Below are positions 1 to 64,000 of a stretch of 64,000 bases of DNA, piece by piece. Each line of letters begins with the position of its first letter. The stretch's first letter is position 1. The stretch is from the NCBI RefSeq assembly GCF_900102055.1, contig NZ_FNBA01000002.1:620001-684000 (forward strand), written 5' to 3'. The translations under genes and the position numbers were made by a program. The notes beneath the pieces are model-generated. The model made no database searches. It was not told where the DNA came from and saw nothing but the letters and a program-made list of their open reading frames with translations. Source of the DNA: Ulvibacter litoralis (lineage in GTDB: Bacteria > Bacteroidota > Bacteroidia > Flavobacteriales > Flavobacteriaceae).

Positions 1-1
1 A

Positions 2-2359
2 CAAGTAGTTAAAAATGAAAAACGCCAACGGGTAGACAATGCTCCGTATGGTTATACAGATGAAATTATTCGGAAAAATTTATATCCTGAAGGACACCCG
101 TACAACTGGACAGTTATTGGCGCCTTACCCGATTTACAAGCAGCAACGATTGACGATGTAAAAGAGTTTTACGCACAGTATTACGGTGCTAAAAATGCTT
201 CTTTAGTGATTGCGGGAGATATCGACATTGCTGAAACTAAAGAATTGGTTAAAAAGTGGTTTGGTGAAATACCAGGTGGTCCGGATATTGAAGAATTACC
301 TGCAATGCCTGTTACTTTAGCTGAAACAAAATCGTTGTATTTTGAAGATAACTTTGCAAAACTTCCAGAGTTGCGAATGATAATTCCAACCATTGAAGAA
401 TACCATAAAGACGTATATCCGCTTCAAGTGTTAGGAAATTTATTGAGTGGCAGCAAAAATGCTCCTTTATATCAAGTTATTGTGGAAGAGAAAAAACTAG
501 CTCCAAGCATTAACACGTACCAAAGCAGTAGTGAGTTGGCAGGTGAGTTTGTAATAAGAGCTCGGGCCAATGAAGGAACTGATCTAGACGACTTAAAAGC
601 AGCAATCGATGAAGGATTACAACGTTTTGAAACCAACGGTGTAAGTGCAAACGATTTAAAACGTATCAAAGCTGAAATTGAAACTGAATTGTATCAAGGT
701 GTTAGTACCGTTTTAAACAAAGCGTTTCAGTTGGTTCAAGATAATGAGTTTAATGGTGACCCAAGTTATATCACGAAAGCTGCAAAACTGACTGAAGCTG
801 TAACGGCAGAAGACGTAATGCGTGTTTACAACCAATACATTAAAGGTGCGAACTACGTGATGACGAGTGTTGTTCCAAAAGGTCAATTAGAGCTGGCTGT
901 TTCCGAAGCAAAAGAAGCAACAGTTTGGATTGAAGAGGTAAAGCAAGATGTAGCAAATGAAGAGGTAGCGCAAGGGGAAGAAGCAACCTACGAGAAAACA
1001 CCGAGTACCTACGATAGAAGTGAACCTGCATTTGGTGAATTGCCTTTATTTAAGTCTCCAGAAGTATGGACCGCTTCTCTCGACAACGGAATGAAAATTT
1101 ATGGAATTGAAAATGGCGAAGTTCCATTGGTACAATTTGATATCACGATTCCTGGCGGACAATTATTAGATCCTAAAGGAAAAGAAGGGGTTGCCAACTT
1201 ATTGAGCGATTTAATGATGGAAGGTACTGCGACAAAAACACCTGCGGAACTAGAAGAAGCTATAGGATTGTTGGGAGCTACAATTAATATGTATAGTGCA
1301 AATGAAGATTTTCATATTACTGGTTCTTGTCTGACAAAGAATTTTAAAGGAACGATGGCATTGGTAAAAGAAATTTTACTTGAACCACGCTGGGATGCTA
1401 AAGAATTTGAAAGATTAAAACAAGCGCTAGAAACTTCTTTAAAAGGACGTGAAGCGAATCCAAATGCTATTGCATCGCTCGTTTCTAATAAGTTGGTTTA
1501 TGGAGATGATCATATGTTTAGTGTGCCTGGCTCTGGAACCTTAGAGACCATTAAAAATATAACGGTTGCTGATTTAAAAGCATATTATAAAAACTTAGCT
1601 GCTGCCAATGCAACATTTCATATTGCTGGCGCTATTTCTAAAGATAAAGCGACACCTATTGTTGGAGTGCTTTCAGAGTTTAGTGGTGAAGCTATAGCGA
1701 TACCAAAACAAATACTTCCTGCAGAATCTAAAGGTGGTAATCTCTATTTTGTAGATGTACCAGGGTCGAAACAATCGGTAATTATGATTAGCAAATTAGT
1801 GCTCTCAGCAACGAATGATGATGCTAATAATTTGAATTTTGCCAATGAAATTTTAGGAGGTGGTTCAAGCGGTCGTTTATTTCAAACGTTACGAATTGAA
1901 AAAGGATATACCTATGGCGCCTATTCAGGTTTCAGAAATAGCTTGGAAGTGGCACCATTTACAGTACGTACCAGTGTAAGAGCCAATGCTACGTTTAAAT
2001 CGTTGACGATTATACAAGAAATGTTACAAAACTATGCTTCCGACTTTACAGAAGCCGATGTAGAACTGACTAGAAATAAATTACTGAAAGCCGATACCAG
2101 AGCGTTTGAAAGTTTAGGTGCTAAATTAGGAATGGTTCAACACATGAGTAAGTACAACAGTCCTTCTAATTATACCGAAAAAGATCAAGCTGAATTAGTG
2201 TCTATGACGTTGGCCGATTATAAGAAAATAATCGATACTTATATTGATGAAAAAGACATGATTTATTTAGTCGTAGGCGATAAAGAAACGCAGTTTGAAG
2301 AAGTAAAGAAATTAGGAAAACCTGTTATTGAGTTGGATATCTACGGCAATGAAATTTAA
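2..2359 (+). CDS. M16 family peptidase, C-terminal part (5' end outside window)
   Basis: The reading frame is open from base 2 of the window to the TAA at 2357-2359, so the gene begins upstream. The visible part covers the end of a first M16 (pitrilysin/insulinase-like) domain and a complete second one. The zinc-binding HxxEH motif of M16 proteases would lie in the missing 5' part, so activity cannot be judged here. The second domain carries the usual C-domain signature, a Gly-rich GGGSSGRLFQ stretch followed by KGYTYGAYS (about 1855-1930), which supplies the conserved Arg and Tyr that bind substrate in two-domain M16 enzymes. Such proteins in Bacteroidota are periplasmic or outer-membrane-associated and often occur as tandem pairs. 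A partner may lie upstream. The annotation as M16 is firm; the substrate is unknown. Confidence 0.93.
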   Translation, partial: QVVKNEKRQRVDNAPYGYTDEIIRKNLYPEGHPYNWTVIGALPDLQAATIDDVKEFYAQYYGAKNASLVIAGDIDIAETKELVKKWFGEIPGGPDIEELPAMPVTLAETKSLYFEDNFAKLPELRMIIPTIEEYHKDVYPLQVLGNLLSGSKNAPLYQVIVEEKKLAPSINTYQSSSELAGEFVIRARANEGTDLDDLKAAIDEGLQRFETNGVSANDLKRIKAEIETELYQGVSTVLNKAFQLVQDNEFNGDPSYITKAAKLTEAVTAEDVMRVYNQYIKGANYVMTSVVPKGQLELAVSEAKEATVWIEEVKQDVANEEVAQGEEATYEKTPSTYDRSEPAFGELPLFKSPEVWTASLDNGMKIYGIENGEVPLVQFDITIPGGQLLDPKGKEGVANLLSDLMMEGTATKTPAELEEAIGLLGATINMYSANEDFHITGSCLTKNFKGTMALVKEILLEPRWDAKEFERLKQALETSLKGREANPNAIASLVSNKLVYGDDHMFSVPGSGTLETIKNITVADLKAYYKNLAAANATFHIAGAISKDKATPIVGVLSEFSGEAIAIPKQILPAESKGGNLYFVDVPGSKQSVIMISKLVLSATNDDANNLNFANEILGGGSSGRLFQTLRIEKGYTYGAYSGFRNSLEVAPFTVRTSVRANATFKSLTIIQEMLQNYASDFTEADVELTRNKLLKADTRAFESLGAKLGMVQHMSKYNSPSNYTEKDQAELVSMTLADYKKIIDTYIDEKDMIYLVVGDKETQFEEVKKLGKPVIELDIYGNEI

Positions 2360-2545
2360 GACAAGATTTGCTGCGGAAACAGATAGCGGCTTTAGAAAAT
2401 ATTCCGTCTAGATTCAAGCTAGATTCAAGGAGGTGAAACGTTAAGCGCTTTCCATTGTTTGAGTTCGATAGACTCGGACGAGTTTGGAAAGTGTATTGAA
2501 ACCAACGTAGTATTTAGGAATATTTTCTTCAGCCTAGATTTTTTT

Positions 2546-2580
2546 GTTTCTTTTTTTAACTATTGAAAAAGAAAAGAAAC
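2546..2580. repeat. Imperfect hairpin in AT-rich intergenic DNA
   Basis: GTTTCTTTT (2546-2554) pairs with AAAAGAAAC (2572-2580), extended inward by a wobble pair and two A-T pairs, with a loop of about 14 bases. It sits in the 265-base gap between the peptidase and the next gene and may end the peptidase transcript, although no clean T-run follows on the + strand. The rest of the gap (2360-2545) shows no coding frame; it has the look of a degraded intergenic repeat, with a TAGATTCAAG string occurring twice in close tandem near 2409-2428. Confidence 0.4.
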
Positions 2581-2624
2581 AACCTTGAATTTTTAAAAAG
2601 TTGAGAAGCAGCAAATAGGGACTT

Positions 2625-3194
2625 ATGACGCTAAAACACACACTATATCTGATTGTCTTATTACTCACAATTCCAATGGTTTCTCAAGAGAAGAGTCCTT
2701 CGGAAACTTTTTGGGCTACGTTACAATCTCACTGTGGAAATGCCTATGAAGGAACATTAGCATTGCCAGAAGAAGATGAAGCTTTTGGAGGGAAAAGGCT
2801 GGTGATGCACCTAAGAGCCTGTAGTGAGAATGAAATTAAAATTCCTTTCTATGTGGGTGATGATAAATCGAGAACATGGATTTTAACCATGAATGAAGGG
2901 ATCCTTACCCTAAAACACGATCATCGTCACGAGGATGGTACAGAAGATGACATTACACTTTATGGAGGGACTGCAAGTAATGTTGGGAAATCAGATTTTC
3001 AGTTTTTTCCTGCCGATGCATATACTCAGAAAATGCTTCCTGCTGCAGCTACAAATGTTTGGTGGATAACGATAGATGAAACCACGTTTACGTATAATTT
3101 AAAAAGACTAGGAACCGATCGTGTTTTTAAAGTTGTAATGGATCTTACGAAATCTATTGAAGCACCTGAGGCTCCTTGGGGCTGGAAAAAGTAA
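2625..3194 (+). CDS. Secreted hypothetical protein
   Basis: A 189-residue protein with a clear Sec signal peptide (hydrophobic residues 6-18, likely cleavage after the Ser-Gln near residue 21). The mature part contains two Cys residues (in SHCGNAYEG and LRACSEN) that could form a disulphide, a His/Asp-rich segment (KHDHRHEDGTEDD, about residues 98-110) and several Trp residues. The composition suggests a small periplasmic or secreted beta-rich protein. I do not recognise an enzymatic motif. It stands alone on the + strand and is convergent with thiE, with only 5 bases between the two stop codons, so it is probably monocistronic. Function unknown. Confidence 0.85.
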   Translation: MTLKHTLYLIVLLLTIPMVSQEKSPSETFWATLQSHCGNAYEGTLALPEEDEAFGGKRLVMHLRACSENEIKIPFYVGDDKSRTWILTMNEGILTLKHDHRHEDGTEDDITLYGGTASNVGKSDFQFFPADAYTQKMLPAAATNVWWITIDETTFTYNLKRLGTDRVFKVVMDLTKSIEAPEAPWGWKK

Positions 3195-3199
3195 GCTGT

Positions 3200-3844
3200 C
3201 TATGTAGGAAACGTATAGCGCTGCTCAGCGGTTGAGGAAGCGTTTAGCAATTGATTAAAGGTGCGAATGGTATTAAAATCTCGTGTAATTGCTTCGGAAA
3301 CTGCAATCCCAGAAATGCCTGTTTCTAAGATGGCTTTTACCTCAGAAGTTGTAATGCCACCAACGCCAATAATGGGCGTGCCCGTTTTTAATACATCAGT
3401 AATAGCAGCATAGCCCACTAAACCTAAAACAGGAGGAAGATTTTCTTTTGTTTTTGTTGTTCTAAAAGGTCCTAAACTAATGTAATTTACTCGTTTGTCA
3501 AGTAGCGTTTCGCAATCTTGAAAAGTATTTGCGGTTCCACCAATAAGTTGCCAAGTGTATAAGTGTTTTCTAGCAATGGTAGGACAAGTGTCTGTTGGTC
3601 CTAAATGTACGCCATCCGCTTTTACGGTTTTTGCGATTTTGTAGTTATCGTTAATGATTAATCGAGTTTGAAAATGAGCCGTAATTTCTCGAGCTTCTTC
3701 CGCAAATTTTAAAAATTTCTTTTCTGAAATATTCTTCAAACGTAATTGCACTAATTCAGCTCCTGAAGTACATGCTTTTTGAAGGTTTTCCAAATGTTCT
3801 TTTGGCGAACTTCCTTGAGAAATATAGTGTAGTTTAGGTATCAT
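3200..3844 (-). CDS. thiE: Thiamine phosphate synthase (ThiE/TenI fold)
   Basis: A 214-residue TIM barrel of the ThiE family, which joins HMP pyrophosphate and thiazole phosphate to make thiamine phosphate in the cytoplasm. Family motifs are in order: VQLRLK (residues 32-37), IINDN (63-67), DGVHLG (77-82), IGGTANT (101-107), SLGPFRTTKTK (123-133) and GVGGI (160-164), the last two forming the phosphate site. Length is normal. It lies 25 bases downstream of the DEAD-box-like gene on the same strand, so the two may be co-transcribed. No TPP riboswitch is visible upstream and no other thi gene is nearby, so this is an isolated copy; a regulatory TenI-like paralogue is possible, but the complete substrate motifs favour a working synthase. 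Confidence 0.88.
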   Translation of the reverse strand: MIPKLHYISQGSSPKEHLENLQKACTSGAELVQLRLKNISEKKFLKFAEEAREITAHFQTRLIINDNYKIAKTVKADGVHLGPTDTCPTIARKHLYTWQLIGGTANTFQDCETLLDKRVNYISLGPFRTTKTKENLPPVLGLVGYAAITDVLKTGTPIIGVGGITTSEVKAILETGISGIAVSEAITRDFNTIRTFNQLLNASSTAEQRYTFPT

Positions 3845-3869
3845 TGTGATTTTCTAATGATTGAAGCTA

Positions 3870-4481
3870 TTACTCGGTAACAATTTTAGCACGTTCCATA
3901 AAAAAGGACTCAAAACGCTCTAATTTCGGATTCATTTTTTCAGCATAAATAACATACTGACTCTTTTTAATACTTTGAGTAATCGACATAAGAGCACTGT
4001 AAGCAGATTTTTGAACTAGAAACTCAGCATCATCGATACTAAAAATCTTTAATTCGGCCGTATTTACACCATTTAATAAAAACAACTTATTCATCGACTT
4101 AGGAGTGTTGATAAGAATGTCTATCCCTTCAAATATTTCTGATTTTTGTACATCTACGTGAAGTTCTTCATAGCCAACATAAACACGCAGCGAATTGTAT
4201 TTAGTATAGAACAAAAATTGATCATACAATTGCATTGCTTTTTCTTTATTTTCAACAAGAATAACCGCTCTAGGTGTATTTCCAGTAGCCTCACACTTCA
4301 ATTTTTGCAAGGTGGTAAGTATAAGCGTCGTAGTTTTTCCACTGTCTTTAGGACCCAGACAATACACATTAGCACCACTTTTTATAACAGGAATGCTATT
4401 TATTTGAAGGGGAGTAGGCGTTGTTATTTCTAGTTGTTCTAGTGTCTCTTTTAAATTGGAATTTAATTTTTTGAAAGGCAT
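3870..4481 (-). CDS. Single-domain DEAD-box helicase-like protein
   Basis: A 203-residue protein corresponding to only the N-terminal RecA domain of a DEAD-box RNA helicase. Visible motifs are a Q-motif remnant PTPLQ (22-26), a Walker A-like GPKDSGKTT (43-51), motif Ib TPKS (126-129) and a motif II position reading DDAE (150-153) instead of DEAD. Motif III, normally SAT, is replaced by YAE, and the C-terminal helicase domain with the arginine finger is absent. It can probably still bind ATP but is unlikely to unwind RNA on its own. It lies just upstream of thiE on the same strand. A stop codon and clean end suggest a genuine short protein and not a truncation, since the next gene begins normally. 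Confidence 0.82.
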   Translation of the reverse strand: MPFKKLNSNLKETLEQLEITTPTPLQINSIPVIKSGANVYCLGPKDSGKTTTLILTTLQKLKCEATGNTPRAVILVENKEKAMQLYDQFLFYTKYNSLRVYVGYEELHVDVQKSEIFEGIDILINTPKSMNKLFLLNGVNTAELKIFSIDDAEFLVQKSAYSALMSITQSIKKSQYVIYAEKMNPKLERFESFFMERAKIVTE

Positions 4482-4603
4482 AGGAATAGTAAGAGATCAG
4501 TGTTTAAGTAACTATTAGTAATAAGTATGGCAAATATACTATCTGTAAACGAATAAACAGGTCGTACTTCCTTTTTCTATTGAAATCTCAGTGTAATATG
4601 AAT

Positions 4604-4628
4604 AAATACCTACGGAATATAGGTGTTT
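4604..4628 (-). terminator. Possible hairpin terminator of the NUDIX regulator gene
   Basis: AAATACCTA (4604-4612) can pair with TAGGTGTTT (4620-4628) around a 7-base loop, giving a 9-bp stem with one wobble. It lies 75 bases past the stop of the minus-strand regulator gene. The T-tract on the minus strand is weak (ATTTATT), so termination here is only a suggestion. Confidence 0.33.
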
Positions 4629-4702
4629 TTAGAAGGCATTACATTATGAGTAATGTGTTTGTTTCTGAAGAAATTAAGGGAGAGTTAATTGTAAGTGCTC
4701 TG

Positions 4703-5440
4703 TTAGATACTGATTAAATAGTTTTTCTGGAACATTTTTCGATATACATCCATGCTGAATATGTACAATTGAGCTGGTTTTTTTGAAACACCTACTTGTT
4801 TTTCGTCCAACGCAATAATGTATTTTTTGTTAATCAGTTTTCTTCTGAAATTTCTATTGTCTATTTCAATACCAAGAATGGATTGATATAAATCTTGAAC
4901 TTCATTAATGGTGAACTTATCGGGGAGTAATTTAAAAATAATAGGTTCTGATAGGCATTTAACCTTAAGGTCTTCATAGGCTTCTGCAATAATTTTTTCG
5001 TGATCAAATCCTAATTCGGGTAAATCGGTCACTGGAAACCATTTTGCCTTATGCTTATTAGCTTTTAAGTCAACATCTTCAGTTTTTAATAGAAAATAAT
5101 AAGCGATTGTTATGGTTCGCGGATTAAATCCCTCGTTTTCAATCCAAATAAGATCTTTGGGGTTTAACAAACGATCTGGATTACCGAACGCTTTAAATTG
5201 TTTTTTGTATTGATTCGTTAAACCAGTTAGTTCCTTCAATACTCTAGAGGCAGTATCTCCTAACGTCTCATTTTTATAAACATGATAGCCTGTTAAAACA
5301 TAGTCATCGACTAATACTTCCTTTTTAGTAGGTGACTCTAAGAAACGCTTAATTAATAAAACATTTAAAGATTTGGTGTTTATATCATAGCCAAATACGA
5401 CACAATCGACAGATATATTTAATATTTTTTCTTGTTTCAT
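4703..5440 (-). CDS. NUDIX/winged-helix transcriptional regulator (NrtR/AraR type)
   Basis: A 245-residue two-domain protein. Residues 8-155 form a NUDIX domain; the NUDIX box (51-74) is degenerate, reading RVLKELTGL where a hydrolase has REUxEExGU, so two of the catalytic Glu positions are lost. Residues 165-245 form the winged-helix DNA-binding domain typical of NrtR-family regulators, with the conserved RNFRRKL stretch (196-202). In Bacteroidota, members of this family with inactive NUDIX domains sense sugars (for example AraR for arabinose). It is transcribed divergently from the polyol-uptake operon beginning at 5702, so it is very probably that operon's regulator. A perfect 20-bp palindrome lies immediately upstream of its start codon, suggesting autoregulation. 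The effector is inferred, not shown. Confidence 0.88.
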   Translation of the reverse strand: MKQEKILNISVDCVVFGYDINTKSLNVLLIKRFLESPTKKEVLVDDYVLTGYHVYKNETLGDTASRVLKELTGLTNQYKKQFKAFGNPDRLLNPKDLIWIENEGFNPRTITIAYYFLLKTEDVDLKANKHKAKWFPVTDLPELGFDHEKIIAEAYEDLKVKCLSEPIIFKLLPDKFTINEVQDLYQSILGIEIDNRNFRRKLINKKYIIALDEKQVGVSKKPAQLYIFSMDVYRKMFQKNYLISI

Positions 5441-5450
5441 AGAAATGATA

Positions 5451-5470
5451 AAAACGATTCTAATCGTTTT
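5451..5470. promoter_or_regulatory. Perfect inverted repeat, candidate operator of the NUDIX regulator
   Basis: AAAACGATT (5451-5459) and AATCGTTTT (5462-5470) form 9-bp arms around a 2-base centre, 10 bases upstream of the regulator's start codon at 5440. Dyad sites of this size are typical for dimeric winged-helix repressors. The position would block transcription or translation start of the regulator itself. Confidence 0.55.
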
Positions 5471-5524
5471 TTTTGTTTTTGCTAATATAGTAATTTATTA
5501 TTAAACGTCACTTTAACATTAAAT

Positions 5525-5686
5525 ATACTGTTATCAATAACTAATAATCAGATAGATTTTATTAGTAATTTACACTGATAATTAACAGTATGTATATTTT
5601 TTTTAAATAATTTTATGGATTATATAATTTAAAATGATACATTTGAATTATAAACGTTAATATGACGCTTGTAATTTATTAACAGT
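5525..5686. promoter_or_regulatory. Three copies of TAACAGT in the divergent promoter region
   Basis: The heptamer TAACAGT occurs at 5583-5589 and 5680-5686 and in reverse orientation at 5527-5533. The first pair is part of longer 9-bp inverted arms, ATACTGTTA (5525-5533) and TAACAGTAT (5583-5591). A TAnnTTTG-type -7 element (TACATTTG, 5638-5645) lies between the second and third copies. These could be half-sites for the NUDIX regulator on the operon side; this is pattern-based only. Confidence 0.35.
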
Positions 5687-5701
5687 TTTAACTTTAATGA
5701 C

Positions 5702-6577
5702 ATGGATAGGAAATTAGAATTGTTGTTGGATAATAATTCAACTGTAAATAAGTGTAAGCAACATAAAATAATAGTATTGACTATAAGTATTTTAGTTTTT
5801 TTTGTATTCAATACTTTGAAAGTGGTAGCGCAAAATGAAGAAGTAGAAGATGAATACAATCCTTTTTCCATAGGTGCTCATATAAAAAACATGCATACTT
5901 GGCATGGCTTTGTAGTTCATCCTGGAGTGGTCATCGCAACAAATGTTGAGTTCAATTCAAAAAACAAGAAATTTACTTTTGGCCTTTGGGGTGGTGCTAG
6001 TTTTTCTACTGTTTCAGTTGAAAATAAAAATACTGGTAAAATGAATAATGCCTACTATAAGGAGGTTTCAATATATACCAAATATCGTTTTACGGATAAC
6101 TTTTTTATAGAAGCAGTCTCTCATAATAATTATACAGGAGTTGAAGAAAGAGGTGATACACTTCATTATTGGAGTTATGATAAAACTCAAGGATACAATT
6201 TTGTAGATATCAATTTTGGGTATAACATTACTCCGAGCACTCTTGTGTATTTGGCCACCATTGTTAATGGAGGTTCTGGAGATTATGAAATACAAGAGGA
6301 TGCATCATTGCAAAATTCTTGGACACATTATTTAGAAGTTAGTAGCAAGGTGTGGAAGAATCGTAATTCTAGCCTTAGTCTTTTTGCAGGAGGAGCGTGG
6401 TCTTTTGTTACAGATAAAACCTTTTACACAGAAAATGCAGGTAACATTGTAAATGTAGGAACCACTTTCAGTAAGAAATTCTCAATAAAAAACTATGACA
6501 TACCTGTAGCTGTTACTGCAATGTGGAATCCTGAACAAGAAAAAACAGTATTACAATTAGACATTACGTTACTTTAA
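5702..6577 (+). CDS. Outer-membrane beta-barrel protein of the polyol operon
   Basis: A 291-residue protein whose first 43 residues contain a long polar head and then a strong hydrophobic segment (IIVLTISILVFFVFNTL) ending near VVAQ, consistent with an unusually long signal peptide. The mature part alternates hydrophobic and polar residues with many aromatic residues at strand ends (for example FGLWGGASF, LSLFAGGAWSF) and ends in a short beta-strand with terminal Leu, as expected for an outer-membrane barrel. It is the first gene of the polyol operon, 41 bases before the binding protein. The likely role is passage of the polyol through the outer membrane in place of a SusC/SusD pair; the specific substrate is inferred from the neighbours. 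Confidence 0.75.
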   Translation: MDRKLELLLDNNSTVNKCKQHKIIVLTISILVFFVFNTLKVVAQNEEVEDEYNPFSIGAHIKNMHTWHGFVVHPGVVIATNVEFNSKNKKFTFGLWGGASFSTVSVENKNTGKMNNAYYKEVSIYTKYRFTDNFFIEAVSHNNYTGVEERGDTLHYWSYDKTQGYNFVDINFGYNITPSTLVYLATIVNGGSGDYEIQEDASLQNSWTHYLEVSSKVWKNRNSSLSLFAGGAWSFVTDKTFYTENAGNIVNVGTTFSKKFSIKNYDIPVAVTAMWNPEQEKTVLQLDITLL

Positions 6578-6618
6578 GATAAAAACAATACATATTACTT
6601 TAAATTAATTCAATAAGT

Positions 6619-7683
6619 ATGAAAACTAAAAACTTAAAAACTACTAGAATGAAAGTGATTAGATCACTAATGGTTTTTGTATTAATTAGCACCTTGCTTG
6701 GTTGTGTAGAACATTTGGATACGAGTAATACATCTGTAAATGGTGAAGACGAAACCACTGAAATTTATGAAAGTGCTATCGATTTAACAGGGAAAAAAAT
6801 AGGCTATTGTACGCCTTCATTAAATGCTCCTTATTATCAAGCATTATTACAAAGTATAAAGACTACTACAGAAAAGAATGGAATGGTGTTTTTATCTGCA
6901 GATGGCCAAGATGATATTAGCAAACAAATAGCAGCTGTTGAAGATTTAATAACCAAAGGTGTAGATGCTTTGTTGTTAAATCCTAAAGATCCTGATGCCT
7001 TAGTAGGGATCACCAAAATTGCAAAAGCAGCAGGGATTCCAGTATTTATTATCGATAGCTCTATAAATCCATCAGCAGAATTTGTAACTACAATTCAATC
7101 AAATAATCTCGCTAATGGTGAATTAGCGGGGGCGTGGTTGGCTAAAAAAATGGGAACTAAACAGATGAATATTGCTTTGTTAAGTGGAAATGCAGGAAAT
7201 CCTGTGGGAAAAACACGTAAGCAAGGATTGTTACAAGGAATCACGGAAGAACAATTACGAACCCAAGGAAAAATTAATCTGAATGTAAAAACACAGGCAT
7301 ATACAGAATGGTCGTATGCAGGAGGCTTAAAAGCGATGGAAGATATTTTAGTGGCTCATCCTGATATTAATGTTGTCATTACTGAATCTGATGTTTGTGT
7401 ACTCGGCGCTATTAAAGCGATTGAACAAGCAGGAAAAACCGACGATATTTTAATTGTAGCAGGCGCAGATGGTCAAAAAGAAGCCATTAAATACATTATG
7501 GAAACAGATTTTTATGGTTGTACTGCGATGAATAGTCCAGTGCAAATAGGAAGAAATGCTGTAAAATATGCAATTCAGTATATGAATGGTAAAAGAGATT
7601 TTGAAAAAAAGTCATTTACAACGCCGCTATTAATTACAAAAGAAAATGCGGCTAAATACTACAATCCTTCAGCATTATTTTAA
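6619..7683 (+). CDS. Sugar/polyol ABC transporter substrate-binding lipoprotein
   Basis: A 354-residue periplasmic binding protein of the ribose-binding (Peripla_BP_4) type. The N-terminus has a positively charged stretch, a hydrophobic core and a lipobox STLLGC with Cys29, so the protein is a lipoprotein. The fold is recognisable from GKKIGYCTPSLNAPYYQAL near residue 55, the GVDALLLNPKDPDAL segment and the C-terminal GADGQKEAIKYI and MNSPVQIGR elements that line the hinge and ligand cleft in this family. It is followed after 18 bases by the ATPase gene. It probably captures mannitol or a related polyol for the transporter encoded next. Confidence 0.9.
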   Translation: MKTKNLKTTRMKVIRSLMVFVLISTLLGCVEHLDTSNTSVNGEDETTEIYESAIDLTGKKIGYCTPSLNAPYYQALLQSIKTTTEKNGMVFLSADGQDDISKQIAAVEDLITKGVDALLLNPKDPDALVGITKIAKAAGIPVFIIDSSINPSAEFVTTIQSNNLANGELAGAWLAKKMGTKQMNIALLSGNAGNPVGKTRKQGLLQGITEEQLRTQGKINLNVKTQAYTEWSYAGGLKAMEDILVAHPDINVVITESDVCVLGAIKAIEQAGKTDDILIVAGADGQKEAIKYIMETDFYGCTAMNSPVQIGRNAVKYAIQYMNGKRDFEKKSFTTPLLITKENAAKYYNPSALF

Positions 7684-7701
7684 CAGCTAAGAACCAATGA
7701 T

Positions 7702-9225
7702 ATGAAAAATTCTGAAAATGAATATCGTCTTGAAATGATTGGAATATCAAAAAGTTTTGGTGTTGTTTCTGTGCTTGAAAATGTAAATCTAAAAGTAAAG
7801 CCAGGAGAGATTCATGCGTTATTGGGCGAAAATGGTGCTGGAAAATCTACCCTAGTAAAGATTCTTAGTGGGGTTCATTATAAAGATGCAGGAAAAGTTT
7901 TTTTAAATGGGAAAGAAATAAATCCTAAAAACACTCATGAAGGTCAAGTATTAGGTATTAGTGTTGTTTATCAGGAGTTATCACTAGTGAACGATTTATC
8001 AGTCGCTGAAAATATCTACTTACACAAACTAGGTGCTAGTAAATTTTGGATGAACTGGAAAAAAATTACACAAGATGCTCAAGAATTGATCGATTCGTTG
8101 GGATTTAAAATAGATGCTTCAGCAAAAGTACGTAGCTTAAGTATTGTTCAAAAGCAAGTTGTTGAAATAGCAAAAGCACTTTCCGAAGACACAAAAATTT
8201 TAGTTTTAGACGAACCCACAACTGTTTTTGATCCTACAGACACTAAAAAATTATTTGATAATCTTTTCAGACTTAAAGAAAAGGGGATTTCTATTATCTA
8301 TATCTCCCACCATTTGGATGAAATTTTTAAAATAGCAGATACAATTACTGTGCTTAGAGATGGTGTTGACACGGGAAGTATGGCAGTTTCAGAAACAGAT
8401 ACTGACGGTGTTATTCGCCTCATGATAGGCCGTGAATTAAAGGACTTGTATCCAACACGAGACATAACCATTGGAAGCACACCTATTTTTGAGGTTAAAA
8501 ACCTAACGGCTAAAGATACTTTTGTACATGATGTTTCCTTTTCAGTTTTTCCAGGTGAAGTTCTAGGAATTGCAGGGTTAGGAGGAAGTGGAAGAACGGA
8601 AACGGCTAAACTTATTTTTGGTGCAGATAAAAAGAAATCGGGAACCTTAACTTTAGATGGGAAAGAAATAAAAACAAAATCTCCTGTTGATGCAGCTGGT
8701 TTTCAAATTGGGTTTGTTTCAGAAGATAGAAAAGAAGAAGGAGTGTTTTTGCCTTTGTCAATTCGACGTAATATCAGTGTTACAAGCTTTAAATCTATTT
8801 CTGGAAAATTTGGTTTCATCAATATTGAAAATGAATATGAAAAAGTACTAGGATTAATTGAAAAGCTGAATATCAAAACTCTTAATTCTGAAGTAAATGT
8901 CAAAAATTTAAGTGGTGGAAACCAACAAAAAGTAGCTTTGGCAAAATGGTTAAGCATTGAAAGTAAGGTTATTTTTATTGATGAACCTACTCGTGGTGTA
9001 GATGTGGGAGCCAAAATTGAGATATATAACTTAATCAATGAAGTTGCTAAAAAAGGAGTGGGAGTAGTTGTAATATCTTCAGACATGCCAGAAATAATGG
9101 GGATTTCAGATCGTATTCTCGTCATGCATAAAGGAACCGTGTATGGTGAATTGCAAAAAGAAGAATTTTCAGAAGAAAACATACTTCGCTATTCAATTGG
9201 AAAACCATTAAAACAATACAATTAA
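7702..9225 (+). CDS. Sugar/polyol ABC transporter ATP-binding protein (RbsA type)
   Basis: A 507-residue ATPase with two fused nucleotide-binding domains, the normal size of the RbsA/XylG/MglA group. Domain 1 has Walker A GENGAGKST (42-50), an LSIVQKQ signature and Walker B LVLDEPTTV. Domain 2 has the degenerate Walker A GLGGSGRTE usual in this group, a full LSGGNQQKVALAKW signature and Walker B VIFIDEPTRGVD. It powers uptake by the permease encoded 18 bases downstream. The start at 7702 agrees with homologues, which begin shortly before the ISKSFG strand. Confidence 0.95.
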   Translation: MKNSENEYRLEMIGISKSFGVVSVLENVNLKVKPGEIHALLGENGAGKSTLVKILSGVHYKDAGKVFLNGKEINPKNTHEGQVLGISVVYQELSLVNDLSVAENIYLHKLGASKFWMNWKKITQDAQELIDSLGFKIDASAKVRSLSIVQKQVVEIAKALSEDTKILVLDEPTTVFDPTDTKKLFDNLFRLKEKGISIIYISHHLDEIFKIADTITVLRDGVDTGSMAVSETDTDGVIRLMIGRELKDLYPTRDITIGSTPIFEVKNLTAKDTFVHDVSFSVFPGEVLGIAGLGGSGRTETAKLIFGADKKKSGTLTLDGKEIKTKSPVDAAGFQIGFVSEDRKEEGVFLPLSIRRNISVTSFKSISGKFGFINIENEYEKVLGLIEKLNIKTLNSEVNVKNLSGGNQQKVALAKWLSIESKVIFIDEPTRGVDVGAKIEIYNLINEVAKKGVGVVVISSDMPEIMGISDRILVMHKGTVYGELQKEEFSEENILRYSIGKPLKQYN

Positions 9226-9243
9226 ACAATAAAAAATCAGGTT

Positions 9244-10212
9244 ATGGCTTTAGCATTAAAGGAACAATTAAAAAGTCCCGGAGGTATACTTAAGTTTTTA
9301 GTTAAGTATAATACGATCTTTATTTTTATTTTGCTGGTTGTATTTTCAGCAATAATTTCGGATGTATTTTTTACCTCCGTAAACCTTTCAAATCTACTAA
9401 AACAAGTTTCGGGAATTGGGATTATTAGCATTGGGATGCTCATTGTAATTCTAACTGGCGGAATCGATTTATCGGTAGGTTCTATGGTAGCGCTACTCGC
9501 TGTTACCTTCGCCATTTTAATAAATCTAATAATCTTACCGCTCGCCATATTATTTACCATAGCCATTGGTTTTAGTTTAGGAAGTGTGTCTGGCTACCTT
9601 GTCGCGTATCAAAAAATGGCGCCTTTTGTAGCGACATTAGCATTGATGACTATCGCTAGAGGTCTCGGTTTTATCTATTCAAAAGGGTCTCCTGTTACTT
9701 TTAAAACAGCAGGAGGCGTATTTATGTCAGATTTCGCCAACAACGCCACGTTAGGGATTCCGAATATTGCAATTGTATTTTTCATCATTGTCATTGCAAC
9801 AATGGTGATGCTACGTTATAACGTCTTTGGGAGACTAATCATCGCGATTGGGAGCAATGAAGAAGCATCGCGGTTATCTGGAATAAAAGTAAATAAATAT
9901 AAGTTTTTAGTCTATGCTATTTCTGGCGCATTGGCAGCTATTGCAGCTATCATAGTGGCGTCTAGAACAAATTTAGGGTCTCCAAATATGGGCATGGCTT
10001 GGGAGCTTGATGCTATTGCTGCGGTAGTTATTGGAGGTGCAAGTTTAAATGGTGGAAAAGGAACAGCTATCAATACATTAATGGGCGTTTTAATTTTAGG
10101 CTTAATAGGAAACATATTAAACCTTTTAAACGTCCCTTCATATCCGCAACAAGTTGTAAAAGGAGCTATTATCATATTTGCAGTATTACTTCAGAGGTTT
10201 GAGAGCAAATAA
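9244..10212 (+). CDS. Sugar/polyol ABC transporter permease (RbsC type)
   Basis: A 322-residue integral membrane protein of the BPD_transp_2 (RbsC/XylH) family with about eight to ten hydrophobic segments. The family hallmark is the TGGIDLSVGSMVAL stretch after the second membrane segment, followed by the C-terminal VIGGASLNGGKGT motif that contacts the ATPase. It forms the inner-membrane channel of the three-component importer with the two preceding genes. The following dehydrogenase begins 14 bases later, which supports a single transcript. Confidence 0.94.
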   Translation: MALALKEQLKSPGGILKFLVKYNTIFIFILLVVFSAIISDVFFTSVNLSNLLKQVSGIGIISIGMLIVILTGGIDLSVGSMVALLAVTFAILINLIILPLAILFTIAIGFSLGSVSGYLVAYQKMAPFVATLALMTIARGLGFIYSKGSPVTFKTAGGVFMSDFANNATLGIPNIAIVFFIIVIATMVMLRYNVFGRLIIAIGSNEEASRLSGIKVNKYKFLVYAISGALAAIAAIIVASRTNLGSPNMGMAWELDAIAAVVIGGASLNGGKGTAINTLMGVLILGLIGNILNLLNVPSYPQQVVKGAIIIFAVLLQRFESK

Positions 10213-10226
10213 TTAAAAATATCGAG

Positions 10227-11726
10227 ATGAAAAATTATACATTAAACACAAAGAATCTTTCTTCTATTTCTGAAAGAGTTTCTGTTCCAAAATACGATAG
10301 ATCTAAAATTAAAACGGGAATTGTACATGTTGGAATAGGGGGCTTTCATAGAGCACATGAAGCATTCTATACAGATCAACTACTACACGATCCATCTCAA
10401 TCAGATTGGGGGATTTGTGGGGTTGCTTTATTAGAATTCGACACTAAAATTTACCACACATTAAAGAAACAGGATGGTTTGTACACGTTAATTGTGAAGG
10501 AACTAGACGGTACACAAACAACGCAAGTTATCGGTTCGATTACGGAATATTTATACGCGCCTGAAAATTCAATGGCAGTGATTGAAAAAATGGCAGATCC
10601 CGATATAAAAATCATATCATTGACCATTACTGAAGGTGGGTATAATTATGATGAAGCAAAAAAAGGATTTAATTTTTGTAATCCATTAATTCAACACGAT
10701 TTAGCACATCCTAAAACACCAAAAACAATTTTCGGTTATGTAACGCAATCTTTAAACCTGAGAAGAAATCGTGGCTTGAAAGGGTGTACCATTCAATCCT
10801 GCGATAACATTCAAGAAAATGGGCATATGATTAAAAATATGCTCCTTAGCTATGTGAAAGTGGCCGAACCTACTTTAGTTGAATGGATCGAAAAGAATGT
10901 TTCGTTTCCAAACGCGATGGTAGATCGAATTACCCCAGTAACTTCTGAAGCTGATATTCTTAATTTAAAAGAAACCTTCGGAATTGAAGATGCTTGGCCA
11001 GTGGTTTGTGAACCTTTTAAACAATGGGTTATAGAAGATAATTTTATTGAAGGACGACCTGCTTGGGAAACTGTGGGAGCACAATTTGTAACAAATGTGG
11101 TTCCCTACGAAAAAATGAAACTCAGTTTGTTAAATGCAGGGCATTCGGTTTTAGGGATTTTAGGTGCCTTACTTGGCTATAAAACGATAGACGAAGCTGT
11201 AAGAAATCCTAACATTAGTGATTTTTTAATGACGTATATGGATACGGAAGTTACTCCTATTTTAGGAAATTTAGAAGGCATTCACCTTAACGAGTACAAA
11301 CAATCATTGTTAGAACGCTTCGGGAACGTTAACATTAAAGATCAAATAGACCGTATTTGCTCCGAAAGTTCTGCGAAGATTCCCATTTTTATTTTACCTA
11401 CAGTTCATGCACAATTAAAACAAAAAGGGTCTGTACAATTAGCTGCGTTTGTAATTGCAGCTTGGGCCATTTATAGTTTAGGAAAAGATGAAAAAGGAAC
11501 TGTCTTAGAAAGAAAGGATGCATTACAAACACTTTTAAATGAAAAAGCACATGAAGCAATTAATGCCCCAATAACTTTCTTAGAAATTGAATCTGTGTTT
11601 GGAAAATTGAAAGAGTCTTCAACTTTTGTAGAAGCTTATACCAACGCCTATAACTCTATTTTAAAGGATGGAGTTGAGCAATCTGTAATAGAAATTAACA
11701 CGAATAATTTAACACAAAGTAAATGA
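10227..11726 (+). CDS. Mannitol 2-dehydrogenase-like polyol dehydrogenase
   Basis: A 499-residue member of the polyol-specific long-chain dehydrogenases. The N-terminal NAD-binding motif GIVHVGIGGFHRAH lies at 31-44. The catalytic pattern K-x4-N-x2-H is present as K298, N303 and H306, close to the numbering of characterised mannitol 2-dehydrogenase (K295, N300, H303). A CDN element near 192-194 matches the second conserved Asn. Mannonate and arabinitol oxidoreductases share this fold, but the adjacent fructokinase, translationally coupled by a 4-base overlap, makes D-mannitol to D-fructose the most economical reading. The reaction takes place in the cytoplasm with NAD as acceptor. Confidence 0.87.
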   Translation: MKNYTLNTKNLSSISERVSVPKYDRSKIKTGIVHVGIGGFHRAHEAFYTDQLLHDPSQSDWGICGVALLEFDTKIYHTLKKQDGLYTLIVKELDGTQTTQVIGSITEYLYAPENSMAVIEKMADPDIKIISLTITEGGYNYDEAKKGFNFCNPLIQHDLAHPKTPKTIFGYVTQSLNLRRNRGLKGCTIQSCDNIQENGHMIKNMLLSYVKVAEPTLVEWIEKNVSFPNAMVDRITPVTSEADILNLKETFGIEDAWPVVCEPFKQWVIEDNFIEGRPAWETVGAQFVTNVVPYEKMKLSLLNAGHSVLGILGALLGYKTIDEAVRNPNISDFLMTYMDTEVTPILGNLEGIHLNEYKQSLLERFGNVNIKDQIDRICSESSAKIPIFILPTVHAQLKQKGSVQLAAFVIAAWAIYSLGKDEKGTVLERKDALQTLLNEKAHEAINAPITFLEIESVFGKLKESSTFVEAYTNAYNSILKDGVEQSVIEINTNNLTQSK

Positions 11727-12604
11727 CTCATATAGTTTGTTTTGGCGAAGTATTATGGGATAATTTCCCTACGCATAAAAAAATAGGAGGAGCCCCCTTA
11801 AACGTAGCCTTACGACTACAATCGTTACATAATAATGTATCTATTATAAGTCGTATTGGGAATGACAATCAGGGCGTGAAAATTAAAGAATATTGCAACG
11901 AACATGGTGTAAATACAGAAAACATACAGGTTAGTAGTACATTAAACACAGGAGAAGTTACCGTAACATTGAATCAAAAAGGATCGGCTTCTTACGATAT
12001 AAAACACCCAAGAGCATGGGATAATATTCAGTTTAATGAAAATATTAAAACTAAAACCCTTCAATCTGATGCTTTTATCTATGGAAGTTTAGTCGCTAGA
12101 GAAGAAATTTCAAGACAAACACTTTACAAACTTTTAGAGGTTGCAAAATATAAAGTTTTCGACGTTAACTTAAGGGCACCTTATTTTACTTCCGAAGTAT
12201 TAAATCACTTAATGAATAAAGCCGATTTCATTAAGTTTAACGATGAGGAAATTACTGAAATAGCCGCTATGCTCGATTCTGGAACAGTTTCGTTAGAGCA
12301 ACACATTACGTTTATAGCCAAACACACCAATACAAATACCATTTGTGTTACAAGAGGAAGTCAAGGAGCGATTTTTTATTATCACAATAAGTTTTACTAT
12401 AATAACGGATACCAAATTGAAGTAAAAGATACTGTGGGTGCTGGCGATTCTTTTTTAGGATCTTTAATTCACAAATTAATAGAAGGAGATACTCCACAAA
12501 AAGCAATAGATTTTGCATGTGCCATGGGCGCTATGGTTGCCAGTAGAGAAGGAGCCAACCCAAAGATTACAACAGAAGAAATTAGTACTATAATGAATTT
12601 TTAA
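11723..12604 (+). CDS. PfkB-family fructokinase-like carbohydrate kinase
   Basis: A 293-residue ribokinase/PfkB-type sugar kinase. Motif 1 is GGAPLNVALRLQSL (22-35) and motif 2 is DTVGAGDSF with the anion hole GAGD at 239-242 and catalytic base D242. The ATG overlaps the TGA of the dehydrogenase gene (ATGA), so translation is coupled. The product of mannitol oxidation, fructose, would be phosphorylated to fructose 6-phosphate and enter glycolysis, completing the pathway of this operon. Substrate specificity is inferred from context; PfkB enzymes cannot be assigned reliably by motif alone. Confidence 0.88.
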   Translation: MTHIVCFGEVLWDNFPTHKKIGGAPLNVALRLQSLHNNVSIISRIGNDNQGVKIKEYCNEHGVNTENIQVSSTLNTGEVTVTLNQKGSASYDIKHPRAWDNIQFNENIKTKTLQSDAFIYGSLVAREEISRQTLYKLLEVAKYKVFDVNLRAPYFTSEVLNHLMNKADFIKFNDEEITEIAAMLDSGTVSLEQHITFIAKHTNTNTICVTRGSQGAIFYYHNKFYYNNGYQIEVKDTVGAGDSFLGSLIHKLIEGDTPQKAIDFACAMGAMVASREGANPKITTEEISTIMNF

Positions 12605-12662
12605 AGTCGTTTGTAACGCGTCATTTTGCACACTACGATTACTTACTCCCCCCTTAAAGCTA

Positions 12663-12696
12663 AAAAGTCCGATGCATAGATTTGCATCGGACTTTT
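12663..12696. terminator. Bidirectional intrinsic terminator
   Basis: AAAAGTCCGATGCA (12663-12676) pairs perfectly with TGCATCGGACTTTT (12683-12696) around a 6-base loop, a 14-bp stem with A/T tails on both sides. It lies between the convergent end of the polyol operon (12604) and the DUF2911 gene (12716) and can end both transcripts. Confidence 0.9.
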
Positions 12697-12715
12697 AAAT
12701 AAAATTGAGTTTTTT

Positions 12716-13291
12716 TTATTTCAATGTAATAGGAAATTCAGCGACAGTAGTATCCCATCCAATTTTTAAATGAACTGTTTTAGGCGCAGCTTCATATAAA
12801 GAAATTGATAAATTTTCAATGACATCCTTACTTGAAGTTACAGGAACCGTTACACTTGCAACATCTTTGCTAGCATCGTATCCGTAGTTACCCCAACCAT
12901 CAAGCTCTGTGTTTAATTTTAGCGTCCATTCTTTTTCCGTAGGAATAACGATAATAGTGTAACGTCCAGCTTTAATCTCTTTTCCACCAAAAACGACATC
13001 GTTATTAAATAAGATCTCTGTAGATTCGTTAGCACCCACTCTCCAAGCTTCACCAAATTTTAAAAGCTTTCCAAAAACAACTCTTCCGTTTTTAGCTGGA
13101 CGAGAATAGGTTACTCTTATTTGAGGTGTTAGGCCCTCTTTTTTAGCTGCATCTTTTTCAAATGTTCTGTGAGGAGCTCCAGCAGGGTAGTACGATCTGT
13201 CCATCGGACTCTTGTCCATTTTAGCGAAATCTTGCGCGTTAACAGTAGTTCCAACAAGTGCAATTGCAATAATCAGTAATAGGTTTTTCAT
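12716..13291 (-). CDS. DUF2911 family periplasmic protein
   Basis: A 191-residue secreted protein with a signal peptide (residues 1-19, cleavage after VNA). The DUF2911 hallmarks are present: a VTYSRPAKNGRVVFG stretch, WRVGANESTEI, and the repeated WTLKLNTELDGWGNYGYD-type strand. This family is widespread in Bacteroidota, has no assigned biochemical role, and is predicted to be beta-rich. Only 2 bases separate it from the preceding lipoprotein gene (13294-14094), so the two form an operon and probably act in the same envelope process. Confidence 0.88.
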   Translation of the reverse strand: MKNLLLIIAIALVGTTVNAQDFAKMDKSPMDRSYYPAGAPHRTFEKDAAKKEGLTPQIRVTYSRPAKNGRVVFGKLLKFGEAWRVGANESTEILFNNDVVFGGKEIKAGRYTIIVIPTEKEWTLKLNTELDGWGNYGYDASKDVASVTVPVTSSKDVIENLSISLYEAAPKTVHLKIGWDTTVAEFPITLK

Positions 13292-13293
13292 AG

Positions 13294-14094
13294 TTATTTG
13301 TTATTTAAATTAAGTATTTGTTCCGTTTCAATTTTAGATAATTCTGTTAATTTTCCTGCTTCATAAAGACTAGGGATGTCTAGTAAAGGCGTGCCTACTT
13401 CCACTTTGTAATTTATATAGTCTTGAAATGTAATTCCGTCGATAACGCTTCTATTATATGCACTTCTAAAACGAACACCACCTTTATTTACTTTGTAATT
13501 ATACGCAAGATAATCTATCTTTTTTGTTTCTGAATTGATCCAATAATGAAATTCATCATCAAAGTCTTCTCCGCCGCCTTCTTGTTTAAAGGTGATTCCT
13601 AAAACGGCATAGGTTTGCCCTTTGATAGTCGTCTCACCTAAATATTCTTTAAGTACAGACGCATCATTTAATTTATGAGGAAGGGTTGCAAAATAAATCA
13701 CAGAGTTAATTGCTCCCGTTGCACTTTTAGTTTTTTTCTCAGAAAGTGTTACAGGTTCGTTATTCACTGTTCTAGAAAACACACCATTCTTTAAAACGTC
13801 GATAGTTGTTGAATCTTCTTTTTTAGCCGTTTTTGTGTATTCATAGCTCTGTCCGTCATTTTTAAAAGTATAGGTATTCTCTCTAAAAACAAATGAGTAA
13901 TTGGCAGTATCGTATAAATCGCCACCATGAGCTTGTATGGCTTCATTTAGAAGTATTTCTGCTTCGGAAAGTTTGGTAGGAGCGACTGTCATTTCTTTTT
14001 CTTCGGAAGAAGTAGTTGTTTCAGTCTTTTTGTTATTGCAAGCCAAAAGCGTAGTGATGGTTAGTAGGACTAAAACAGAAGTATGTATTCTCAT
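13294..14094 (-). CDS. DUF6503-like lipoprotein
   Basis: A 266-residue lipoprotein with lipobox TTLLAC (Cys19) followed by an Asn/Lys/Thr-rich linker. The mature domain starts around LSEAEILLNEAIQAHGG and has the LolA-like or DUF6503 pattern of a half-barrel built from long strands (YSFVFRENTYTF, YWINSETKKIDYLAYNY). Such proteins in flavobacteria carry hydrophobic ligands or lipoproteins across the periplasm, but no direct evidence for that role exists here. It is the first gene of a two-gene operon with the DUF2911 gene. Family assignment is by pattern recognition only. Confidence 0.75.
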   Translation of the reverse strand: MRIHTSVLVLLTITTLLACNNKKTETTTSSEEKEMTVAPTKLSEAEILLNEAIQAHGGDLYDTANYSFVFRENTYTFKNDGQSYEYTKTAKKEDSTTIDVLKNGVFSRTVNNEPVTLSEKKTKSATGAINSVIYFATLPHKLNDASVLKEYLGETTIKGQTYAVLGITFKQEGGGEDFDDEFHYWINSETKKIDYLAYNYKVNKGGVRFRSAYNRSVIDGITFQDYINYKVEVGTPLLDIPSLYEAGKLTELSKIETEQILNLNNK

Positions 14095-14252
14095 TCTATA
14101 GTGTTGATTTTTTAATAACGAAATTTATTGGTCGTAGGAATCTATAAACCTTTCAGAAAAATAAAACTACAATTTAAAATTTGCCAAAACTCTCCAATTC
14201 AAACATGTGGTTAGAAAATTTCATGTTTTAATACCCAATAGACTAGTGGTAT

Positions 14253-14285
14253 AAAAAAGCCCACCGTTACTTGATGGGCTTTTTT
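14253..14285 (-). terminator. Intrinsic terminator of the DUF4494 gene
   Basis: AAAAAAGCCCA (14253-14263) pairs with TGGGCTTTTTT (14275-14285) around an 11-base loop. Read on the minus strand the hairpin is followed by a run of T, as expected for a Rho-independent terminator 53 bases past the stop codon of the gene at 14338. A/T tails on both sides allow function in either direction. Confidence 0.82.
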
Positions 14286-14337
14286 TATAAGTAGTCTTTC
14301 TGAATAGCTCAAACTATATCATAGAGAGTATTTTTTG

Positions 14338-14898
14338 TTATTCAGTTTCAGCTGAAAGCACATCGGCCATCTCTAAATCTTCATCCATTCCCAAGTGTAC
14401 GGGTACAGATTCTTTTAAGGCTGTAAATTTTTTGATGCGTTCTAATTCGTCTTCTTCCCCAGAGAAATAAGGGAACACATCAACAATTGGAGATTCTGAA
14501 ACCGCAGGAATAGAAAATTCTCCCATTGTGTCTTTCATCACTTCCATTGTATTTTCGAACGCTTCTTTTACGTCATTGGCTTGTACCAAGATGTAAATGT
14601 TTGTCTTGCGTTCTTTTCCACTTTCTTCATCCACAGCGATTAACGAAACTTTCGATTTAAACCATCGATCTGAATTTTCAAAAGGGTGAATTTCAGCATA
14701 GTTCGCTACTTTAATATTGGTGATTTTAATTTCATCACTATCTGCTAAATAAGCAGACATCTCTTCGGTAATTCTACTTTCAGCTTCCGTATACGAAATC
14801 GCATCCACTAAAAACGGTTCCGTTTTTGGCTTTTGTACGCCAGTTGCTGGATCTAGTTTTCTATATTTTACCTTACATTCATACCAGGTTGCACTCAT
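14338..14898 (-). CDS. DUF4494 domain protein
   Basis: A 186-residue soluble acidic protein without signal peptide or membrane segment. The start (TWYECKVKYRKLD) and the ISYTEAESRITEEM segment are typical of DUF4494, a family restricted to Bacteroidota and of unknown function. It is a single-gene unit with its own terminator, which suggests constitutive housekeeping expression. No enzymatic motif is visible. Confidence in the gene is high; function remains unassigned. Confidence 0.85.
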   Translation of the reverse strand: MSATWYECKVKYRKLDPATGVQKPKTEPFLVDAISYTEAESRITEEMSAYLADSDEIKITNIKVANYAEIHPFENSDRWFKSKVSLIAVDEESGKERKTNIYILVQANDVKEAFENTMEVMKDTMGEFSIPAVSESPIVDVFPYFSGEEDELERIKKFTALKESVPVHLGMDEDLEMADVLSAETE

Positions 14899-15024
14899 AT
14901 CTTTTTATTTTTTAAGGATGCCAAATATAAGGGTTCGCTCTAGCTGAAAGTGCCAAAATCGAGAATAAATATTCACAAATTTAAACGGGTGTTTTTAGAG
15001 GTTTTAGGGTGAGGAAGTTAGGGG

Positions 15025-15720
15025 TTAATTAGGTATGATTACCGTTTTTAAAACATCCCAAACATTATTTGCTACAATTTTATGTCCTTCAACCGTAGGG
15101 TGAATACCATCGCTCTGATTTAAAGCAGCAACGCCTCCAACATCTTTCAGAATAAAAGGAATCAATTCTACGTTGTTCTCTTTTGCCAAATCGGAGAAGA
15201 TTGATCTAAATTCAGATGTATAGGCTTGTCCCATATTAGGTGGCAATTCCATCCCTGCCAAAATGATGGTTGTCGTGGGATCTTTTTCAACCACAGCATC
15301 GATAATCGCTTGTAAGTTGGCACGAGTTTCGGTTAATGGAACCCCTCGCAATCCATCGTTAGCGCCTAATTCTAAAATAAATACATCGATATCTTGATTG
15401 AGAATCCATTCTATTCTGCCGCTTCCACCTGCTGAAGTTTCACCACTTACCCCAGAATTCACCACCGCATACGCTAAACCCAAGGAGTCAATTTTAGATT
15501 GAAGTACTCCTGGAAACGCATCGTTGATATCGTCTAAACCATACCCAGCTGTAATACTATCGCCAAAAAACAGGATCGTTTTTTTGGAAGCTACTTCAGA
15601 AACAGGCGTTTCTGTCGTTGCTGTCGTTTCTACTTTTTCTTTAGCATCGCCTTTGTTTCCGCAGGAAATCAACACCAAAGCAAAAATAAAATAACAAAAC
15701 TTTATGAGTTTCAAATTCAT
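15025..15720 (-). CDS. GDSL-type arylesterase/lysophospholipase, lipoprotein (TesA-like)
   Basis: The enzyme is an SGNH hydrolase with the GDSL block ILFFGDSITAGYG, block II GVSGETSAGG, block III GANDG and the C-terminal catalytic pair in DGIHP. I place the start at the ATG 15718-15720 because it gives a proper lipoprotein signal (MNLKLIKFCYFIFALVLISC); an in-frame ATG 27 codons upstream would put a charged non-signal extension in front and overlap the divergent gene. The order tesA-like esterase divergent from an ABC ATPase and a large FtsX-like permease is the same as tesA/ybbA/ybbP in Escherichia coli, so the three are likely functionally linked in the envelope. Confidence 0.88.
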   Translation of the reverse strand: MNLKLIKFCYFIFALVLISCGNKGDAKEKVETTATTETPVSEVASKKTILFFGDSITAGYGLDDINDAFPGVLQSKIDSLGLAYAVVNSGVSGETSAGGSGRIEWILNQDIDVFILELGANDGLRGVPLTETRANLQAIIDAVVEKDPTTTIILAGMELPPNMGQAYTSEFRSIFSDLAKENNVELIPFILKDVGGVAALNQSDGIHPTVEGHKIVANNVWDVLKTVIIPN

Positions 15721-15794
15721 TTGATGCCTTGGTTTTAAAAACGAATGTATAATTTTAGCGTTGTTCATGAAAAGTAGAATAAATTTAAATTTAT

Positions 15795-16487
15795 ATGCCA
15801 AAGATATTAAAGATTAACGGGCTAGAGAAAACATATACAAGCGGTTCAAAAAAATTAACAGTCCTACAAAATATATCTTTCGATGTTGAAAAAGGACAGA
15901 CATTTTCTATAGTGGGTCCTTCAGGAAGTGGAAAAACTACCTTGTTAGGAATTTGTGCCGGTTTAGATCAGCCCGATGCTGGAAGTGTCGAATTGTGCGG
16001 ATTTGATTTAAATACGTTGAACGAAGACGAACGTGCTCAATTACGAAATAAAGAAGTGGGGTTCATTTTTCAAAATTTTCAATTACTTCCAACCCTTACA
16101 GCTCTTGAAAATGTGAGTGTGCCACTAGAATTACAAGGTGCTAAAGAGGCTGCTACTCATGCAAAAATATTACTAGAAAAAGTAGGACTTAAAGATCGCT
16201 TGCATCATTACCCGTCTCAATTATCGGGAGGTGAACAACAGCGTGTTGCCTTGGCAAGGGCTTTTTCAAACAAACCTTCCATTTTATTTGCAGATGAACC
16301 TACTGGAAATCTAGACGAAGAAACCGGTGAAAAAGTAATTCAATTACTGTTTGAACTAAATAAAGACGCTGGAACTACCTTAGTTATTATTTCGCACGAT
16401 TTAGACTTAGCCAATAGAACCCAACAAATATTGAGGCTCAAAGGAGGGCGCATACTAACCAATGAACCGACGGCACATTTTGAGTAA
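15795..16487 (+). CDS. ybbA: ABC transporter ATP-binding protein (YbbA-like)
   Basis: A 230-residue ATPase of the LolD/MacB/YbbA class with Walker [10 protein letters not shown], the Q-loop QNFQLLP, signature [15 protein letters not shown] and Walker [13 protein letters not shown]. Members of this class partner with FtsX-type permeases that act as mechanotransmission devices on periplasmic substrates. The partner permease gene starts 26 bases before this gene ends, so the two are translationally coupled. The divergent esterase gene supports the YbbA assignment by synteny. Confidence 0.93.
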
Positions 16488-19023
16488 TACTAAAATCACA
16501 TCCAAAGGGAATACTGCTTGGCTTTTCAAAATGGCGTGGCGTGACGCAAAAGCAAGTAAGGTGCGTTTGCTACTTTTTATGGCGTCCATTATTTTGGGAA
16601 TTGCAGCTGTGGTTTCTATTCAGTTGTTTAGCGAGAACCTTAAAGACAATATTCAGCGCCAATCCAAAGCCTTAATGGGAGCCGATTTTATTATCGATAG
16701 CGAGCAAATCCCGAACGAACGAGCGCAAGCGATTATTGATTCCTTAAAGCCCGATGCTTCCGAAGTAAATTTTGTGTCCATGATTAACTTTCCGAAGAAT
16801 GGCGGCACCAAATTAGTGGTTGTTCGAGGTTTGGAAGGCGGATTCCCATTTTACGGAACCATAGACACACAACCCGTTTCTGCAGCTTCTACCTATCAAG
16901 AAGAAGGCGGTGCATTGGTAGATGCAACGTTACTATTACAATTTGACATCAAACCTGGTGATTCTATAAAAATAGGGGAGATTACACTTCCAATATCAGG
17001 GGCTTTAAAAGCCATTCCTGGGAGTACTGCGATTTCATCATCGGTAGCGCCACCAATCGTAATTCCGTATCGCTACATTGAAAAAACCAATCTTTTACAG
17101 TTTGGAAGTAGGAAAGAATATCAGTTTTTTTATAAAGCACCAACAGTCGATTTAGCCAAATTAGAAAAAGATTTACAGCCTTCCTTAGAAGAAGAAAATG
17201 CCGATTTAGATACACATACGAGTACGAGTCAGCGATTGGGGAAACGCTATGAAAATGTAGGAAAGTTTTTAAACCTTGCTGCATTTATCGCACTGTTATT
17301 GGGATGCGTCGGAATTGCAAGTTCGGTAAATATCTACATCAAGGAAAAACTAAAAGCCATTGCCGTTTTAAAATGTTTAGGTGCCACACGAAAACAAAGT
17401 TTCTTTATTTTTCTGATACAAATTTCGGGAATAGGAATTGTAGGCGGTCTCATAGGAACAGCGATTGGCGCAGGAATTCAGGAGTTATTTCCGTATATTT
17501 TAAAAGAATTTTTGCCTTTTGATGTAGACATACAGATCACCGCACAACCTTTAATTATGGGGGTTTTACTCGGGTTCTTTATGTCGGTATTATTTGCGTT
17601 ATTGCCATTATTACGCACTTGGTACGTATCTCCGCTAGAAGTACTTCGCATCGGAGAAGTGGCTTCAGAAAAACCCAAAAAAGCTACAATTGTAGTTTTT
17701 ATCGTAATTCTATTATTTCTATTTTCATTTTCTTTTTGGCTGCTGAAAGATGCGTTATTCGCACTCACTTTTGTGCTCGGAATTTTAGTGACGTTCGCCA
17801 TTCTTACAGGGATTTCGATACTTTCTATGAAGCTTGTAAGAAGGTATTTTCCGAAGCGAGCAGGATTTACGGTACGACAAAGTTTGTTAAACCTATTTCG
17901 TCCTAACAATCAAACCGTTGTATTAATCGTAGCGATTGGTTTAGGAACTTTTCTAGTAAGCACCTTGTATTTTACCAAAGACATATTATTATCGAAAACT
18001 AGCGTAGGAGAGACTTCTGCAACAGCAAATCTCATCACCTTAGATGTACAAAAAGACCAGCTTACCGATATTGTAAAGACTTTTGAAACTAATGACTTAG
18101 AACTTATTAATAATATTCCGTTGGTAACGATGCGGATGCATAGTATTAAAGGGGTGCTTGTAAATACACTACGCACCGATAGTACGAGTCAAGTAAGACG
18201 TTGGTTGCTAAATCACGAATTTAGAACGACCTATCGAGATTCCCTTCTTGCTTCTGAAGAACTTGTTGCAGGGGAGTGGACACCCTCACAAAGCGCGAAA
18301 GACCCAATCAAAATTTCAATTTCAGATAATATTGCTTCCGATGCGAATCTAACGGTAGGAGATCCTGTTGTTTTCAATGTACAAGGCGTATTGATGGAAA
18401 CTACAGTTGGTAGCATTCGAAAAGTAGATTGGGGACAATTGCAGCTTAATTTTTCTGTGGTGTTTCCGAAGGGAGTATTAGAAAATGCACCGCAATTTAA
18501 TGTGTTAACCACCAATGTTCCTACTGCGGAACGCTCTGCAGCGTTGCAACGAGATTTGGTGTCTAAATTTCCAAATGTGACGATTATCGATCTTCGCCAG
18601 ATGTATACTATTATTGAAGATATTATTGACAAGGTTTCGTGGATTATCAATTTTATGGCCTTCTTTAGTATTGTAACGGGAATTATTGTATTAATAGGCT
18701 CTGTACGAAATAGTAAATATCAACGCATTAAGGAAAGTGTGTTGCTACGTACTTTAGGTGCTAAGAATAGTCAGATTTTAAAGATTTCGGCCTTAGAATA
18801 TTTATTTCTTGGGATGATAGGAAGTTTGGTAGGAATTTTATTGGCATTGGTTAGCAGTTTATTATTAGCACTATTTGTGTTCAAAGAACCTTTTGTGCCT
18901 TCAATCATTCCATTTATTGTGTTTTTACCAGGAATTTCAGCTTTGGTATTGGGTATCGGACTGAGTAATATTCGCAGTGTGCTAAGCAGTTCTCCTTTGG
19001 AAGTACTTCGGAAAGAGGTGTAA
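16462..19023 (+). CDS. ybbP: Large FtsX-like ABC permease (YbbP-like)
   Basis: An 853-residue membrane protein with two FtsX modules. A first membrane helix follows KVRLLLFMASIILGIAAV; a large periplasmic domain spans about residues 50-270, a three-helix FtsX core about 270-400, a central pair of helices near 410-450, a second periplasmic domain and a second FtsX core near the C-terminus, ending in SSSPLEVLRKEV, the usual tail. Length and ten-helix layout match YbbP. It overlaps ybbA by 26 bases. Start choice follows the overlap; a later Met (at MAWRDAK) is possible. Substrate in this phylum is not known. Confidence 0.92.
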   Translation: MNRRHILSNTKITSKGNTAWLFKMAWRDAKASKVRLLLFMASIILGIAAVVSIQLFSENLKDNIQRQSKALMGADFIIDSEQIPNERAQAIIDSLKPDASEVNFVSMINFPKNGGTKLVVVRGLEGGFPFYGTIDTQPVSAASTYQEEGGALVDATLLLQFDIKPGDSIKIGEITLPISGALKAIPGSTAISSSVAPPIVIPYRYIEKTNLLQFGSRKEYQFFYKAPTVDLAKLEKDLQPSLEEENADLDTHTSTSQRLGKRYENVGKFLNLAAFIALLLGCVGIASSVNIYIKEKLKAIAVLKCLGATRKQSFFIFLIQISGIGIVGGLIGTAIGAGIQELFPYILKEFLPFDVDIQITAQPLIMGVLLGFFMSVLFALLPLLRTWYVSPLEVLRIGEVASEKPKKATIVVFIVILLFLFSFSFWLLKDALFALTFVLGILVTFAILTGISILSMKLVRRYFPKRAGFTVRQSLLNLFRPNNQTVVLIVAIGLGTFLVSTLYFTKDILLSKTSVGETSATANLITLDVQKDQLTDIVKTFETNDLELINNIPLVTMRMHSIKGVLVNTLRTDSTSQVRRWLLNHEFRTTYRDSLLASEELVAGEWTPSQSAKDPIKISISDNIASDANLTVGDPVVFNVQGVLMETTVGSIRKVDWGQLQLNFSVVFPKGVLENAPQFNVLTTNVPTAERSAALQRDLVSKFPNVTIIDLRQMYTIIEDIIDKVSWIINFMAFFSIVTGIIVLIGSVRNSKYQRIKESVLLRTLGAKNSQILKISALEYLFLGMIGSLVGILLALVSSLLLALFVFKEPFVPSIIPFIVFLPGISALVLGIGLSNIRSVLSSSPLEVLRKEV

Positions 19024-19188
19024 TGCATACAATGTTTTATTTTTAAAGAGAAACTTTTCGGGTTTTAGATTTTGGTTTTTTTTTGAAGGGTTTTCCTCTA
19101 TTTTACCTAAGAATGTCAGCGTTTAGATAAAGAAAACACCTTCCTAAAAGTTCGATTTTTTCAGAAGTAAAACAACAAACAATTCACT

Positions 19189-19196
19189 TATATTTG
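19189..19196 (+). promoter_or_regulatory. TAnnTTTG -7 promoter element before the dus gene
   Basis: TATATTTG matches the Bacteroidota -7 consensus TAnnTTTG and lies 18 bases before the dus start codon, implying a very short leader. No good TTG -33 element is seen at the usual distance, so this is a tentative call. Confidence 0.35.
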
Positions 19197-19213
19197 ACCC
19201 AAGCAATGAAACA

Positions 19214-20161
19214 ATGAGTTTTACACTTTTATCTTCGCCTTTGCAAGGTTTTACCGATTTCCGGTTTAGAAATGCACAAAACAAATATTTTGGAGGAATT
19301 GATACTTTTTACGCGCCTTATATTCGCTTAAATGGTAAAATGAAAATAAAATCATCGTACGAGCGCGATTTAGATCCAGAACATAATACGACTTTGGAAG
19401 TGATTCCTCAGGTGATTACAAATGATGCAGAGGAGTTTTTATTTGTTGCAAAATACGTACAACAACTAGGGTACAAAGAACTCAATTGGAATTTAGGTTG
19501 TCCGTATCCGATGGTGACCAATCGTGGAATGGGGTCAGGGTTAATTTGTGATCCAGCAAAAATAGATAGTATTTTACAGCGTGCCCATGATGAAACAGAT
19601 ATTTTGGTGTCCATGAAAATGCGAATGGGCTATGAAAACAGTGAAGAAATACTCCATACGTTTCCTATTTTAGATAAATACCCTCTAAAAAACGTGGCCA
19701 TACATGCGCGTATTGGAAAACAGTTGTACAAAGGCGGTGTAGATTTAGATGCTTTTCAAAAATGTATCGATGTCGCAAAACACAAATTATATTACAATGG
19801 TGATATTACGAGTGTAGCCCAGTTTAAAAACATGCAAGAGCGGTTTCCGAGTATCGATCATTTTATGATAGGTCGTGGTTTAATTGCAGATCCGTTTTTA
19901 CCGAGCATGATCAAAAACGATACGATGGAGTATCCTAAAAATCGATGGGCATTGTTTGAAGCCTTTCACGATGAAATATACCAACAATACGACGCTGCAT
20001 TATCGGGGCCGACACCCATAAAAATGAAAATGTTAGGCTTTTGGGAGTATTTTTCACAGTCTTTTTCCAACCCACAAAAGACCTATAAAAAGATAAAGAA
20101 AGCCACCAATCCTATTCGATATAAACAGGCTGTGAAAGAAATTCTTTCAGGCGAAAATTAG
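19214..20161 (+). CDS. tRNA-dihydrouridine synthase
   Basis: A 315-residue FMN-dependent TIM-barrel enzyme that reduces uridine in tRNA D-loops. The start SSPLQGFTDFRFRN is the Dus FMN-binding strand, NLGCPYPMVTNRGMGSGL (93-110) holds the catalytic Cys96, and KMRMGYE, AIHARIGKQLY and MIGRGLIADPF supply the phosphate and flavin contacts. Cys96 agrees with the position in DusC. Which uridine is modified cannot be told from sequence. It is followed after 13 bases by a small lipoprotein gene, probably in the same transcript. Confidence 0.93.
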   Translation: MSFTLLSSPLQGFTDFRFRNAQNKYFGGIDTFYAPYIRLNGKMKIKSSYERDLDPEHNTTLEVIPQVITNDAEEFLFVAKYVQQLGYKELNWNLGCPYPMVTNRGMGSGLICDPAKIDSILQRAHDETDILVSMKMRMGYENSEEILHTFPILDKYPLKNVAIHARIGKQLYKGGVDLDAFQKCIDVAKHKLYYNGDITSVAQFKNMQERFPSIDHFMIGRGLIADPFLPSMIKNDTMEYPKNRWALFEAFHDEIYQQYDAALSGPTPIKMKMLGFWEYFSQSFSNPQKTYKKIKKATNPIRYKQAVKEILSGEN

Positions 20162-20174
20162 GTGCAAATTTTAT

Positions 20175-20639
20175 ATGAAAAACGTTCAGTTATTATTCGT
20201 CATACTATCTTTTATTGGTTGTTCTGAAGGGTATCACTATACGGCTGATGTAACTTTTTACGCGCCAAAATCTAAGGTAGAAGTACGTATTGTTTCTGAA
20301 GGTTTTGTGCCGCAAGGAGACGATTTTGGAACGGGAGCAGGAAAAGCTATGCTGACGTTTAAAGAGCATTATACAGATACCTTGTATTTGCAAACGTCTC
20401 CTGAAAATATTGATACTATTAGCTACCAACATAAAAAGATTCCTTTTAAATGTACTCAAATGAATAAAGAAGCATTTTTCAATTTTCTCGATTCAGTAGG
20501 TTATAAAGGGCTAGATAGAAATGAAATTATGGAACTGAGAGATGCCATCACCTTGATAAATTACGGACCTAAAGCCAGTGTTACTGAAAATCAGACCCAA
20601 TACATTAAAATAACAGCCGCCAATCGAGCCGTCGATTGA
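20175..20639 (+). CDS. Small lipoprotein of unknown function
   Basis: A 154-residue protein with a short lipoprotein signal (lipobox LSFIGC, Cys16). The mature part is a predicted beta-rich domain with no recognisable motif. It ends 8 bases before the stop codon of the convergent exonuclease gene. Tight spacing behind the dus gene suggests co-transcription, but a functional link to tRNA modification is unlikely given its predicted envelope location. Confidence 0.78.
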   Translation: MKNVQLLFVILSFIGCSEGYHYTADVTFYAPKSKVEVRIVSEGFVPQGDDFGTGAGKAMLTFKEHYTDTLYLQTSPENIDTISYQHKKIPFKCTQMNKEAFFNFLDSVGYKGLDRNEIMELRDAITLINYGPKASVTENQTQYIKITAANRAVD

Positions 20640-20647
20640 AAGAATTC

Positions 20648-21976
20648 TTAGTAATACGGTCGTAAAATCTTCTGAATATCGATGTTATTTTTCTGCGGAA
20701 TGAGATACGCATGTAAATCGTCGGTGTGTTGAATCGACACTTCTTTATCTACAAAGCCATAGCCTAGATATTCTCCTTCTTTAATCATCACAAAAGCGTC
20801 TTCATTGGCATGCCTGCCTTTTTCTTTCAGAATAAGATTTACTTTTTGATCGGACATATCGTGAATGGCTTCTAACACTCTATTATTGTAGGTTTCCACA
20901 GTTTCTTCGTCTTTACAAATCCCCTTGCAGTCTTTAATTTTGTAATGCGAACATTCAGTAACAGCTTCTTGTAAATGACAATACTTCGGACAAAGTTGAT
21001 GCTTTTCGCAAACTTTTTCTACATAGGCCCGTAGCTCGCCAATGGTAAAAAACGTGCTGATGGGATTGGATACTAAGCGTCCTTTATTGCTCGCCAAATG
21101 AAGTATCCCTTTTCGATCTTCGTATGAAAATACAGCAAACGATTGTATGGTTCGTTTCGCTACTTTATTGTAGACAGGAAAGTGGTGCTTAATAGCGGCA
21201 TCTTCCATGAGTAAGGCGACTAATTCGCTTCCAGAAACTTCAAAATCGATGTCGCCTGTTTCGCGTACCATTTCCAATGCCTTTTTAGTCTTACTATAAA
21301 AGTGACTCAGCACTCTCTTTTTGATATCCTTGGCTTTACCAATGTAAATGATTTTCCCTTTCTTATCTTTAAAATAATAGATTCCTGTTGTATTGGGAAG
21401 CGCTTCAAAGGTTTCCTTCGGAAGGTTAGGAGGTAAGGTTGCTTCTCTTGAATTTTTATTTAGAAACTCAGTGAAAACTTCGGAAGCATTGGATTGTTGT
21501 AATAATAATTCGAATAGAATCACGGTAGCTTGTACGTCGCCTCTGGCACGATGCCTGTCTACGATATGAATTTTTAATGCAGCACACAGTTTGCCCAAAC
21601 TATACGAACGATGTCCTGGTAGTAATTTTCTTGACAAACGAACGGTACACAGTTTTTTTCTTGTGAATTCAATTCCGATGCGTTTAAACTCACCCTGAAT
21701 CACATTATAATCAAAATTGACGTTATGCGCTACAAATATGGTGCCTTCTGTAATATCTAGAATGTCTTGTGCAACTTCCTTAAAAAGAGGAGCATTCGCA
21801 ACCAATGCATTGTCAATGCCTGTGAGTGCTGTAATGTGAGACGGAATATAGGCTTCAGGGTCTATTAATGTGGTGAACTCATCTACTACAGTCGTTCCAT
21901 CGTACTTAAAAATAGAAATTTCGGTAATGCGATTGCCTGGTCCCGTTGTTTCAACATCAATAATGGTATATATCAT
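20648..21976 (-). CDS. DnaQ-like exonuclease fused to a GIY-YIG (UvrC/Cho-type) nuclease
   Basis: A 442-residue fusion. Residues 1-165 form a DEDDh 3'-5' exonuclease with ExoI DVETTG (D7, E9), ExoII VAHNVNFDY and ExoIII HRARGDVQAT. Residues about 200-285 form a GIY-YIG endonuclease with TGIYYFKDKKGKIIYIGKA, the catalytic Arg in KKRVLSHF and the metal-binding Glu in LLMEDAAIKHHFPVYN. A Cys-rich segment follows (CEKHQLCPKYC and CSHYKIKDCKGIC, six Cys), which may bind a metal. Such exonuclease/UvrC-N fusions occur in several phyla and are thought to process damaged DNA, but the substrate is not established. It is a single-gene unit. Confidence 0.9.
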   Translation of the reverse strand: MIYTIIDVETTGPGNRITEISIFKYDGTTVVDEFTTLIDPEAYIPSHITALTGIDNALVANAPLFKEVAQDILDITEGTIFVAHNVNFDYNVIQGEFKRIGIEFTRKKLCTVRLSRKLLPGHRSYSLGKLCAALKIHIVDRHRARGDVQATVILFELLLQQSNASEVFTEFLNKNSREATLPPNLPKETFEALPNTTGIYYFKDKKGKIIYIGKAKDIKKRVLSHFYSKTKKALEMVRETGDIDFEVSGSELVALLMEDAAIKHHFPVYNKVAKRTIQSFAVFSYEDRKGILHLASNKGRLVSNPISTFFTIGELRAYVEKVCEKHQLCPKYCHLQEAVTECSHYKIKDCKGICKDEETVETYNNRVLEAIHDMSDQKVNLILKEKGRHANEDAFVMIKEGEYLGYGFVDKEVSIQHTDDLHAYLIPQKNNIDIQKILRPYY

Positions 21977-22203
21977 GGAATGCTTTTCCTTTTTATTTTG
22001 TCCGTTTCAGGAGGATTTAGTGGTTGATTTTATTCGCTTTAGTAGCGATTGCAAGATACTTATAGATGTTTTAAATAACAGAACATTTTTATTAAAACTC
22101 TAGTTTCAGCTTCAGTAAAAAAACTTCATTGATAAGAACCTTTCATTCCCTGTATCTGAACCCAAATTCACAGAAAAGTTAAAAACAAGGAATTCCTTTT
22201 TAG

Positions 22204-22211
22204 TAGTTTTG
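22204..22211 (+). promoter_or_regulatory. TAnnTTTG -7 promoter element
   Basis: TAGTTTTG fits the Bacteroidota -7 consensus and lies 30 bases before the start codon at 22242, a reasonable leader length. A clear -33 TTG is not seen at 17-23 bases upstream. Confidence 0.4.
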
Positions 22212-22241
22212 TTTTTCATCTGAACAAATTAAAGTCTAAAA

Positions 22242-23012
22242 ATGAGATTTATTTCAAATAGAGTGAGAGGTTTTCTTTCCATTATTATAGTGTTAGTGGC
22301 AGTAAAAAGTACTGCACAAGAATTAATAGAAAACATCCAAGATCAAGTAGTATATAACAGTTTTATGGATGCTGATAACCTCTATGTACAATTGAGTACC
22401 CACGATAAACCTACGATGCTTTCTATGCTGCTCCGTGGATTTTATGTGTATTTTGATGTAAAAGGGAAAAAGAAGAAGAAGGTATCTGTTTTATATCCTT
22501 CAGAAGTGACAGCAGTACCAAAAAAATCGGGTACGAGAAACGGAATTGACGAACGATTACAAGAAGAGGACCATAAAGGACCTGATATTTTGACTTTAGT
22601 CGCTGAGATGCCAAAAAAGGCAAACTACACAAACCTTGATTTTGAGGAAGAATTTCATTTAGATTTGAATAGTTTGGGAATTTCGATTCATTATACTTTA
22701 GAAAATGACCAATTACACTATAAGCTCAAGATGCCAAAACAGCTTATTTCCAATAAAGCTATCGATTTTTCAAAATTCTCCATCGGAGTGGTAACACCAA
22801 AAATGGAATCGAAAGAAAGAGAAAATAAACCTAGTATGACTGCAGGTGGTGGCCAACGGGGTAGTTCTGGTGGTGGTCAACGCGGTGGCGGCCGAGGCTC
22901 TGGAGGAAAAGGCGGACAAGGTTCTAGACCCGATACATCTTCACAACAAGATGAAAGGCCCAAAGAAATAATGCTAGATATTTGGTTTGAACCAAATGTA
23001 TTAAAAAAGTAA
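22242..23012 (+). CDS. Secreted protein with Gly/Arg-rich low-complexity segment
   Basis: A 256-residue protein with a signal peptide ending near STAQ (residue 26). The first two thirds form a globular domain (DADNLYVQLSTHD, LDFEEEFHLDLNSLG) that I do not recognise. Residues about 200-240 are a Gly/Gln/Arg-rich stretch with three GGGQRG-like units, and the protein ends with a short ordered tail (LDIWFEPNVLKK). The low-complexity part looks like a flexible linker or a polyanion-binding region. It is a stand-alone gene, convergent with the NhaC-family transporter. Confidence 0.78.
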   Translation: MRFISNRVRGFLSIIIVLVAVKSTAQELIENIQDQVVYNSFMDADNLYVQLSTHDKPTMLSMLLRGFYVYFDVKGKKKKKVSVLYPSEVTAVPKKSGTRNGIDERLQEEDHKGPDILTLVAEMPKKANYTNLDFEEEFHLDLNSLGISIHYTLENDQLHYKLKMPKQLISNKAIDFSKFSIGVVTPKMESKERENKPSMTAGGGQRGSSGGGQRGGGRGSGGKGGQGSRPDTSSQQDERPKEIMLDIWFEPNVLKK

Positions 23013-23124
23013 GCCTACTTCTTTCGCACGCTCAATACATTTCATATTCGTAATTACACCTTCTATTGTAAAAGGCATTATTCCTTTAGTTTTCTATTTT
23101 TCAGAAGAAAAACCACGGCAAAGA

Positions 23125-24432
23125 CTATTGTATTCGCAGCGGTTTAAAATTAATAAAGAGCAAGGTGTAAACAAATAATAATGCTAAATACCACGTATTA
23201 GCCATTAAATCTAAGTAATCGATACGTCCTTTTGAAAAGCTCAAAATCATTAAAACTTGGGCGCCATACGGCAATAACCCTTGAAAAATACAAGCGAAAA
23301 TATCTAAAATAGACGCTGTTTTCTTGTTGTCTAAATCGTATTCGTCGTTTATGGTTTTCGCAATAGGTCCTGCAATGATAATAGACACCGTATTGTTCGC
23401 AATTGCCAGATTAATGGTACTCACCAATGCGGCAATTCCAAACTGTGCCGATTTCTTGCTTTTAATTCGTTTTTTTATGCTGACCAATATAAAATTGATT
23501 CCTCCATTTTTCGCCACCAAGGCTGCCAGTCCGCCAGTAAGTAACGACAGTAGGAAAATCTCTGTCATGTTTGTAAAACCAGTGTAGGCAATTCGCGTGG
23601 CTTCAATAAGTGTAAAATCATGATATACAATTCCTAGAAGTCCTGCCGAAATACTTCCTAAAAGTAAGGTGACAAATACATTTACACCCATGATTGAAAG
23701 TACAATGACCAACACATACGGGAGAATTTTCACCACAGAATAATTGTAAACTACAGTTTCCATTGCATCCGACTCTAAGCCCAATCCTTGAAATACTAAG
23801 ATAGCAATGGTAAAAAGCGCTGCAGGAACCGCAATTTTAATATTCTGCTTAAACTTATCACTCATTTTAGTTCCTAATGACTGTGTGGCTGCGATGGTGG
23901 TATCTGAAATCACCGATAAATTATCTCCAAACATACTTCCTCCCAACAAAGCGCCACATAAAATAGCCAAATCGGCACTACTTTTATCTGCAAATCCAAC
24001 CACGATAGGAGCCAAGGCAACAATGGCACCGACGGAGGTTCCTGTAGAAATCGATAAAAAGCTTGCAATACAAAAAATACCCACATAGATGTATTGAATG
24101 GCAATATAATCCAACCCGAGGTTTACAATGGCATCCACACTTCCTGTTTCATTGGTAATGGCCGCAAATGCACCCGCTAATAAATAGATAAGGCACATGG
24201 TAAGTATTTTATTATCGCCACAACCTTTTAATAAGGTTTTAATTTTAGATTTTATAGATTGTGGGAACAGTAGAAATGCGACAATAATTCCTGCAATCAC
24301 TGCGATAGGAGCAGGAAGGGCATAGAAATCATTTTGATAGATTCCAGCTCCTAAAAACGTACCTACAAATACAAATAAGGGGATTAATGCTGAAAATTTT
24401 GGGGAACTCTTCTTTTTGTTTGCCATGTTCAT
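23125..24432 (-). CDS. NhaC-family transporter, candidate methionine transporter (MetT-like)
   Basis: A 435-residue integral membrane protein with about eleven to twelve hydrophobic segments. Family features include SISTGTSVGAIVALAPIV, a discontinuous-helix motif in the first half, GGSMFGDNLSVISDTT, and the pseudo-symmetric counterpart NNTVSIIIAGPIAK in the second half. NhaC proteins are usually annotated as Na+/H+ antiporters, but one branch (MetT) is regulated by S-box RNAs and proposed to import methionine. The S-box-like leader at 24503-24580 on the same strand supports that reading here. The start may be the first or the third codon (MNM). Substrate is inferred. Confidence 0.87.
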   Translation of the reverse strand: MNMANKKKSSPKFSALIPLFVFVGTFLGAGIYQNDFYALPAPIAVIAGIIVAFLLFPQSIKSKIKTLLKGCGDNKILTMCLIYLLAGAFAAITNETGSVDAIVNLGLDYIAIQYIYVGIFCIASFLSISTGTSVGAIVALAPIVVGFADKSSADLAILCGALLGGSMFGDNLSVISDTTIAATQSLGTKMSDKFKQNIKIAVPAALFTIAILVFQGLGLESDAMETVVYNYSVVKILPYVLVIVLSIMGVNVFVTLLLGSISAGLLGIVYHDFTLIEATRIAYTGFTNMTEIFLLSLLTGGLAALVAKNGGINFILVSIKKRIKSKKSAQFGIAALVSTINLAIANNTVSIIIAGPIAKTINDEYDLDNKKTASILDIFACIFQGLLPYGAQVLMILSFSKGRIDYLDLMANTWYLALLFVYTLLFINFKPLRIQ

Positions 24433-24502
24433 TAGTCATTCTAAAAAGGAAAAACAACAAGCAAATAAGTAGAAATATGAGTTAACATTTGTTCCAAGTA
24501 AT

Positions 24503-24580
24503 TGGCTTATCTATTTAGCACCTTGCTCGTTATTGCAGGTTGCTATCTCCTTTTTGAGATTCTTGATAATTATTTTAAGG
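24503..24580 (-). promoter_or_regulatory. S-box (SAM-I)-like riboswitch leader with reduced P2 and no P4
   Basis: Read on the minus strand, this leader contains the S-box landmarks TTATCAAGA (24569-24561), AGCAACC (24544-24538) and AAGGTGCTAAAT (24524-24513), closed by GATAA (24511-24507) pairing with TTATC as P1. AGCAACCTGC pairs with GAGCAAGGTGCT as P3. Where a normal SAM-I aptamer has the long P2 with GGGACT and a kink-turn, there is only a short ATCTC/GGAGAT hairpin, and where P4 should follow J3/4, the sequence goes directly into P1. It lies 71 bases upstream of the NhaC-family gene. It may be a variant aptamer or a decayed one. Confidence 0.55.
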
Positions 24581-24946
24581 CCGCAAAATTAAGGCATAAA
24601 ATGATATGTAATTCTTAAAAAAAGTTAATTTCTACATAATGTTTCGTAAGGCAGTATAAGTTTCAGTAAATCATCAAGTTATGAGATTTTTTCTTTTTTT
24701 TACTTCGGAAAAGCAACAGCTTTGATTCCTGAGGCTTAAAACGGAAGAAAATGTAGTACTGATTACAGTATAGTTGACTATCAAATACCAAACGCTTCTG
24801 AAATTTTTCAGCAAAAAAATATTGAAAGGTTGTATTTGTTAAAGAGGGAAAAACCCCTTCAGAAAAAGTTTATTACCTGTAATGTACTATTTTACATTGA
24901 GTTACCTTAGCTTTTCAATGCAATAGCAATCTTAAAAGAAGTACTC
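24581..24946. other. Intergenic region without recognisable gene
   Basis: The 366 bases between the riboswitch-like leader and the next + strand gene must hold the promoters of both. No frame of useful length, no tRNA and no strong hairpin was seen. T-runs near 24690-24700 are not paired with a stem. Nothing more can be supported. Confidence 0.5.
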
Positions 24947-26449
24947 ATGGATTTATCAGAAGTAAGAATAGCAGTCGGTCTCAATGTGGATTTATTCCGC
25001 GGAATCATTAATTATTTATACACCAACGAAACCATTCCGCATACCATGGAACTTGGTTTGCTACAAATTAGCATCGATGAACCTATTATGGAAATAAGGG
25101 ATGCCTCGACAACTCCAAGACTAGGATTACATATTACGGGTGATTATAAAAATGGAGCAGATCCTTTTGTCGGTTTTGATATTTGGGTTCGTTTGCAACC
25201 CTTTGTTCGTACTATTTCGGGAGCAACACCAGTTGCGGCACTTTCTGCTGCTGAAGTTGAAGATGCGAGTCCTGAAGGTATTGGCGATTTGGTGGGCATG
25301 TTTGCTATTGGACAATTAAACGAGATACTTCAGAATATGGACATTTCAATTTTTGATTCTTTAATCAATGGCTTGGAAGAAGCCGCTTTTGGAGAGGATG
25401 TTCCTGAACGTTCTACGTGGAGTACTAATTTTTATTTAGGAAGAACCGCTGAGATTGAATATGTGGAAGTTGGATTTCCTCGAGGGGAACCTCAAAATCC
25501 TATGGTTCGAAATAGTGAGCAGTTGGAAACCACCACAGCATTGATTGCAACCTTAGCAATGCCCGGACAATCGGCAAACTTACCCAATAATCCTTCAATT
25601 GTTCCTGCTGGTACAGGAATTCAAATTATGATTTCTAGAGCAGCTATGGACTCCGTATTAGCGTTAAACGCTCGAAAACAATTGGAAGAAAATATTGATG
25701 GAGCGACTCTTAATTTTTTGAGTATGAGTATGCACGATCTCGGAATTCAAATTGTGGGAAGTGCTGAAAAATCGAATGCGACCATTTCATGGGATGGGAT
25801 ATTATTGCTGTTCTTTAGAAAATTCTATACTGTAAAAGGTTCCAAACGCTGGCATGATGGGTTTACCGATGTGTTTGCGAGTGGGATTAATGTAGATGTT
25901 GACATGCCTTGGTATATTAAATTAGCGCGAGGAATCTTAGCTATTTTAGGTCCGATAGGGTGGATTTTGGACGCGAATCTAATAGCACCGAAAGTAGGGG
26001 AAGCCAATGAAGAAGCTCCAAACGTAATTAGAGGCGCTTTTAAACAAGAAGTTGGTGCAGCACTGCGGAATATGATTGGAAATGTGGGCGGTTTGTCGGG
26101 CGATGATGCTATTCCGTTTATGCAATTTAGTCAGAATTCGTGGGTATTGAACGGGCATTATACCCACAGTTTGCTTGCTTTTGCAGGGTTGAATCGTGAT
26201 ACAATTGCCAATATAGAACACGATGTTTTTAATTTAGAAGGCGCGTACGGGGAATCTGTAGGTATGATTGATTTGGCAAGTGGGTATAATTTGCATCCGC
26301 AAGAACTGGGAAGATTGCTTAAAAGTGACATTTTTAGAATTCCGAATGTGCATGGTGTTAAAGCCGATTTCGGATATTATGTTCGCTCCAATCCTAATGA
26401 TGACACGGCCGATAATTTAGTAGATCCCGCAGAAATTCACACAGAATAA
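24947..26449 (+). CDS. Uncharacterised 500-residue protein without signal peptide
   Basis: A complete gene whose product starts MDLSEVRIAVGLNVDL and lacks a signal peptide or lipobox. The N-terminal 100 residues are built of long alternating strands (MELGLLQISIDEP, PRLGLHITGDY, VGFDIWVRLQPFV), and a second similar strand-rich region follows around residues 220-310 (TISWDGILLLFF). One hydrophobic segment (LARGILAILGPIGWIL, about 325-340) could be a helix packed in the protein or a membrane contact. The duplicated tubular look is reminiscent of TULIP/P47-type lipid-binding proteins, but I cannot confirm this. No neighbour offers a functional clue; it appears monocistronic. Confidence 0.78.
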   Translation: MDLSEVRIAVGLNVDLFRGIINYLYTNETIPHTMELGLLQISIDEPIMEIRDASTTPRLGLHITGDYKNGADPFVGFDIWVRLQPFVRTISGATPVAALSAAEVEDASPEGIGDLVGMFAIGQLNEILQNMDISIFDSLINGLEEAAFGEDVPERSTWSTNFYLGRTAEIEYVEVGFPRGEPQNPMVRNSEQLETTTALIATLAMPGQSANLPNNPSIVPAGTGIQIMISRAAMDSVLALNARKQLEENIDGATLNFLSMSMHDLGIQIVGSAEKSNATISWDGILLLFFRKFYTVKGSKRWHDGFTDVFASGINVDVDMPWYIKLARGILAILGPIGWILDANLIAPKVGEANEEAPNVIRGAFKQEVGAALRNMIGNVGGLSGDDAIPFMQFSQNSWVLNGHYTHSLLAFAGLNRDTIANIEHDVFNLEGAYGESVGMIDLASGYNLHPQELGRLLKSDIFRIPNVHGVKADFGYYVRSNPNDDTADNLVDPAEIHTE

Positions 26450-26569
26450 ACATAAAACCAATACTTATTGGAAGATACCTCAAACGTTATACATACTGTG
26501 CCCTCTTAATAGTCGCAGTTCTATTTTGATTGTATTCAGAACTTTAAAACAACCTTAACATCGTAGCAA

Positions 26570-27222
26570 ATGAAACGTATTCAAGCAATTTTCTTTTTAG
26601 TCGTATTTATTTCACTTCCAATGTTTTCTCAAACAGAAGGTATTAATTACAAAGCCATCGTTAAAGATGCTTCCGGAGTTGTAGTAGCGAACGCAAATGT
26701 TTCCGTAGCATTTAATATTCTAGCCAGTGTTAATCAGACGTTGGTGTATTCTGAAAACCATTCAACCACAACAGATGCCAATGGGCTTGTTAATTTAATA
26801 ATTGGGCAAGGAAGTAGCAGCGATGATTTTGATACAATTGAATGGGAACGATTTGAGCATTTTCTAAATGTACAAATAGATACTGGTGCTGGCCTTGTTG
26901 ATTTGGGGACTGTTCAATTTCAAGCAGTTCCATTAATGCTTTTGTTCTTGATAATGAGCCGGGTGCTAATGGCGGAATTTCAAATATGCCCTTTATTTCA
27001 TTAGAAAGAGAAAGTAAAACAGATAGAACATTACCTTCAGAAGAAATTTTTAGGATTGAAGGAGTGAATACAGCAACTGATGTTTTTACATCCTTAACCA
27101 CAACAGTTCCATTCGGATCGGGTCGGGATGTTATAGATACAACTAATTACATCTACTATCTGGAACTTTTTATGTGTGCCAATTGCGATTTTAGAGAAAT
27201 CACCATCTTGGAGGAGTTATAA
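26570..27222 (+). pseudogene. Secreted fibre-like protein gene with a frameshift
   Basis: The gene starts with a signal peptide (MKRIQAIFFLVVFISLPMFSQ) and then the characteristic EGINYKAIVKDASG start of a large family of flavobacterial secreted proteins that goes on with VSVAFNIL, LVNLIIGQG, FLNVQID and a VQFQAVP element. In intact relatives VPYALNA follows the last element. Here the first frame shifts into unrelated sequence after VPL (codon 26933-26935) and ends at 27004, while another frame from about 26937 reads NAFVLDNEPGANGG and runs on to 27222. Adding one A in the TTAAT at 26933-26937 would restore a single 217-residue protein. It is either a recent pseudogene or a sequencing error. 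Confidence 0.8.
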
Positions 27223-27294
27223 AATAGACCCTAAAGTCATCAAAAATCATGTATCTTTAAATTTCAATTTTGAAGCTAAAGTTACACTCGATTT

Positions 27295-28242
27295 ATGAAG
27301 TTTTTTCCGTTGTTTTCTTGCCTGTTTGTTCTACTATTCGTTGCTTGCAATGAAGTAAACCCGAAAGGTGAAAAAGAAGTGCGTGCGTTTGTAATCCAAT
27401 GGAACCAAGACCATACTGTAGTGAGTGCTCCCAACCTAAAGCGGGACTATATGGATGTGGTTACGTATTACGACACAGAACAAACAAGAGTCGAAGTCCT
27501 AAAAGATAAAAATAGACTGTTTCAACAGTTTCCAGACTATACACAGCGTATTTTAAACAATGAACTTGTTATTACGAAAGAGGGCGGAAGCTATTTAGTA
27601 ACGTTTACCAAACAGGTTAGGTACAACGGAATTGAAGCAGATTATCCTTCTTATCTATCGGTGATGATTCGAAATGGGGAATTTAAAATACTGCGAGAAG
27701 GCCTTGCTGACACAGCTATAAACCGTGAAGCACCCATTTTTCCAAATGCGCTGGAACGAAATGCAAAGAACGCTAAAAGACAACTGTTTGGCGATTTTAA
27801 CGGTGATGATCTTTCTGACTATGCGTCTGTAATGGCACCGGAAATAATTGCTACTCCAAAAACAAATACTCCAAAGAGTGAGAAAGTTACCTGCAAAGGC
27901 GAATGTAATAGCGTGATCGTGTTTAGTGCTGAAGGTGTAGCGCCTATAACCATTAAAGGAGCCTACCAATCGGAATTAGAAAACCTGAAAGACCTTAATA
28001 GCGACGGAGCCGACGAGATTGGCTTTTGGGATATAAAACCCACCACCAAGAGCCTTTATGTATTTGATGCGACAAAAGGAATCCTACTTTGCGATCCTAT
28101 TGTGATAAATACCGCCGTACATAAAAACCTAAAACTGATAGACGTTTTTAAAAAATCGGGCCGCAATAAAATTACCGTCACACACAGCGCACAAGTAAAT
28201 GGAAAGTGGTTGTTGCAGAGTGATGTGGTTGTGTTGGATTGA
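27295..28242 (+). CDS. Lipoprotein with FG-GAP-like calcium-binding repeats
   Basis: A 315-residue lipoprotein with lipobox LFVAC (Cys18). Two repeats resemble FG-GAP/VCBS calcium loops: GDFNGDDLSDYAS (about residues 166-178) and KDLNSDGADEIGFW (about 236-249), each with the Asp/Asn spacing of an EF-type metal site. Between them is a CKGEC pair that may form a disulphide. The N-terminal half has no recognised motif. Such domains occur in surface or periplasmic proteins that bind ligands or polysaccharides. It appears as a single gene. Confidence 0.82.
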   Translation: MKFFPLFSCLFVLLFVACNEVNPKGEKEVRAFVIQWNQDHTVVSAPNLKRDYMDVVTYYDTEQTRVEVLKDKNRLFQQFPDYTQRILNNELVITKEGGSYLVTFTKQVRYNGIEADYPSYLSVMIRNGEFKILREGLADTAINREAPIFPNALERNAKNAKRQLFGDFNGDDLSDYASVMAPEIIATPKTNTPKSEKVTCKGECNSVIVFSAEGVAPITIKGAYQSELENLKDLNSDGADEIGFWDIKPTTKSLYVFDATKGILLCDPIVINTAVHKNLKLIDVFKKSGRNKITVTHSAQVNGKWLLQSDVVVLD

Positions 28243-28309
28243 GAGTAAAGCTTAATTTTGATGGGGTTTTATTTTTTCTTTGTAATTCTAGGAGGAAGAG
28301 AAGATAAAT

Positions 28310-28504
28310 TTAAGACCTAATATATCTAAACTGTTGGCGTATTCCAGTTGTATTGATTCTGAAATTAACCATCTGTTTACTAGCTGTATAATTTAATATT
28401 ATTTCTTCTTTGGACATTTGACCGATAGTTAAAGCCCTAAATAAACATTCTCCAAGTGATACTGTACTTGTCAAATGGTTTGGAGAAACTAATGTAATTC
28501 CGGT
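28310..28504 (-). other. Small open frame or gene remnant downstream of the DUF5706 gene
   Basis: The minus-strand frame is open for 65 codons from 28504 to the TAA at 28310-28312 and reads like real protein (for example GECLFRALTIGQMSKEEI and TGIRQQFRYIRS). The only ATG (28415-28417) gives a 35-residue peptide. With no start codon near the 5' end it may be the C-terminal remnant of a lost gene, or a small gene using a rare start. It sits directly behind the DUF5706 gene on the same strand. Confidence 0.3.
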
Positions 28505-28517
28505 CTAGAAAATTTTA

Positions 28518-29144
28518 TCACATCAACCCTCCAAAAAACACGTGGCACCCTATAAACGCGATTACAGATAAAATAATACCAATTAAAAAAATATTAAACG
28601 ATTTACGAAGTAACTTAAATTTACGGTCAATCGTTTTTCCTAAATGGTAGGTGTCTTTTGCAATGGTTTTATAAAGCTCGTCACCTTCATTCATTAAGTT
28701 GGTAATACTGTTTACGTATTCATCTTCTTCCATGTCGTGAAAGTTTCCATAAAACATTAAATTTTTGGTTTCTGCTTTTCCATGTACTAATTCTGGGCGG
28801 GTTGCAAAAATAGCAAACGTAATAGATGCTAGATTGGTGAATAATATCATTACTACTGGAAAAATAAGATGAGGATCTGTGTCTAACTGACTCATAACCG
28901 TTCCTATTATTAACGATAAAATTAAGGCATTGATAGAAATCAAAATATTCGATTTTGTATCTATCATTGTATTTAAGGTGTACTGGTTTTTAGACAATAA
29001 CCGAAACAACGTTTCAACACCTCTTTCAGACCTTGGCGAAATTTTTGCCAGTTTCTTTTTTAATTGTTTTAAGGCGTCTTTATCAATATTTAACTCTTTC
29101 ATTAAATAGGTGTCTTCTGCCTTTTCTTTGGATTTATCTCCCAT
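28518..29144 (-). CDS. PycTM/DUF5706 (Pycsar-effector-like) membrane protein
   Basis: A 208-residue protein with a charged N-terminal region, the signature LLSKNQYTLNTMIDTKSN and ISINALILSLIIG of the DUF5706 (PycTM) domain, and three membrane segments (about 65-84, 93-115 and 183-205). In Pycsar defence, proteins with this domain are activated by cyclic CMP or UMP and damage the inner membrane. No pyrimidine cyclase gene is present within this window, and many flavobacterial DUF5706 proteins occur outside defence loci, so a defence role is unproven. A perfect 17-bp palindrome ends 15 bases... upstream of its start codon begins at 29160 and may control expression. Confidence 0.8.
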   Translation of the reverse strand: MGDKSKEKAEDTYLMKELNIDKDALKQLKKKLAKISPRSERGVETLFRLLSKNQYTLNTMIDTKSNILISINALILSLIIGTVMSQLDTDPHLIFPVVMILFTNLASITFAIFATRPELVHGKAETKNLMFYGNFHDMEEDEYVNSITNLMNEGDELYKTIAKDTYHLGKTIDRKFKLLRKSFNIFLIGIILSVIAFIGCHVFFGGLM

Positions 29145-29159
29145 AATTAGATATTTATG

Positions 29160-29200
29160 AATACTGTTTAGTACTCCTGTAGTGAGTACTAAACAGTATT
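29160..29200. repeat. Perfect 17-bp palindrome in front of the DUF5706 gene
   Basis: AATACTGTTTAGTACTC (29160-29176) and its exact complement GAGTACTAAACAGTATT (29184-29200) flank a 7-base loop. It lies 15 bases upstream of the DUF5706 start codon and 34 bases beyond the stop of the preceding gene. There is no T-run on the minus strand, so it is not a typical terminator; an operator, an RNA structure limiting translation, or a mobile palindrome is possible. Confidence 0.85.
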
Positions 29201-29234
29201 ATTTCTGTATTCTAGAAACCTATTGTATGCTTCA

Positions 29235-29978
29235 TTAGCTGTTTTCCAACAAAGCAATTGCCTCATTAAAAAAGGCAACACCTTCAGATTTCGTTATGGT
29301 GGCTGCATTGAGCACCGCACCTTTAAAATCGGCAGCTTTCCATTCGCCTGCTTTTAATTTTGGGAATTGCGAAGGGTCTATCGTATTTCCATTTTTGTAG
29401 CCAGAAATGTATAAGTAATGTTCCTTGCAAATGGAGTCGGGAATTGCCAAACCTAATCCGATCGTAATTTCAGCATCGGGGAGTGGGCTGTAAATTCCGC
29501 TATCAAAGTGATGTGGCCAAACGCGTATCGACGCATTAAGATTGTACTGTGTATTGATTGTTTCAAGAACAGATTGCGCCAACACCCGTAGATTTTTGAG
29601 TACCTTCAATTTTCCTAGATCTTCCAATTTGAACGTAAACGCATTGTCAATGTCATACGGTAAATCGTAGTGAAATTGATAGTGATACACTTTGTTTAAA
29701 GCGGTTTTTGAAGTGTCTTGGAGCCATGTTAAAACTTCGGCATGTGTGGCACCGTCTAATTTAAACGTTTTCGTTCCTTGCTTCGATTTCCACACCAACG
29801 CAAATTTTTCATAATCCAACCCTAATTGATCCTCATTATCAGAAAGGGTATGAGTGTAAAGACTTCCATTTTCGGCGTTAAATCCTAAATTGGTATGACT
29901 ATCGTCTGGCTTTTTATCTAAAAAGCTGATTCCCGCCGCCGCTAAATACTGCGCTGCTAAATGCATTTGTTTTTCCAT
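29235..29978 (-). CDS. Conserved hypothetical soluble protein
   Basis: A 247-residue protein without signal peptide. It contains a conserved-looking SIRVWPHHFDSGIY segment (about residues 149-162) with two adjacent His residues and an Asp that could bind a metal, plus TIGLGLAIPDSICKEHYLYISGY. I do not recognise the family with confidence. It lies 8 bases downstream of the Rieske/glutamate-synthase gene on the same strand, so the two are probably co-transcribed and may act in the same redox or nitrogen-related process. The function is unknown. Confidence 0.78.
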   Translation of the reverse strand: MEKQMHLAAQYLAAAGISFLDKKPDDSHTNLGFNAENGSLYTHTLSDNEDQLGLDYEKFALVWKSKQGTKTFKLDGATHAEVLTWLQDTSKTALNKVYHYQFHYDLPYDIDNAFTFKLEDLGKLKVLKNLRVLAQSVLETINTQYNLNASIRVWPHHFDSGIYSPLPDAEITIGLGLAIPDSICKEHYLYISGYKNGNTIDPSQFPKLKAGEWKAADFKGAVLNAATITKSEGVAFFNEAIALLENS

Positions 29979-29986
29979 AGTATGTT

Positions 29987-31597
29987 TTATTTTATTCCTG
30001 CGTAATTGATTCCTGTAAGTTGATGCATTTCGTAGTCGTAAGTAGAAAGATCCTCTTGATTAAATTTCGAGACACTATCATACCCACAAGCACGTGCTAC
30101 GACTCTAATTAAATCGTTGGTTGCTTCAAAGTAATTTTTCAATTGTTTTGCTGAAGCATCTATAATCAATCGACTTCGCAACGATTCTTTTTGAGTTGCA
30201 ATTCCAACAGGACAGTTGTTACTTCCACAAGCGCGCATTCCCAAACAACCAATGGCTTGTAATGCCGAATTGGATACTGCAATGGCATCTGCTCCCAACA
30301 TTAAAGCTTTTGCAAAATCTTCCGCAACGCGTAACCCCCCTGTAATGATTAAAGTTACATCTGTAGCCCCCACTTTATCCATATAGGCTCTTGCTCTTGC
30401 TAATGCCGGAATGGTAGGTACATTGATATGATCTCTTAAAATGGTAGGAGCAGAGCCTGTTCCGCCGCCACGACCATCGAGAATGATATAATCGACCCCC
30501 ACATCGAGTGCAAATTGAATGTCTTTTTCAATATGACTCGCTGCGATTTTAAATCCGATAGGAATTCCGCCCGTATGAGCTCTTACTTTTTCTGAAAAAT
30601 CCTTGAAATCTTGAACCGTATGAAAATTTGGGTTTGCAGCGGGTGAAATTGCAGTTTCCCCTTCTTTAAGTCCGCGAACTGCAGCAATTTCAGCACTTAC
30701 TTTGTTTCCTGGTAGGTGACCACCCGTTCCTGTTTTAGCACCTTGACCGCCTTTAAAATGAAAGGCTTGTACGTTGTCTAATTTATCCCATGAAAAGCCA
30801 AATTGCGCGGATGCTAATTCGTAAAAATATTTGGAATTACTCGCTTGCTCTTCGGGTAACATGCCGCCTTCACCAGAACAAATTCCGGTTCCTGCTAATT
30901 GTGCGCCTTTCGACAAAGCTATTTTTGCTTCCCGCGATAAGGCTCCAAAACTCATATCACTTACAAAAAGAGGGATGTCTAATGCTAATGGTTTCTTTGC
31001 TTTTGGTCCAATCACCACTTTTGTAGCGACTGCTTCATGATCTAATAATGGTCTAGAAGCTAATTGTGCGGGTAAAAACTGAATATCGTTCCATTTGGGA
31101 AGCGTATTCCGATCCACACCCATAGAGGCTGAAAATCCGTGGTGCCCAATGTTTTTAAGACCATTTTGTGCCAATTCTTTTATATACCCTGTGTATGGTT
31201 CTGTTTCTTCAGGATGTGTATCTGCATAGGCACCTAGATACGCATCGCGATTAAACGGCTGCGGATTATTCACTAAATAGGCGTCAATTTCAAAAGCATC
31301 AACCAATAAATTGTCGCCTTCAATTTTAGTAGAGAATTTATGAAGTACTTCTTTATTGTTGTATTCTGAAACACCTGAATCTACCCGGTAATCCCATCCG
31401 TGAACCCCGCAAATAAGATTATGCCCATCTACGTGACCGTCGGACATAAGTGCGCCTCTGTGTAAACATCTTCCGTAGAGCACAGAAATAGCATCATCAA
31501 ATTTGACGATCACTAGATCTAATCCATTTACAAGTGCGTGTTCTGGTTGCTTATTTTCTAAAGTGCTTACTTGAGCGATGACGATTGGTTTTTTCAT
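29987..31597 (-). CDS. Rieske ferredoxin domain fused to an FMN-binding glutamate synthase-like domain
   Basis: A 536-residue protein. Residues 1-105 are a Rieske [2Fe-2S] domain with ligands C44, H46, C63 and H66 (CLHRGAL and CGVHGWDY). Residues about 150-536 match the FMN-binding central domain of glutamate synthase (GltB), with GKIALSKGAQL-type elements, GGQGAKTGTGGHLPG, ILDGRGGGTGSAP and a Cys cluster GMRACGSNNCPVGIAT that binds a 3Fe-4S cluster in GltB. The glutaminase domain is absent, so glutamine-dependent synthesis is not possible. The Rieske domain would deliver electrons to the FMN site. The reaction is not known to me. The hypothetical gene at 29235 follows in the same operon. Confidence 0.88.
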   Translation of the reverse strand: MKKPIVIAQVSTLENKQPEHALVNGLDLVIVKFDDAISVLYGRCLHRGALMSDGHVDGHNLICGVHGWDYRVDSGVSEYNNKEVLHKFSTKIEGDNLLVDAFEIDAYLVNNPQPFNRDAYLGAYADTHPEETEPYTGYIKELAQNGLKNIGHHGFSASMGVDRNTLPKWNDIQFLPAQLASRPLLDHEAVATKVVIGPKAKKPLALDIPLFVSDMSFGALSREAKIALSKGAQLAGTGICSGEGGMLPEEQASNSKYFYELASAQFGFSWDKLDNVQAFHFKGGQGAKTGTGGHLPGNKVSAEIAAVRGLKEGETAISPAANPNFHTVQDFKDFSEKVRAHTGGIPIGFKIAASHIEKDIQFALDVGVDYIILDGRGGGTGSAPTILRDHINVPTIPALARARAYMDKVGATDVTLIITGGLRVAEDFAKALMLGADAIAVSNSALQAIGCLGMRACGSNNCPVGIATQKESLRSRLIIDASAKQLKNYFEATNDLIRVVARACGYDSVSKFNQEDLSTYDYEMHQLTGINYAGIK

Positions 31598-31624
31598 GGT
31601 TTTAGTTATTTTATTAAGTTACAA

Positions 31625-34600
31625 TTAATAAGAGAAACCAAGTACAAAAGAGATGATTCCTCCATCGGCACTTGAATAATATCCTGCATTTAGTGTAAAT
31701 GTTTCCAAACCACTAATCCAAAAAGATCCTCCAAGACTATTATGCCACTTGTTAGACGTGTCGTTTTCCAACCAAACTCGACCATAATCAAAGCCTGCTG
31801 TTACACCGTATTTAGTTGGAATAATACCACTGTTAAAATCACCTATTTGCAATCTTAAGTCAGTACTTTGAAACATTGAATAGTTACCTATAAAACGTTC
31901 TTTTCTATATCCGCGAAGGTTTTCTCCTCCTCCTAATTGTGCAGCGTGATACAATTCAAAATCATCTCCAAGAATAGCTTCTCCACCTAATTTTGTTGCA
32001 AATACTAAGCTACCACTTTTATTTAACTTATGATTAATGGCAATATGTGGTTTTATATACCCAAAAGAAGCGTCTTCATTACCGCCATCAATAACTGCCT
32101 TATATCCAAGTGTAATTCCAGCATCTAATCCCATTGTAGGATACGCAAGATCATTTTTATTTTTAAACGTATAGTTTACTTCACTACCTACATAGGTTTG
32201 CTTTTCAAAAAGGGTTGCATTTTCAGGTAAAACATTTACAAATCTATCTACAACGTTTTGAACTTCGAAAGACTCTATTAATGGTTTGAAGTAAAAAGAT
32301 CCTCCATTTTTGCCTCTCCATATTAATGAAACGGCAGCATTCCATTCTCTAATACTGATTCTATTAAAATCGAGTTCTACTTCATCTTTATCATAGTTTG
32401 TTTCGTTTCCGAAGCCAAAGAAATTTTGCGCAAAATTTGGACTTGTATATTTTCCTTCTACACCAAAATTCCATTTATGAAATATATTTGAAAACTCTCC
32501 TTTATAAAACATATCATATCCAGAATTTCCTGTATAATATGCTGCACTAATACTATGTCTATAGGTAAAACCGTTTCGCTGTAATCCGAAGTAAGAAAAA
32601 TTATTTAGAACTCCTAGTTTAACACCATCATCGGGATTTACACCAAATAAAGGTAGTATTTGGCTGAAATTATGTTTAACTTTTTTATGGTCGTAATTGT
32701 TTATTTCATAATCATCAACTAGCCACTTTTTAGATTTTTTATTTACAATGGTATTTTTCTTACTCTTATAATCGTAGAGTTTTACTTTTTTGGTGTTTTT
32801 AAAATCGTAAGTATCGTTTTTCTTTCCACCAACTATTCTTATTTTAATTAGATTATCTCCTTCGCCGTCTACAACAAAAGTATCTTTTCCATCCAGGCCA
32901 TAAACCCAAATTTCTTTGGTAACATCATGAGAAAAAGTTCTGTTTAAAAGTCCTATATCTTTACGGTCAATTTTTATAGAAGTCTCACCATTTGGAAGAC
33001 GTGTGATCGTGAATTTATCGGTCTTTTGAGTTCCAACAATAATTTTGAATTTATTTAAATACTCGTAATACGCTTTTGCTATTTTGACTAGATTAGAGCG
33101 TCTTCCTTTCAGTTTTTCTTTTATTTCATTAATAACTTCTCCTCTTATTTCTGGAGGAAAACCTTCAAAAGCTTTTTCTATATCGTCATCGATAAGATTC
33201 TCTTGGATGTATTGCGCTTGTTTTTCCCATTCTTCCCAACCTGAAGAGTTAATCAGCATTAAATCTAAATGGTATGGAGAAGAAGCTAACCATTTAACAC
33301 TTCTAATTTCTTCATCGTACGACTGCATTTTCCGAAGCGCAGGAATGGAACGGGTTAAAAAAGAAATTAATAATCCATCATATTTTGAAAATGCTTGATC
33401 CCTATCTCTAGGAATAGGCGTACAATAGGCTGTTCCATCTTCATTATCAAAATATGCCCAACGCCATTGGTCTTCATGTCTGTCCCAATCTCCTAAAAGC
33501 ATATCAAACAGTCTAGCTTTGATGTATGATGGTTCATCTACTACAGATTTTCCTGATTTATGAATTTCTTGTAAAATATCGGCTGTACTAAGTATTTTCT
33601 TAGGATTTCCAAAACTTTTTAAACCAACCTGTGTGCTTCCTACATGCTCTTCTATCATGTATAATTCATCACCAAAATCATCATTAAACGTACCTAACGT
33701 TTTTTGCTTCGGAATGTAATACAATACTGGATTAGTATGATTAACTCCTATGGCACTTGATAGTTTCCCAATAGCAAATGCGCCATAAGGGTTTGATGTT
33801 GTATAGAAATCTGACAAAAATTTATCTATAGTTGTATCATCAAGTGAGTTATCTATGTAGGTATCAGGAAAAAGATTTGCTTGTAAAAATTTAGTTGTGC
33901 TTTTTTTTATAGCTCGCATTACAAATTGCTTCCCATTTTTATCTTCCAATCGAAGAGATTTTGATTGTTGACCACCTCCTTTTTTTATAGGAAAAAGTCC
34001 GCCCATTAGCGTATCTAATAATACTACGGGAACATTCACATCTGTACCGTAAAAGTCTCTATAATGCTTTCCCCAAATTGTTTTATAAAAACTACTTTTA
34101 GCTACTGCTTCATTCGTATAGATTGAAGCAGATTGCGTTTTTGGAAATTCCTCTTTGAAGATATTACTAGCTTCAGTATCATTTTCGTCCCCTTTAAAAA
34201 TAGTAGATTTGAAAACTTCCGTAGAAATTCTATTTTCAACAGTATAAAACTTTACCACTACGACACCCTCGTTGCTAATCTCTAACTTTGCATACCCATT
34301 TTGTGCCAAGCCAAAATCACCTTCACTACCATTCCTCACATTTTTAGTTTTTCCAACGGCACCACTAATAATCTGAGGTATGCCTTTATCTATGTATTGC
34401 AAATTTTCATCTTTCCCTGATATAAAAATGATATTACTTGCAGCTTGAGCAATCGTTTTTAATCTGTTTCTCAGTTTTCTATATTCCTTATTCTGAAAGT
34501 CGTCCGAACTAACTCCTCCAACATTACTTAACAAACCTTGTTTGGTGTTTGTTTCAATAGGATGGTGCAATGCGACTAAAATTGTTTTACCGTGGGCCTT

Positions 34601-35155
34601 CTTTATTCTATTTTCAAATTCTAAAAAGAATAAGGTTCTATTTTTAATTTCACTTTCATCATTTATATAACTATCCTCATCCCAATCTTCTAAAAACCAT
34701 TGCGTATCTACTGTAATAAGCACTATGTTTTCAGATAAATCTTTATGTTTTATAGCTTCACCATCGTCAGGATAAAATTTTGAAGTGCTATTTTTTTGAA
34801 TATATTTTTCAATAGATTGAACTCCTTTATATCCATTAATTGCCCATTCATTTTTTCCGGGGATAAAATAAGTTTCGCCAGCAAATAAAGAAAGCTTCTC
34901 TAGTTGGGGTTTAATACTTTTTTTAAAATCTTCTTTCTTATCTTTCCCATTTACTGAGTTACCCAACAACAGTAGTATTGAATTCTCCTTTTTTTCTGAA
35001 TTTTTAACGATTTCATCTAATACTTCGGTATCATTTGTTGTACCTGTATTACCGATTAAGTAAATTGATGTATCATTAGTTTGCCCCAAAACAATGGAAG
35101 CGGTTAGTAAGAAAAAAAATAAAATACTCCTTTTAAGATTTTTTAAACTACTCAT
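31625..35155 (-). CDS. Outer-membrane protein: decayed metallophosphatase, kinase-like region and Omp85-type barrel
   Basis: A 1176-residue protein with a signal peptide ending near VLGQ (residue 25). Residues 30-300 resemble a calcineurin-like phosphatase, but metal ligands are changed: GNTG (35-38) for GDxG, GNS (65-67) for GDN and GKNEW for GNHE; only HHP (197-199) remains. Residues about 390-600 show kinase-like features: a Gly-rich loop GGGQQSK (393-399), a possible ATP-binding Lys in VMRAIKK (412-418), GDWDRHEDQW (555-564) and PRDRDQAF (582-589), similar to HipA/FAM20-type catalytic and metal loops. From about 850 on there is a barrel ending with the Omp85 hallmark ENLRGYRKERF. It is a single-gene unit. 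The kinase reading is my inference. Confidence 0.82.
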   Translation of the reverse strand: MSSLKNLKRSILFFFLLTASIVLGQTNDTSIYLIGNTGTTNDTEVLDEIVKNSEKKENSILLLLGNSVNGKDKKEDFKKSIKPQLEKLSLFAGETYFIPGKNEWAINGYKGVQSIEKYIQKNSTSKFYPDDGEAIKHKDLSENIVLITVDTQWFLEDWDEDSYINDESEIKNRTLFFLEFENRIKKAHGKTILVALHHPIETNTKQGLLSNVGGVSSDDFQNKEYRKLRNRLKTIAQAASNIIFISGKDENLQYIDKGIPQIISGAVGKTKNVRNGSEGDFGLAQNGYAKLEISNEGVVVVKFYTVENRISTEVFKSTIFKGDENDTEASNIFKEEFPKTQSASIYTNEAVAKSSFYKTIWGKHYRDFYGTDVNVPVVLLDTLMGGLFPIKKGGGQQSKSLRLEDKNGKQFVMRAIKKSTTKFLQANLFPDTYIDNSLDDTTIDKFLSDFYTTSNPYGAFAIGKLSSAIGVNHTNPVLYYIPKQKTLGTFNDDFGDELYMIEEHVGSTQVGLKSFGNPKKILSTADILQEIHKSGKSVVDEPSYIKARLFDMLLGDWDRHEDQWRWAYFDNEDGTAYCTPIPRDRDQAFSKYDGLLISFLTRSIPALRKMQSYDEEIRSVKWLASSPYHLDLMLINSSGWEEWEKQAQYIQENLIDDDIEKAFEGFPPEIRGEVINEIKEKLKGRRSNLVKIAKAYYEYLNKFKIIVGTQKTDKFTITRLPNGETSIKIDRKDIGLLNRTFSHDVTKEIWVYGLDGKDTFVVDGEGDNLIKIRIVGGKKNDTYDFKNTKKVKLYDYKSKKNTIVNKKSKKWLVDDYEINNYDHKKVKHNFSQILPLFGVNPDDGVKLGVLNNFSYFGLQRNGFTYRHSISAAYYTGNSGYDMFYKGEFSNIFHKWNFGVEGKYTSPNFAQNFFGFGNETNYDKDEVELDFNRISIREWNAAVSLIWRGKNGGSFYFKPLIESFEVQNVVDRFVNVLPENATLFEKQTYVGSEVNYTFKNKNDLAYPTMGLDAGITLGYKAVIDGGNEDASFGYIKPHIAINHKLNKSGSLVFATKLGGEAILGDDFELYHAAQLGGGENLRGYRKERFIGNYSMFQSTDLRLQIGDFNSGIIPTKYGVTAGFDYGRVWLENDTSNKWHNSLGGSFWISGLETFTLNAGYYSSADGGIISFVLGFSY

Positions 35156-35731
35156 AATTTGTTTGATTTTGACGGAAAATATTCAGCGGTATTATACTGC
35201 TAAAAAGCACTAAAGAATAATAAGACATTGGTGTGTCTGAAGCTTTTTTGGTATTCTACATGATTGAAGCAGGAGACCAATGGTGGCTGCTACTTTTGTA
35301 TATAAAAAGGCAAACCAATAATTGCTAAGGAATGACCTTTGGTATGATTATTAAATGACACAAATTTGAGAAAGTCATAACTCTTAGAGTATTCTATAAT
35401 TAAATGTGAATAGTGTAGAATGTATTCATCAAATCCTACTATTATAGAGGAAATAGAATCTGTATGTCCTAAAAGTTTGGGTAATTTCATTTACTTATTG
35501 ATTGATTGGTTTGAATTCTGTCGAAAACTGTTAAAGTTCCTTTCAAAATAAAAAAAAAGGCATGGAAATGTATAACGAATAATGGCCAACTCAGATTGAA
35601 AAAAGGTAGGTGAGGAGTGATATAGAATATCTGTTTTTCAAAGCATTACAAGGCATATTTTTACCTGTTTTTTAATTTATCTAGTGCAATCATGGTCTAT
35701 ACATTGAAAATATTTAATTATCTTTGTATAC
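35156..35731. other. Intergenic region of 576 bases
   Basis: No convincing gene. A minus-strand frame at 35290-35490 encodes 66 residues but lacks signal, motif or obvious ribosome site and is probably chance. A -7-like element lies at its right end in front of the His-rich protein gene. No tRNA or strong hairpin seen. Confidence 0.45.
35719..35726 (+). promoter_or_regulatory. TAnnTTTG -7 element just before the metal-efflux operon
   Basis: TATCTTTG matches the -7 consensus and ends only 5 bases before the ATG at 35732. If used, the transcript would be nearly leaderless. A TTG at 35704-35706 is too close to serve as a standard -33 element. Confidence 0.33.
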
Positions 35732-36130
35732 ATGGTAAAGCTATTTTCCATATCATTTTCGTTTCTCATCCTTTTACAAAGTATTGGGCTAAGTTTTGCT
35801 GACATTGCTCGAATTGACGAGCTTGTGGAGCACGCACAATACCATAATGAGCAGTTCGGCGATAACATTGCTGTTTTTCTTGCAAAGCATTATGGAGAGT
35901 TAAAAGCAGAGCATCACAAAGAACATCATGAAGAAAAAGAGGACCACGAACAATTACCTTTTCAACATCAAACGAATGTTTCTTCTATGGCTTCCTTTGT
36001 ACTCAATTGTGCCAAAAATGAATTTAAAACACCTGATTTTTCAGAAAGCAGAACGCATAATTTTTTCTACCAAGAACCTTCATCATCACTTCATCTTAAA
36101 GGTTTATTTCAGCCGCCACGGCAATCATAA
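35732..36130 (+). CDS. Small secreted His-rich protein of the metal-efflux operon
   Basis: A 132-residue protein with a signal peptide (cleavage near SFA-D, residue 23-24). The mature part has a His/Glu-rich run (AEHHKEHHEEKEDHEQ, about residues 58-73) suited to bind divalent or monovalent metal ions. It is located 75 bases upstream of the CusA-like gene, a position where Bacteroidota often encode short secreted proteins. It may act as a periplasmic metal buffer or sensor for the efflux pump. Function is inferred from composition and context. Confidence 0.75.
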   Translation: MVKLFSISFSFLILLQSIGLSFADIARIDELVEHAQYHNEQFGDNIAVFLAKHYGELKAEHHKEHHEEKEDHEQLPFQHQTNVSSMASFVLNCAKNEFKTPDFSESRTHNFFYQEPSSSLHLKGLFQPPRQS

Positions 36131-36205
36131 AATAATCGGTTAAAATATTTAGTACTCTTTCACTATCGTGAATTGAGGCTGTTAACATTTATTATTTTAT
36201 GAAAA

Positions 36206-39200
36206 ATGCTATCATATATTATCAATTTTAGTTTAAAAAACAAGCTCATTGTTTTTTTATTCACGGCCTTTGTTATAGGAATGGGGCTGTATTCATTAAC
36301 ACAAATTCCTATCGGCGCTGTACCCGATGTTACTAACAATCAGGTGCAAGTAATTACCACATCGCGCAATCTCTCAACGCAGGACATGGAGCAATTTATA
36401 ACCTATCCTGTAGAGCTAGAGATGTCAAACCTGCCTGGTGTTCAGGAAATTCGGTCTATTTCAAAATTTGGCTTATCGGTAGTCACTATCGTCTTTGATG
36501 ATGATATGGGAACTTATCTTCCTCGTCAGCTTATTGCTGAAAAAATTAAATCGGCTTCCGAAAAAATTCCTGAAGGGTTTGGAACACCAGAAATGGGACC
36601 TATTACAACGGGTTTAGGAGAGATTTACCAATATATTTTGGATGTAACGCCAGAATTTAAAGACAACTACGATGCAGGAGATTTAAGAACTATTCAAGAC
36701 TGGGTGGTAAAACGGCAACTCTCGGGTATTCCCGGAGTAGTTGAAGTAAATACTTGGGGTGGATTCTTAAAACAATATGAAGTAGCCATTGACACCGATA
36801 AATTAAACGCAATGAATATCACGGCTAGCGATATTTTTACTGCGTTAGAAATGAATAATAGCATTTCTGGAGGTGGTTATATTGAGAAAGTTAATCAGGC
36901 GTTTTTTATACGAGGGGAAGGACTTATTACTTCTTTTGAAGATATCAATAACATTGTTGTGAAAAACGATAATGGGCTGCCTATCTATATAAAAGATGTC
37001 GCGACTGTTGGCTTCGGAAGTGCTACGCGTTTTGGAGCCATCACGGGGAATGGTGAAGGAGAGAAAGTACTCGGGCAAGTCATGATGCTGAAAGATGCCA
37101 ACTCTAAAAAAGTAATTGATGCTGTAAAAGAACGTGTTGAGCTAATTTCTGAGTCTTTACCTGAAGGTGTTTACATCAACGCCTTTTTAGATAGAAGTGA
37201 ACTCATCGCAAAAACGACGTTTACCGTTTCTGAAAACCTGATTTTAGGGTTCTTGATTGTCATTTTCGTAGTGGTGCTGCTTTTAGGAAACTTACGTTCT
37301 GGACTCATCGTAGCTTCCGTGATTCCATTGTGTTTACTTTTTGCCTTATCGTTGATGTACATTTTTGGGGTGGATGCCAATTTAATGAGTCTTGGTGCGA
37401 TTGACTTTGGGATCATAATTGATGGTGCCGTAATTATAGTAGAATTTATAGCCTTTCAGATTACACAAAAAGCAGATGAGATTAGCGCATTCGCCAAAGC
37501 AGATCAGCAATCTTTCAAGGATAAAATCACCTTTACGGGAGCTTCAAAAATGATGAATTCTGCCATTTTCGGACAACTCATTATATTAATCGTATTTATC
37601 CCAATTTTATCATTATCAGGGGTAGAAGGTAAAATGTTTAAGCCTATGGCATTGACCTTCAGTTTTGCTTTGATAGGCGCCATGATCTTCTGCTTTACGT
37701 ATGTTCCCGTTGCGGCTTCACTTTTCTTAAAACCATCGAAACCTTCAAGCAGAAATATATCGGTTCGTTTGATAAAATGGCTAAATAAAATGTACGCCCC
37801 CGTAATACATTGGGCGTTGATGAGCAAAAGAGTGGTGCTTATCATTGCAGGTTTATTATTAGCTGTTTCTATCTATTTATTTGCAACCATGGGAGGCGAA
37901 TTTGTCCCTACACTTGATGAAGGTGATTTTGTAATTCAGCCAGTCTTAAAAACAGGAACATCTTTAAGTAACACGGTCAAAATTACTACGGAAATAGAAC
38001 AAATATTACTCAGAGAGTTTCCAGAAGTGAAACAAGTAGTCACTCGTATTGGTGCTGCCGAAGTACCTACCGATCCTATGTCTATGGAAGAAAGTGACGT
38101 TATTATCGTGTTAAAGCCAAAAAGCGAATGGACTTCTGCTACTTCCAAAGATGAATTGGCCGATAAGTTTAAAGAAGCACTGTCAATTATACCGGGTATG
38201 GAAGTAGAATTTACACAACCCATCGAAATGCGCTTTAATGAATTAATTACAGGTGTACGCGCAGATATTGCCATTAAAATTTTTGGAGACAATCTCGATA
38301 TTTTGGCGAAGAAAGGAAGTGAGATAGGGGCTTTAATTAAAGACGTACCTGGAGCAGCAGATATTTCAGTAGAGAAAATTGCTGGTTTGCCAGAAATGAA
38401 TGTAAAATTTAATAGAATGAAAATTGCACGATATGGTCTTAACATTCAAGATGTGAATGATATGGTGGCCATGGGATTTGCGGGAAAAACTTCTGGAAGT
38501 GTATTTGAAGGGGAAAAACGTTTTGATTTGGTTGTTCGATTGGACAAAGAAAAGCGACAAGACATTGATAACCTAAAAAATCTATACATCGATTTACCGA
38601 ATGGAGGAAAAATACCATTGAGTGAGCTGGCGGAAATCACCTATCAAAAAGGAGCTGCCAAAATTTCTCGTGATGATACACGACGTAGAATTGTAGTAGG
38701 TATAAACGTGCGTAATCGTGATTTACAGTCTGTAGTGGACGATGTTCAAGAACTAATTAATACGAACGTAAAACTGCCTGTAGGATACACCATTACTTAT
38801 GGCGGACAGTTTGAAAACCTCGAAAGTGCAAAAGCACGATTATTGGTTGCGGTTCCTGTTGCATTGGTATTAATCTTCATCTTATTGTATTTCGCATTCA
38901 ATTCGGTTAAGGAGGCATTGATCATTTATTCAGCGATTCCACTTGCAGCCGTTGGTGGCGTGCTTTTATTGTGGCTACGTGATTTGCCATTTAGTATTTC
39001 CGCAGGCGTTGGATTTATAGCGTTGTTTGGAATTGCTGTCTTAAACGGAATTGTATTAATTGAGCATTTCAAGGAACTTAAAAAAGAGGGCAAATTTGAT
39101 GATATTAATGAGCTTATTAAGCAAGGAACAAAAGACAGGTTACGAGCTGTATTGTTAACTGCAATGGCAGCAGCACTTGGTTTCCTTCCGATGGCTATAT

Positions 39201-40540
39201 CGACCAATGCTGGGGCTGAAGTTCAGCGTCCGTTAGCAACAGTAGTGATTGGAGGCTTGATTACTGCGACTTTGTTAACATTAATCGTGCTACCCGTATT
39301 ATATGCCTATTTCAATAGTCCGAAGAAAGAAAAAAATAGCACGGGTAGTAAGAAGATAGCGAGTATGAGTGTGTTACTCCTGCTGTTTTCAATGAGTGCA
39401 CATGCACAGGAGAAACCATTGAATCTTTCTGAATTAATTCCCTTAGCAATTGAAAATAATGCTGGACTCAGCGGTAACCGATTAAAAGTGGATCAATCGA
39501 ATGCCCTTGTGAATAGTGCTTTTAGTTTTGATAAAACGCAAGTGTATTATGAGTTTGATGAAAACAATTTGGCAACTAATAACGAGCCATTACGTGTATT
39601 CGGAATTCAACAGGATTTTCGATTTCCAACGGTGTATTTTTCAGAAAAAAAACTAAATAAAGCGAACGTTGCCGTTGTTTCTAGTAGCTATGAAATTCAG
39701 AAGAAAACAATAGAACGCAAAGTAACTAATGCCTACTATAACTATCAGATAGCGAAAGAAAAACAGCGAGTTTTAAAGACGTTGGATAGTTTGTACTCAA
39801 GTTTTGCAACAATTGCTGCTAGACGTTTTGAATTAGGGGAAACCAATTATTTAGAGAAGATTACTGCTGCTTCAAAACAAAAACAAATCAATTTAAAATA
39901 TCTTGAGGCTCAACAAAATGTTGCAATCGCTTATGGCGGTTTGGTAAAAGTTGTTCAGCCAAAAGATTCGTTGGTAGTTGCGAAAGAATTTGTATTAAAA
40001 ACACCTCTAAATTCAATGGAGGCAAGAACAAGTGCGGAATTGGATTATTATCAAAATAGAGTTTCGCTATTTCAAGCACAACGTAGTTTTGAGAAGCAAC
40101 AACTCTTACCAGACATCAGTTTCAATTATTTTCAAGGTACTAATTCAGGTCTAAACAATAGTTTGTATGGGTATCAAGTGGGGATAAAGATTCCGCTCTT
40201 ATTTGGTGGACATTCGTCAAGAATTAAAGCCACAGGTATTGCAGAACAAATTGCTGTAGAAGAATCTAAGGAGTATTCGATTCAACTAAACGCAAAATTT
40301 AATGCGCTCAACACACAATTGAATCAATTAAGAACGGCACTTCTGTATTATGAAGAGGAAGGCACTGCATTATCAGACGAGATTTTAAAAACGGCCAACG
40401 GAAGTTTCAGAAATGGAGAAATAGATTTTTACCAATACATACAGAGTTTGGAAAGTGCCTATGAGGTTAAAATAGCCTATCTGGACACATTAAATGAATA
40501 CAATAACATTGTCATTGACATCAATTACTTAACCCTATAA
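36206..40540 (+). CDS. cusA: Heavy-metal efflux RND pump fused to a TolC-type outer-membrane channel (CusA-CusC)
   Basis: A 1444-residue protein. Residues 1-1045 are a complete CusA/CzcA-type RND transporter with twelve membrane helices, the TM4 proton-relay stretch DFGIIIDGAVIIVE and the two periplasmic porter loops (TRIGAAEVPTDPMSMEES near residue 615). After a Lys/Ser-rich linker comes a second signal-like segment (about 1054-1067, MSVLLLLFSMSAHAQ) and a TolC/CusC-type outer-membrane channel domain up to the stop, with two long helical repeats. Fusion of pump and channel is known in Bacteroidota; the internal signal may be cleaved to release the channel. Ions could be Cu/Ag or Co/Zn/Cd; motifs alone do not settle it. 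Confidence 0.92.
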   Translation: MLSYIINFSLKNKLIVFLFTAFVIGMGLYSLTQIPIGAVPDVTNNQVQVITTSRNLSTQDMEQFITYPVELEMSNLPGVQEIRSISKFGLSVVTIVFDDDMGTYLPRQLIAEKIKSASEKIPEGFGTPEMGPITTGLGEIYQYILDVTPEFKDNYDAGDLRTIQDWVVKRQLSGIPGVVEVNTWGGFLKQYEVAIDTDKLNAMNITASDIFTALEMNNSISGGGYIEKVNQAFFIRGEGLITSFEDINNIVVKNDNGLPIYIKDVATVGFGSATRFGAITGNGEGEKVLGQVMMLKDANSKKVIDAVKERVELISESLPEGVYINAFLDRSELIAKTTFTVSENLILGFLIVIFVVVLLLGNLRSGLIVASVIPLCLLFALSLMYIFGVDANLMSLGAIDFGIIIDGAVIIVEFIAFQITQKADEISAFAKADQQSFKDKITFTGASKMMNSAIFGQLIILIVFIPILSLSGVEGKMFKPMALTFSFALIGAMIFCFTYVPVAASLFLKPSKPSSRNISVRLIKWLNKMYAPVIHWALMSKRVVLIIAGLLLAVSIYLFATMGGEFVPTLDEGDFVIQPVLKTGTSLSNTVKITTEIEQILLREFPEVKQVVTRIGAAEVPTDPMSMEESDVIIVLKPKSEWTSATSKDELADKFKEALSIIPGMEVEFTQPIEMRFNELITGVRADIAIKIFGDNLDILAKKGSEIGALIKDVPGAADISVEKIAGLPEMNVKFNRMKIARYGLNIQDVNDMVAMGFAGKTSGSVFEGEKRFDLVVRLDKEKRQDIDNLKNLYIDLPNGGKIPLSELAEITYQKGAAKISRDDTRRRIVVGINVRNRDLQSVVDDVQELINTNVKLPVGYTITYGGQFENLESAKARLLVAVPVALVLIFILLYFAFNSVKEALIIYSAIPLAAVGGVLLLWLRDLPFSISAGVGFIALFGIAVLNGIVLIEHFKELKKEGKFDDINELIKQGTKDRLRAVLLTAMAAALGFLPMAISTNAGAEVQRPLATVVIGGLITATLLTLIVLPVLYAYFNSPKKEKNSTGSKKIASMSVLLLLFSMSAHAQEKPLNLSELIPLAIENNAGLSGNRLKVDQSNALVNSAFSFDKTQVYYEFDENNLATNNEPLRVFGIQQDFRFPTVYFSEKKLNKANVAVVSSSYEIQKKTIERKVTNAYYNYQIAKEKQRVLKTLDSLYSSFATIAARRFELGETNYLEKITAASKQKQINLKYLEAQQNVAIAYGGLVKVVQPKDSLVVAKEFVLKTPLNSMEARTSAELDYYQNRVSLFQAQRSFEKQQLLPDISFNYFQGTNSGLNNSLYGYQVGIKIPLLFGGHSSRIKATGIAEQIAVEESKEYSIQLNAKFNALNTQLNQLRTALLYYEEEGTALSDEILKTANGSFRNGEIDFYQYIQSLESAYEVKIAYLDTLNEYNNIVIDINYLTL

Positions 40541-40550
40541 ATTAAGCATT

Positions 40551-41699
40551 ATGCAACGTATTATATATAAAATAGCAATTTTAAGTGCGGTGATAGCACT
40601 CTTTAGCTGCGGAAACAAGGAAGTTAATACTAAACAGGCTGACCATGAAAATGAAGCCTCGATAGACGAACGGATTTTCGTTTCAAAAGCACAGTTTGAA
40701 CACAGTAAGATGACTTTAGGAACCCTAGAAGAAAAATCATTTCCTATCACCGTTACAACTACGGGAATGATTGATGTTCCGCCAGAAAATAGAGCAGTTG
40801 TAAATGCAACCATGGGTGGCTACATTAAAACAACATCTTTGTTAATAGGGGATAAGGTGCGTAAAGGACAACCACTTGTTACGATTGAAAACACCGATTT
40901 TGTGGCTATTCAGCAAGAATACATGGAAATACATGAACAGCTTACCTACTTGAAATCTGAATTTGAACGTCAGAAAACAATGAGAGCAGAGAATATTACT
41001 TCACAAAAAAGTTTTCTTCAAGCTGAAAGCGCCTATAAAACAGCTCTGGCTCGTTACAATGGACTTCGGAAACAATTACAGCTACTTAACATTTCGCCAA
41101 CTAGCGTTGAAACTGGTACTATAAGTTCCGTTGTTACCATTTATTCACCCATAGCAGGAAGTATTACCAAGATGAATGTAACGCGAGGGACTTATGTTTC
41201 GCCAGCAACTGCCATTTTAGAAATTATTAATAATGATCATATTCATTTAGAATTATCGGTATTTGAAAAGGACGTCATGAAATTGAAAAAAGGACAAGTA
41301 ATCAATTTCAAAATCCCTGAATCTTCAACAGAAATCTATAAAGCTGAAGTTCATTTATTAGGAACTGCCATTGAAGAAAACAGAACCATTAAAGTACACG
41401 GACATATAGAGAATGAATCTGAAGCAAATTTTTTAACAGGAATGTTTGTAGAAGCAGAGATTGTAACGGAATCCGAAGATGCGAAAGCCTTGCCAGAAAC
41501 TGCAATCATAGCTTTTGAAGATTCGAATGTAGTATTAAAATTAGTTGAGTCGACTCCTGATGGATACTATTTTGAGCAAGTTGCGATCAATGTGGGAAGT
41601 AGCTATGATGGATATACCGCATTAACCTCATTAGAGAATCTATTGGCCACAGATACCGTTTTAAGCAACGGGGCGTTTAACCTTGTCGCAGATGAATAA
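40551..41699 (+). CDS. cusB: Periplasmic adaptor (membrane fusion) lipoprotein of the metal efflux pump (CusB-like)
   Basis: A 382-residue adaptor with lipobox ALFSC (Cys20). It has a barrel-sandwich domain (ATMGGYIKTTSLLIGDKVRKGQPL, conveniently recognised around GGYIKT and KVRKGQPLVTIENTD), an alpha-hairpin of about 60 residues and a return strand SPIAGSITKMNVTRGTYV, followed by a beta-barrel and membrane-proximal domain. It links the inner-membrane pump with the outer channel. It starts 10 bases after the pump gene. The absence of the N-terminal metal-binding domains seen in some CusB proteins shifts that role, perhaps, to the His-rich protein upstream. Confidence 0.92.
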   Translation: MQRIIYKIAILSAVIALFSCGNKEVNTKQADHENEASIDERIFVSKAQFEHSKMTLGTLEEKSFPITVTTTGMIDVPPENRAVVNATMGGYIKTTSLLIGDKVRKGQPLVTIENTDFVAIQQEYMEIHEQLTYLKSEFERQKTMRAENITSQKSFLQAESAYKTALARYNGLRKQLQLLNISPTSVETGTISSVVTIYSPIAGSITKMNVTRGTYVSPATAILEIINNDHIHLELSVFEKDVMKLKKGQVINFKIPESSTEIYKAEVHLLGTAIEENRTIKVHGHIENESEANFLTGMFVEAEIVTESEDAKALPETAIIAFEDSNVVLKLVESTPDGYYFEQVAINVGSSYDGYTALTSLENLLATDTVLSNGAFNLVADE

Positions 41700-41857
41700 A
41701 AGTTTGTATAAGTTTATAATAAGTACGTATTGCTTGTTTAGTAATTTATGTCAACTGCACTGGATATTAAAAACAAAAATCATGTCTAAGAATAGTCGAT
41801 GAAAAAAAAGATAGTATCTAATTATAAATACAATGGAAATATTACAATTCTCACCTA

Positions 41858-43711
41858 GTGTATTTTTTATATTTTTGTTTTTTCACAAGTTCCATTTATA
41901 AACTAAATATACAAGGTAATAGATTGATTAATCAGAAATCTATAGCAATTTTACCATTTGTCAACATAAGTAATGATATTGACAATGATTATTTTTGTGA
42001 TGGAATTTCAGAAGAAATAATCAATGCTTTAACCAAAGTAAAAGGGTTAAAAGTTACTGCTCGAACTTCTTCATTTGCTTTTAAAAATAAAAATATAGAT
42101 GTCCGACATATTGGAAATACATTAGGAGTAGCAACAGTTTTAGAAGGAAGCATCCGTATTTATGAAAAGCGAATCCGTATCAATGTTCAATTAATTAGAA
42201 CAAGCGACGGATTTCATACGTGGTCTCAAAATTTTGATAGAAATTTAAATGACATTTTTGAATTACAAGATGAAATAAGTCTCATTATAGCAGAACAAAT
42301 TCGTGAGAATTTTGGGCATTTAAACATTTCAGAAAATATTTCTGCTATTGGTACAAATAATCTAGAAGCTTATAAGCTGTATCTAAAGGGAAGGTCGTAT
42401 CAACTCAATTGGGATCTAGAAGATTACAATAGAGCAATCGAATGTTATCAAAAAAGTTTGGTTTTAGACCCCAACTTTTACGAAGCTTATTTTACAATTA
42501 GTAGATCGTATGGGATTCTTGCCAGCTGGGGAGTTATAGATCAAGAAACAGGATTAACAAAAGCGAAGCGTTATTTAGAGCGGGGATTACATATTAATCC
42601 ATTATCCTATTTGGGGCATTTTTCAAGGGCGTCTATAATTTTTTGGAATAATTGGGATTATGCCAACAGTATTCGCTATTTGAAAAAGGTGCTAAATATA
42701 AATTCTAGTTTTGCCATTGCCTACGAAGGAATCGCCGAAGTATATATGGCTACGAATCAACTGGATGAAGCATTGATAAACATTGATAGAGCCTTAGAAA
42801 TAAGTCCCTTATCTCCCAATCATTACTTTACCAAAGGAAATATATATTTTTTAAAAAAAGATTTCGACGAAGCCATTTTTTATTTGGATGAATGTTTAAA
42901 AATTGATCCTAATTTTTCCTTGGCAATAGAAACAAAATTAGCCTGTTATATGTTTTTGAATGATAGAGTTGCATTTAAAAAATACATCGCTACCATGCCT
43001 CAATTAATAAGCTCAGAGCTATGTGAACTATTATTCGAATTGATGCATACTAAAACTTCATCTTTAGATTTAAAGCATGAATCTATTACCTTAAATATTG
43101 AAGAAAGCTTTAAGGCAGTCTATCCATGGCATTTTTATTTTCTTATATATTCGGGTGATATAGACAAAGCTTTATTAATTTTTAAAGAAAAAATCAATTT
43201 AAAAATTGGACAATTAGTAAATTTTAAATTGGATCCATTTTTAGAACCGCTACGAAGTCATAAAATCTATCAAGATATAGAGCGAAGCTTTTTATCAAAA
43301 CATGACACAAAAACAGTTCGCCAAAAAAAGCAGGTATTAAAATCAACAGTACAACCGGTGTCGGCTAATCAAGTACCCATGTATATTGAACAGCTAAAGA
43401 AAAGGATTCAAGAAGAAAAGCTATATCAAAATCCGAACTTTTCATTGAAACAATTAAGTACCGTCATCAATTTACACCCTAATAAATTATCTTGGTTGTT
43501 AAACGAACACCTTCAACTTAATTTCAATGAATTTATCAATAAGTATCGTCTAGAGCACTTTAAAAAAGAGGTACTTAAATCTTCAAATTCACATTTAACT
43601 TTACTTGGTGTAGCATACGATAGCGGTTTTAATTCTAAAACTGTTTTCAATACATTCTTCAAAAAAGAAACAGGTGTAGCACCTAGACAATGGGTTAAAT
43701 CTCAACAATAA
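41858..43711 (+). CDS. TolB-N/TPR/AraC-type transcriptional regulator
   Basis: A 617-residue protein. Residues 25-145 are a TolB-N-like domain (KSIAILPFVNIS, DGISEEIINAL, LEGSIRIYEKRIRINVQL), residues about 165-350 contain TPR repeats (YNRAIECYQKSLVLDPNF, LDEALINIDRALEISPL), and residues about 515-617 an AraC-type helix-turn-helix (LKQLSTVINLHPNKLSWLL, GVAYDSGFNSKTVFNTFFKK). Start is uncertain: the open frame begins with GTG at 41858, while an ATG at 41833 in another frame reads MEILQFSPSVFFIF and stops at 41899-41901. A change of frame in the T-runs at 41863-41883 would join the two and create a membrane segment. It probably controls the operon starting at 43842. Confidence 0.85.
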   Translation: MYFLYFCFFTSSIYKLNIQGNRLINQKSIAILPFVNISNDIDNDYFCDGISEEIINALTKVKGLKVTARTSSFAFKNKNIDVRHIGNTLGVATVLEGSIRIYEKRIRINVQLIRTSDGFHTWSQNFDRNLNDIFELQDEISLIIAEQIRENFGHLNISENISAIGTNNLEAYKLYLKGRSYQLNWDLEDYNRAIECYQKSLVLDPNFYEAYFTISRSYGILASWGVIDQETGLTKAKRYLERGLHINPLSYLGHFSRASIIFWNNWDYANSIRYLKKVLNINSSFAIAYEGIAEVYMATNQLDEALINIDRALEISPLSPNHYFTKGNIYFLKKDFDEAIFYLDECLKIDPNFSLAIETKLACYMFLNDRVAFKKYIATMPQLISSELCELLFELMHTKTSSLDLKHESITLNIEESFKAVYPWHFYFLIYSGDIDKALLIFKEKINLKIGQLVNFKLDPFLEPLRSHKIYQDIERSFLSKHDTKTVRQKKQVLKSTVQPVSANQVPMYIEQLKKRIQEEKLYQNPNFSLKQLSTVINLHPNKLSWLLNEHLQLNFNEFINKYRLEHFKKEVLKSSNSHLTLLGVAYDSGFNSKTVFNTFFKKETGVAPRQWVKSQQ

Positions 43712-43729
43712 CTTCATTTTAGAATAATA

Positions 43730-43739
43730 AGAACGTTCT
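43730..43739. promoter_or_regulatory. Short palindrome before the hydrolase operon
   Basis: AGAACGTTCT (43730-43739) is a perfect 10-bp dyad, 19 bases past the regulator gene and about 100 bases before the first gene of the operon. It could be a regulator site, but short palindromes also occur by chance. Confidence 0.28.
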
Positions 43740-43841
43740 GAATTCCACTTAAAAGGTTCCAAATCATAATGTCGAACGATGCGTGTGATGTTAGTTAGCA
43801 TTTTTGCAACGTAATAATTAACAACCAATAAAACGACAATT

Positions 43842-45104
43842 ATGAAATCACTATTTAAACCTATCATGCTTATTGCTACGGTCATGATTTTAACTGTAGT
43901 CACTTCCTGCTCGAATGATGACGATTCAGGAACAACACTACCACCTCCAAATGAAATTGTTACAGAAGAGGACTTAGCCGCTTATTTATCAAATTTGGTA
44001 ACTGCGGAAGAAATTCCAGGATTTTCAGTGAGCGTAGCTGCTAGAAATCAACTGCTTTTTCAACAGTCATTTGGGTATGCCAATATCGAAGAGCAAACAC
44101 CTTATAGCAATACAACTGTGAATAGCATTGCTTCAATTAGCAAAACCTTTATAGCAGCTGCAACGGTGAAAGCTATTTCGCAGGGATACTTCACGTTGGA
44201 TACCAATATCAAAGATTTGCTTCCAATTGAAATTACAAATCCTAAGCGACCTGAACATGACATAAAAATAAAACATCTAGTCACTCACACTTCAGGAATT
44301 GTAGACGTAATTGAAACCTACGTGGCAACTAACTATTACATACTCCCTAATGAAGATATACATACTTCAGTAGCAGAAATAATGATAAATGAATTAGGAA
44401 TACAACAACGTGAACCTGTTACATTAGAGGCCTATTTAGCTGCATTTTTTGAAGAAGATGGAGAATTCTACAGTTTGGATACTTTTCTGGATGCCGCACC
44501 GGGAGAACAATGGCAATACTCTAATATAGGCGCTTCTTTAATGAGTTTTATTATTGAACATGTTACAGGGCAATCTTTTGATGACTATGTAATGGAACAC
44601 ATTCTAAATCCATTGCAAATGACACATTCTACCTATAACCTCTACGATGTGAACTTGTCGAATATGGCTACTCAATACTTAGATGCATCACGACCATTTC
44701 CGAGATATGGAAATCACAGTTATGCCGAAGGTAGTATGTACACCACTAATAATGATCTTGGAAACTATCTTTTAGAAATGATGAGAGGAAAAAGAGGAGA
44801 AAATGCTTCTTTATTTTCGACAGAATATTTCGATCTATTATTTCAGGAGCGACTGGATACCGGTATGATTCCTATAGAGTTTGCTGAAAATCAAGGGATT
44901 TTTTGGTTCACGAACAATGAATCTCTACTTCACGCAGGTAATAGTTTAGGAGTATCATCAGATCTTCAGATAAAAAAAGACGGCAGTTCAGGGTATATCA
45001 TTGTAACAAATATGGACGGAACCTTTAATCAAAATTATCCCAAATGGGAGAGAACGAAACAATTAATCGCAGATGCAATTCATCAATTTATAAGTAATAA
45101 TTAA
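43842..45104 (+). CDS. Serine beta-lactamase-fold hydrolase, lipoprotein
   Basis: A 420-residue lipoprotein (lipobox VVTSC, Cys23, followed by an Asp/Ser-rich export-type linker). The class C beta-lactamase/D-aminopeptidase fold (PF00144) is shown by SISK (98-101) with nucleophile S98 and K101, the YSN motif in WQYSNIGAS and HAG in place of KTG near the C-terminus. It contains an insertion of about 50 residues after the HTSGIVDVI element compared with typical members. It is the first gene of a six-gene operon. Proteins like this include esterases, peptidases and peptide-amidating enzymes; resistance is not implied. Confidence 0.9.
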   Translation: MKSLFKPIMLIATVMILTVVTSCSNDDDSGTTLPPPNEIVTEEDLAAYLSNLVTAEEIPGFSVSVAARNQLLFQQSFGYANIEEQTPYSNTTVNSIASISKTFIAAATVKAISQGYFTLDTNIKDLLPIEITNPKRPEHDIKIKHLVTHTSGIVDVIETYVATNYYILPNEDIHTSVAEIMINELGIQQREPVTLEAYLAAFFEEDGEFYSLDTFLDAAPGEQWQYSNIGASLMSFIIEHVTGQSFDDYVMEHILNPLQMTHSTYNLYDVNLSNMATQYLDASRPFPRYGNHSYAEGSMYTTNNDLGNYLLEMMRGKRGENASLFSTEYFDLLFQERLDTGMIPIEFAENQGIFWFTNNESLLHAGNSLGVSSDLQIKKDGSSGYIIVTNMDGTFNQNYPKWERTKQLIADAIHQFISNN

Positions 45105-45140
45105 ATCAAAATCAAATACGAACAGTTAAAACAATGAATC

Positions 45141-45716
45141 ATGAAAAAAATGAAAAAACAACTTCCATTACTAGTACTACTCTTTGTTACCCTAATAACG
45201 GTAGCCCAAACTGAAACAAATGAAAGGAAAGGTTTCTTATTCGAAATCGGAATAGGCGGCGGAATTGTAAGTATAGAAGATAGTGAAGGGATTCAAACTT
45301 TCGATGACGTAGAAGGGGCTTTTACGTTTCCAGAAGCAAAAATTGGATATATGCTCAATAATAATTTAGCAATAACCGCAGCCTTGCCAGGCACTATTTA
45401 TGAATTTCAAGGAAATGACAGGCATTTCGGTGGTTTTATTCCCTCACTTCAATATTGGGTGAAAGATAGATGGTGGATTCACGGCGGAATAGGTCTTGCG
45501 ATAGACGGACCAGCATTGTATGATATTAATGATGCTAATGAAGATTGGAATTTTGGATGTGCAGTAATGGCTAGCACGGGGTATGAAATTTATAAGAAAA
45601 ATAACTTTGCGATGAATCTACAATCAAAAGTGGTCTTAGGGCGTGCTTTTCTAGAAAATGATGTTGATAGAGACGCTGTTTCATTTAGTCTAGGAGTAGG
45701 TCTAAGCTGGCTTTAA
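45141..45716 (+). CDS. Outer-membrane beta-barrel protein
   Basis: A 191-residue protein with a signal peptide (cleavage after VAQ, residue 23) and an eight-strand-type barrel pattern (FLFEIGIGGGIVSIED, PEAKIGYMLNNNLAITAAL, WWIHGGIGLAIDG, SLGVGLSWL at the C-terminus). It is similar in layout to OmpA-barrel/OmpW-type proteins. It is the second gene of the operon, 36 bases after the lipoprotein hydrolase and 9 bases before the reductase gene. Transport or surface sensing role cannot be told. Confidence 0.8.
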   Translation: MKKMKKQLPLLVLLFVTLITVAQTETNERKGFLFEIGIGGGIVSIEDSEGIQTFDDVEGAFTFPEAKIGYMLNNNLAITAALPGTIYEFQGNDRHFGGFIPSLQYWVKDRWWIHGGIGLAIDGPALYDINDANEDWNFGCAVMASTGYEIYKKNNFAMNLQSKVVLGRAFLENDVDRDAVSFSLGVGLSWL

Positions 45717-45725
45717 TTTTTCAAA

Positions 45726-46604
45726 ATGAAAAAACAGCATAAACAAACCGTTTTACTAGCCGGCGCTACAGGTTATTTGGGAAGCTATATTGCAGAAGCT
45801 TTATCTCAAGACCAGATCGCTTGTAAGCTTATCGCTAGAACGCCTAGTAAACTTAAAGAGCTGGAAAGTAAAACGGTTAAAATTATTAGCGCTCAGGTCA
45901 CAAACCCTAATTCATTGAAAGGGATTTGTGAAGGGGTAACAACGGTAATTTCTACTATTGGAATTACGCGGCAAAAAGATGGTTTAACCTATATGGATGT
46001 AGATTATCAGGCCAATATGAATCTACTAAATGAAGCAAAAAAAGCAGGGGTTAGAAAGTTTATTTATGTTTCCGCAATCAATGGAACAAAGTATAGACAC
46101 TTAAAGATATTTGAAGCGAAAGAGAAGTTTGTAGATGCACTTAAATTATCTGGTTTAACGTATACCGTAATACGTCCGAACGGTTTTTTTTCAGACATGA
46201 AGGATTTTTTACAGATGGCAAAAAGGGGGAGGGTGTATCTCTTCGGAAAAGGGGATCAAAAATTTAATCCTATTCACGGTGAAGATTTGGCAACTCTATG
46301 CGTACAATCAATCTTTCAACAAAAGAGTGAAATAGTTGTGGGAGGTCCCGATATACTCACCTTAAAAGAGATAAGTGAAATGGCTTTAGATGCATACCAG
46401 AAACCGATAAAAATAACGCATCTACCCGATTTTTTACGAAAAATTTTGATTTGGTCTCTACGGAATTTTACATCATCGAAAACCTATGGTCCTATTGAAT
46501 TTTTTCTAACCCTTATGGCTGAAGATAATATAGCACCGAGATATGGATCTAAAAGACTCAGTCATTTTTTTGAAGTATGTGTACAAACGAATACTAAAAA
46601 ATAA
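45726..46604 (+). CDS. NAD(P)-binding atypical short-chain reductase (NmrA-like)
   Basis: A 292-residue cytoplasmic protein with a Rossmann fold. The dinucleotide motif is GATGYLGSYIAEAL (residues 12-25), followed by LIARTPSKLKEL for the NADP phosphate, VISTIGITRQ, and YVSAINGTKY in place of the classic YxxxK active site. Such atypical SDR members act as redox sensors, epimerases or reductases of isoprenoid or sugar substrates. The C-terminal part (LPDFLRKILIWSLRNF) has an amphipathic helix that may touch the membrane. Located in the middle of the operon, 3 bases before the DJ-1 gene. Confidence 0.88.
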   Translation: MKKQHKQTVLLAGATGYLGSYIAEALSQDQIACKLIARTPSKLKELESKTVKIISAQVTNPNSLKGICEGVTTVISTIGITRQKDGLTYMDVDYQANMNLLNEAKKAGVRKFIYVSAINGTKYRHLKIFEAKEKFVDALKLSGLTYTVIRPNGFFSDMKDFLQMAKRGRVYLFGKGDQKFNPIHGEDLATLCVQSIFQQKSEIVVGGPDILTLKEISEMALDAYQKPIKITHLPDFLRKILIWSLRNFTSSKTYGPIEFFLTLMAEDNIAPRYGSKRLSHFFEVCVQTNTKK

Positions 46605-46607
46605 TCT

Positions 46608-47702
46608 ATGTTTAATTTCTATCAGATGAAAAAATATATACTTGCGAGTTTCCTTTGCGCTATTCTATGCTTCATTTTCTTCGGAATATGGGTCGTTAGT
46701 TTGTTGCCTTCAGAAAATGAAGAGCTACCCAATACTAAAATAAGTCAATTAGATTATGTTACGCGTGATGTGCCAGATTATCGAGGCAAGATTTTAGCCA
46801 TAGTGACTAGCACTAAAACTATGGGTGATACCGACAAAAAGACAGGATATGAGTTAACCGAATTGGCTAGAGCTTACTATGTTTTTAAGGCAAATGGCTT
46901 TGAGATAGACATTGCGAGTCCGAAAGGAGGAAAGTCACCAGCTGTTTTAGATGATGAGGATATGGGCGCATTCGATTTTGCCTTTTTAAATGATACAATT
47001 GCACAGCATAAAATAAATAATACGCTCATAATAGATAGAGTAGATAAAGCAGCTTATAAGGGAGTCTTTTTTGTTGGAGGTAAAGGTGCTATGTACGATT
47101 TTCCAAATAATAAAAGCATTCAAGCAATTGTAGAAGAGTACCAAGCCAACGATAAAGTTATAGGTGCTGTATGCCATGGGCCAGCTGCCTTAGTAAATGT
47201 AACTTTGGATAATGGAGAACTTTTTTTAAAGAATAGAAAGGTAAGTGCTTTTACAAACGAAGAAGAATTATTATTGATTCCAGACGCTAGCACTATATTT
47301 CCTTTTTTATTACAAGATAAATTGGTTTCTCAAGGCGCATTTTTTAACGAAGGATTCATGTATTTAGAAAAAGTTAGTTGGGATACTAATCTAATTACGG
47401 GTCAAAATCCTTGGTCTGTATGGAAGGTAGCCGAAACAATGATAATGCAATTGGGTTTTACACCAAAACCGAGGTTGATTACAAGTGAAGAGCAAGCTGT
47501 ACGTGTGTTACAAAGGTATAAACGCAATGGAATGTCATCAGCTAAAATGATGATTAAAACAATAGCCTTAAGCAAAGAGGAGCCAGTTTCTAGGACATTA
47601 TTAGTTGAACATAGTGCGATGTCAATTTTAAAAGGAGATCTAAGCAGCTGTTTCGATTATTTAAATTTAGCCTCTTATGCCAATAGATTTGAAACGAATT
47701 AA
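46608..47702 (+). CDS. Membrane-anchored DJ-1/PfpI domain protein with C-terminal extension
   Basis: A 364-residue protein. Residues 8-32 are an N-terminal membrane anchor, placing the rest in the periplasm. Residues about 60-275 form a DJ-1/PfpI (class I glutamine amidotransferase-like) domain with nucleophile C189 in AVCHGPAAL and a supporting acidic residue E82. Residues about 285-364 form a helical extension (RYKRNGMSSAKMMIKT) that I do not recognise. The family includes Hsp31-type glyoxalases and proteases. An alternative start is Met7. The gene is tightly linked on both sides (3 and 11 bases). Confidence 0.86.
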   Translation: MFNFYQMKKYILASFLCAILCFIFFGIWVVSLLPSENEELPNTKISQLDYVTRDVPDYRGKILAIVTSTKTMGDTDKKTGYELTELARAYYVFKANGFEIDIASPKGGKSPAVLDDEDMGAFDFAFLNDTIAQHKINNTLIIDRVDKAAYKGVFFVGGKGAMYDFPNNKSIQAIVEEYQANDKVIGAVCHGPAALVNVTLDNGELFLKNRKVSAFTNEEELLLIPDASTIFPFLLQDKLVSQGAFFNEGFMYLEKVSWDTNLITGQNPWSVWKVAETMIMQLGFTPKPRLITSEEQAVRVLQRYKRNGMSSAKMMIKTIALSKEEPVSRTLLVEHSAMSILKGDLSSCFDYLNLASYANRFETN

Positions 47703-47713
47703 AGATTAAAAAA

Positions 47714-48832
47714 ATGGTAAAAATAATTTCATATCTCATGTTATTGCCTATGAGTATATTCGGGCAATCAGATAGCATTTCAACGCTTTTAAAAACAAAA
47801 ATAAATCACGAAGGTCAGAATCCTGTTCACAGCATTTTGCTACAAATTGAAAACGACAGTAAAAAATTTAGCTATAAACAGGGTTTTGGATTAGTTGATA
47901 AAAATGGAGCTCCTGTTACCAAGGATAGTGCTTTTAAAATAGCTAGTAGTACAAAACTTTTTGTTTCTACGATTGTGCTTCAGTTAGAAGAAGAAGGAAA
48001 ACTTACTATCAACGATCTCATAGGTCCATATTTACAGTCGATAAATTATCTAAATTTTGATAATTTACATCACTACCAGGGCGCAAAGTATGCTCAAGAT
48101 ATTACCATTGAGCATCTTTTATCGCATCGTTCTGGGTTAGCCGACATATTTACGGATAAACAACATGAATTTTTTGAACTTCTTTTTTCAAACCCTACTG
48201 TAAATTACTCTCCTGAATCACTGATAAAACTATACTACCAAATGAATTTAAATAATTTATCTCATTTTGATCCCGATCAAGGTTGGCACTATTCGGATGT
48301 CAATTATTTGTTATTGGGGCTACTCATTGAACAAGTAGATAATGTAACATTGGCACAGTCTATAAGAAATCGAATTTTAGAACCTCTCCAAATGGAAGAC
48401 ACTTTTTTCGAGTATTATGAAGCACCCAAAAAAACTCCCCTATTAATAAAACAGTATGTAGGCGCCGTTAATTTTTCAAACATTAATACTTCTTTCGATT
48501 GGTCTGGAGGAGGTGTGGTTTCTACAAATAACGACTTAACAACGTTTATTAAAGCATTGTTTGAATTCAAACTGATAAGTGAACAATCCTTAACAAAAAT
48601 GACAGCTGTACGATTTACGAAAAAAAATGAAAGTCGGTATGGCTTAGGTGTGTATGAGTTCACGTTAGACAATGATACCTATTTTGGACATTTTGGCTTT
48701 TACAACACTTTTGTAGGATATTGTCCGACCTCAGGAACAAGTCTTTCGTATAGTATTAGTCAAGCGACCCCCAACTTTAATACCTATCAATTTATAGGAG
48801 AACTATTGAGGCAGATCGATATAGAAAATTAA
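47714..48832 (+). CDS. Second serine beta-lactamase-fold hydrolase, secreted
   Basis: A 372-residue protein with a signal peptide ending at FGQ (residue 18). It carries SSTK (78-81) with nucleophile S78 and K81, YSD in WHYSDVNYLLLG and a GHFGFYN element at the place of the third motif, all typical for PF00144 proteins. It differs from the first hydrolase of the operon in being a soluble secreted form and lacking the insertion. Having two such enzymes in one operon suggests consecutive or alternative hydrolysis of a peptide or ester substrate in the periplasm. Confidence 0.9.
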   Translation: MVKIISYLMLLPMSIFGQSDSISTLLKTKINHEGQNPVHSILLQIENDSKKFSYKQGFGLVDKNGAPVTKDSAFKIASSTKLFVSTIVLQLEEEGKLTINDLIGPYLQSINYLNFDNLHHYQGAKYAQDITIEHLLSHRSGLADIFTDKQHEFFELLFSNPTVNYSPESLIKLYYQMNLNNLSHFDPDQGWHYSDVNYLLLGLLIEQVDNVTLAQSIRNRILEPLQMEDTFFEYYEAPKKTPLLIKQYVGAVNFSNINTSFDWSGGGVVSTNNDLTTFIKALFEFKLISEQSLTKMTAVRFTKKNESRYGLGVYEFTLDNDTYFGHFGFYNTFVGYCPTSGTSLSYSISQATPNFNTYQFIGELLRQIDIEN

Positions 48833-48838
48833 TGTATT

Positions 48839-50086
48839 ATGAATCAATATCGTTACTTCTTACTACTATGGTTTCTTGTGAGTTATTCGTCATTTTCACA
48901 ACATCAAAAACAGTGGATTGAAGATATTGACTACTATTATACAACCTTAGAGCAAAAACATATTGACCTGTACCATACCATTTCCAAAAACGAGTTTACT
49001 GCTGAACTTGAGAACTTAAAGACTAAAATTCCTAATTTAAGTGATTTTGAGATTATCGTTGAGTTGATGCGAATTACTCAGAAAGTGGGCGGTGGCAAAA
49101 GCGACGGACACACCTCAGTTCCTTTGTGGGGAACGCCAATTTTAAAATTTCCAATAGAGCTAATTGACTTTGATGGAGAAATGAAAGTAATAGCCATCGC
49201 AGCAGAATTTCAAAATTATTTGGGACATAATCTAATGGCCATTAATGACATTCCTATTGAAGTTATTACGAGAAAAGTTTCAGAAATTACTCCTTTTACT
49301 GAAAACAAATATTCATCTATGGATAGAACTTGTAGTTATATGGTAATTTCAGAAATATTACAAGCTCTTCAGATTACAGAAAATAGCGAAGAAATAACAT
49401 TCACATTTTCAAACAATAGTGGTGTAGTGGAAGTGGTTACTTTAAAGGCATTGTCGAAAGAAGAATTGGCTTCATTAGCGTTCAAAAAACTATCAATTTC
49501 ACATCCACTTGTTTCAAAACCTATTAAAACTCGATTCAAAAACCTATGGTTTTACCCCATACAAGATTCTAAAATAGTGTATATTCATTTTGAACAGTAT
49601 CCTTCAGAAATAGAAATAAAAGAATTCGCCGAACAAGTGTATGATTATATTGAAAAACAGAAATCGGAAGCCTTAATTATCGATTTTAGAGGCAATTATG
49701 GCGGTGATTTTTATAAAGGATTGGTATTGAGCGCGTATTTAAACGCTTCAGAATATATTGATTGGAAATCTAAAGTATATGTGTTGGTAAATCGTAAAAC
49801 ATATTCGGCCGCTATGGTAAATGCCCTTCAGTATAAACAATTATTGAATGCTACTATTGTTGGAGAAGGAATGGGAGCCAACCCGAACGGATATCAAGAT
49901 ATGGGACAATTTTACCTTCCCAATTCTAACCTTTTAATTACCTATTCAAAACGAAAATTTCAACTTCAAACTGCTATAGCTGCAAGATTTCAACCCGATA
50001 TTTTGATTGCTCCCCAAGGGGAAGATTATGAAACAGGAATCGATCAAACGCTACAATGGGTTTTAGATGACCTCCGTCTGAAATAA
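48839..50086 (+). CDS. S41-family (C-terminal processing) peptidase-like protein
   Basis: A 415-residue protein with signal peptide (cleavage after SFSQ, residue 21). The N-terminal helical domain is followed by a PDZ-like or core strand region and the S41 core: LIIDFRGNYGGDFY, YVLVNRKTYSAAM with the presumed nucleophile Ser, and ATIVGEGMGANPNGY. The catalytic Lys usual for CtpA-type enzymes is not clearly placed; tricorn-like members use a different triad. It is the last gene of the operon, 6 bases after the second hydrolase, and is followed by a weak hairpin. Confidence 0.85.
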   Translation: MNQYRYFLLLWFLVSYSSFSQHQKQWIEDIDYYYTTLEQKHIDLYHTISKNEFTAELENLKTKIPNLSDFEIIVELMRITQKVGGGKSDGHTSVPLWGTPILKFPIELIDFDGEMKVIAIAAEFQNYLGHNLMAINDIPIEVITRKVSEITPFTENKYSSMDRTCSYMVISEILQALQITENSEEITFTFSNNSGVVEVVTLKALSKEELASLAFKKLSISHPLVSKPIKTRFKNLWFYPIQDSKIVYIHFEQYPSEIEIKEFAEQVYDYIEKQKSEALIIDFRGNYGGDFYKGLVLSAYLNASEYIDWKSKVYVLVNRKTYSAAMVNALQYKQLLNATIVGEGMGANPNGYQDMGQFYLPNSNLLITYSKRKFQLQTAIAARFQPDILIAPQGEDYETGIDQTLQWVLDDLRLK

Positions 50087-50093
50087 CCTAGGA

Positions 50094-50120
50094 AATGAGG
50101 GATTTATGACCTCTTTATTT
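50094..50120 (+). terminator. Weak intrinsic terminator at the end of the hydrolase operon
   Basis: GAGG (50097-50100) pairs with CCTC (50110-50113), with possible flanking A-T pairs, and is followed by TTTATTTTT. It lies just past the S41-like gene stop. The stem is short, so confidence is moderate. Confidence 0.4.
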
Positions 50121-50189
50121 TTAAACACTCCGCATTATTGATAATCATAATAAAATTCTTTTTAAAATTATTTTTTTACACACCAATTA

Positions 50190-50225
50190 ATCGTAATATT
50201 GCAATGAACAAATAAATATTGCGAT
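50190..50225 (+). promoter_or_regulatory. ArsR-like operator in front of the arsenic genes
   Basis: ATCGTAATATT (50190-50200) and AATATTGCGAT (50215-50225) form an inverted repeat with 10 of 11 matching positions across a 14-base spacer, and the first arm extends into a smaller dyad centred on AATATT. Such AT-rich dyads with AATATT or ATTGCAAT cores are typical for ArsR/SmtB repressors. It lies 84 bases upstream of the arsC start. No arsR gene is nearby. Confidence 0.55.
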
Positions 50226-50308
50226 AAGCTTCCTTAAAACAGAAAGTTTACCGACGAATAAATTGTAAACAGTAGATTGTTATTAAATAACACAAAAAAC
50301 TTACGCAG

Positions 50309-50941
50309 ATGATAACAACCAAAGCAGTGCTATTTCAAGGAATAGAAGGTTTAATTAAAAGTCTAAATTTTGAATCCATTTCTGAAGAACGCAAAGCAGC
50401 TCTTCAACCACTAATCGATTTTATTCAGTCTAAAGCTTCAGAAAGTTTAGAAATTCGTTTGAATTTTATTTGTACACACAATTCACGAAGAAGTCATTTC
50501 TCTCAGGTTTGGGCACAAACAATGGCAACGTATTTCAATATAAAAAATGTGTTTTGTTATTCGGGAGGCACAGAAGCTACAGCACTTTTTCCGATGGTAA
50601 TTCAAACGTTACAAGAATCAGGTTTTGAAATCAAACCCATTTCAGAAGGAACCAATCCAATTTACAGCATTAAATTTGCTGACAATGAACATCCAATTGT
50701 TGGGTTTTCTAAACTCTTGGAAGATGATTTCAATCCAAAATCTGGATTTGCAGCGATTATGACTTGTGACTCAGCAAACGAAGCGTGTCCCTTTGTTCCG
50801 GGAGCAGAAAAACGCATTCCAATTACTTTTGAAGATCCAAAAGCATTTGACAACACACCGCTTCAGGCTAAAAAATACAACGAAAGAAGTCTGCAAATAG
50901 CAACGGAATTGGGTTACGTATTCTCTCAAATAAATTTATAA
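50309..50941 (+). CDS. arsC: Arsenate reductase, low-molecular-weight phosphatase type
   Basis: A 210-residue enzyme of the thioredoxin-coupled ArsC type. The phosphatase P-loop CTHNSRRS gives nucleophile C55 and R61; the redox pair C153 and C160 in CDSANEACP matches the resolving cysteines of the ArsC disulphide cascade. It reduces arsenate to arsenite, which the Acr3 pump encoded 3 bases downstream exports. Compared with the minimal 130-residue ArsC, the protein has an N-terminal helical extension of about 45 residues typical for Bacteroidota. The pair forms an operon under the ArsR-like operator. Confidence 0.9.
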   Translation: MITTKAVLFQGIEGLIKSLNFESISEERKAALQPLIDFIQSKASESLEIRLNFICTHNSRRSHFSQVWAQTMATYFNIKNVFCYSGGTEATALFPMVIQTLQESGFEIKPISEGTNPIYSIKFADNEHPIVGFSKLLEDDFNPKSGFAAIMTCDSANEACPFVPGAEKRIPITFEDPKAFDNTPLQAKKYNERSLQIATELGYVFSQINL

Positions 50942-50944
50942 AAA

Positions 50945-51979
50945 ATGGCGACAAAAAAATTAAGTTTTCTTGACAGATTCCTTACACTATGGATATTTGT
51001 AGCGATGGCTATAGGAGTGGGGCTTGGTTATTTCATTCCTACTTTCCCGAATATTATAAACTCCTTTAGTAGCGGAACGACCAACATTCCCATAGCAATT
51101 GGTTTAATATTAATGATGTATCCGCCTTTGGCCAAGGTTAACTATGCGTTGCTGCCTAAAGTGTTTAGAAACACAAAAATTTTATCTATTTCGCTTCTTT
51201 TGAATTGGATTGTGGGACCTATTTTAATGTTTATTTTAGCAATTACATTTTTACGTGATTACCCAGAATATATGGTGGGTTTAATTTTAATTGGATTAGC
51301 TCGTTGCATCGCTATGGTTTTAGTTTGGAATGATCTAGCTGACGGAAGTAGTGAATATGGAGCAGGGTTGGTTGCATTAAACAGTATTTTTCAAGTGTTT
51401 GCCTATAGTTTTTATGCTTGGATCTTTATAACGGTGCTTCCTCCTTATTTTGGATTTGATGGCGCTATTGTTGATATATCTATTGGAACTATTGCTGAAA
51501 GTGTGGCCATTTATTTAGGAGTTCCATTTCTAATGGGAATACTAAGTAGATTCGTTTTAGTGAAGCTAAAAGGGGAGGAGTGGTACACAAATACATTCAT
51601 TCCTACCATCTCTCCAATAACGTTAATTGCACTTTTATTCACAATTGTGGTTATGTTTTCACTAAAAGGAGAATTAATTGTTGAAATACCGATGGATGTG
51701 CTCATTATTGCTGTTCCGCTACTCATTTATTTTACATTAATGTTTATTATTGGTTTTTTCGTTACCAAAGCAACAGGAGCAGAATATGATAAAACAGCCG
51801 CAGTCGCTTTTACCGCAGCAGGGAACAATTTTGAATTGGCAATTGCAGTTGCAATTGCAGTTTTCGGACTCAATTCAGGGCAAGCATTTACAGGAGTTAT
51901 TGGACCTTTAGTAGAAGTACCCGCGTTAATTTTATTGGTTCGAGTTTCTTTCTGGTTAAAGAAAAAGTACTATTCATAA
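50945..51979 (+). CDS. acr3: Arsenite efflux transporter Acr3
   Basis: A 344-residue integral membrane protein with ten hydrophobic helices. The family signature [18 protein letters not shown] contains the conserved Cys needed for arsenite transport, and [19 protein letters not shown] is the second hallmark helix. It acts in the inner membrane as an arsenite/proton antiporter. It begins 3 bases after arsC and ends 15 bases before the convergent TIGR03915-like gene. Confidence 0.95.
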
Positions 51980-51994
51980 ACGTTGCCAAAAACG

Positions 51995-52774
51995 TTATTG
52001 TTTCTCACTTAAATATTTCCAATACCGTTTGGGAACATGTTGGATATGAAGTTTCATATTCTTTCTAGACTTGATGTTTGTACTTCTAAAATAGTCTTTC
52101 CATAATTGCTGAAATTCTAATTCGATAGGTGCAAAAATAGCTGAAGATGTTTTTGAAGGATCAAAATTAGCATCAAGTTCTAGGCTAATAAGTTCTGTAG
52201 TTTGCAAATCATAGTAGATGCCATACTTTCTTTTAAGATCGTAGATGAGCCATTTCTGGTCTGCGTAGCGTTTTTCGAAATGATTTTTGAGTAAGGGTAA
52301 TACGTTGAAATCTGGTGCTATATTTGCAAAATAAATAACGTCTTTTGTGAGTTTAAATCGAACAAAAGCTTCCATTCGATGCTTTTCTCTCCCTACATTT
52401 TTAGTAAGTTTTGAAAGTTCTAAAATATGAACATTTCCAAAATCTGAAGCTACATTTTTTGTTGAGGCAAATACGTATAGAATTGCTTGATAGAGCGTTG
52501 TTTCGACCGTAGGATTTTCACTTAGAAAAGCATAATAAAACCGACGTAACTCATTCGAAGACATTTTCTTTTTCAAACCAGCCCAAACACGATTTGCTTT
52601 TTCCTGCTCAGTTATAATCACTTCCGAAGTCCCAAATAACGGCTCTTGAAATAGTTTTTCATTTACCATAGAGACTGCTTTTAATTTCATTTCATACGCT
52701 GTAAAAACGCAGGTTAAGAAACCATCAAAAGTGCCATCATAAACTAAGGTTGTTTCCATGGAACTGTTATCCAA
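51995..52774 (-). CDS. TIGR03915-like probable DNA metabolism protein
   Basis: A 259-residue protein that matches the partner family of putative DNA-repair radical SAM enzymes: start TTLVYDGTFDGFLTCVF, central RFKLTKDVIYFANIAPDFNVLPLL and FEKRYADQKWLIYDLKR. It overlaps the radical SAM gene by 8 bases, so translation is coupled. In other genomes the family is found next to, or fused to, uracil-DNA-glycosylase-like domains. A uracil glycosylase domain is not visible here. Biochemical role unknown. Confidence 0.85.
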   Translation of the reverse strand: MDNSSMETTLVYDGTFDGFLTCVFTAYEMKLKAVSMVNEKLFQEPLFGTSEVIITEQEKANRVWAGLKKKMSSNELRRFYYAFLSENPTVETTLYQAILYVFASTKNVASDFGNVHILELSKLTKNVGREKHRMEAFVRFKLTKDVIYFANIAPDFNVLPLLKNHFEKRYADQKWLIYDLKRKYGIYYDLQTTELISLELDANFDPSKTSSAIFAPIELEFQQLWKDYFRSTNIKSRKNMKLHIQHVPKRYWKYLSEKQ

Positions 52775-54038
52775 AAAGATTTAATTGATTGCTGAGCATA
52801 GCGGTGTACTTGCTTTTAGAATTTTGCAAAATCAAACCTTTAATTTTTTCCGAAGTAAGGTCACGTCTTTCAAATTGATTGGAAGCACAGACAATAAAGT
52901 ATTGCGCTCGATTTAAAGCAACGCCAATCGATTTTAAATGGTCCCAATTAAGTTGTCTATATCGTCTTGCATTTAAAATTTTAAAAACCGATTTCATTCC
53001 CAAACCGGGAATTCTCGCTAGCATTCTTTTATCAGCCTTATTAATATCGACTGGGAATTCATGCAAATTACGTAGCGCCCACCCCAATTTTGGATCGATA
53101 TCTAAATCTAGACTCTGGTTTTGCTCGTTTAAAATTTCTTCAATATTAAAACCATAGAAACGCAACAGCCAATCGGTTTGGTAGAGTCTATTCTCTCGTA
53201 ACATAGGAACAGGAGTTCCTATTTGTGGCAATCGTGTATCGTAACTTATAGGTACATACCCAGAATAATAAACCCGTTTCAGATTGAAATTTTTATAAAA
53301 ATAATTAGACGTGTACATGATTTGCATATCACTTTCGCCACTTGCACCAACAATCATTTGCGTGCTTTGTCCTGCAGGCGCATATTTAGGAGTGCTTTTA
53401 ATTAATTTCTTTTCATTTTTATATAGGATGATTTCATTTTTTACCTTTTCCATAGGTTTAATGAAATCTGCTCTATTTTTATCTGGAGCTAAAAGTTTCA
53501 ATCCCTTTTCTGTCGGAATTTCAATATTAACGCTCAATCTATCCGCATACAAACCAGCTTCTCGCATCAATTCGTCACTCGCTCCAGGAATGGACTTTAA
53601 ATGAATGTACCCATTAAAGTTTTCTTCTAATCGTAATTTTTTAGCCACAGCTACTAAGCGTTCCATTGTATAATCGGCACTCTTAAAGATACCTGAACTT
53701 AAAAATAACCCTTCAATATAATTACGGCGATAAAAATTTATGGTTAAATCGACCACTTCTTGAACTTTAAAAGCCGCTCGTTTAATGTCATTACTTTTTC
53801 GAGTAACACAATACGCACAGTCAAAAATACAATGGTTGGTTAACAATATTTTTAATAAAGAAACACAACGACCGTCTTCTGTGTATGTATGACAAATACC
53901 AGAAGCTGAAGCATCGCCCAATCCTTTGTTTTTGTTGGTTCGATTACTCCCACTGGAGGAGCAGGAAACATCATATTTGGCTGCATCTGCAAGGATATTT
54001 AACTTTTCTTGTACACGTTCAAAAGACATAGGTATCAA
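52767..54038 (-). CDS. Putative DNA modification/repair radical SAM protein (TIGR03916-like)
   Basis: A 423-residue radical SAM enzyme. The 4Fe-4S site is C70, C74 and C77 (CIFDCAYC). An additional Cys pair lies in the N-terminal part. A helix-hairpin-helix DNA-binding motif is recognisable in the C-terminal third (MLARIPGLGMKSVFKIL). The family is predicted to act on DNA, perhaps analogous to spore photoproduct lyase, but no reaction is established. It is the first gene of a two-gene operon and is divergent from a LexA-like repressor, which points to damage-induced expression. Confidence 0.9.
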   Translation of the reverse strand: MIPMSFERVQEKLNILADAAKYDVSCSSSGSNRTNKNKGLGDASASGICHTYTEDGRCVSLLKILLTNHCIFDCAYCVTRKSNDIKRAAFKVQEVVDLTINFYRRNYIEGLFLSSGIFKSADYTMERLVAVAKKLRLEENFNGYIHLKSIPGASDELMREAGLYADRLSVNIEIPTEKGLKLLAPDKNRADFIKPMEKVKNEIILYKNEKKLIKSTPKYAPAGQSTQMIVGASGESDMQIMYTSNYFYKNFNLKRVYYSGYVPISYDTRLPQIGTPVPMLRENRLYQTDWLLRFYGFNIEEILNEQNQSLDLDIDPKLGWALRNLHEFPVDINKADKRMLARIPGLGMKSVFKILNARRYRQLNWDHLKSIGVALNRAQYFIVCASNQFERRDLTSEKIKGLILQNSKSKYTAMLSNQLNLFG

Positions 54039-54081
54039 TTTAATTTAAGCCCTCAAAGATACAATCTAATGAAATAAAAAA

Positions 54082-54117
54082 CTCATAAAATTAACAATAT
54101 ATATATCATATAATGAG
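54082..54117. promoter_or_regulatory. Candidate operator between the repair genes and the LexA-like repressor
   Basis: CTCAT (54082-54086) and ATGAG (54113-54117) are the ends of an AT-rich inverted repeat in the 130-base divergent intergenic region. It could bind the XRE/S24 protein encoded at 54169. Arms are short and the call is weak. Confidence 0.28.
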
Positions 54118-54168
54118 ATAGTATTATTTAATCGTTTATATTTGTTGATGAATATCAAATGTTTGACG

Positions 54169-54768
54169 ATGAATCGTATTAAAGAAGTATTAGAAGAAAA
54201 AGGAATCAAGCAAACTTGGCTCGCCGAAAAGCTTCACAAGAGCTATAATATGGTTAATTCGTATGTTCAAAATAGGCGGCAACCGAGTCTTGAAATGCTC
54301 TATGAAATCGCAAATTTATTGCATGTTGAAGCGAGAGAACTATTAGATTCGAATCAGTTTGTTGCTAAGGAGGGAAGTAGTAGCGATACTGTAGAGATTC
54401 CATTACTTGGATCTGTATCTTGTGGATTGCCCATTTTGGCAGAAGAGAACATTGAATCTAAAATTTTGATCTCCACAAAATTGGTTAAAAAAGCAAATGA
54501 TTACTTCCTTTTAAGAGCTTCTGGTGATTCCATGAATAAAAAAGGCATACATAGTGGAGACTTACTTTTAATAAAACAACAACAAGTTGCAAACCACGGG
54601 GATCTAGTGCTTGCCTTACTAGATGATGATGCAACGGTAAAAGAGTTTCTCCACAATGACGACACCATTGTTTTAAAACCACATTCTACCAATCTAAAAC
54701 ATCAACCCATCATATTATCTTCCGATTTTAAAATACAAGGTATTGTTGAAAAAGTGATTAAAGTTTAG
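54169..54768 (+). CDS. XRE-family HTH / S24 peptidase (LexA-like) repressor
   Basis: The product has an XRE-type helix-turn-helix (IKQTWLAEKLHKSYNMVNSYV, first half residues 13-25 from this start) and a C-terminal LexA/S24 domain. The S24 parts are the cleavage-site-like SVSCGLP (Cys-Gly in place of Ala-Gly), the nucleophile Ser in ASGDSMNKKG and the general base Lys in ATVKEF. I chose ATG 54169 because it starts directly before the HTH; the frame extends to a TTG at 54142. It probably cleaves itself upon DNA damage and derepresses the divergent radical SAM operon. A phage-type origin is possible, but no phage genes are nearby. Confidence 0.87.
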   Translation: MNRIKEVLEEKGIKQTWLAEKLHKSYNMVNSYVQNRRQPSLEMLYEIANLLHVEARELLDSNQFVAKEGSSSDTVEIPLLGSVSCGLPILAEENIESKILISTKLVKKANDYFLLRASGDSMNKKGIHSGDLLLIKQQQVANHGDLVLALLDDDATVKEFLHNDDTIVLKPHSTNLKHQPIILSSDFKIQGIVEKVIKV

Positions 54769-55080
54769 AGAATGAGTAATATCAAATAGTGACAAATTAT
54801 ATCTTAGTTATTAATGTGATAGCAAGAAAAGGCTGAGGAATCTCTCTTATTACCGCATACGTTTCTATTATAACCGCACCAAATGTTATTCGATAACGTT
54901 ACTCTGCTGTTGTAGGTTATGCTAAAGAAGCATAGGAGGGAACATCAAGTTTGCTTTAGCTTATCGGTTTGTAGCATTTAAATCTACTAAATTAAATAAA
55001 TACAAAGCACAAGTCTCTCAATTTCACTACATTTAGTCATTATATATTATAAAAACACTCCAATTTATAAAACAGAGAGA
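54769..55080. other. Intergenic region of 312 bases
   Basis: No gene seen. GCTAAAG (54921-54927) and CTTTAGC (54954-54960) form a 7-bp inverted repeat around AGGAGGGAAC, an unpaired purine-rich stretch. This may be a structured leader of the LytTR gene or an incidental repeat. Confidence 0.4.
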
Positions 55081-55422
55081 ATGAATAATCGTATTGCTAA
55101 CGTAAAATTACTGGATAACTTATTGCTTCAAAAAAATGATCATTTTGAGCGCATACTCATGAAAGACATCCTTTTTTTTAAAGCAGATGCCGACTATTGT
55201 ACGGTTTATACAAAATTGGGTCGTTTTGATTATGCTGTAGAACTTACTAAGCTAGAACCGCAATTACCAACAAATCTTTTTATGAGAGTTCATAAAAATT
55301 ATGTGGTACATGTAAATGCAATTTCAGGCTTTGAAGGTCGTTTTCTTTATATTTCTGAAAATAAAATACCTGTTAGCAAGCAATATCAAGACGATGTGCT
55401 TAAGGTTTTTAGAAGCATCTAA
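55081..55422 (+). CDS. Stand-alone LytTR-type DNA-binding regulator
   Basis: A 113-residue protein consisting almost only of a LytTR domain: DILFFKADADYCTVYTK, FMRVHKNYVVHVNAISGF and ISENKIPVSKQY are the usual elements. No receiver domain or membrane segment is present, so activation is not by a standard histidine kinase. It is convergent with the gabD-like gene with 18 bases between stop codons. Whether it controls the catabolic cluster cannot be told from sequence. Confidence 0.88.
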   Translation: MNNRIANVKLLDNLLLQKNDHFERILMKDILFFKADADYCTVYTKLGRFDYAVELTKLEPQLPTNLFMRVHKNYVVHVNAISGFEGRFLYISENKIPVSKQYQDDVLKVFRSI

Positions 55423-55440
55423 TATCTTATAAATAACTGA

Positions 55441-56919
55441 CTAGATTCCTCCTATACATAGATACTTAATTTCTAAATAATCATCCATACCATACTTAGA
55501 ACCTTCACGACCATTTCCACTTTCTTTAATACCACCAAAAGGAGCTACTGTGGTAGATATCATTCCTGTATTAACCCCAACCATTCCATATTCTAGGCCT
55601 TCGGAAACTCTCCATACTTTAGCGTAGTCATTCGTGTAGAAATAGGATGCTAATCCAAAAGGTGTATCATTCGCCATACGAATTACTTCAGCTTCATCTT
55701 TAAACCTTATAATAGGAGCTATGGATCCAAATATTTCATTTTTAAATATTTCCATAGAACTATTAACGTTACTTAGAATCGTTGGAGGATAAAAATTTCC
55801 CATGTCATCAATTTTCTGACCACCAATTATAAGTTCAGCACCTTCATTAACGGCATTTTTAACTAAACCATCAACAAATTCAACCGCTTCTTTATTTATT
55901 AATGGACCTACCGCTGTTTCTTCATCGAAGCCCGACCCCATTTTTAATTTGCGAACGGCAACAGTAAACTTATCTACAAAAGTGTTATACACTTTATCAT
56001 GAACAAAAATTCTATTTGTACAAACACAAGTCTGACCTGCATTTCTAAATTTTGAAGCTATTGCTCCATCAACGGCATTGTCTATGTCAGCATCTTCAAA
56101 TACAATAAAAGGTGCATTTCCACCGAGCTCCATAGAAACTTTTTTTACAGTATCTGCACACTGACGCATTAGCATTTTTCCAACCTTAGTAGATCCAGTA
56201 AAGGATAATTTACGCACTAATGAATTGGATGTAAACTCATTACCTATTTCTTTAGCTGTATCTGAAGTAATTACATTGAAAACTCCTTTAGGAAAACCAG
56301 CTTTTTCAACCAAAGCGGCCAAAGCTAAAGCGGATAATGGTGTTTGATGAGCAGGCTTAATAACGACTGTACATCCTGCGGCAAGAGCTGGAGCAATTTT
56401 ACGGGTGATCATTGCATTTGGAAAATTCCAAGGCGTAATAGCTGCAACTACACCAATGGGCTGTTTAATTGTAATAATTCGTTTATCAACTCCATGAGAA
56501 GGAATGGTATCTCCGTATGTCCTTTTAGCTTCTTCTGCAAACCACTCTATAAATGATGCTCCGTATTTAATTTCTCCTCTCGATTCATTTAAAGGTTTTC
56601 CTTGTTCAAGTGTTAAAATCTGAGCTAAATCTTCTACGTGATCCATCTGTAACTGATACAGTTTTTTTAGTAGTCTAGAGCGTTCTTCTGCTGTTGTTTT
56701 ACTCCAAGTTTTAAATGCTTCATTCGCACAATCGATAGCATTTTTAGTTTCCAAACTACCCAAACTCGCAACATTGGCTACAACAGAATTATCAAAAGGA
56801 TTTGTTACTTCAAATGTGGATTCATTTTCTGAAGAAACCCAAGCTCCATTAATAAAAGATTTATCACGCAATAAACCATTAAATTGTATTTCTTTAGTAT
56901 TTTTTATATTTATTTTCAT
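55441..56919 (-). CDS. gabD: Succinate-semialdehyde dehydrogenase (GabD-like)
   Basis: A 492-residue NAD(P)-dependent aldehyde dehydrogenase. Catalytic residues are C298 in GQTCVC (the Cys pair of GabD), E264 in SMELGGNAP, K188 in VIKPA and N165 in PWNFP. The stretch around FTGSTKVGKMLMRQCA and ASKFRNAGQTCVC is nearly identical to GabD of enterobacteria. It oxidises succinic semialdehyde to succinate in the cytoplasm. It is the last gene of the minus-strand cluster, 26 bases after the permease gene. Other short semialdehydes remain possible, but GabT and the Fe-dehydrogenase in the same cluster fit well. Confidence 0.92.
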   Translation of the reverse strand: MKINIKNTKEIQFNGLLRDKSFINGAWVSSENESTFEVTNPFDNSVVANVASLGSLETKNAIDCANEAFKTWSKTTAEERSRLLKKLYQLQMDHVEDLAQILTLEQGKPLNESRGEIKYGASFIEWFAEEAKRTYGDTIPSHGVDKRIITIKQPIGVVAAITPWNFPNAMITRKIAPALAAGCTVVIKPAHQTPLSALALAALVEKAGFPKGVFNVITSDTAKEIGNEFTSNSLVRKLSFTGSTKVGKMLMRQCADTVKKVSMELGGNAPFIVFEDADIDNAVDGAIASKFRNAGQTCVCTNRIFVHDKVYNTFVDKFTVAVRKLKMGSGFDEETAVGPLINKEAVEFVDGLVKNAVNEGAELIIGGQKIDDMGNFYPPTILSNVNSSMEIFKNEIFGSIAPIIRFKDEAEVIRMANDTPFGLASYFYTNDYAKVWRVSEGLEYGMVGVNTGMISTTVAPFGGIKESGNGREGSKYGMDDYLEIKYLCIGGI

Positions 56920-56945
56920 TGTTTATTTCTTTTTCTTACTACTAG

Positions 56946-58304
56946 CTAAAAATCTTTTTCTTGTTCTTTAAAAAATTTAAAACCATAAATTAAAAATGTG
57001 AGTAAAATACCTGTCACAAATGCCCAAGCTGCTCCTTTTATAACAAGCACTCCTGCTATTACACCAGCGATACCTAGGTCTTTTTTACTTCTTGCTTCCA
57101 TGACTCCAATTCTAAAACTGACAAAACCTTGAATTAAGAGCGTTAATGCTAGTGCAATACCTAAAATAGGTTTCACCAAACTAACTACAGGAAGAAACAA
57201 TAAACCCGTATTTGTACCCCATCGAAATGAACCTGATCCACCAAAAATAGAGTCCATTGATTTTTTTCCTTGTTTATATCGCTCAACAATTACAATATGC
57301 ATTGCTGACCAAAGCGGACCCGACATGGTTATATCAGGACCAAAAAGACTCATTAGCATATTTCGTCCTCCAAAAATTAAATGAGCGCGATTGGCATTAT
57401 AATCAATCTTTTCGTCTGCTCTAATCTCATCAGCTTCTTCTAAAATAGCTTTGCTTTGAAGAACATCACCAAATAGAACGATGTAGGCAGCGAAAGCTGT
57501 TGGTATAGATGTTAGGAACATTTCAAGAGGAGGGAAGCCTACCCCAAAAATAGTATAGTCACTAAACATGAGTCCAAAATTTGGATTCGTAATACCCCAT
57601 TCGATTGTTGGCCATGGTGCCTCTCTCAATAGAGGAGCAATTATGACAGCTAATATTACTATGGGGAAAATCCCTAAATTCCCTAAATTTCTCCAAAATT
57701 TGCTGCTTTTAGTTAATTTCGCAAAGTGTTTGGAAAAAATTAGATAAAAAGCTAGTCCAACAGCTATACTAATTGACAACGGATACATATCAAAACGCCC
57801 ACCTTCTTTAAAGACAACCATTATGGCTGCAATACCCGCACCGAGAATAATACCTGATTTTATTGCCTGTGGAATAATTTGGACAACCTTTGAAGCCAAA
57901 CGTGTTGAACCTAAAAGAACCGCCAAAAGACCGAGTGTCATTTGAAAAGAAATTAATGCATGAACCCTATCGGGGCCCATTGGAAAAATCTCCACATACG
58001 CTATTAATAGAGGTATAGCTGGTGTAATCCAACCTGGAACAACTGGATCTCCAAGTAAATGATGTGTTAAGTACAGTAAACCATTTAACATTACAATAGC
58101 GATAGCAGCTTCAAACGGCATGCCTAAAAGATCTACCATAAGAGGTATTGCAGCCAAATCAACTGCACACATTAAAAGCCCTTGAAAATAATCAGGTAAC
58201 TCAAAACGATAATGGACAAATGGTAAGCGTAATTTGAAAGGTCCTAGAGGTGTATATGGAGCTTCTGCTCCATATACATGATTTTTCCACCGATTCATTT
58301 TCAT
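56946..58304 (-). CDS. NCS2/SulP-fold permease-like membrane protein
   Basis: A 452-residue integral membrane protein with about twelve to fourteen hydrophobic segments. The layout and elements such as IIPQAIKSGIILGAGIAAI and FGDVLQSKAILEEAD resemble the nucleobase/xanthine/uracil permease (UraA/NCS2) fold, including a paired short-helix core region (GDPVVPGWITPAIPLL). Substrates of this fold range from nucleobases to benzoate and sulphate. It begins 49 bases downstream of the Fe-dehydrogenase gene in a catabolic cluster, so the substrate is likely the compound hydrolysed or oxidised by the neighbours, perhaps a small heterocycle or carboxylate. Confidence 0.8.
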   Translation of the reverse strand: MKMNRWKNHVYGAEAPYTPLGPFKLRLPFVHYRFELPDYFQGLLMCAVDLAAIPLMVDLLGMPFEAAIAIVMLNGLLYLTHHLLGDPVVPGWITPAIPLLIAYVEIFPMGPDRVHALISFQMTLGLLAVLLGSTRLASKVVQIIPQAIKSGIILGAGIAAIMVVFKEGGRFDMYPLSISIAVGLAFYLIFSKHFAKLTKSSKFWRNLGNLGIFPIVILAVIIAPLLREAPWPTIEWGITNPNFGLMFSDYTIFGVGFPPLEMFLTSIPTAFAAYIVLFGDVLQSKAILEEADEIRADEKIDYNANRAHLIFGGRNMLMSLFGPDITMSGPLWSAMHIVIVERYKQGKKSMDSIFGGSGSFRWGTNTGLLFLPVVSLVKPILGIALALTLLIQGFVSFRIGVMEARSKKDLGIAGVIAGVLVIKGAAWAFVTGILLTFLIYGFKFFKEQEKDF

Positions 58305-58353
58305 ATTTTTATGTATTTAATTTTGCAGCTTCATTCACATTCTGCATAAATTG

Positions 58354-59502
58354 TTAATAAGCAGATTTGTAAATAGCTAAAATATCTTGCTCTGATAATG
58401 TTCGAGGGTTATTTCTTAACAAGCGCTCTATCTTTATCGCATCTGCAGCTAATTCGCTCAAAATGGATTCTGGTATATTAAAGGAGCTTATCTTCTTAGG
58501 GATTTCAACATCTTTACAAATTTTATGAAGACGTTCAATAACTAAATCAGCTGCTTGCTCATTCGTTTTTTGTGCTATAGGTTCGTCAAATGCTTCAGCA
58601 ATATCTCTAAAACGTTCCACACAAGCCATCTTATTCCATTCCATTACATAAGGTAATAACAAAGAATTACTAACACCATGTGATATATGAAACCTTCCGC
58701 CTAATGGATACGCTAACGCATGAACAGCACCTACTCCCGCATTTCCAAAAGCCATTCCTGCTAACAAACTCCCCATAGCCATATCTTCTCTAGCATCCAT
58801 ATTACTTGGTTGCGCATATGCTTTTGGCAAGCTATTAATGATGAGCTTCATAGCTCTAAGAGCCAGTGCATCTGTTATGTGATTCGCATTGTTAGACAAA
58901 TACGCTTCAATAGCATGTACCAAGGCATCAATTCCGCTCGCAGCTGTTATTTTTTTAGGACAACTAATAGTCATTATTGGATCTACTATTGCAACATCTA
59001 CAAGTAAATGATTACTAACTATTCCTTTTTTAACTTGAGCTTCCGTATCTGAAAGAACACCTATATTGGTAACTTCTGATCCAGTTCCTGCCGTTGTAGG
59101 AATTACTATTATAGGTGTATTTCTTCCAGGCACTTTTCCTTCTCCAAACAGATTGTCCAAAGGACCATCATAATCAGCATAAACCGCCATGATTTTAGCA
59201 GTATCCATTACACTACCACCACCAACAGCTATAATACTATCGTTTTTAGAATTTAAGAATGCTTTTTTACATTCTTCTACAATACTCATTTCGGGTTCTG
59301 GAGCTACATTATCATATACGGTATAAGGAATATCTTTTAATAAAGCGGTTACAATTTCAAGAGTTCCTGAGTTTTTAATCCCTTTATCTGTTACGATAAA
59401 GGGATTTTTCATACCCAGATTATTCATGTAGTCTTTTAAACCATTTAAAGATTCTCGGCCTATAGCAACTTCATGTGCCGATTTAAATTTTGCTACACTC
59501 AT
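58354..59502 (-). CDS. Iron-containing alcohol dehydrogenase (4-hydroxybutyrate dehydrogenase candidate)
   Basis: A 382-residue group III alcohol dehydrogenase. The NAD-binding loop is GGGSVMDTAK (94-103), and the metal ligands are D192, H196, H261 and H275, matching FucO-type enzymes. In context with GabT and GabD, oxidation of 4-hydroxybutyrate to succinic semialdehyde, or the reverse, is a likely reaction, but group III enzymes accept many alcohols. It starts 3 bases after the cyclase-family gene, indicating a transcriptional unit. It has no signal peptide and acts in the cytoplasm. Confidence 0.88.
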   Translation of the reverse strand: MSVAKFKSAHEVAIGRESLNGLKDYMNNLGMKNPFIVTDKGIKNSGTLEIVTALLKDIPYTVYDNVAPEPEMSIVEECKKAFLNSKNDSIIAVGGGSVMDTAKIMAVYADYDGPLDNLFGEGKVPGRNTPIIVIPTTAGTGSEVTNIGVLSDTEAQVKKGIVSNHLLVDVAIVDPIMTISCPKKITAASGIDALVHAIEAYLSNNANHITDALALRAMKLIINSLPKAYAQPSNMDAREDMAMGSLLAGMAFGNAGVGAVHALAYPLGGRFHISHGVSNSLLLPYVMEWNKMACVERFRDIAEAFDEPIAQKTNEQAADLVIERLHKICKDVEIPKKISSFNIPESILSELAADAIKIERLLRNNPRTLSEQDILAIYKSAY

Positions 59503-59505
59503 ATT

Positions 59506-60582
59506 TTATTTTATTACAATAGGGTTAACAGGTGATCCAGAACCTTTTTCCATTTTTAAAGGAGCTGCAGTGAAAAAGAAGGTGTATTTTTTATCTTTTT
59601 TGCAGTCTTCAGAAAGGTCTTCTAACCAATAAATTTCTGTGAGAACCACACCTAAATCACGAATTAAAGCTCCATGTAAAGGAATTACTGCCGTTTCCCC
59701 ATCAATTTCTTGAACAGATTTTTCAATAGCTAAATTATCAGAAGCTATTACAGGAATTTCCATGTCGTATATCCACTGTACTAGTTCTTTACTGTAACAT
59801 AAACCAGGCTCTGTTAAAGCATCCCAATTCTCTTTATCATCTTCGTCATAAAAACGTCCCATAGACCCTGTGCGGATGACTAGAATATCTCTTTTTTCAA
59901 TAGTTACACCTTGTTTTTTTGCAACAGCTTTAAGATCATCTAAAGTGATGCATGTATTGGGTGCTAATCTTCCTTTAGCATCACCTAAAGCAACTCCCAC
60001 ATCTAAAAGTATTCCTCTACCTGTAATCCCTTTTTTTGCCAATTCACCAACACCAACAAAACTATGTCCATCTACGGTATTGTTTGCTGACTTTCCTCCA
60101 TAAATTTGGTTTCCATACCAAGCATGTCCAAGTGCATCCACATGTGATGTTCCTTGCAAATACATGTACACAACATCATCAGAATATTTCATACCACCAG
60201 CTAAAGGGTCTTTTTTCCCACTAGCGAATGTACTTTCATCTTGAGACATAAAATGTTCTACTGGAAGACGTCCTGGAAAAACGGGTCCAATACCATGTGT
60301 CATGGGTAATTGTAACGTAAAACGCTTCCCTGTTTTAACTTCTTTTATTCCTCTTAACGTTTGCGCGTTATCTAGATAATTTAAAGCTCCTATCTTATCT
60401 TCTGAGCCCCATTTCCCCCAATTAGAAGGCGCATCCTTCTGAATTTTTTCCATTGTAGTTTCCTGTGCGCTTAAAGAAGTACTAAAAAGCAAGAGTAGCA
60501 TAAAGACACCAGCAGTTGTAGCTACTTTTAACAATGAGGATTTCGTTGTTGAACTTTTCATTTTTTCATTTTTTTTCATCAC
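59506..60582 (-). CDS. Secreted cyclase-family metal-dependent hydrolase (PF04199)
   Basis: A 358-residue protein of the cyclase/kynurenine-formamidase-like family. The metal and catalytic motif reads GTSHVDALGH (144-153), giving H147, D149 and H153, the family's HxGTHxDxxxH pattern without the first His in the usual place. A long signal peptide ends near SLSAQ (residue 40), so the enzyme works in the periplasm or outside, unlike cytoplasmic formamidases. Start could be the first, second or eighth codon (all Met). The family hydrolyses amide or lactone bonds, for example in N-formylkynurenine and isatin. Here it may release an omega-amino or hydroxy acid for the neighbours. Confidence 0.87.
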   Translation of the reverse strand: MMKKNEKMKSSTTKSSLLKVATTAGVFMLLLLFSTSLSAQETTMEKIQKDAPSNWGKWGSEDKIGALNYLDNAQTLRGIKEVKTGKRFTLQLPMTHGIGPVFPGRLPVEHFMSQDESTFASGKKDPLAGGMKYSDDVVYMYLQGTSHVDALGHAWYGNQIYGGKSANNTVDGHSFVGVGELAKKGITGRGILLDVGVALGDAKGRLAPNTCITLDDLKAVAKKQGVTIEKRDILVIRTGSMGRFYDEDDKENWDALTEPGLCYSKELVQWIYDMEIPVIASDNLAIEKSVQEIDGETAVIPLHGALIRDLGVVLTEIYWLEDLSEDCKKDKKYTFFFTAAPLKMEKGSGSPVNPIVIK

Positions 60583-60628
60583 GTAAAATTTTAATTAGTA
60601 AATAGTTGTTTGTAATTCATTATTAATT

Positions 60629-61906
60629 TTATTCTGAAAATAATTGTATAATCGTTTTATTGAGAATATCAAGTCCTTCATTTAGAATCTCAAATTCTAT
60701 TGTTAATGGAGGCAATAACCTAATGATATTACCTTCCATTCCGCAGGAGAGAAGGAGTAGACCATTGTTTGATGATTTTTCTATTATTTTTTTAGTACTG
60801 TCACTATCTGGTTGATTAAAATTGCCATTGTTTACAATTTCTATAGCAATCATAGCGCCTGAGTTTCTAACACAAGCAATCTTTTCAGGAAACATATCTT
60901 TAAGTTTATTTAGCGTATCGCTACATATTTTTCCTATTTCTAAGGCACGCTCACAAAGGTGTTCTTCTTTTATAATATCGATAACAGCCAGTGCAGATTG
61001 GCAACCAATAGGCGAACCTCCAAAAGTACCTCCAAGACTTTTCGCTGCATCCATCACCTTTTCTTTACCAACAACTGCAGATAGTGGAATACCATTGGCC
61101 AAACCTTTACCAATGGTTATAATGTCTGGTTCTACATCTGTGTGTTCCACAGCAAAAAAAGCACCTGTACGCGCAAATCCAGTTTGAATTTCATCGCAAA
61201 TAAGTAGGATTCCGTATTGATCACAAAGCATTCTAAGTTCTTTAATAAAACCTTTGGGAGCACTATGAAAGCCTCCTTCACCTTGTACTGGTTCAATAAT
61301 GATTGCTGCAATTTCAGTAGGGACAACAGTCGTTTTAAATAGACTTTTAAGGGTGTTTAAAGTATCTTCTATAGTTATTCCGTAGTTTTTATTTGGAAAA
61401 GGAATGTGATAAATTCCATTAGGAAACGGACCAAACCCTTCTTTGTAAGGAGAATATTTCCCTGTTAACCCTAAACACATATGAGTTCTTCCATGAAACG
61501 AACCCACAAAAGAAATAATGTTAGATCTTTTCGTGTACGCTTTGGCTATTTTTATTGCATTTTCTACGGCTTCAGCGCCACTATTTAAAAAAACAGATTT
61601 CGCGTGTTTTATGGGCACTAACTCATTTAGTTTTTCTGCTAATTCTATGGCTGATTCGTAAGGGTTAATCATTACACATGTATGTGTAAAATTAGTTAGT
61701 TGTTCCTTTATAACAGCCATGACTTTTGGATGCCCATGCCCAACATTTGTGACTGCGATACCAGCACAAAAATCAATATAACGAGTTCCTTCTACATCCC
61801 ATACTTCAGCATTAATTGCCTTATCAATGTAGATTGGGAATAGGTTTTTTTGACCAGTTGCAATGGCCATTTCTTTTCTTTCTTGAAGTTTCTTATTTTT
61901 TTTCAT
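60629..61906 (-). CDS. gabT: 4-Aminobutyrate aminotransferase (GabT-like class III)
   Basis: A 425-residue PLP enzyme with GSFHGRTHMC (135-144), LICDEIQTGFARTG with D238 and the PLP lysine K267 in GKGLANGIPLS. I chose the ATG at 61904-61906 because it begins with the usual MKKNKKLQERKE helix; the open frame continues upstream to a GTG at 61943-61945. It transfers the amino group of GABA or another omega-amino acid to 2-oxoglutarate and yields succinic semialdehyde, which the GabD-like enzyme of the same cluster oxidises. It is 46 bases before the secreted cyclase-family gene. Confidence 0.9.
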   Translation of the reverse strand: MKKNKKLQERKEMAIATGQKNLFPIYIDKAINAEVWDVEGTRYIDFCAGIAVTNVGHGHPKVMAVIKEQLTNFTHTCVMINPYESAIELAEKLNELVPIKHAKSVFLNSGAEAVENAIKIAKAYTKRSNIISFVGSFHGRTHMCLGLTGKYSPYKEGFGPFPNGIYHIPFPNKNYGITIEDTLNTLKSLFKTTVVPTEIAAIIIEPVQGEGGFHSAPKGFIKELRMLCDQYGILLICDEIQTGFARTGAFFAVEHTDVEPDIITIGKGLANGIPLSAVVGKEKVMDAAKSLGGTFGGSPIGCQSALAVIDIIKEEHLCERALEIGKICSDTLNKLKDMFPEKIACVRNSGAMIAIEIVNNGNFNQPDSDSTKKIIEKSSNNGLLLLSCGMEGNIIRLLPPLTIEFEILNEGLDILNKTIIQLFSE

Positions 61907-61974
61907 GTTATGTAATACTGTTTGTATCGGTTTTAATACAGTCACATTAGTTTACTACTTCGTTAAAGAGGTTT

Positions 61975-63261
61975 TTAAAAAAGAAAGAAACCACCCAATG
62001 AAAACACATTTGCTTCTGGGGCAAATATCTTGTGTCTTCCTTGAATCGTATATTCCGATTTTGCGACTAAATTTGAGTTGATAGCGTAGGAAATACTATT
62101 GGTAAACCTAGTTGCACTATCACTATATTCTAATCGATTATTTATAATATTATCTTTAACTCTACTAGCACCGTAATTTATTCCTAAAGTAATTGGATTC
62201 TTAGGTAATTTGTAAGTGATTTGGCCATAATAACCATCAGATTTAACCGTTTCAACTACTGAATTTACAGTAATTGCAGGACCGAACATGATACCGGCAT
62301 CTCCTATACCATCGGCAGTATAATAATATCCAGAAAGCGTTAAACCTCCAAAACCTACTTTTAAAAATGCATCTATACCAAAACCGTTAAGTCCTAAGTC
62401 TTGATTATTATCAGATACTTCCTGAGAAATAAATGAACTACTAAAGTATACATTTGATTTCTCATATGTTTTATTAAAAACAAATTTACCTTGATATCCT
62501 AAACCATTAGGGTTATCGGTAACACCGAAGGCATCTCCAAAAGCACCATTAAAATCTGAAGTAGCAAAGGGTTCGTACACACCCAAAGTTAAATTAGATG
62601 TATTGTTAAAGAAGGAGGGAGTGGTGTAATTAATTTGAGCAATTTTATCAGCAAATATATAGCCGTAGCCAATACCAGCCAACGTTGTGTTTTGCGGATT
62701 ATCATACGAATAATTCGCTCCAATACCTAAAATACTTACATCATAGATTAAGGCATCTAAACCAAAACCTCCAAACGTTTTTCCTATTACAAAAGAACCA
62801 GACTTGGGTGTTGTTACTTTTATAAAAGCTTGACGAATATCAACGGATGAATACCCAAACCCCGTTACAGCAGGTTCAGATGAATCCACACCATGATTTG
62901 TAAGACCAAAAGCTATATCAAAAGTTCCTGAAATAGTACCTCCATTTTTCATAGAGTACACTGGATTAAAAGCTATAGTAGCTTGATTAATTCCATTTTG
63001 TATTGAGTTAAAGTTTTCTTTTTCAATTCCGTTTTCTTCATCTTCCTTCTGGGCAGTATTTACATAATACGCATTAATTTGACCAGAAAATTTAATTTTC
63101 CAACTATCATTAACCTTCAATTGCAATCCTTCATATACAGGTGCAACTTCCTTATTAGTTTCCTGTGCAGGTTCATCTTCCTGACTATAACTATTCCATC
63201 CTATAAAAAAAGAAAAAAACAACATTACACATTTGATAATTCTAAGTAACTTTTTATTCAT
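61975..63261 (-). CDS. Outer-membrane porin of the C4 catabolic cluster
   Basis: A 428-residue protein with a signal peptide (cleavage after NSYSQ, residue 27). The mature part has the many alternating amphipathic strands of a 16-stranded porin (WKIKFSGQINAYYV, GTFDIAFGLTN, QAFIKVTTPKSG, VIGKTFGGFG, terminal FSLGGFFLF with C-terminal Phe). It resembles Gram-negative Porin_4-type proteins. Being the first gene of the minus-strand cluster, it likely supplies outer-membrane passage for the substrate of the cluster. Confidence 0.85.
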   Translation of the reverse strand: MNKKLLRIIKCVMLFFSFFIGWNSYSQEDEPAQETNKEVAPVYEGLQLKVNDSWKIKFSGQINAYYVNTAQKEDEENGIEKENFNSIQNGINQATIAFNPVYSMKNGGTISGTFDIAFGLTNHGVDSSEPAVTGFGYSSVDIRQAFIKVTTPKSGSFVIGKTFGGFGLDALIYDVSILGIGANYSYDNPQNTTLAGIGYGYIFADKIAQINYTTPSFFNNTSNLTLGVYEPFATSDFNGAFGDAFGVTDNPNGLGYQGKFVFNKTYEKSNVYFSSSFISQEVSDNNQDLGLNGFGIDAFLKVGFGGLTLSGYYYTADGIGDAGIMFGPAITVNSVVETVKSDGYYGQITYKLPKNPITLGINYGASRVKDNIINNRLEYSDSATRFTNSISYAINSNLVAKSEYTIQGRHKIFAPEANVFSLGGFFLF

Positions 63262-63604
63262 AATTATTAGTTTTAAGGTGGTTTATTTATCAGTAACACA
63301 ACAATGATATGCATTTATTTTCATAATCACATCATATTTCTGCAAAATATTTCAATTTGTAATACTTTTATTGCGATATTTGCCAATGTTGCAGTGAGGC
63401 CTAAATGTTGTCTAAAGCTTAGTAAAACATAGTTTACTCCTTCTATTGATACTCAAATAAGGGCAAGTGATTTTAGTTAATGAATTATGAATAAGTCACT
63501 ATTGGAAATAAAATCAACATGTAAAAAGCTTATTATTGTATTTTAAAAACTAATATTGTAGGTACTAGATCTATGTGATTAATTACAATTAAACGATTAC
63601 AGCT
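63262..63604. other. Divergent intergenic region (343 bases) between porin and Lrp/AsnC genes
   Basis: Contains the promoters of the catabolic cluster and the regulator. A partly symmetric element ATTGCGATATTTGCCAAT lies at 63370-63387, and ATGCAT occurs at 63309-63314. Either may be a regulator site, but neither is strong. No gene or stable RNA structure seen. Confidence 0.4.
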
Positions 63605-64000
63605 ATGGAAAAAACTAAAAAGGAAGACCCACAAATGGAAGTACAGCTTGATGAGTTGGACTATAAAATAATAAAGCACCTTCAACAAGATGGTCGAAAA
63701 TCTTTCACTGAAATTTCTGATGATTTAAATGTAGCTGTCAGCACTATACGAAATAGATACAATCGAATCATTGATGAAAAAATACTCCGAATAATAGGTC
63801 GTGCAGAACCTGAAAAATTAGGACTGAACTCCTATGTTAGAGTTATGTTATCGATAAAACCAGCATCTAAGATGAAAGAAGCCCTAAATCAAATTTCAAA
63901 ATTTTCTGAAGTTAGTTTTTTGGCAATTACCTCAGGTAAATACAACGTTGAGATTAACTTAATGTGTCATAATAATGAGCATCTTCTAAATATTATTGAT
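63605..64000 (+). CDS. Lrp/AsnC-family regulator, N-terminal 132 residues (cut by window end)
   Basis: The frame is open from ATG 63605 to the last base of the window. It begins with a short acidic tail, then the AsnC helix-turn-helix (ELDYKIIKHLQQDGRKSF, TEISDDLNVAVSTIRNRYN, about residues 18-60) and the start of the RAM ligand-binding domain (IGRAEPEKLG, SYVRVMLSIKP, SFLAITSGKYNVEI). The family typically senses amino acids. Divergent orientation from the porin-gabT cluster makes it the most likely local regulator, with an amino acid or the cluster's substrate as effector. The 3' end lies outside the window. Confidence 0.92.
   Translation, partial: MEKTKKEDPQMEVQLDELDYKIIKHLQQDGRKSFTEISDDLNVAVSTIRNRYNRIIDEKILRIIGRAEPEKLGLNSYVRVMLSIKPASKMKEALNQISKFSEVSFLAITSGKYNVEINLMCHNNEHLLNIID

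Follow-up and report, generated by a model that had tools for sequence, protein, structure and literature searches.

A candidate outer-membrane kinase carrying a decayed phosphatase domain and an Omp85-type barrel in Ulvibacter litoralis

Heinz and Lithgow (2014; PMC4104836) described a 'Metallo' subfamily of Omp85 proteins with a PF00149 domain N-terminal to the barrel and no POTRA domain; PF00149 was named a metalloprotease, and the word 'kinase' is absent from the main text. A combination of phosphatase-type domain and Omp85 barrel was already published there, and by their domain description the 'Metallo' proteins are likely the family of the protein studied here. Its paralogue in the same genome (L002) matches both Pfam families, whereas the protein itself has lost the phosphatase ligands and has a kinase-like middle domain. 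A second described system is CotH (PF08757; B. cereus 5jd9), whose D228Q variant is inactive and for which the source of ATP was called unanswered (PMC7821199). Our protein resembles CotH in its kinase fold, in motif loops that align weakly with the CotH profile, and in an extracytoplasmic or coat setting, but it has no Pfam CotH match and bears an outer-membrane anchor and a phosphatase domain; a separate CotH gene is present in the same genome. PI4KII, CtkA, HipA and FAM20 are alike in fold and unlike in sequence (7-15% identity among the rows listed), and purple acid phosphatase (PAP) and GAP50 are alike in fold and unlike in ligands. PycTM, the Pycsar effector, enters the comparison through a neighbouring gene and is not part of the kinase protein. 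Literature titles and abstracts, with subscription papers largely beyond reach, yielded no Omp85 protein described as containing a kinase and no link between PycTM and such a protein.

Domain architecture

The protein (the query) is encoded in the 64,000-nucleotide stretch of DNA that was analysed (the window). An initial annotation had read it as an outer-membrane chain with a decayed phosphatase, kinase-like loops and an Omp85-type barrel, and its ORF and residue numbering (GGG 393-395, K418, D558, H560, D584 and D586) proved correct. From the N-terminus, the 1176-aa product comprises a signal peptide (judged by eye), a pseudophosphatase, a kinase-like domain, a beta domain and an Omp85 barrel, so that the kinase-like domain sits between the phosphatase-type domain and the barrel; Pfam returned zero matches anywhere along it. 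These features and two downstream neighbours are as follows.

31625..35155, minus strand: whole ORF, 1176 aa plus stop, five parts
34187..35083, minus strand: residues 25-323, PAP fold with 1/7 metal ligands retained (VIA fold match and ligand count)
33041..34123, minus strand: residues about 345-705, protein-kinase-like domain (predicted fold and structural matches)
33947..33988, minus strand: residues 390-403, Gly-rich loop with GGG 393-395 (invariant 71/71)
33899..33931, minus strand: residues 409-419, strand with R414 and K418, the putative ATP-binding Lys (invariant 71/71)
33458..33499, minus strand: residues 553-566, putative catalytic loop including D558 (invariant 71/71)
33386..33415, minus strand: residues 581-590, putative metal loop including D584 and D586 (invariant 71/71)
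32675..33040, minus strand: residues 706-827, beta domain lying after the kinase domain and before the barrel (strands in predicted models)
31628..32674, minus strand: residues about 828-1176, Omp85-type barrel with RGY motif, R1081 (VIA, Foldseek, conservation)
29987..31597, minus strand: Rieske and glutamate-synthase-like protein, 27 bases downstream (12/37 other clade loci have it close to the kinase gene)
28518..29144, minus strand: short PycTM protein, 208 aa, three genes downstream (PF18967 E 2.6e-26; PADLOC PycTM 6e-21)

The kinase-like domain

The structure prediction and fold search that the initial annotation had proposed beforehand gave kinase lobes in the AlphaFold model of residues 330-850 (pLDDT 88.0, pTM 0.88). 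This predicted two-lobed kinase fold aligned over about 250 residues at 4.1-4.4 A with known kinases, at VIA Z of 15.2 for PI4KII-beta, 14.8 for B. cereus CotH and 13.7 for CtkA, followed by HipA (11.0), FAM20A (10.8) and Golgi casein kinase (10.6). The proposal of a HipA/FAM20-type kinase held as to fold, with PI4KII and CotH scoring above HipA and FAM20. Target-normalised Foldseek TM-scores were modest (PI4KII 0.50, HipA 0.26-0.32).

Conservation of the loops goes beyond chance. The initial annotation had also made its reading depend on D558, H560, D584 and D586 being kept in homologues, and they are. Two alignments were drawn from the best 80 of 578 relatives (A1, query plus 70; A2, query plus 66), from which fragments, and relatives removed to reduce size, were left out. 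Within A1, G393-395, S398, R414 and K418 on the Gly-loop side, R548, D551, G555, D558, R559, H560, D562, Q563, W564 and R565 on the catalytic side, and D584 and D586 were all invariant (71/71). Retention was similarly high among 204 distinct kinase-bearing ORFs (K418 in 199, D558 in 197, H560 in 189, D584 in 192 and D586 in 194), a count that includes degenerate copies and fragments, among them three second copies cut at locus ends (L167, L172 and L179) that count as kinase ORFs without loops. By motif order and profile alignment with CotH, these loop residues are putative equivalents of known active-site residues. That alignment, by hhalign, paired the motif loops at a score of 35.1 (P 0.0024; probability only 12%), compared with a maximum of 25.7 in 18 control alignments and a CotH-HipA benchmark of 41.0; HipA itself scored 27.3 (probability 3.5%). 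Searching the PDB with the query sequence gave no match up to E 10, and a profile of residues 330-850 gave only chance-level matches, none of them a kinase, so the kinase assignment is based on how the domain is predicted to fold, on its conserved residues and on a weak similarity between profiles. The module also occurs apart from the phosphatase in 30 of the 204 ORFs (21 kinase-beta-barrel, 3 kinase-beta and 6 kinase alone), 7 of which have broken kinase motifs, and at one locus (L147) the modules are encoded as separate genes.

A kinase fold need not imply a protein kinase, as some proteins that share it act on glycans as kinases or carry out AMP transfer. The query might accordingly phosphorylate an outer-membrane lipid or glycan, in the manner of PI4KII or FAM20B, or transfer AMP. 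The top structural match is a lipid kinase, by a margin over CotH small enough to be a tie, and an outer-membrane anchor would fit a lipid or LPS substrate. However, CotH ties by fold and was also the best profile match among the families tried, a set that did not include PI4KII, and we consider a transferase of this kind unlikely.

Membrane side and neighbouring genes

The kinase domain probably faces the periplasm. Surface lipoproteins of Bacteroidota typically carry acidic residues after the Cys. Among 61 lipobox-bearing relatives with an intact phosphatase, 52 lacked an acidic residue at +2 to +6, which by this rule favours the periplasmic side and speaks against the surface location that the initial annotation had suggested. 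The same enzyme could nevertheless lie on the cell surface, since the joining of an enzyme to an Omp85 barrel recalls PlpD, in which a lipolytic domain is put on the surface (PMC4104836), and no lipobox was seen in the query copy. Besides the lipobox pattern of its relatives, the PycTM partner would argue against this: it is membrane-bound, and its HD fusions suggest the cytoplasmic side. We regard a surface enzyme as rather improbable. Nothing was found in support of an export device, which had also been proposed.

In the sampled Bacteroidota genomes, the kinase gene co-occurs with a PycTM gene that is usually nearby and often HD-fused. At most two candidates were scored per genome, and 128 of 296 genomes passed E 1e-5; because some matches at that threshold were to the barrel alone, co-occurrence was assessed in a stricter set of 108 genomes, among the matches listed, at E 6.8e-41 or better, which leaves weaker kinase-spanning rows (e.g., G067) outside. 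Around the query, the 208-aa PycTM neighbour had no detectable HD domain, and in the query's clade only 5 of 38 loci had PycTM close to the kinase gene. The Rieske and glutamate-synthase-like gene is likely on one transcript with the kinase gene. A Pycsar system would pair PycTM with an adjacent pyrimidine cyclase; a PADLOC scan of five nearby window proteins found no defence match. The frequent HD fusion and kinase-gene proximity in relatives differ from the Pycsar effector.

Phosphatase decay and a proposed role in the envelope

Residues 25-323 matched human PAP (2bq8) at VIA Z 27.1 (261 aligned, 2.9 A) and GAP50 at Z 25.5, and a full-length profile weakly matched GAP50 (E 2e-4) and purple acid phosphatase (E 0.017) in the PDB. 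Scored against what we take to be the seven PAP metal ligands, the query retains one, compared with all seven in its paralogue, to which it is 41% identical (LIGNTG, LLGNSV, PGKNEW, LHHP and GKDEN versus LIGDAG, FLGDNIY, PGNHDW, MHHP and GHEHN), and the decayed phosphatase of the initial annotation is thus borne out. All seven are kept in 110 of 168 aligned rows. Ligand loss occurred in several lineages, with 7 changes, at least 5 of them forced, on a FastTree tree in which many long branches were flagged. In the decayed half, N66 and E103 recur in 34/34 and N36 in 32/34. K418, D558, D584 and D586 were kept without exception, both in the 51 proteins that score 0-4 of 9 phosphatase positions and in the 7 that score 5-7. 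Decay is a conserved lineage state; sequencing error or a recent pseudogene was rejected, as the decayed state is common to many relatives.

One clade of 16 shows the mirror image, with an intact phosphatase and degenerate kinase loops. These 16 were set by a stricter motif filter, as a looser one gave 30, some wrongly, and a 569-aa edge fragment (L239) was excluded; a gap shifted the Tyr ligand column so that intact copies read 8/9, with GDNIY visible in all 16. At 15 of the 16 loci, copies with an intact kinase and a decayed phosphatase adjoin, and none of 195 proteins was degenerate in both halves, which argues for two separable activities under selection. Kinase inactivity in this clade is itself only presumed, since D558 persists in 16/16 and D586 in 13/16.

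Both halves of the query might instead be pseudoenzymes, forming an outer-membrane scaffold in which partners are bound by the dead phosphatase and by a kinase fold that does not catalyse. GAP50, one of the structural matches above, is regarded as an anchor that has the PAP fold but no enzymatic role, and the dead half is still conserved as a fold, as N36, N66 and E103 show; the putative kinase active-site residues, however, are all invariant while the degenerate clade loses several, the contrast expected of a live enzyme, and we hold a double pseudoenzyme to be distinctly improbable. Least probable is an accessory factor for outer-membrane protein assembly or translocation with N-terminal domains that only handle substrates: the barrel, as annotated, is of Omp85 type (TamA 4n74, VIA Z 25.9; BamA, Foldseek E 4.4e-11; RG(Y/F) motif as LRGY, with R1081 invariant in the alignment from the best 80 of 578 relatives), and this role is the most conservative hypothesis for such subfamilies in Heinz and Lithgow (2014; PMC4104836), but Pfam found no POTRA domain in the query, whose N-terminal region is taken up by the PAP, kinase and beta domains, and kinase modules occur barrel-less or as separate genes.

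Computation gave the predicted folds, the conserved residues, the pattern of decay and the partner gene, whereas catalysis, phosphate donor, substrate, membrane side and the role of the dead domain are our inferences. The query is, somewhat more probably than otherwise, an outer-membrane-anchored extracytoplasmic kinase that bears a pseudophosphatase and is coupled to PycTM. The barrel would anchor the protein in the outer membrane, and the CotH/PI4KII/HipA/FAM20-type domain would transfer phosphate onto a protein or glycolipid of the envelope. The N-terminal domain descends from phosphatases of the purple-acid type and could in principle undo that transfer. Because this domain is a pseudophosphatase in the query, perhaps retained as a dock or regulator, we read the query copy from its sequence as a dedicated kinase, and the second genome copy as retaining both halves. 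An inner-membrane PycTM protein, often HD-fused, would be functionally coupled to the kinase.

More tentatively, such pairs may form a phospho-signalling system that spans the envelope and is widespread among Bacteroidota, with a kinase/phosphatase in the outer membrane acting together with a nucleotide-handling HD-PycTM protein in the inner membrane, a possibility rather than an expectation. We know of no periplasmic ATP supply; HD-PycTM might hydrolyse, release or sense nucleotides and thereby supply the periplasm with a phosphate donor or a signal, and decay would have parted the opposed activities into dedicated kinases and dedicated phosphatases.

To our knowledge, little has been learned about reversible phosphorylation beyond the cytoplasm of diderm bacteria, including where the phosphate comes from. 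Because one outer-membrane protein would combine kinase and phosphatase, and some genomes carry neighbouring copies that seem to keep just one of the two activities, the proposal is testable by knockouts. It suggests a likely activity for a part of an Omp85 subfamily on which Pfam is blank, and for one phylum it offers an alternative view of PycTM genes on the chromosome. If the signalling system is real, PycTM would be its long-standing housekeeping partner, and in Bacteroidota the label 'Pycsar effector' would be wrong for many chromosomal genes.

Domain structure of the query protein

31625-35155, minus strand: query ORF, 1,176 aa, with a putative signal peptide at its start, judged by eye
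Between the kinase-like domain and the barrel of the query: beta domain

Pfam returned no match to the query ORF at E-values up to 10, and its Omp85 match in NCBIfam was weak, scoring 58.8 bits where the cut-off is 200. One further copy in the query genome, the paralogue L002 (1,234 aa, 41% identity to the query), had both Metallophos and Omp85 domains detected by Pfam. In a full-length model of the query (pLDDT 87.4, pTM 0.84), residues 25-323 matched purple acid phosphatase (Z 27.1, 261 aligned, 2.9 A), and residues about 828-1174 matched Omp85 barrels (TamA, Z 25.9). For the region between, in which the initial annotation had noted loops resembling those of HipA/FAM20-type kinases, a model of residues 330-850 built from 71 aligned sequences (mean pLDDT 88.0, pTM 0.88) bore out a kinase-like fold. 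Foldseek matched it to the kinase-fold proteins RIO2 (E 1.9e-5), PI4KII-alpha (3.1e-5), CtkA (7.6e-5), HipA (1.4e-4) and Golgi casein kinase (6.3e-4), the last of which we take to be of the FAM20C family, all with modest TM-scores (at most 0.50, normalised by target length). VIA, in whose ranking Z differences within 1 are ties, matched the model to PI4KII-beta (Z 15.2, 250 aligned, 4.2 A), Bacillus cereus CotH (Z 14.8, 252 aligned, 4.1 A), CtkA (13.7), HipA (11.0), FAM20A (10.8) and Golgi casein kinase (10.6).

Profile comparison weakly supported sequence kinship to known kinases. With hhalign, a 204-row kinase alignment scored 35.1 against 30 CotH proteins (P 0.0024, probability 12%), pairing GDWDRH of the query with the SWDDY loop of CotH and PRDRDQAF with PYDYDNSF, and 27.3 against HipA; the benchmark of CotH against HipA gave 41.0. 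The 18 controls (alignments of 16 neighbour-gene families, of the barrel and of the phosphatase) reached 25.7 at most, the beta-domain alignment being excluded as it shares sequence with the query alignment.

The putative kinase residues were strongly conserved. Across 71/71 sequences, the query and 70 of the best 80 of 578 relatives, there was no variation in the Gly loop (393-395), R414, K418, D551, D558, R559, H560, D562, Q563, W564, R565, D584 or D586. Among 204 distinct kinase ORFs, K418 was present in 199, D558 in 197, H560 in 189, D584 in 192 and D586 in 194; the exceptions comprised three fragments cut short of the loop, four copies of the kinase-degenerate kind described below, and seven ORFs among the 30 that lack a phosphatase domain. 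These seven (loci L113, L119, L127, L128, L129, L149 and L150), with broken kinase motifs, are possible pseudokinases. By architecture, 169 of the 204 were phosphatase-kinase-beta-barrel, 21 lacked the phosphatase, three were kinase-beta, six were kinase alone and five were cut or partial. The kinase-alone proteins (L126, L195, L196, L197, L198, L199) were 410-430 aa long, kept their motifs and carried a hydrophobic segment at the N-terminus. At locus L147 (2051-4913 onward), kinase-beta, phosphatase and barrel were three neighbouring genes; at L125, a kinase-beta gene and the beginning of a phosphatase gene were visible.

Decay of the phosphatase and of the kinase loops

The seven residues that we take to be the purple-acid phosphatase metal ligands were all kept in 110 of 168 aligned rows of the tree set, and six were kept in four. 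The query retained one of the seven, a loss common to its closest relatives. In 34 proteins with decayed phosphatases, N66 and E103 were fixed (34/34 each) and N36 nearly so (32/34), which marks the decay as an old condition that has been maintained; pairwise identity within this set averaged 46.6% in the phosphatase domain and 56.3% in the kinase. K418, D558, D584 and D586 were kept in 51/51 proteins with 0-4 of nine scored phosphatase positions and in 7/7 with 5-7. On a FastTree phylogeny of 195 proteins (126 with intact and 69 with decayed phosphatases), aligned with the phosphatase region excluded, phosphatase state required seven changes, with at least five changes in the decayed group forced by well-supported branches.

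A clade of sixteen proteins of single origin (support 100 in the 195-protein tree) was a mirror image, in which the phosphatase is intact and the kinase loops have degenerated. This set came from searching 299 family genomes with one member: 16 genomes had matches of at least 54% identity, the whole match ranking next was at 49%, and one partial match stood outside the count. The full GGG and H560 were lost in 16/16, D584 in 15/16 and D586 in 3/16; D558 was present in all 16, so loss of kinase activity in these copies is inferred rather than observed. Their genomes spanned 10 genera by taxonomic code, including that of the window (L239). One or two more copies adjoined at 15 of the 16 loci (L230-L245), 21 in total, each scoring 8/8 for the kinase and 1-5 of 9 for the phosphatase (intact copies score 8). 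Same-strand tandem arrangement was found at 14 loci and a convergent second copy at L241; at L240 the degenerate copy had no companion within about 4.7-5.1 kb either side. Both halves were degenerate in 0/195 proteins with 5.7 expected under independence, a comparison that ignores kinship and is therefore description rather than a test.

Association with PycTM genes

The partner gene encoded a PycTM domain (PF18967), mostly preceded by an HD domain (PF01966). It was found in 32/43 phosphatase-intact loci (searching up to 6 kb of flank), directly upstream and divergent in 16/16 mirror-image loci, and in 19/20 loci of other taxonomic families (12-14 kb examined); in the twentieth, L249, the kinase match lies about 2.9 kb from the contig start. 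Among 296 genomes, 108 had the kinase protein among the matches listed (E 6.8e-41 or better) and 96 had PycTM (threshold about E 1e-27). With the kinase so counted, this strict cut gave 93 genomes with both, three with PycTM only, 15 with kinase only and 185 with neither, and a PycTM cut of 1e-5 gave 94, 17, 14 and 171 (Fisher P 2e-56 and 2e-43, respectively, ignoring kinship); the two genes lay at most 10 kb apart in 80 of these 94. As 15/36 phosphatase-less kinase matches also lay within 10 kb of PycTM, the link does not require the phosphatase. A protein of about 790 aa (L047:1061-3433 and relatives), with no Pfam match at E up to 1, lay by the HD-PycTM gene in 24/43 intact loci, 8/16 mirror-image loci and 6/20 loci of other families, and is a possible third member beside kinase and PycTM.

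In the query genome, HD-PycTM adjoins the intact paralogue L002, and the window holds:

28518-29144: short PycTM gene, three genes downstream of the query gene
29160-29200: stem of 17 pairs with a 7-base loop, between a 247-aa gene and the PycTM gene
36206-40540: 1,444-aa single chain of an AcrB-type RND pump (PF00873, residues 5-1036) and an outer-membrane efflux protein (PF02321)

As only 5/38 loci in the query's clade, window included, had a PycTM neighbour, the partnership at the query locus is suggestive only. The stem, from a terminator scan whose number of sites there equals that of shuffled sequence, may end the transcript ahead of PycTM. A Rieske/glutamate-synthase-like gene lay near the kinase gene in 12/37 clade loci and the window, and a gene that by eye resembles CRP/FNR-type regulators lay upstream in 15/37 (e.g. 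L006-L008, L014, L016).

Novelty, orientation and proposed mechanism

The phosphatase-Omp85 frame is already known: Heinz and Lithgow described PF00149-Omp85 proteins, terming the PF00149 domain a metalloprotease, and the word kinase is absent from their main text (PMC4104836). A term search of a 2025 study of the Bacteroidota BAM complex returned neither kinase nor phosphoesterase (PMC12611786). In our literature search neither the kinase region nor the PycTM link was described anywhere; kinase, reciprocal decay and PycTM partner all appear absent from the literature searched.

A lipobox, called by a simple pattern whose result varies with the chosen start codon, was found in 61/116 intact, 4/7 intermediate and 6/50 decayed proteins; by this pattern the query copy had none. 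Surface lipoproteins of Bacteroidota follow a rule on acidic residues after the lipobox Cys. Acidic residues at +2 to +6 were absent in 52 of the 61 lipobox-bearing intact proteins, which by this rule favours the periplasmic face for the kinase family. The barrel would anchor the enzyme in the outer membrane, the kinase would modify an envelope substrate, and the phosphatase, where intact, would reverse that modification. The phosphate donor is the weakest step of this scheme. CotH, a kinase of the same fold, phosphorylates proteins and is inactive as the D228Q form, and its ATP source is called unanswered (PMC7821199), so that CotH and the proposed enzyme are alike in this respect. Because PycTM in Pycsar is described as forming membrane-spanning pores (PMC11224242), a bolder reading is that the kinase and PycTM might take part in trans-envelope phospho-signalling involving nucleotides.
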